Below are positions 1-10,645 of a stretch of 10,645 nucleotides of DNA, in pieces; position 1 is the first letter of the stretch, and each line of letters begins with the position of its first letter. Source of the DNA: an uncultured Oscillospiraceae bacterium (GTDB taxonomy: Bacteria; Bacillota; Clostridia; Oscillospirales; Oscillospiraceae). The notes beneath the pieces were generated by a model, which worked only from the letters and a program-made list of their open reading frames with translations, made no database searches and was not told the DNA's origin. The position numbers were made by a program, and so were the translations under genes. The stretch spans positions 1 to 10,645 of the forward strand of contig CANQKJ010000052.1 of NCBI GenBank assembly GCA_947624465.1, written 5' to 3'.

Positions 1-584
1 CACAGGGTGATGTCCAGGGCGTGGGTGCCGATGTCGATGAGGGGGCCGCCGCCCTGGAGGGCCTTGTTGGGGAACACACCCCAGGTGGGGACGGCGCGGC
101 GGCGCACCGCGTGGGCCTTGCCGTAGTACACGTCGCCCAGGTCGCCGGCGTCGCAGGCCTTTTTCAGGTTCTGGACCTCCGGGCGGAACCGGTTCTGGTA
201 GCCGATGGTGAACTTCTTGCCGCTCTTCTTCCAGGCGTCGATCATCTTCTGCGCGTCGGCGGAGCAGTGGGCCATGGGCTTTTCGCACATGACGTGCTTG
301 CCGGCCTCAAAGGCGGCCACGGTGATGGGGCAGTGGGCCACGTTGGGGGTGAGGACGTGGACCACGTCGATGTCCTTGTCCGCCAGCAGCTCGTTGTAGT
401 CGGTATAGACCTTGGCGTCCGCCGTGCCGTACTCCTTGCACAGCTTGACGGCCCGCTCCTCGATGATGTCGCAGAAGGCCACCACGTCGCACTTGTCGCT
501 CTGGCTCTTGAGGGCGGGGAGGTGCTTGTTGTTGGCGATGCCGCCGCAGCCGATGATGCCCACCTGCAGTTTTCCGTTCTTCAT
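1..584 (-). CDS. Gfo/Idh/MocA family NAD(P)-dependent oxidoreductase, C-terminus cut off by window edge
   Basis: The reading frame starts at the ATG at 584 after a strong AAGGAGGAAA ribosome binding site, and 194 codons are visible before the window edge. The N-terminus carries a Rossmann dinucleotide-binding motif, GCGGIA (residues 12-17). The EKP motif at 101-103 holds the family's catalytic lysine (K102), and GGGPLIDIGTHALD at 178-191 supplies the usual Asp (D184) and His (H188). Members of this family oxidise or reduce sugar hydroxyls with NAD(P). The gene is third in an operon, 26 bp after the TIM-barrel gene, downstream of two putative C-glycoside deglycosidase subunit genes. By analogy with DgpA of the puerarin pathway it may oxidise C3 of the glycosyl group to a ketone, making the substrate for C-C cleavage. 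It could instead act on the released sugar (inositol- or glucose-dehydrogenase-like). The family call is firm; the exact substrate is inferred from context only. Confidence 0.93.
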   Translation of the reverse strand, partial: MKNGKLQVGIIGCGGIANNKHLPALKSQSDKCDVVAFCDIIEERAVKLCKEYGTADAKVYTDYNELLADKDIDVVHVLTPNVAHCPITVAAFEAGKHVMCEKPMAHCSADAQKMIDAWKKSGKKFTIGYQNRFRPEVQNLKKACDAGDLGDVYYGKAHAVRRRAVPTWGVFPNKALQGGGPLIDIGTHALDITL

Positions 585-610
585 TGTCGTTTCCTCCTTG
601 TTATGTACCG

Positions 611-1573
611 TTAAGCGTTCAGATTCTTGTTCATCAGGGCCACGAAGTGCCGGAGCTGCTCCTCGGAGTCGATGGTCTCGTCGAAGTGGTGGCCCTCGTA
701 CTCGCTGGCGATGTAGCCCTTGTAGCCCAGCCGCTTGACCTCGGCGATGATCTCCTCAAAGGGGATGCAGGGGTCGTGGTCGTCGTTGTCCAGGTAGTAG
801 AACTTGCCGTGCATATAGAAGGCGCAGTCGATCATGTCCTTCCACTGCTCCATCTTGGCGGGGGCGGAGAACTTGCCGAACATCTCCTCTGCGGTGTGCT
901 TCTCGATGTCGTTGAAGTCGCCCTTTTCCACCACGCTGTAATCCGCGTGATTGCGGTGCAGCTCCACGATCTCCGCCAGCTTCTCAGGCCGGCAGCCGAA
1001 GGAGACCGCCTGGTCCAGATACAGCTTGTGAGGCATGGTCTGGAAGATGGAGAAGTCGGGCACGAAGCCCAGCCAGCCCTTGCCCTCGCCCTTCATGATT
1101 TCGAAATACTCCTTCCACACGGGGACCTCGGGGTGGTGGGGGTGGTGCATCTCGATGGTCAGCTTGACGCCCAGCTCCTTGCAGAAGGGGATCATCTGCC
1201 GGAAGATCTTGGGGGAGATGGCGTGCTGGGTGCGGACCATGGGGAAGCCCGCCTTCTTGGCGTAGATCAGGTCGTTGACGGTGAACTGGATGATCTCCTC
1301 CTCGGTCAAATCCCGGTCGGAGCGGATGCCCATGTCGATGTAGGCGCTCCAGCACACGGGCTCCAGCTCGTACTTGGCCAGAAGCGCCTTGCACTCCGCC
1401 AGCCACTCGTCAGAGGGATAGGGGTACTCGGGGACCATCTGGGCGGCCACGATCTCCACGCCCTGGTAGCCCATGTCGTGGGCCTTCTTCAAAATGCCCT
1501 CAAAGTCCAGCTTCTCGTGGATGAACTCGGTGGAAAAGCTGTAGAGGGAGATGCCGATCTTGATGTCGCTCAT
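611..1573 (-). CDS. Xylose-isomerase-like TIM-barrel protein, candidate C-glycoside deglycosidase alpha subunit
   Basis: This 320-residue cytoplasmic protein starts at ATG 1573, with GAAAGGA about 11 nt upstream. It opens with IGISLYSFS, typical of the first strand of the sugar phosphate isomerase/epimerase (AP endonuclease 2-like) TIM barrel. Likely divalent-metal ligands are E141 (in LTIEMHH), D173 (in FVPDFS), H255 (in YMHGKF) and E291 (in ASEYEGH). H143 or H144, two or three residues after the first ligand, is a candidate general base. Characterised C-glycoside deglycosidase alpha subunits have this fold, a metal of this kind and an essential histidine, and they pair with a small beta subunit. 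A beta-like gene lies 18 bp upstream here and a Gfo/Idh/MocA oxidoreductase 26 bp downstream. The fold call is firm. The alpha-subunit call rests on the gene pairing and metal-site pattern, and a plain sugar epimerase remains possible. Confidence 0.9.
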   Translation of the reverse strand: MSDIKIGISLYSFSTEFIHEKLDFEGILKKAHDMGYQGVEIVAAQMVPEYPYPSDEWLAECKALLAKYELEPVCWSAYIDMGIRSDRDLTEEEIIQFTVNDLIYAKKAGFPMVRTQHAISPKIFRQMIPFCKELGVKLTIEMHHPHHPEVPVWKEYFEIMKGEGKGWLGFVPDFSIFQTMPHKLYLDQAVSFGCRPEKLAEIVELHRNHADYSVVEKGDFNDIEKHTAEEMFGKFSAPAKMEQWKDMIDCAFYMHGKFYYLDNDDHDPCIPFEEIIAEVKRLGYKGYIASEYEGHHFDETIDSEEQLRHFVALMNKNLNA

Positions 1574-1591
1574 TGTAATTACCGTCCTTTC

Positions 1592-2008
1592 TCAAACCGC
1601 TTTCCGGGTCTCGGTCACGTCGCTGTCCAGGGTGAGATACTGGCCGAAGTAGCCGGTATAGGGCACCCGGTGCCTCATGTACACGTTCACGGTGTGCTCG
1701 CCGGGGGCGATGCCGCCGTCCTGCCGCACGAAGATGACGGCGGGGGTGCGGACGAACCAGTACTCCTTGAAGCACTCGGGCAGCTCAGAGAGCAGGAAGT
1801 CCTTGCCGTTGAGCCGGAAAGTGACCAGGCCGGCGGGCACATCCCTGCCGTCCACCTTGAAGGAGAGGGCCTCGATGCAGCTCAGGAAGGCGCCCCGATA
1901 GGACGGATACTTGATCTTGAACTGGTAGCCGATGGTCACGCCGCCCACCGTCACGTTCTCGATATCGTCCTTACAGATCAGGATCTTGTTATACGCTTGA
2001 AAGTCCAT
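1592..2008 (-). CDS. Small beta-sandwich-type protein, C-glycoside deglycosidase beta subunit-like (formerly DUF6379)
   Basis: This 138-residue protein starts at ATG 2008, five bases after a GGAGGG ribosome binding site. It has no signal peptide or membrane segment. It is rich in alternating hydrophobic residues (for example VTVGGVTIGYQFKI near residues 19-32) and ends with an aromatic stretch, VPYTGYFGQYLTLDS (about 115-129), consistent with an all-beta fold. Length, sequence character and position directly before a TIM-barrel gene match the small beta subunit of C-glycoside deglycosidases (the DfgAB, DgpBC and CarBC enzymes), which helps form the active site and stabilises the complex. It is the first gene of the minus-strand operon. 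The family was recognised from memory without an alignment, so the family is likely and the enzymatic role is an inference. Homologues also occur beside TIM-barrel genes of unknown substrate. Confidence 0.8.
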   Translation of the reverse strand: MDFQAYNKILICKDDIENVTVGGVTIGYQFKIKYPSYRGAFLSCIEALSFKVDGRDVPAGLVTFRLNGKDFLLSELPECFKEYWFVRTPAVIFVRQDGGIAPGEHTVNVYMRHRVPYTGYFGQYLTLDSDVTETRKAV

Positions 2009-2046
2009 AATATCCCTCCGTCACGGCGCGGTGCGCCGGTATTGTG

Positions 2047-2134
2047 ACTCAAGGATATCATTCGTTCCGCCGGACAGCACCCGAATTCATGACAGTTTTC
2101 CACTCAAAAAATATCCAACTTTCGTTTCGCCGGA
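2047..2134 (-). promoter_or_regulatory. Control region of the deglycosidase-like operon with a direct repeat and putative extended -10
   Basis: Two copies of TTCGTTYCGCCGGA (2061-2074 and 2121-2134) agree at 13 of 14 bases and lie exactly 60 bp apart in the same orientation. Each is preceded by ACTCAA (2047 and 2102) and an ATATC element (2055 and 2111) with different short spacers, so the whole repeat unit is about 28-33 bp. AraC-type regulators commonly bind direct repeats, and one is encoded just upstream. On the minus strand TGATATCCT (2052-2060) could be an extended -10, but no good -35 is visible, which would fit an activator-dependent promoter. The repeat is directly seen; its role as operator and the promoter call are inferred. 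Confidence 0.45.
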
Positions 2135-2201
2135 GAAAAGGCGGAAAAACCGTGCAAAAATCCACCCTGATTTTTTGTTCTGCTCCCGGTCAAAAGCCGA
2201 G

Positions 2202-2244
2202 AAAAGCCGTCCGGAGGGCCTAATGGCCCTCCGGACGGCTTTTT
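2202..2244. terminator. Bidirectional Rho-independent terminator after the AraC/GH39-like gene
   Basis: A perfect 19-bp stem (2202-2220 with 2225-2243) closes a TAAT loop. It is GC-rich in the middle, with A-runs on one side and T-runs on the other, so both strands read as stem plus U-tract. It begins 16 bp past the stop codon of the regulator gene on the minus strand and lies about 190 bp upstream of the deglycosidase-like operon. The two minus-strand units are therefore probably transcribed separately. Confidence 0.93.
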
Positions 2245-2259
2245 CGCGTGGTCCCGCGG

Positions 2260-4689
2260 TCACAGCTCCCGGATGATGATGAGGAATTTCACCTCGTGGG
2301 GGAGCATCTGTATGGTCAGTTCCAGCCGGCCGTCCTCGCACTCCTGGTAGCGCACCGCCCGGTGGGGGTGGACGATGTCCCGCAGGTAGCGGATGTCGTG
2401 GGGCTGGAGGTCGTCGATGATGCCGTAGCGGAGCCACTCGTCGAACAAGCTGCCCGACTCCCGGTTGAGGGTGGTGGTGATGACCTTGTACCGGCCGGGC
2501 TGGAGGCCCCCAAGGTTCACCGTGATGTCCCGGGTGGCGGCGTCCCCAAAGACGGTGTAGGCGTTGTCGTAGGTGACCCCCTCGCCGCTGGACAGGCAGT
2601 AGACGTTGGTAAAGTGGGCGTAGTTATACAGAACGATGTTATAGGTATTGATAGCGTTGGTGGTGAGGAGCATACTGCCCGTCTTCTCCACCAGCAGGGT
2701 GTTGATGGAGCTGAGCCGCTTCAGGGTGGTGAACCCCGGCTTTTTCAGCCCGTCCTTGGACAGGATGCCGGTGCCGCCGAAGAGGATGCGGGGGGTGTCT
2801 ACATACTCGGTGTCCACGTCGGATAGCTGCCAGTAGCCGATCACGTCCACCAGGCCGATGAGGTCGATGGTGTTCTTGGCGATGAAGGTGGCCTGATAGC
2901 AGCTGTCGTTGACGTGGTTGCGGGTGCGCACGTCGGGGCCGAAGGCGGTGACCCAGATGGGCAGCCCGGTCATCCCCGCCCGGTCCAGAATGTCCCGGAT
3001 CTCCTGCACGCAGTCCCGCACATAGTTGGGGTTGGGGGAGAACACGAAGTGAAAGGTGCCGTCCTCCAGGACGGTGCGGACGTGGGGCACCGCGCACAGG
3101 GAGAAGAAGTCGAAGGAGATCCCCTCCTTCTGGAGCAGGGCGAGGATCTTCTCCAGAAAGTCGGGCTCCATAGCGATGTTGTGGTCCGGGCCGCCCAGCA
3201 GCATATTGGGCAGCCACTCCTTGATCATGGTCCGCACCGTCTTGAACCGGCGAACATAGTCCTCGGGCCGCTCCAGCAGAGTGAGCATGGCGTCGTGCAG
3301 CACGCCGATCTCCACCCCCCAGCGCTCCACCTCGTTGGCGCCGAAGGTGTTGACGCAGTGGCGCAGCAGCGCGGACACCTTATTGATGAAGGCCCGGTCG
3401 GAGGCCTGGGTCTGGGGCTTGCCGCCCCGGTAGATGACCTTGGTCTCGGACAGCAGGATGTAGTCCCCCTTCAGGGACAGGTCCAGGAAGGGGATCATCT
3501 TCAGGCCCAGGAGCAGCTCGATGGTGCGGTCGAAGTAGGAGAAGTTGTAGTTGCCGTCGGACATCCTGGGGATGGACTCGTCGGTGAGGACGCTCTCCAG
3601 CCGGGCGTACTGGAAGCCGATCTCGTCCTGGACCAGCCGGAGCTGGTTTTCCACGCCCACGTTGGCCAGACTCTGGATGGTGCCCACGTTGATCATGGCC
3701 TTCCAGATGGGCCGGATGGGCTGGAAGCGGCTCACGTCCTCCACCTTATATTCCACCTGGTCGGGGAAGCGGTAGATGCCCATGGACTTGGGAGGCTCGG
3801 CGCCGGCCAGGATCTGCAGGTTGGTGCGCACGCTGCCGTACTCCACCACCTCGAAGGGGGAGGTCTCCGCCGCCTCGGGCGGCTCCTCCGCCAGGGAGCG
3901 GCGCAGCTCGTTGGGGGCCATGTTGAACTCCTTGCGGATGGCGGTGTTCAGGGCGCTGACATTGGGGAAGCCGTTGTTGTAGGCGATGGCGGTGATGGTC
4001 TGCTCGGTGCGGCGCATATCCTCCACCGCGTGGCGCAGGCGCACCTCTTGGAGGTATGCCTTGAAGTTCTTGCCCGTCATCTTTTTGAACAGGCGGGACA
4101 GGTAGGAGGGGGACAGATAGGCCAGCTGGGCCAGATCCTCCAGCTGGAGTTCGTGCATATAGTTGCTCTCTATGTAGGAGATGATCTGCCTTCCCCGCTT
4201 CTCGTTGGACACGCCGCCGGCCACGTCCGCCTCCGAGGCCACATAGTGGGTGGTGTTCAGATAGTACAGCAGGGAGTAGCACAGCTCCAGCTGCCGCAGA
4301 TCCCCGCTGTCCCCCGCCTCAAAGTAGTTCAGCGCCAGGTGTGAGAGCATCTGCCGGAGCATGGAGTAGTCCCGCTCGCCGTCCTCCGCCGAGTTGCACA
4401 CCAGCGTCCCCATGCCCCGGGCGGCCTTGCCCTGGGCGAAGAAGTCGTAGTCCATGCGGATGGTCATGAGCAGATTGCTGCCGTGGCCGGTGACGGTGTA
4501 GGGGGTGTCCGCCTCCACCAGCATGATGCCGTTGTTGTTCAGATAGCAGGCGTGGCCGTCCACCTCCACCTGCACCTCTCCGTTGAGGATGAACAGGAAG
4601 CAGGCGTTGTGCCAGATGCGGCGGTAGCTGCCCTGGACGGACAGCACGCTGATGTCCGCTATGGGCGGATTGCTGGTTTGATAGGGCAT
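2260..4689 (-). CDS. AraC-family regulator with cupin-like N-terminus and catalytically degenerate GH39-like C-terminal domain
   Basis: This 809-residue protein starts at ATG 4689 after an AAAGGAGG ribosome binding site. Residues 1-100 look like an AraC-type cupin sensor (FLFILNGEVQVEVDG, near 31-45). Residues about 165-265 form the AraC DNA-binding domain with two helix-turn-helix units: LEDLAQLAYLSPSYLSRLF (183-201) and the second around ITAIAYNNGFPNVSALN (232-248). From about 300 to the end the protein resembles glycoside hydrolase family 39 (xylosidase/iduronidase type), with a TIM barrel and a C-terminal beta domain. The acid/base Asn-Glu expected in a WxFExWNE motif is Val-Leu here (463-464, in WGVEIGVL). 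The nucleophile Glu expected in a TEW motif is Ala (582, in VTAFGPD). The GH39 part is therefore probably a ligand-binding module. The protein likely controls the operons on both sides and its own promoter. AraC/GH39 fusions are known in Firmicutes; the ligand here is unknown. Confidence 0.92.
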   Translation of the reverse strand: MPYQTSNPPIADISVLSVQGSYRRIWHNACFLFILNGEVQVEVDGHACYLNNNGIMLVEADTPYTVTGHGSNLLMTIRMDYDFFAQGKAARGMGTLVCNSAEDGERDYSMLRQMLSHLALNYFEAGDSGDLRQLELCYSLLYYLNTTHYVASEADVAGGVSNEKRGRQIISYIESNYMHELQLEDLAQLAYLSPSYLSRLFKKMTGKNFKAYLQEVRLRHAVEDMRRTEQTITAIAYNNGFPNVSALNTAIRKEFNMAPNELRRSLAEEPPEAAETSPFEVVEYGSVRTNLQILAGAEPPKSMGIYRFPDQVEYKVEDVSRFQPIRPIWKAMINVGTIQSLANVGVENQLRLVQDEIGFQYARLESVLTDESIPRMSDGNYNFSYFDRTIELLLGLKMIPFLDLSLKGDYILLSETKVIYRGGKPQTQASDRAFINKVSALLRHCVNTFGANEVERWGVEIGVLHDAMLTLLERPEDYVRRFKTVRTMIKEWLPNMLLGGPDHNIAMEPDFLEKILALLQKEGISFDFFSLCAVPHVRTVLEDGTFHFVFSPNPNYVRDCVQEIRDILDRAGMTGLPIWVTAFGPDVRTRNHVNDSCYQATFIAKNTIDLIGLVDVIGYWQLSDVDTEYVDTPRILFGGTGILSKDGLKKPGFTTLKRLSSINTLLVEKTGSMLLTTNAINTYNIVLYNYAHFTNVYCLSSGEGVTYDNAYTVFGDAATRDITVNLGGLQPGRYKVITTTLNRESGSLFDEWLRYGIIDDLQPHDIRYLRDIVHPHRAVRYQECEDGRLELTIQMLPHEVKFLIIIREL

Positions 4690-4721
4690 CCGGGTCCCCT
4701 CCTTTTGTTGACCTTGATGAT

Positions 4722-4750
4722 ATTATAAACAGCGATAGTCAAAAAATCAA
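4722..4750 (-). promoter_or_regulatory. Sigma-A promoter of the AraC/GH39-like regulator gene
   Basis: Read on the minus strand, TTGATT (4750-4745) is followed after exactly 17 bp by a consensus TATAAT (4727-4722). The start codon lies about 33 bp beyond the -10. The -35 matches TTGACA at 4 of 6 positions. The -35 and spacer lie inside a long inverted repeat, so access to this promoter is probably controlled. Confidence 0.75.
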
Positions 4751-4769
4751 CATCGATTTTTTGACTATC
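4734..4769. repeat. Perfect 15-bp inverted repeat, candidate operator overlapping the regulator promoter
   Basis: Arms at 4734-4748 (GATAGTCAAAAAATC) and 4755-4769 are exact reverse complements, separated by AACATC. The dyad covers the -35 and most of the spacer of the regulator's promoter, a typical place for autorepression. It lies upstream of the likely transcription start, so an RNA hairpin role in that mRNA is unlikely. Each arm contains AGTCAAAAAAT, which is one base different from ACTCAAAAAAT at 2102-2112 in the deglycosidase-like operon's control region. The palindrome is directly seen; the binding protein is inferred. Confidence 0.8.
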
Positions 4770-4820
4770 TGTCCCTTTCGATGGGAGGTTTTGGAGAGAC
4801 TTCCTGGAAAACTCAAATAA

Positions 4821-4848
4821 TTGGCCCGAAATCCCGCAATAATTTAAT
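4821..4848 (+). promoter_or_regulatory. Putative promoter of the hydrolase-transporter operon
   Basis: TTGGCC (4821-4826) and TTTAAT (4843-4848) are spaced by 16 bp and match the sigma-A consensus at 4 of 6 and 5 of 6 positions. ACTCAAATAAT (4811-4821), a near copy of the motif in the other two control regions, abuts the -35 as an activator site would. The predicted 5' leader would be about 100 nt. No better plus-strand candidate was seen in 4770-4955. Confidence 0.45.
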
Positions 4849-4886
4849 AGAAAGTTTGCCCTCAAAGGCTTAAAGTGGTGGCAACA

Positions 4887-4922
4887 GGGGAAATCCCCCC
4901 CGGCGGAGCTTCCGGCTCCGCC
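4887..4922 (+). other. Two small hairpins in the 5' leader of the hydrolase gene
   Basis: GGGG-AAAT-CCCC (4887-4898) is followed by a perfect 8-bp stem, GGCGGAGC/GCTCCGCC (4902-4909 and 4915-4922), with a TTCCG loop. The second stem ends 18 bp before the GGAGGG ribosome binding site. No U-tract follows, so it is not a standard terminator. It may stabilise the transcript or affect initiation; no function is shown. Confidence 0.5.
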
Positions 4923-4955
4923 CGGAACGGTATTTCAACAGGAGGGCTGTCAAAC

Positions 4956-6710
4956 ATGATCCCCGAAAAGTATCTGAACGACCCCAAGTACAAGATCGTC
5001 CCCACCCAGTTCGGCGACGAGACCATCGACGTCATCTACCGGAAGATGCGCAAGCCCCTCTCCAGGGCCGAGCAGGATGCCCTGCCCCCCGAGGAGCGGG
5101 ATATGTTCACCTTTGTGGCTGACTTCAACCAGCGCACTTACGACGCCGCCCCCGGCATCATCTGCCACCAGGACGTGGCGGTCCCCCTGCGGGACGGCAC
5201 CACCATCTATGTGGACATCTTCCTGCCCAAGGACAGCGGCCCGGTGCCCATCATCGGCTCCTGGAGCCCCTTCGGCAAGCGCCCCGGCGACGGCTTCGCA
5301 GAGTGGCAGCTGATGGGCGTGCCGCCCCGCACCGTGTCCAAGATGGCCAAGTTCGAGTCCGCCGACCCCGGCTACTGGTGCCGACACGGCTACGGCATCG
5401 CCAACATCGACCCCAGAGGCATCGGTCACAGTGAGGGCGACGCGGTGTTCATGGGCACTCAGGAGGGCCGCGACGGCTACGACTTCGTGGAGTGGTGCGC
5501 CCAGCAGCCCTGGTGCGATGGCCGCGTGGGCCTGTTCGGCAACTCCGGCGTGGGCATGGCCCAGCTCCGCATCGCCGCCCAGGTTCCGCCCCACCTGGTG
5601 TGCATCGCCCCCTGGGAGGCCACCGGTGACCTGTACCGCGAGTCCATGCGGGAGGGCGGCATCCCCGGCTTCTACGCCGAGAGCGTCATCGGCATGGTGG
5701 CCGGCGACGGGTACATTGAGGACCCCCTGGCCATGGCCGAGGCCTATCCCCTGTTCAACGCCTACTGGGCCGACAAGGTGCCCGAGTTCTCCAAGGTCCG
5801 CATCCCCACCTACTACACCGCCTGCTGGAACCACTTCCACGACCGGGGCTCCTTCGAGGGCTTCCGGGGCATCAAGTCCCGCCTGAAGTGGATGCGGGCC
5901 CACCGGGAGTTCGAGTGGCCCGATACATACAACCACTATAACATCGAGGAGCTGCGGGCCTTCTTCGACCGCTATCTGAAGGACATCAACAACGGCTTCG
6001 AGTTCGTGCCCAAGGTCCGGGTGGAGGTCATGGACGCCTACGACTTCGACTTCCGTGTCAACCGCCCCGAGAAGGACTTCCCCCTGCCCCGCACCGAGTA
6101 CCGGAAGCTGTACCTGAACGCCGCCGACGGCTCCATGGCCCCCGACGCCCCCGCCCAGAACGCCGCCGTCTCCTTCGACGCCACCAAGGACGTGCTGAAC
6201 TTCGACTACGTGGTGCCCGAGGAGACCGAGCTCACCGGCTACATCTCCCTGCACGCCTGGGCCTCCGTCAAGGGCTTTGACGACATGGACCTGTTCTTCA
6301 CCGTGAAGAAGCTGGGCGAGGACGGCCAGGAGATCCCCATCCACGTGCTGAGCGAGCCCCATCCCGGCGCCTGGACCAAGCTCCGCCTGTCCATGCGGCA
6401 CCTGGACCCCAAGTCCAAGAGCTGGAAGCCTGAGCAGACCTTCGACCGCATCGAGAAGCTGGAGGAGGGCGTGCCGGTGGAGTTCGCCGTCACCTTCTTC
6501 CCCTACAGCCGCATCTGGCACAAGGGCGAGACCCTGCGCCTCCAGATCGCCGGCCGGTACATCCGGGACGAGGGCTGGTTCGAGCGGCTGGTCTGGGCCC
6601 CCGAGAACGGCGGCGAGCAGACCCTCCACACCGGCCCCGACTTCCCCGCCTATCTGCAGATCCCCTTCATCCCGCCCAAGTACAAGAGCTGCGGCTACGA
6701 GCTGCGCTGA
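4956..6710 (+). CDS. CocE/NonD-type alpha/beta hydrolase (X-Pro dipeptidyl-peptidase S15-like family)
   Basis: The chosen start is ATG 4956, 8-9 bp after AGGAGGG, giving 584 residues. An in-frame extension upstream to 4875 lacks a ribosome binding site and runs through leader hairpins. The N-terminal part (about 60-345) is an alpha/beta hydrolase: VPLRDGTTIYVDIFLP (76-91), GYGIANIDPRGIGHSEGD (145-162) and a nucleophile elbow, GNSGVG, with S197. H316 in AHREFEWPD is the likely catalytic His. The C-terminal part (about 375-584) is the jelly-roll domain typical of the family. The acid residue is not obvious: the usual Asp region reads CWNHFHDRG (290-298). There is no signal peptide, so it acts in the cytoplasm. 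Relatives cleave esters or amides. As first gene of the transporter operon it may trim acyl groups from imported glycosides, which is an inference. The gap to the ATPase gene is 39 bp. Confidence 0.9.
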   Translation: MIPEKYLNDPKYKIVPTQFGDETIDVIYRKMRKPLSRAEQDALPPEERDMFTFVADFNQRTYDAAPGIICHQDVAVPLRDGTTIYVDIFLPKDSGPVPIIGSWSPFGKRPGDGFAEWQLMGVPPRTVSKMAKFESADPGYWCRHGYGIANIDPRGIGHSEGDAVFMGTQEGRDGYDFVEWCAQQPWCDGRVGLFGNSGVGMAQLRIAAQVPPHLVCIAPWEATGDLYRESMREGGIPGFYAESVIGMVAGDGYIEDPLAMAEAYPLFNAYWADKVPEFSKVRIPTYYTACWNHFHDRGSFEGFRGIKSRLKWMRAHREFEWPDTYNHYNIEELRAFFDRYLKDINNGFEFVPKVRVEVMDAYDFDFRVNRPEKDFPLPRTEYRKLYLNAADGSMAPDAPAQNAAVSFDATKDVLNFDYVVPEETELTGYISLHAWASVKGFDDMDLFFTVKKLGEDGQEIPIHVLSEPHPGAWTKLRLSMRHLDPKSKSWKPEQTFDRIEKLEEGVPVEFAVTFFPYSRIWHKGETLRLQIAGRYIRDEGWFERLVWAPENGGEQTLHTGPDFPAYLQIPFIPPKYKSCGYELR

Positions 6711-6749
6711 ACCCGGGCGGCAAGACCGTGTTGAAAGGAGGCATCCCCC

Positions 6750-8222
6750 TTGGAAGTGCTGGAACTGAAGCACATCACCAAAGAATACCCCGGCGTCACC
6801 GCCCTGGACGACGTGTCCATCTCCTTCCGCCAGGGCGAGGTCCACGCTCTCATCGGTGAGAACGGGGCCGGCAAGTCCACCTTCATCAAGACCATCGCCG
6901 GCGCCATCCAGCCCACCTCCGGCGAGATCTGGATCGACGGCAGGAGCTACGACCACCTCACCCCCGCCCAGGCCCTGGACCTGGGCGTGGCGGTGGTCTA
7001 CCAGGAGCTGATCCAGTTCGAGGCCATGACCGTCATGGACAATCTGTTCATGGACATGAAGGACGTGAAGGGCCTGTTCGTGAACGACGCCGCCCGGGCC
7101 AAAAAGACCCGGGAGCTGCTTGACCGCTTCCACTGCCCCGTCTCCCCCAAAGCGCTGATCCGGGAGCTGTCCATCGCCAACCGGCAGATCATCGAGATCA
7201 TCAAGGCCGTGGTAAAGAACGCCAAGATCGTCATCATGGACGAACCCACCGCCGCCATCACCGTGGAGGAGCAGCAGCACTTGTTCGAGATCGTCAGGGA
7301 GCTGAAGGCCAACAACGTCACCGTCATCTACATCTCCCACCGGCTGGAGGAGCTGTTCGAGATCTGCGACCGGGTCTCCGTCCTCCGGGACGGCCAGTAC
7401 ATCACCACCATCGACATCAACGAGACCGACAAGCAGGGCCTCATCAACCTGATGGTGGGCCGCGAACTCAGCGAGACCTATCCCCCCAAGCCCCCCTGCG
7501 GGGACGAGGTGGTCCTCCAGGTGAAAAACCTCTCCGGCAACGGGGTGGAGGACATCAACTTCGAGCTGCATAAGGGCGAGATCCTGGGCTTCGCCGGGCT
7601 GGTGGGCGCGGGCCGCACGGAGCTGATGCACCTGATCTACGGCAACGCCAAAAAGACCGGCGGCGAGATCGTCATGGACGGCAAGTCCCTGGACCTCCGC
7701 CACCCCAGCGGCGGCATGAAGGCCGGCATCGGCCTGGTGCCCGAGGACCGCAAGTTCCAGGGCTGCTTCCTGGAGAAGCCCCTGTACTGGAACATCTCCA
7801 TCTCCGATATTGACACCCTGAGCCACGGCACCTTCGTGGACCGGAAGGCGGAGATGAAGCAGGCCGAGGACTACAAGGCCGCCATGCGGATCAAGACCCC
7901 CGACATGAAGGTGCTGGCCATGTCCCTGTCCGGCGGCAACCAGCAGAAGGTGGTCATCGGCAAGATGCTGGCCGCCCTGCCCGACATCCTCATCTTTGAC
8001 GAGCCCACCCGCGGCATCGACGTGGGCGCCCGCCACGAGATCTACCAGATGATGATCGACCTGACCCAGCAGGGCAAGTCCATCCTCATGGTGTCCTCCG
8101 ACATGGAGGAGCTGCTGGGGATGTCCGAGCGCATCGTGGTCCTCCACGAGGGACATCAGACCGGCATCCTGACCCGGGACGAGTTCTCTCAGGAGACCGT
8201 CATGACACTGGCGTCCGGCTGA
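6750..8222 (+). CDS. Sugar ABC importer ATPase with two nucleotide-binding domains (RbsA/MglA type)
   Basis: This 490-residue protein starts with TTG at 6750, eight bases after AAAGGAGG; no ATG lies near. The first half has Walker A GENGAGKST (36-44), Q-loop Q85, signature LSIAN (140-144), Walker B IVIMDE (160-165) and switch His H197. The second half has a degenerate Walker A, AGLVGAGRT (282-290), lacking the Lys. It also has signature LSGGN (393-397), Walker B ILIFDE (413-418), and SSD in place of the switch His. This asymmetry, with the second site weakened, is normal for ribose/galactose-type importers. It powers the permease encoded 31 bp downstream. The family call is firm; the substrate is not shown. 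Confidence 0.96.
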   Translation: MEVLELKHITKEYPGVTALDDVSISFRQGEVHALIGENGAGKSTFIKTIAGAIQPTSGEIWIDGRSYDHLTPAQALDLGVAVVYQELIQFEAMTVMDNLFMDMKDVKGLFVNDAARAKKTRELLDRFHCPVSPKALIRELSIANRQIIEIIKAVVKNAKIVIMDEPTAAITVEEQQHLFEIVRELKANNVTVIYISHRLEELFEICDRVSVLRDGQYITTIDINETDKQGLINLMVGRELSETYPPKPPCGDEVVLQVKNLSGNGVEDINFELHKGEILGFAGLVGAGRTELMHLIYGNAKKTGGEIVMDGKSLDLRHPSGGMKAGIGLVPEDRKFQGCFLEKPLYWNISISDIDTLSHGTFVDRKAEMKQAEDYKAAMRIKTPDMKVLAMSLSGGNQQKVVIGKMLAALPDILIFDEPTRGIDVGARHEIYQMMIDLTQQGKSILMVSSDMEELLGMSERIVVLHEGHQTGILTRDEFSQETVMTLASG

Positions 8223-8253
8223 CGCGGGCCCAGGGATTTGAGAGGTGTTAAAA

Positions 8254-9237
8254 ATGGAAAAACTGTCTGAGCGCAAACCCGCCGCCGCGCGGAAGCTGTC
8301 TGTGGGCCAGATCTTCTCCGAGCTGTCCATGCCCATCCTGCTGGTCCTGCTCATTATCGTATTCTCCATCCTGTCCAAGTCGTTCTTTACCCCGCTGAAC
8401 CTGACCAACATCCTGGTCCAGAACGTCCACATCGCCGTGTGCTCCTGCGCGGTCATGATGATCATGGTCTCCGGCGGCACCGACCTGTCCATCGGCTATC
8501 AGATGTCGGTGGCGGCCGTCCTCATGGCCAAGACCATCAGCGAGGGCATCCTCCCCGTCCCCGTGGCCATCATCCTGGGCATCCTGCTGTGCATGGTGCT
8601 GGGCGGCTTCAACGGCCTCATGGGCCAGGTGCTGAAAAGCCACACCATGATCATCACCCTGGGCACCATGGCCATCTTCCAGGGCATCTCCTACCTGATT
8701 TCCGGCTCCAAGTCCTTCCGCAACCTGCCTGACAGCTTCATGTACCTGGGCCAGGGCCGCCTGTTCGGCGTCATCCCCGTGAACGTGATCATCATGCTGG
8801 TCATCGTGATCATCGTGGGCGTCATCATGAGCATGACCTCCATCGGCCGGAAGATCTACGCCTGCGGCGACAACCCGGAGGCCGCCCGTCTGGCCGGCCT
8901 GAACGTGGCCCGCATCAAGGTGCTGGTGTTCATCTTCGCCGGCCTGCTGGTGGGCATCGCCGCCCTGCTGCTGGCCGCCCGCGCCGGCTACGCCGACTCC
9001 GGCACCTCCGGCCCCGGCATCGAGTTCACCGGCATCACCGCCTGCGTGCTGGCCGGCGTGGCCCTGAAGGGCGGCGAGGGCACCCTGTGGAAGGTCATCG
9101 TGGCCGTATTCGTGCTGGGCGTGCTGTCCAACGGTATGCAGCTCATCGGCCTGGGCACCTATCCCCAGTACATCGCCCGCGGCGCCATCATGCTGATCTC
9201 CCTGTACCTCAGCAACCGCAACGCCAAAGCCATGTAA
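8254..9237 (+). CDS. Sugar ABC importer permease (RbsC type)
   Basis: ATG 8254 is preferred, giving 327 residues, because GAGAGG (8240-8245) lies eight bases upstream. A GTG at 8245 would overlap that site. The protein is strongly hydrophobic with about 8-10 membrane spans, for example at 27-44, 59-72, 101-119, 173-193, 222-242 and 279-297. SGGTDLSIG (73-81) is typical of the ribose-type permease family. GDNPEAARLAGLNV (205-218) is the cytoplasmic coupling loop that contacts the ATPase. Length agrees with the family. Such permeases usually work as homodimers with one dual ATPase and a binding protein; all three parts are encoded here in order. Substrate is unknown. Confidence 0.95.
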   Translation: MEKLSERKPAAARKLSVGQIFSELSMPILLVLLIIVFSILSKSFFTPLNLTNILVQNVHIAVCSCAVMMIMVSGGTDLSIGYQMSVAAVLMAKTISEGILPVPVAIILGILLCMVLGGFNGLMGQVLKSHTMIITLGTMAIFQGISYLISGSKSFRNLPDSFMYLGQGRLFGVIPVNVIIMLVIVIIVGVIMSMTSIGRKIYACGDNPEAARLAGLNVARIKVLVFIFAGLLVGIAALLLAARAGYADSGTSGPGIEFTGITACVLAGVALKGGEGTLWKVIVAVFVLGVLSNGMQLIGLGTYPQYIARGAIMLISLYLSNRNAKAM

Positions 9238-9241
9238 TGTT

Positions 9242-9256
9242 CTTGCCAAAGGCAAG
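9242..9256 (+). other. Small hairpin between permease and binding-protein genes
   Basis: CTTGCC-AAA-GGCAAG forms a perfect 6-bp stem 4 bp after the permease stop and 47 bp before the binding-protein start. No U-tract follows, so readthrough is expected. Hairpins at this place in sugar importer operons can protect or process mRNA so that more binding protein is made, but that role here is only a suggestion. Confidence 0.45.
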
Positions 9257-9303
9257 TCATTAAATAGTCGACCCAACCCAAACAATTCAAGGAGGAACAA
9301 AAA

Positions 9304-10425
9304 ATGAAAAAAGCCATCGCCCTGCTGCTGGCCCTGATCATGGTCTGCGGCCTGCTCACCGCCTGCACCCCCAAGGACCCCAACGTGGGCCCCGCCAGCA
9401 ACCCCGGCACCGAGACTACCCCCGGCACCGAGCCCACCGAAAACCCCGGCACTGAGCCCTCTGAGAACCCCGGCGGCACCGGCTTCGACCCCACCGGCAA
9501 GAAGATCGGCTTCGTGACCTTCGGTCCCGGCGAGTTCTTCACCGCCCTGGCTGAGACCTACGTGGCCACCATGGAGGCCCAGGGCTGGGAGGCCTCCTAC
9601 ACCGACGGCGAGTTCAACCCCGAGACCCAGATCGCCGCCGCCGAGAACTACATCGCCATGGGCGTGGACGTGCTGGTCATCTGGGCTGTGGCCCCCGAGG
9701 CCATGAGCGGCGTGGTGAAGACCGCCATGGACCAGGGCATCAAGGTCGTGGCCTTCGTGGGCGACCTGCCCCAGTACAACCTGCGGATGCGGGCTGAGGA
9801 CGCCGACCTGGCCGCCAGTCTGGCCAAGCTGGCCGCCAAGTGGATCGACAAGACCTACGCCGACGCGCCCGACCACTCCGTCCCCGTGGGCGTCCTGTCC
9901 TGCCGCGCCGCCGACACCGGCGTCATCCAGGCCGACGTGCTGCTGAAGATCGCCGACTACTCTGTCAAGGCCGCCGAGCCCACCGAGTTCGAGCAGTCCG
10001 ACGAGACCGCCACCACCGGCCAGACCGCCGCCGAGAACCTGTACACCACCCACCCCGAGATCAAGGTGTTCCTGACCCCCCACAACGGCCTGGCCAACGG
10101 CCTCAACGCCTTCTACACCAGCATGAGCTCCCCCGTCACCGATTACAGCGACATGGGCATCTTCTGCATCAACGGCGATAACTCCACCACCGACAGCATC
10201 AAGGACTCCACCGAGGGCAAGTCTCCCCTCCGCGGCACCGTGATGACCGGCTCCGTGCAGGACACCGCCAATGAGATCCTGACCTATGTCACCGGCCTGA
10301 TGGACGGCACCTACGAGGACGGCTATGTGTCCGACGCCCGCCTGCTGTTCATCGACGCCGACACCATCGACGAGTACCAGTCCACCGGCACCGTCACCTC
10401 CGTCACCGCCGACGACTTCCAGTAA
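9304..10425 (+). CDS. Sugar-type ABC importer substrate-binding lipoprotein (periplasmic-binding-protein / LacI fold)
   Basis: This 373-residue protein starts at ATG 9304 after AAGGAGG (9289-9295). Residues 1-20 are a lipoprotein signal peptide with lipobox LLTAC; C21 would be lipid-anchored on the outside of the membrane. Residues 22-65 are a Pro/Gly/Thr/Glu-rich flexible linker with PGTE repeats. The rest is a two-lobed sugar-binding fold: KKIGFVTFGPGEFF (66-79), then AMGVDVLVIWAVAPEA (118-133), KVVAFVGDL (147-155), and the second lobe with SVPVGVLSC (192-200) and a NGLANGLNAF segment (251-260). It resembles ribose/galactose-type binding proteins (Peripla_BP_4) and delivers substrate to the permease encoded just upstream. 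Being last in the operon with the strongest ribosome binding site fits the need for excess binding protein. The ligand cannot be assigned; a glycoside rather than a free sugar is possible from the neighbourhood. Confidence 0.95.
   Translation: MKKAIALLLALIMVCGLLTACTPKDPNVGPASNPGTETTPGTEPTENPGTEPSENPGGTGFDPTGKKIGFVTFGPGEFFTALAETYVATMEAQGWEASYTDGEFNPETQIAAAENYIAMGVDVLVIWAVAPEAMSGVVKTAMDQGIKVVAFVGDLPQYNLRMRAEDADLAASLAKLAAKWIDKTYADAPDHSVPVGVLSCRAADTGVIQADVLLKIADYSVKAAEPTEFEQSDETATTGQTAAENLYTTHPEIKVFLTPHNGLANGLNAFYTSMSSPVTDYSDMGIFCINGDNSTTDSIKDSTEGKSPLRGTVMTGSVQDTANEILTYVTGLMDGTYEDGYVSDARLLFIDADTIDEYQSTGTVTSVTADDFQ
9403..9477 (+). repeat. Short in-frame repeat coding a PGTE-rich linker
   Basis: The tetrapeptide PGTE occurs at residues 34, 40 and 48 of the binding lipoprotein, followed by PGGT at 56. 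The codons are nearly identical (CCCGGCACCGAG), so the DNA is an imperfect 18-24 bp tandem repeat. It tethers the sugar-binding domain to the lipid anchor and is likely prone to length variation between strains. Confidence 0.8.
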
Positions 10426-10455
10426 GCCTGCCGCAAGATCTGAACCCATCTGCGC

Positions 10456-10490
10456 GGGGAGCGTGTGCCGCCGACCGGCACACGCTCCCC
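10456..10490 (+). terminator. Strong hairpin ending the transporter operon
   Basis: A perfect 15-bp GC-rich stem (10456-10470 with 10476-10490) has a CCGAC loop and lies 31 bp after the binding-protein stop codon. The following bases (TGTTAAAGG) are not a proper U-tract. It is either a weak intrinsic terminator or an mRNA-stabilising 3' end. A new promoter directly downstream supports a transcription unit boundary here. Confidence 0.7.
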
Positions 10491-10502
10491 TGTTAAAGGC
10501 GG

Positions 10503-10531
10503 TTCCCAATCGATCGGGCGCATGATATAAT
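10503..10531 (+). promoter_or_regulatory. Sigma-A promoter for the flavodoxin-like gene
   Basis: A consensus TATAAT (10526-10531) is preceded by TG at 10523-10524, making an extended -10. TTCCCA (10503-10508, 4 of 6 matches to the -35) lies 17 bp upstream. Transcription would start near 10538, about 35 bp before the gene's ATG and after the operon hairpin. Confidence 0.75.
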
Positions 10532-10572
10532 TGCGTCACACCGAATATTCTGAGAAAAGCGAGGCGTATCTT

Positions 10573-10645
10573 ATGAGCAAAGTTTTGGGCCTCTCCTTCG
10601 GCCGGAAGATGAGCAACTGCGAGGTCATGGTCAAGCAGGCCCTGA
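10573..10645 (+). CDS. Probable flavodoxin-fold NAD(P)H-dependent reductase, only the N-terminus in the window
   Basis: ATG 10573 follows a modest GAGG site (10561-10564) and a good promoter. The 24 visible residues (MSKVLGLSFGRKMSN, then CEVMVKQAL) show a first beta strand, a phosphate-binding-type loop with Ser/Gly/Asn, and the start of a helix. This is the pattern of NADPH-dependent FMN reductases and flavodoxin-like oxidoreductases. The gene continues past the window, so length and further motifs cannot be checked. It has its own promoter and may or may not belong to the same pathway. Confidence 0.65.
   Translation, partial: MSKVLGLSFGRKMSNCEVMVKQAL

Follow-up and report, generated by a model that had tools for sequence, protein, structure and literature searches.

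A probable locus for import and cleavage of plant C-glucosides in a gut Oscillospiraceae bacterium

The locus described here very likely imports and cleaves plant C-glucosides in a gut Oscillospiraceae bacterium, and the aglycone would then be reduced; activities, substrate and direction of flow are predictions. C-glycosyl flavonoids are common across plants and resistant to ordinary glycosidases, and to our knowledge few C-deglycosylating systems have been characterised. The window, by which we mean the whole 10,645-nucleotide contig that was analysed, is by gene content and synteny one locus over its entire 10.6 kb (Table 1), and it is collinear with a locus of a same-genus genome (L011) over 10.66 kb at 93.4% identity. 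Its genes probably work as one unit over the full length of the contig, and not only over positions 1-2008. Scans of the window with Rfam (gathering threshold) and for tRNAs gave no match, and neither did PADLOC on the alpha and beta subunits. Megablast of the window against plasmids matched 48 records, none with at least 80% query coverage; the five matches listed are short stretches within the ABC ATPase gene. The preliminary description of this DNA ended at base 2008, and the regulator, the CocE hydrolase, the ABC importer and the start of a homologue of flavone reductase (FLR) lie beyond that point.

Table 1. Features of the 10,645-nucleotide window.
Feature	Position	Strand	Basis
C-glycoside deglycosidase beta subunit (DgpB-like), 138 aa	1592..2008	-	PF19906, DgpB
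C-glycoside deglycosidase alpha subunit (DgpC-like TIM barrel), 320 aa	611..1573	-	DgpC 7bvr_A
Gfo/Idh/MocA glycoside 3-dehydrogenase, DgpA relative, cut by contig end	3..584	-	DgpA 7xr9_A
AraC-type regulator, 809 aa, GH39-like domain at the C-terminus	2260..4689	-	PF12833, PF01229
CocE/NonD family serine hydrolase, ~586 aa	4950..6710	+	TIGR00976, PDB 3ib3
Sugar ABC importer ATPase, RbsA type	6750..8222	+	Pfam/NCBIfam, below equivalog cut-offs
Sugar ABC importer permease, RbsC type	8245..9237	+	PF02653
Sugar-type substrate-binding protein	9304..10425	+	PF13407 E=1.7e-21
FLR homologue, first 24 codons, cut by contig end	10573..10645	+	L011 gene 101-1045
16-bp inverted repeat, candidate operator, between regulator and CocE	4734..4769		Terminator scan

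The preliminary description had read the three minus-strand genes nearest the contig start as a C-glycoside deglycosidase (CGD) set, and both the set and its spacing were borne out: the order here is beta-alpha-oxidoreductase with intergenic gaps of 18 and 26 bp, and the E-values against profiles and homologues are far below chance level. The small protein had been proposed as a member of the CGD beta family pending a profile search, and that search matched PF19906 with 118.8 bits (cut-off 27.6; E=1.4e-34). Its alignment with DgpB (7bvr_B, E=1.3e-22) contains 46 identical residues of 120 (38%), and the nearest solved beta subunit is 9m3a_B (E=3.1e-25). The alpha subunit matched PF01261 (E=8.3e-16) and DgpC (7bvr_A, E=1.3e-62; 113/311 identical, 36%), with 9m3a_A third among the solved matches after two DgpC entries (E=1.2e-57). 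The Gfo/Idh/MocA gene is truncated at the contig end, leaving 194 residues inside the window; this fragment matched PF01408 (E=9.1e-30) and is closely related to DgpA (7xr9_A, E=1.1e-91), identical at 133 of 191 residues (70%) in the window part, the remainder lying off the contig. The second match, after DgpA, was 9m3d_B, the DgpA1 of W974-1 (E=3.8e-83), and a related locus, L010, carries a full-length homologue of 369 aa (E=1.5e-175 against DgpA). In sequence comparison the CGD described here is a separate clade, accompanied by a DgpA-like oxidase, and given the 36% and 38% identity of its subunits to DgpC and DgpB, the aglycone may differ from any so far tested.

We then compared the catalytic residues. 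The metal ligands were taken from AgCGD2 and shifted by six to DgpC numbering, the offset being shown by the pairs H149/H143 and E307/E301 (PMC8563793). The residues named in the preliminary description, E141, D173, H255 and E291 as ligands and H143 as the base, align in sequence with DgpC E141, D173, H263, E299 and H143. K257 and E293, which were not on that list, match DgpC K265, at the place of the AgCGD2 Lys ligand, and the partner Glu of the base, E301. In the metal site of PuCGD, a water occupies the Lys position (PMC8563793). All seven catalytic residues were kept in 120/120 of the best alpha homologues (best 120 of 439). On the beta subunit, Y37 aligns with DgpB Tyr39, and a Tyr was likewise kept at this position in 120/120 of the best homologues (best 120 of 292). 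Loss of Tyr39 from the PuCGE beta subunit almost abolished activity on C-glycosides while activity on O-glycosides was little affected (PMC10628242), so the conservation of Tyr37 adds support for cleavage of C-glycosides and not of O-glycosides only. Because they are identical in all of the 120 best homologues of each subunit, Tyr37 and the ligands cannot discriminate within the near family. The PF19906 match, the residue alignment with DgpC and the close kinship with DgpA support the reading as CGD genes.

In the proposed pathway, the sugar-type ABC importer would take up the glycoside and the DgpA relative would oxidise the 3-OH of the sugar. The putative CGD alpha/beta complex, with a divalent metal on E141, D173, H255, E291 and possibly K257, with H143 as the base and with Tyr37 of the beta subunit holding the phenolic aglycone, would then break the C-C bond by elimination and so release the aglycone and 2-hydroxy-3-keto-glucal. 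In same-genus genomes the genes that follow encode another TIM barrel that may be a hydratase, together with one more Gfo enzyme, and these would give back glucose. The TIM barrel that follows the DgpA relative in L010 matched the "2-hydroxy-3-keto-glucal hydratase" 8ro4 only weakly (E=1.3e-7), and its best match, ahead of 8ro4, was the uncharacterised protein 2zds (E=5.7e-19); we found no literature on 2-hydroxy-3-keto-glucal together with hydratase and glycoside. An FLR homologue, a fumarate-reductase-like flavoprotein and Fe-S NADH modules are also present in the same-genus genomes and would reduce the aglycone. CocE would most likely cleave the reduced aglycone or its ester, and in sister loci its place in the pathway may be taken by a phloretin-hydrolase relative.

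The 24 residues of the FLR homologue inside the window are all (24/24) identical to the product of L011 gene 101-1045, which matched FLR (PDB 7d38) with E=2.5e-37, and by this match the homologue is a distant relative of FLR. The inverted repeat at 4734-4769 was one of three such sites found by the terminator scan, against a shuffle mean of 5.9, and the class is thus not enriched. One half-site of the repeat, TCAAAAAAT, occurs again upstream of the beta gene (2103-2112); picked after the repeat was seen, it has three matches in the window, two of which are the repeat arms, and the maximum over 200 shuffles was one. Sequence related to the repeat is present in L011 and L056.

The hydrolase matched TIGR00976 with 194.2 bits (cut-off 66.3) and PDB 3ib3 with E=4.6e-77. 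We provisionally took 4950 as its start, and the longest open reading frame begins at 4875. Ser198 and His317 (numbering from base 4953) were invariant in 21/21 aligned sequences, and we take them, from the 3ib3 alignment and by analogy with CocE, to be triad residues. The column following HFH, presumably the place of the triad Asp, is variable, with D, N and L among its residues.

The alpha clade (E up to 1e-60) was found in only 4 of the 391 genomes of the class sample, including the window's own, and the distribution was therefore drawn from 28 named loci, on which the counts that follow rest. The clade occurs in gut MAGs and in the named strains Blautia parvula, Anaerobium acetethylicum and Clostridium caldaquaticum. 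CocE was near the CGD in 12 of the 28 related loci, and the window is of this type; nine others had a phloretin-hydrolase relative (PF18089) there. No locus had full-length CocE and PF18089 together (0/28), and seven had neither, three of these on short or cut contigs. On the contig of L033, a locus with CocE, PF18089 matched over 33 residues. The two types alternate beside CGDs whose alpha subunits are 94-95% identical, and on the alpha tree the hydrolase label changes six times, at least two of the changes being forced. A PF18089 profile search (E up to 0.001) gave no match in the window's genome G000 (78% complete) or in G029 and G030 (98%). Perhaps CocE stands in for phloretin hydrolase; the 9:12 alternation could also reflect different aglycones and not one shared reaction.

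Some CocE genes have neighbours that bear on its chemistry. An acyl carrier protein (ACP) gene lies beside many of them and acyl-phosphate enzymes lie beside some, and the window's own genome has an ACP-CocE-Pta-Buk set on contig C98. With all 61 ACP matches counted, 16/28 CocE genes had no ACP within 250 bp; an ACP was shown in only 5 of the 12 CocE-type CGD loci, and none adjoins this CocE in the window, L010 or L011. Some ACPs of such sets adjoin Pta without any CocE. The idea that Pta and Buk are exclusive to CocE loci was weakened by L058 (G009:C41), where Buk and an MBL protein occur together with a PF18089 gene. It is conceivable, though we consider it unlikely, that CocE is an energy-conserving replacement of phloretin hydrolase, which would cleave the C-C bond of the reduced flavonoid, an acylphloroglucinol, as a serine acyltransferase and pass the phenylpropionyl group to a dedicated ACP, from which a phosphotransacylase (Pta) and a butyrate-kinase relative (Buk) would give the acid and ATP; in the window's genome the C98 carrier would work in trans. 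A search for literature joining ACP, flavonoid, phosphate butyryltransferase and CocE found nothing on topic, nor was any found under DUF6379. We found no prior report of a CocE-CGD link in a non-exhaustive search whose scope left out most subscription papers.

A different role for CocE has a substantial, though less than even, chance of being right: as a plain esterase, acting either ahead of deglycosylation or after it, it would deacylate C-glycosides or open the lactone ring of aglycones like bergenin's, separately from the phloretin-hydrolase step. The closest solved relatives of CocE are CocE/NonD proteins and cocaine esterase, L024 and L025 have a second carboxylesterase of the PF00135 type in the CocE cluster (Pfam on L024; L025 is 82% identical), and genes of both the CocE and PF18089 families coexist somewhere in 8/28 genomes. 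Against a plain esterase stand the alternation beside near-identical CGDs with its six tree changes and no locus holding both full-length genes, the two near-complete CocE-type genomes without a PF18089 match, and the pairing of many CocE genes with ACP, and of some with acyl-phosphate enzymes too, which a deacylase would not need.

For the CGD complex itself, the question is whether in nature it mainly eliminates 3-keto O-glucosides or another 3-keto glycoside, with C-glycoside cleavage secondary. PuCGE accepts both O- and C-substrates and its lone alpha subunit retains ~1.4% of the O-activity (PMC10628242), and D3dgpA oxidises O-glucosides as well (PMC11239390). However, the equivalent of beta Tyr39 is present here and in the best 120 of 292 beta homologues, and 3-oxo O-glycosides are reported to be cleaved without an enzyme (PMC11239390), so that a dedicated two-subunit O-enzyme would be hard to explain; we regard a mainly O-directed function as quite improbable. 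It is more improbable still that the contig is misbinned or recently transferred and says nothing about the species. G000 is a MAG of 278 contigs, a PF19906 gene was present in only 7 of the 60 genomes of the relatives search, G000 included, and MAGs labelled Lachnospiraceae carry an alpha subunit with 87% identity, but two more same-genus genomes, each 98% complete, carry the locus with alpha 99% identical, and one of these copies, on a 95-kb contig, is collinear across the full window.

We prefer a locus for C-glucoside import and cleavage, in which this CGD clade is accompanied by a reductase gene of the FLR-homologue type and a testable hydrolase. If CocE performs the work of phloretin hydrolase, searches based on PF18089 overlook part of the flavonoid degraders.

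Several known systems share parts of this arrangement. The AtOGE operon of Agrobacterium tumefaciens follows the same logic of oxidation, elimination, hydration and reduction, which the weak hydratase match of the L010 TIM barrel parallels, but AtOGE is unrelated to CGD in sequence and specific for O-glycosides (PMC10628242). The gut Firmicutes Catenibacillus scindens and C. decagia have multiple dgpBC clusters, with several DgpBC paralogues, a flavone reductase and a phloretin hydrolase in the genome and dgpA apart from dgpBC; in the available part of that paper we found no CGD cluster joined to flavone reductase or phloretin hydrolase (PMC11170127), and the words "coce" and "esterase" are absent from its main text. 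L035, from Candidatus Scybalocola faecavium (Catenibacillus in PMC11170127), belongs to the same alpha clade at 71%. The flavone set of Flavonifractor plautii and Eubacterium ramulus consists of FLR, CHI, enoate reductase and phloretin hydrolase, and is like the present loci in the FLR homologue here and the phloretin-hydrolase relatives in sister loci; unlike that set, the genes here are joined to a CGD, and the window's type has CocE and no PF18089. The pair solved as 9m3a, a DUF6379 protein and a "xylose isomerase", is about as distant from the window's alpha and beta subunits as DgpBC. DgpABC of Dorea sp. PUE (PuCGD/PuCGE), which acts on puerarin, has the same three functions in adjacent genes and shares the ligand residues, the base and the beta Tyr with the window, with 70% identity over 191 residues in the oxidoreductase, 36% in alpha and 38% in beta. 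The window differs from DgpABC in its beta-alpha-oxidoreductase order, and its set adds the FLR homologue, CocE, the ABC importer and the AraC-GH39 regulator.

The preliminary description had proposed a putative three-gene C-glycoside deglycosidase (CGD) operon at window 1..2008, and its finding is right. The small protein (beta) belongs to the CGD beta family (PF19906, 118.8 bits against a cut-off of 27.6), and the gaps between the beta, alpha and oxidoreductase genes are 18 and 26 bp, as described there. Compared with the puerarin-deglycosylating DgpABC set of Dorea sp. PUE (PuCGD), beta matches DgpB at E=1.3e-22 (46/120 positions identical) and the TIM-barrel alpha matches DgpC at E=1.3e-62 (113/311). 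According to the consulted part of PMC8563793, the metal of AgCGD2 is held by Glu147, Asp179, His269, Lys271 and Glu305, with His149 as the base and Glu307 also named; in PuCGD, H143 and E301 are the counterparts of His149 and Glu307, and the metal has water instead of Lys. To locate the five ligands in alpha, the numbering shift of six seen in that paper was applied to DgpC, and the alignment gives E141, D173, H255, K257 and E291, with H143 as the base and E293 at the remaining position; the residues named earlier (E141, D173, H255, E291 and H143) align with ligands and base. All seven are unchanged in 120/120 of the best homologues (best 120 of 439). Y37 of beta is aligned to Tyr39 of DgpB; changing that Tyr to Phe left effectively no C-glucoside activity yet lowered O-glucoside activity only 2.4-fold (PMC10628242, consulted part). 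Y37 is unchanged in 120/120 of the best homologues (best 120 of 292), which backs membership of the class without separating its members. The earlier interpretation is supported by sequence. The window enzyme belongs to the CGD kind and falls in a clade separate from the enzymes with solved structures.

Features of the contig, with positions in the window
Feature	Position	Strand	Remarks
Beta	2008-1592	-	gene call
Alpha	1573-611	-	gene call
Gfo/Idh/MocA oxidoreductase	584-3	-	cut by contig end
AraC regulator with GH39-like domain	4689-2260	-	upstream of beta, same strand; profile matches
CocE/NonD hydrolase	4950-6710		divergent from AraC-GH39 gene; profile matches
RbsA-type and RbsC-type importer genes, then substrate-binding protein			same direction as CocE; profile matches
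First 24 codons of flavone reductase homologue	10573-10645		identical to the gene of locus L011

The window is a complete contig of MAG G000 (2.09 Mb, 278 contigs, 78% complete). Between the AraC-GH39 and CocE genes, an inverted repeat with the half-site TCAAAAAAT lies at 4734-4769; the half-site was found again at 2103-2112, upstream of beta, with a pattern picked after the repeat had been seen, and it is a candidate operator for both transcription units. A long GC-rich hairpin with a T run at 2203-2245, 3' of the AraC-GH39 gene, is likely a terminator between this gene and beta; it was read by eye and is absent from the terminator-scan list.

The same-genus genomes carry a larger locus. PF19906 was present in 7/60 genomes of the relatives search, G000 included, and the alpha recurs at 99% identity in G029 (locus L011) and G030 (L010), each 98% complete, and at 95% in G012 (L013). 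L011 is collinear with the entire window (93.4% over 10.66 kb). There the binding-protein gene precedes one whose product resembles flavone reductase (FLR; PDB 7d38, E=2.5e-37; codes from the consulted part of PMC7862272), and a gene for a fumarate-reductase-like flavoprotein comes after it (L039). G030 has its binding protein and FLR homologue on a separate contig, C13. Past the oxidoreductase, L011 extends with another TIM barrel and another Gfo, as well as with genes for an Fe-S flavoprotein of 708 aa, a NuoF-like protein, a butyrate kinase (Buk) exceeding the NCBIfam cut-off and a phosphopantetheinyl transferase, some of these families being assigned from a scan of L010. In its L010 copy, this second TIM barrel is best matched by the uncharacterised protein 2zds (5.7e-19), with a weak match to a solved 2-hydroxy-3-keto-glucal hydratase (1.3e-7). 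Since a published account has D3dgpA reportedly recovering its NAD+ by means of 3-oxo-glucose (PMC11239390, consulted part), a hydratase step would close a redox-neutral cycle. A second locus of the genus (L068 4050-13387) has genes for FLR-like, fumarate-reductase-like, Fe-S flavoprotein and NuoF-like proteins, acyl carrier protein (ACP), CocE, phosphotransacylase (Pta) and Buk in a row; its part from Fe-S flavoprotein through Buk recurs in G000 (L071), and no CGD was found within the L068/L071 stretches examined. Further diverged alpha/beta pairs occur in or around L023/L056, L024, L030, L069 and L070.

Scanning genome contigs with alpha gave 28 named loci (51-99% identity; flanks varying by locus, up to 10 kb per side) from MAGs of sheep, goat, roe deer and, where titled "Lapin-...", probably rabbit, and from Blautia parvula, Anaerobium acetethylicum, Clostridium caldaquaticum and Eubacterium ramulus, among others. 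A CocE homologue lies within 11 stretches (L010, L011, L016, L017, L020, L022, L024, L025, L029, L033, L034) and, for L023, about 14 kb off on the same contig (L056), making 12/28. Nine loci (L012-L015, L018, L019, L021, L026, L035) instead have a protein of the phloretin/DAPG hydrolase family PF18089, and each of the nine genomes gives a match above the Pfam cut-off. The copy in L012 is similar to solved phloretin hydrolase (2.7e-7), and 10/10 aligned sequences keep a His, a Glu and an HxxxE motif. Full genes of both kinds occur together in 0/28 loci. On the contig of the CocE locus L033, PF18089 matches 33 residues of a 45-residue frame, either a remnant or a chance match. Seven loci have neither hydrolase (L027, L028, L030, L031, L032, L036, L037), among which L032 and L037 are shorter than 5.2 kb and the L036 contig stops inside alpha. 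The distant loci L063 and L064 (alpha 48-49%) carry CocE relatives at 36-37%. In L015, the fumarate-reductase-like gene (8701-10145) is two abutting tblastn pieces, which may reflect misassembly or a disrupted gene.

Genome-wide, CocE (E up to 1e-60) was found in 17/28 and PF18089 in 18/28: CocE only in 9, both in 8, PF18089 only in 10 and neither in 1 (one-sided hypergeometric 0.022, relatedness ignored). Where both occur, the families are on separate contigs of the drafts, except in the genome of L033. A profile search of G000, G029 and G030 gave no PF18089 match. On a 3.4-kb contig of G009 (L058), PF18089, a metallo-beta-lactamase-like protein and Buk lie together; the CGD alpha of G009 belongs to another clade.

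The type of hydrolase hardly follows the alpha tree of 30 rows (15 of CocE type, counting the window, L063 and L064; 9 of phloretin hydrolase type; 6 without a label, one of them DgpC), since there are 6 label changes (bootstrap 5-6; at least 2 forced by starred branches) against a mean of 7.4 for shuffled labels, with 95/500 shuffles at 6 or fewer. In this tree 11/27 inner branches are open, the DgpC branch is very long and L034/L063 carry a long-branch warning. The window alpha is 94-95% identical to those of the phloretin hydrolase loci L012, L013 and L026.

On the L023 contig, an ACP-like gene lies directly between RbsA and a CocE 90% identical to that of the window; its product aligns without gaps to solved ACPs, with Ser at the pantetheine Ser. 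The 17 genomes contain 28 CocE genes; for 11 of these an ACP match lies no more than 200 bp away on the same strand and for a twelfth at 207 bp, while 16 have none of the 61 ACP matches that near. G000 contig C98 (L071) holds the set ACP-CocE-Pta-Buk; no ACP adjoins the CGD-linked CocE in the window, L010 or L011. ACP occurs in 5/12 CocE-type CGD loci (L022, L023, L025, L029, L033) versus 0/9 PF18089-type loci, and so does Pta or Buk (L011, L022, L023, L029, L033; again 0/9), with L058 as a counterexample having Buk with PF18089. ACP and Pta also occur without CocE in stretches L072, L073, L076, L077 and L079. Together, these neighbourhoods suggest that CocE may handle an acyl group.

Copies of this dedicated ACP beside CocE include L056 6983-7219, G447:C1:93283, G446:C7:4081 and L071 6637-6861; at the carrier serine, most copies seen read KS where DS is usual, and some pairs also adjoin phosphotransacylase and butyrate kinase. 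A 116-aa cupin-like protein (by eye), ACP and phosphotransacylase form a row at L072 6997-8718, L076 5668-7387 and L077 5760-7482, in the genomes of L028, L030 and L031 (Parasporobacterium), with no CocE within the stretches examined.

The oxidoreductase fragment is identical to DgpA at 133/191 positions, and the complete homologue encoded in L010 aligns to DgpA with E=1.5e-175. The oxidase is thus near DgpA whereas the cleaving enzyme is not near DgpBC, which suggests that the sugar is similar but the aglycone different. The consulted parts of PMC8563793, PMC10628242, PMC12724307 and PMC11170127 do not describe a link of the kind seen here, and the unusual feature is the setting, in which C-deglycosylation, apparent aglycone reduction and a hydrolase alternating with phloretin hydrolase are joined in one locus.
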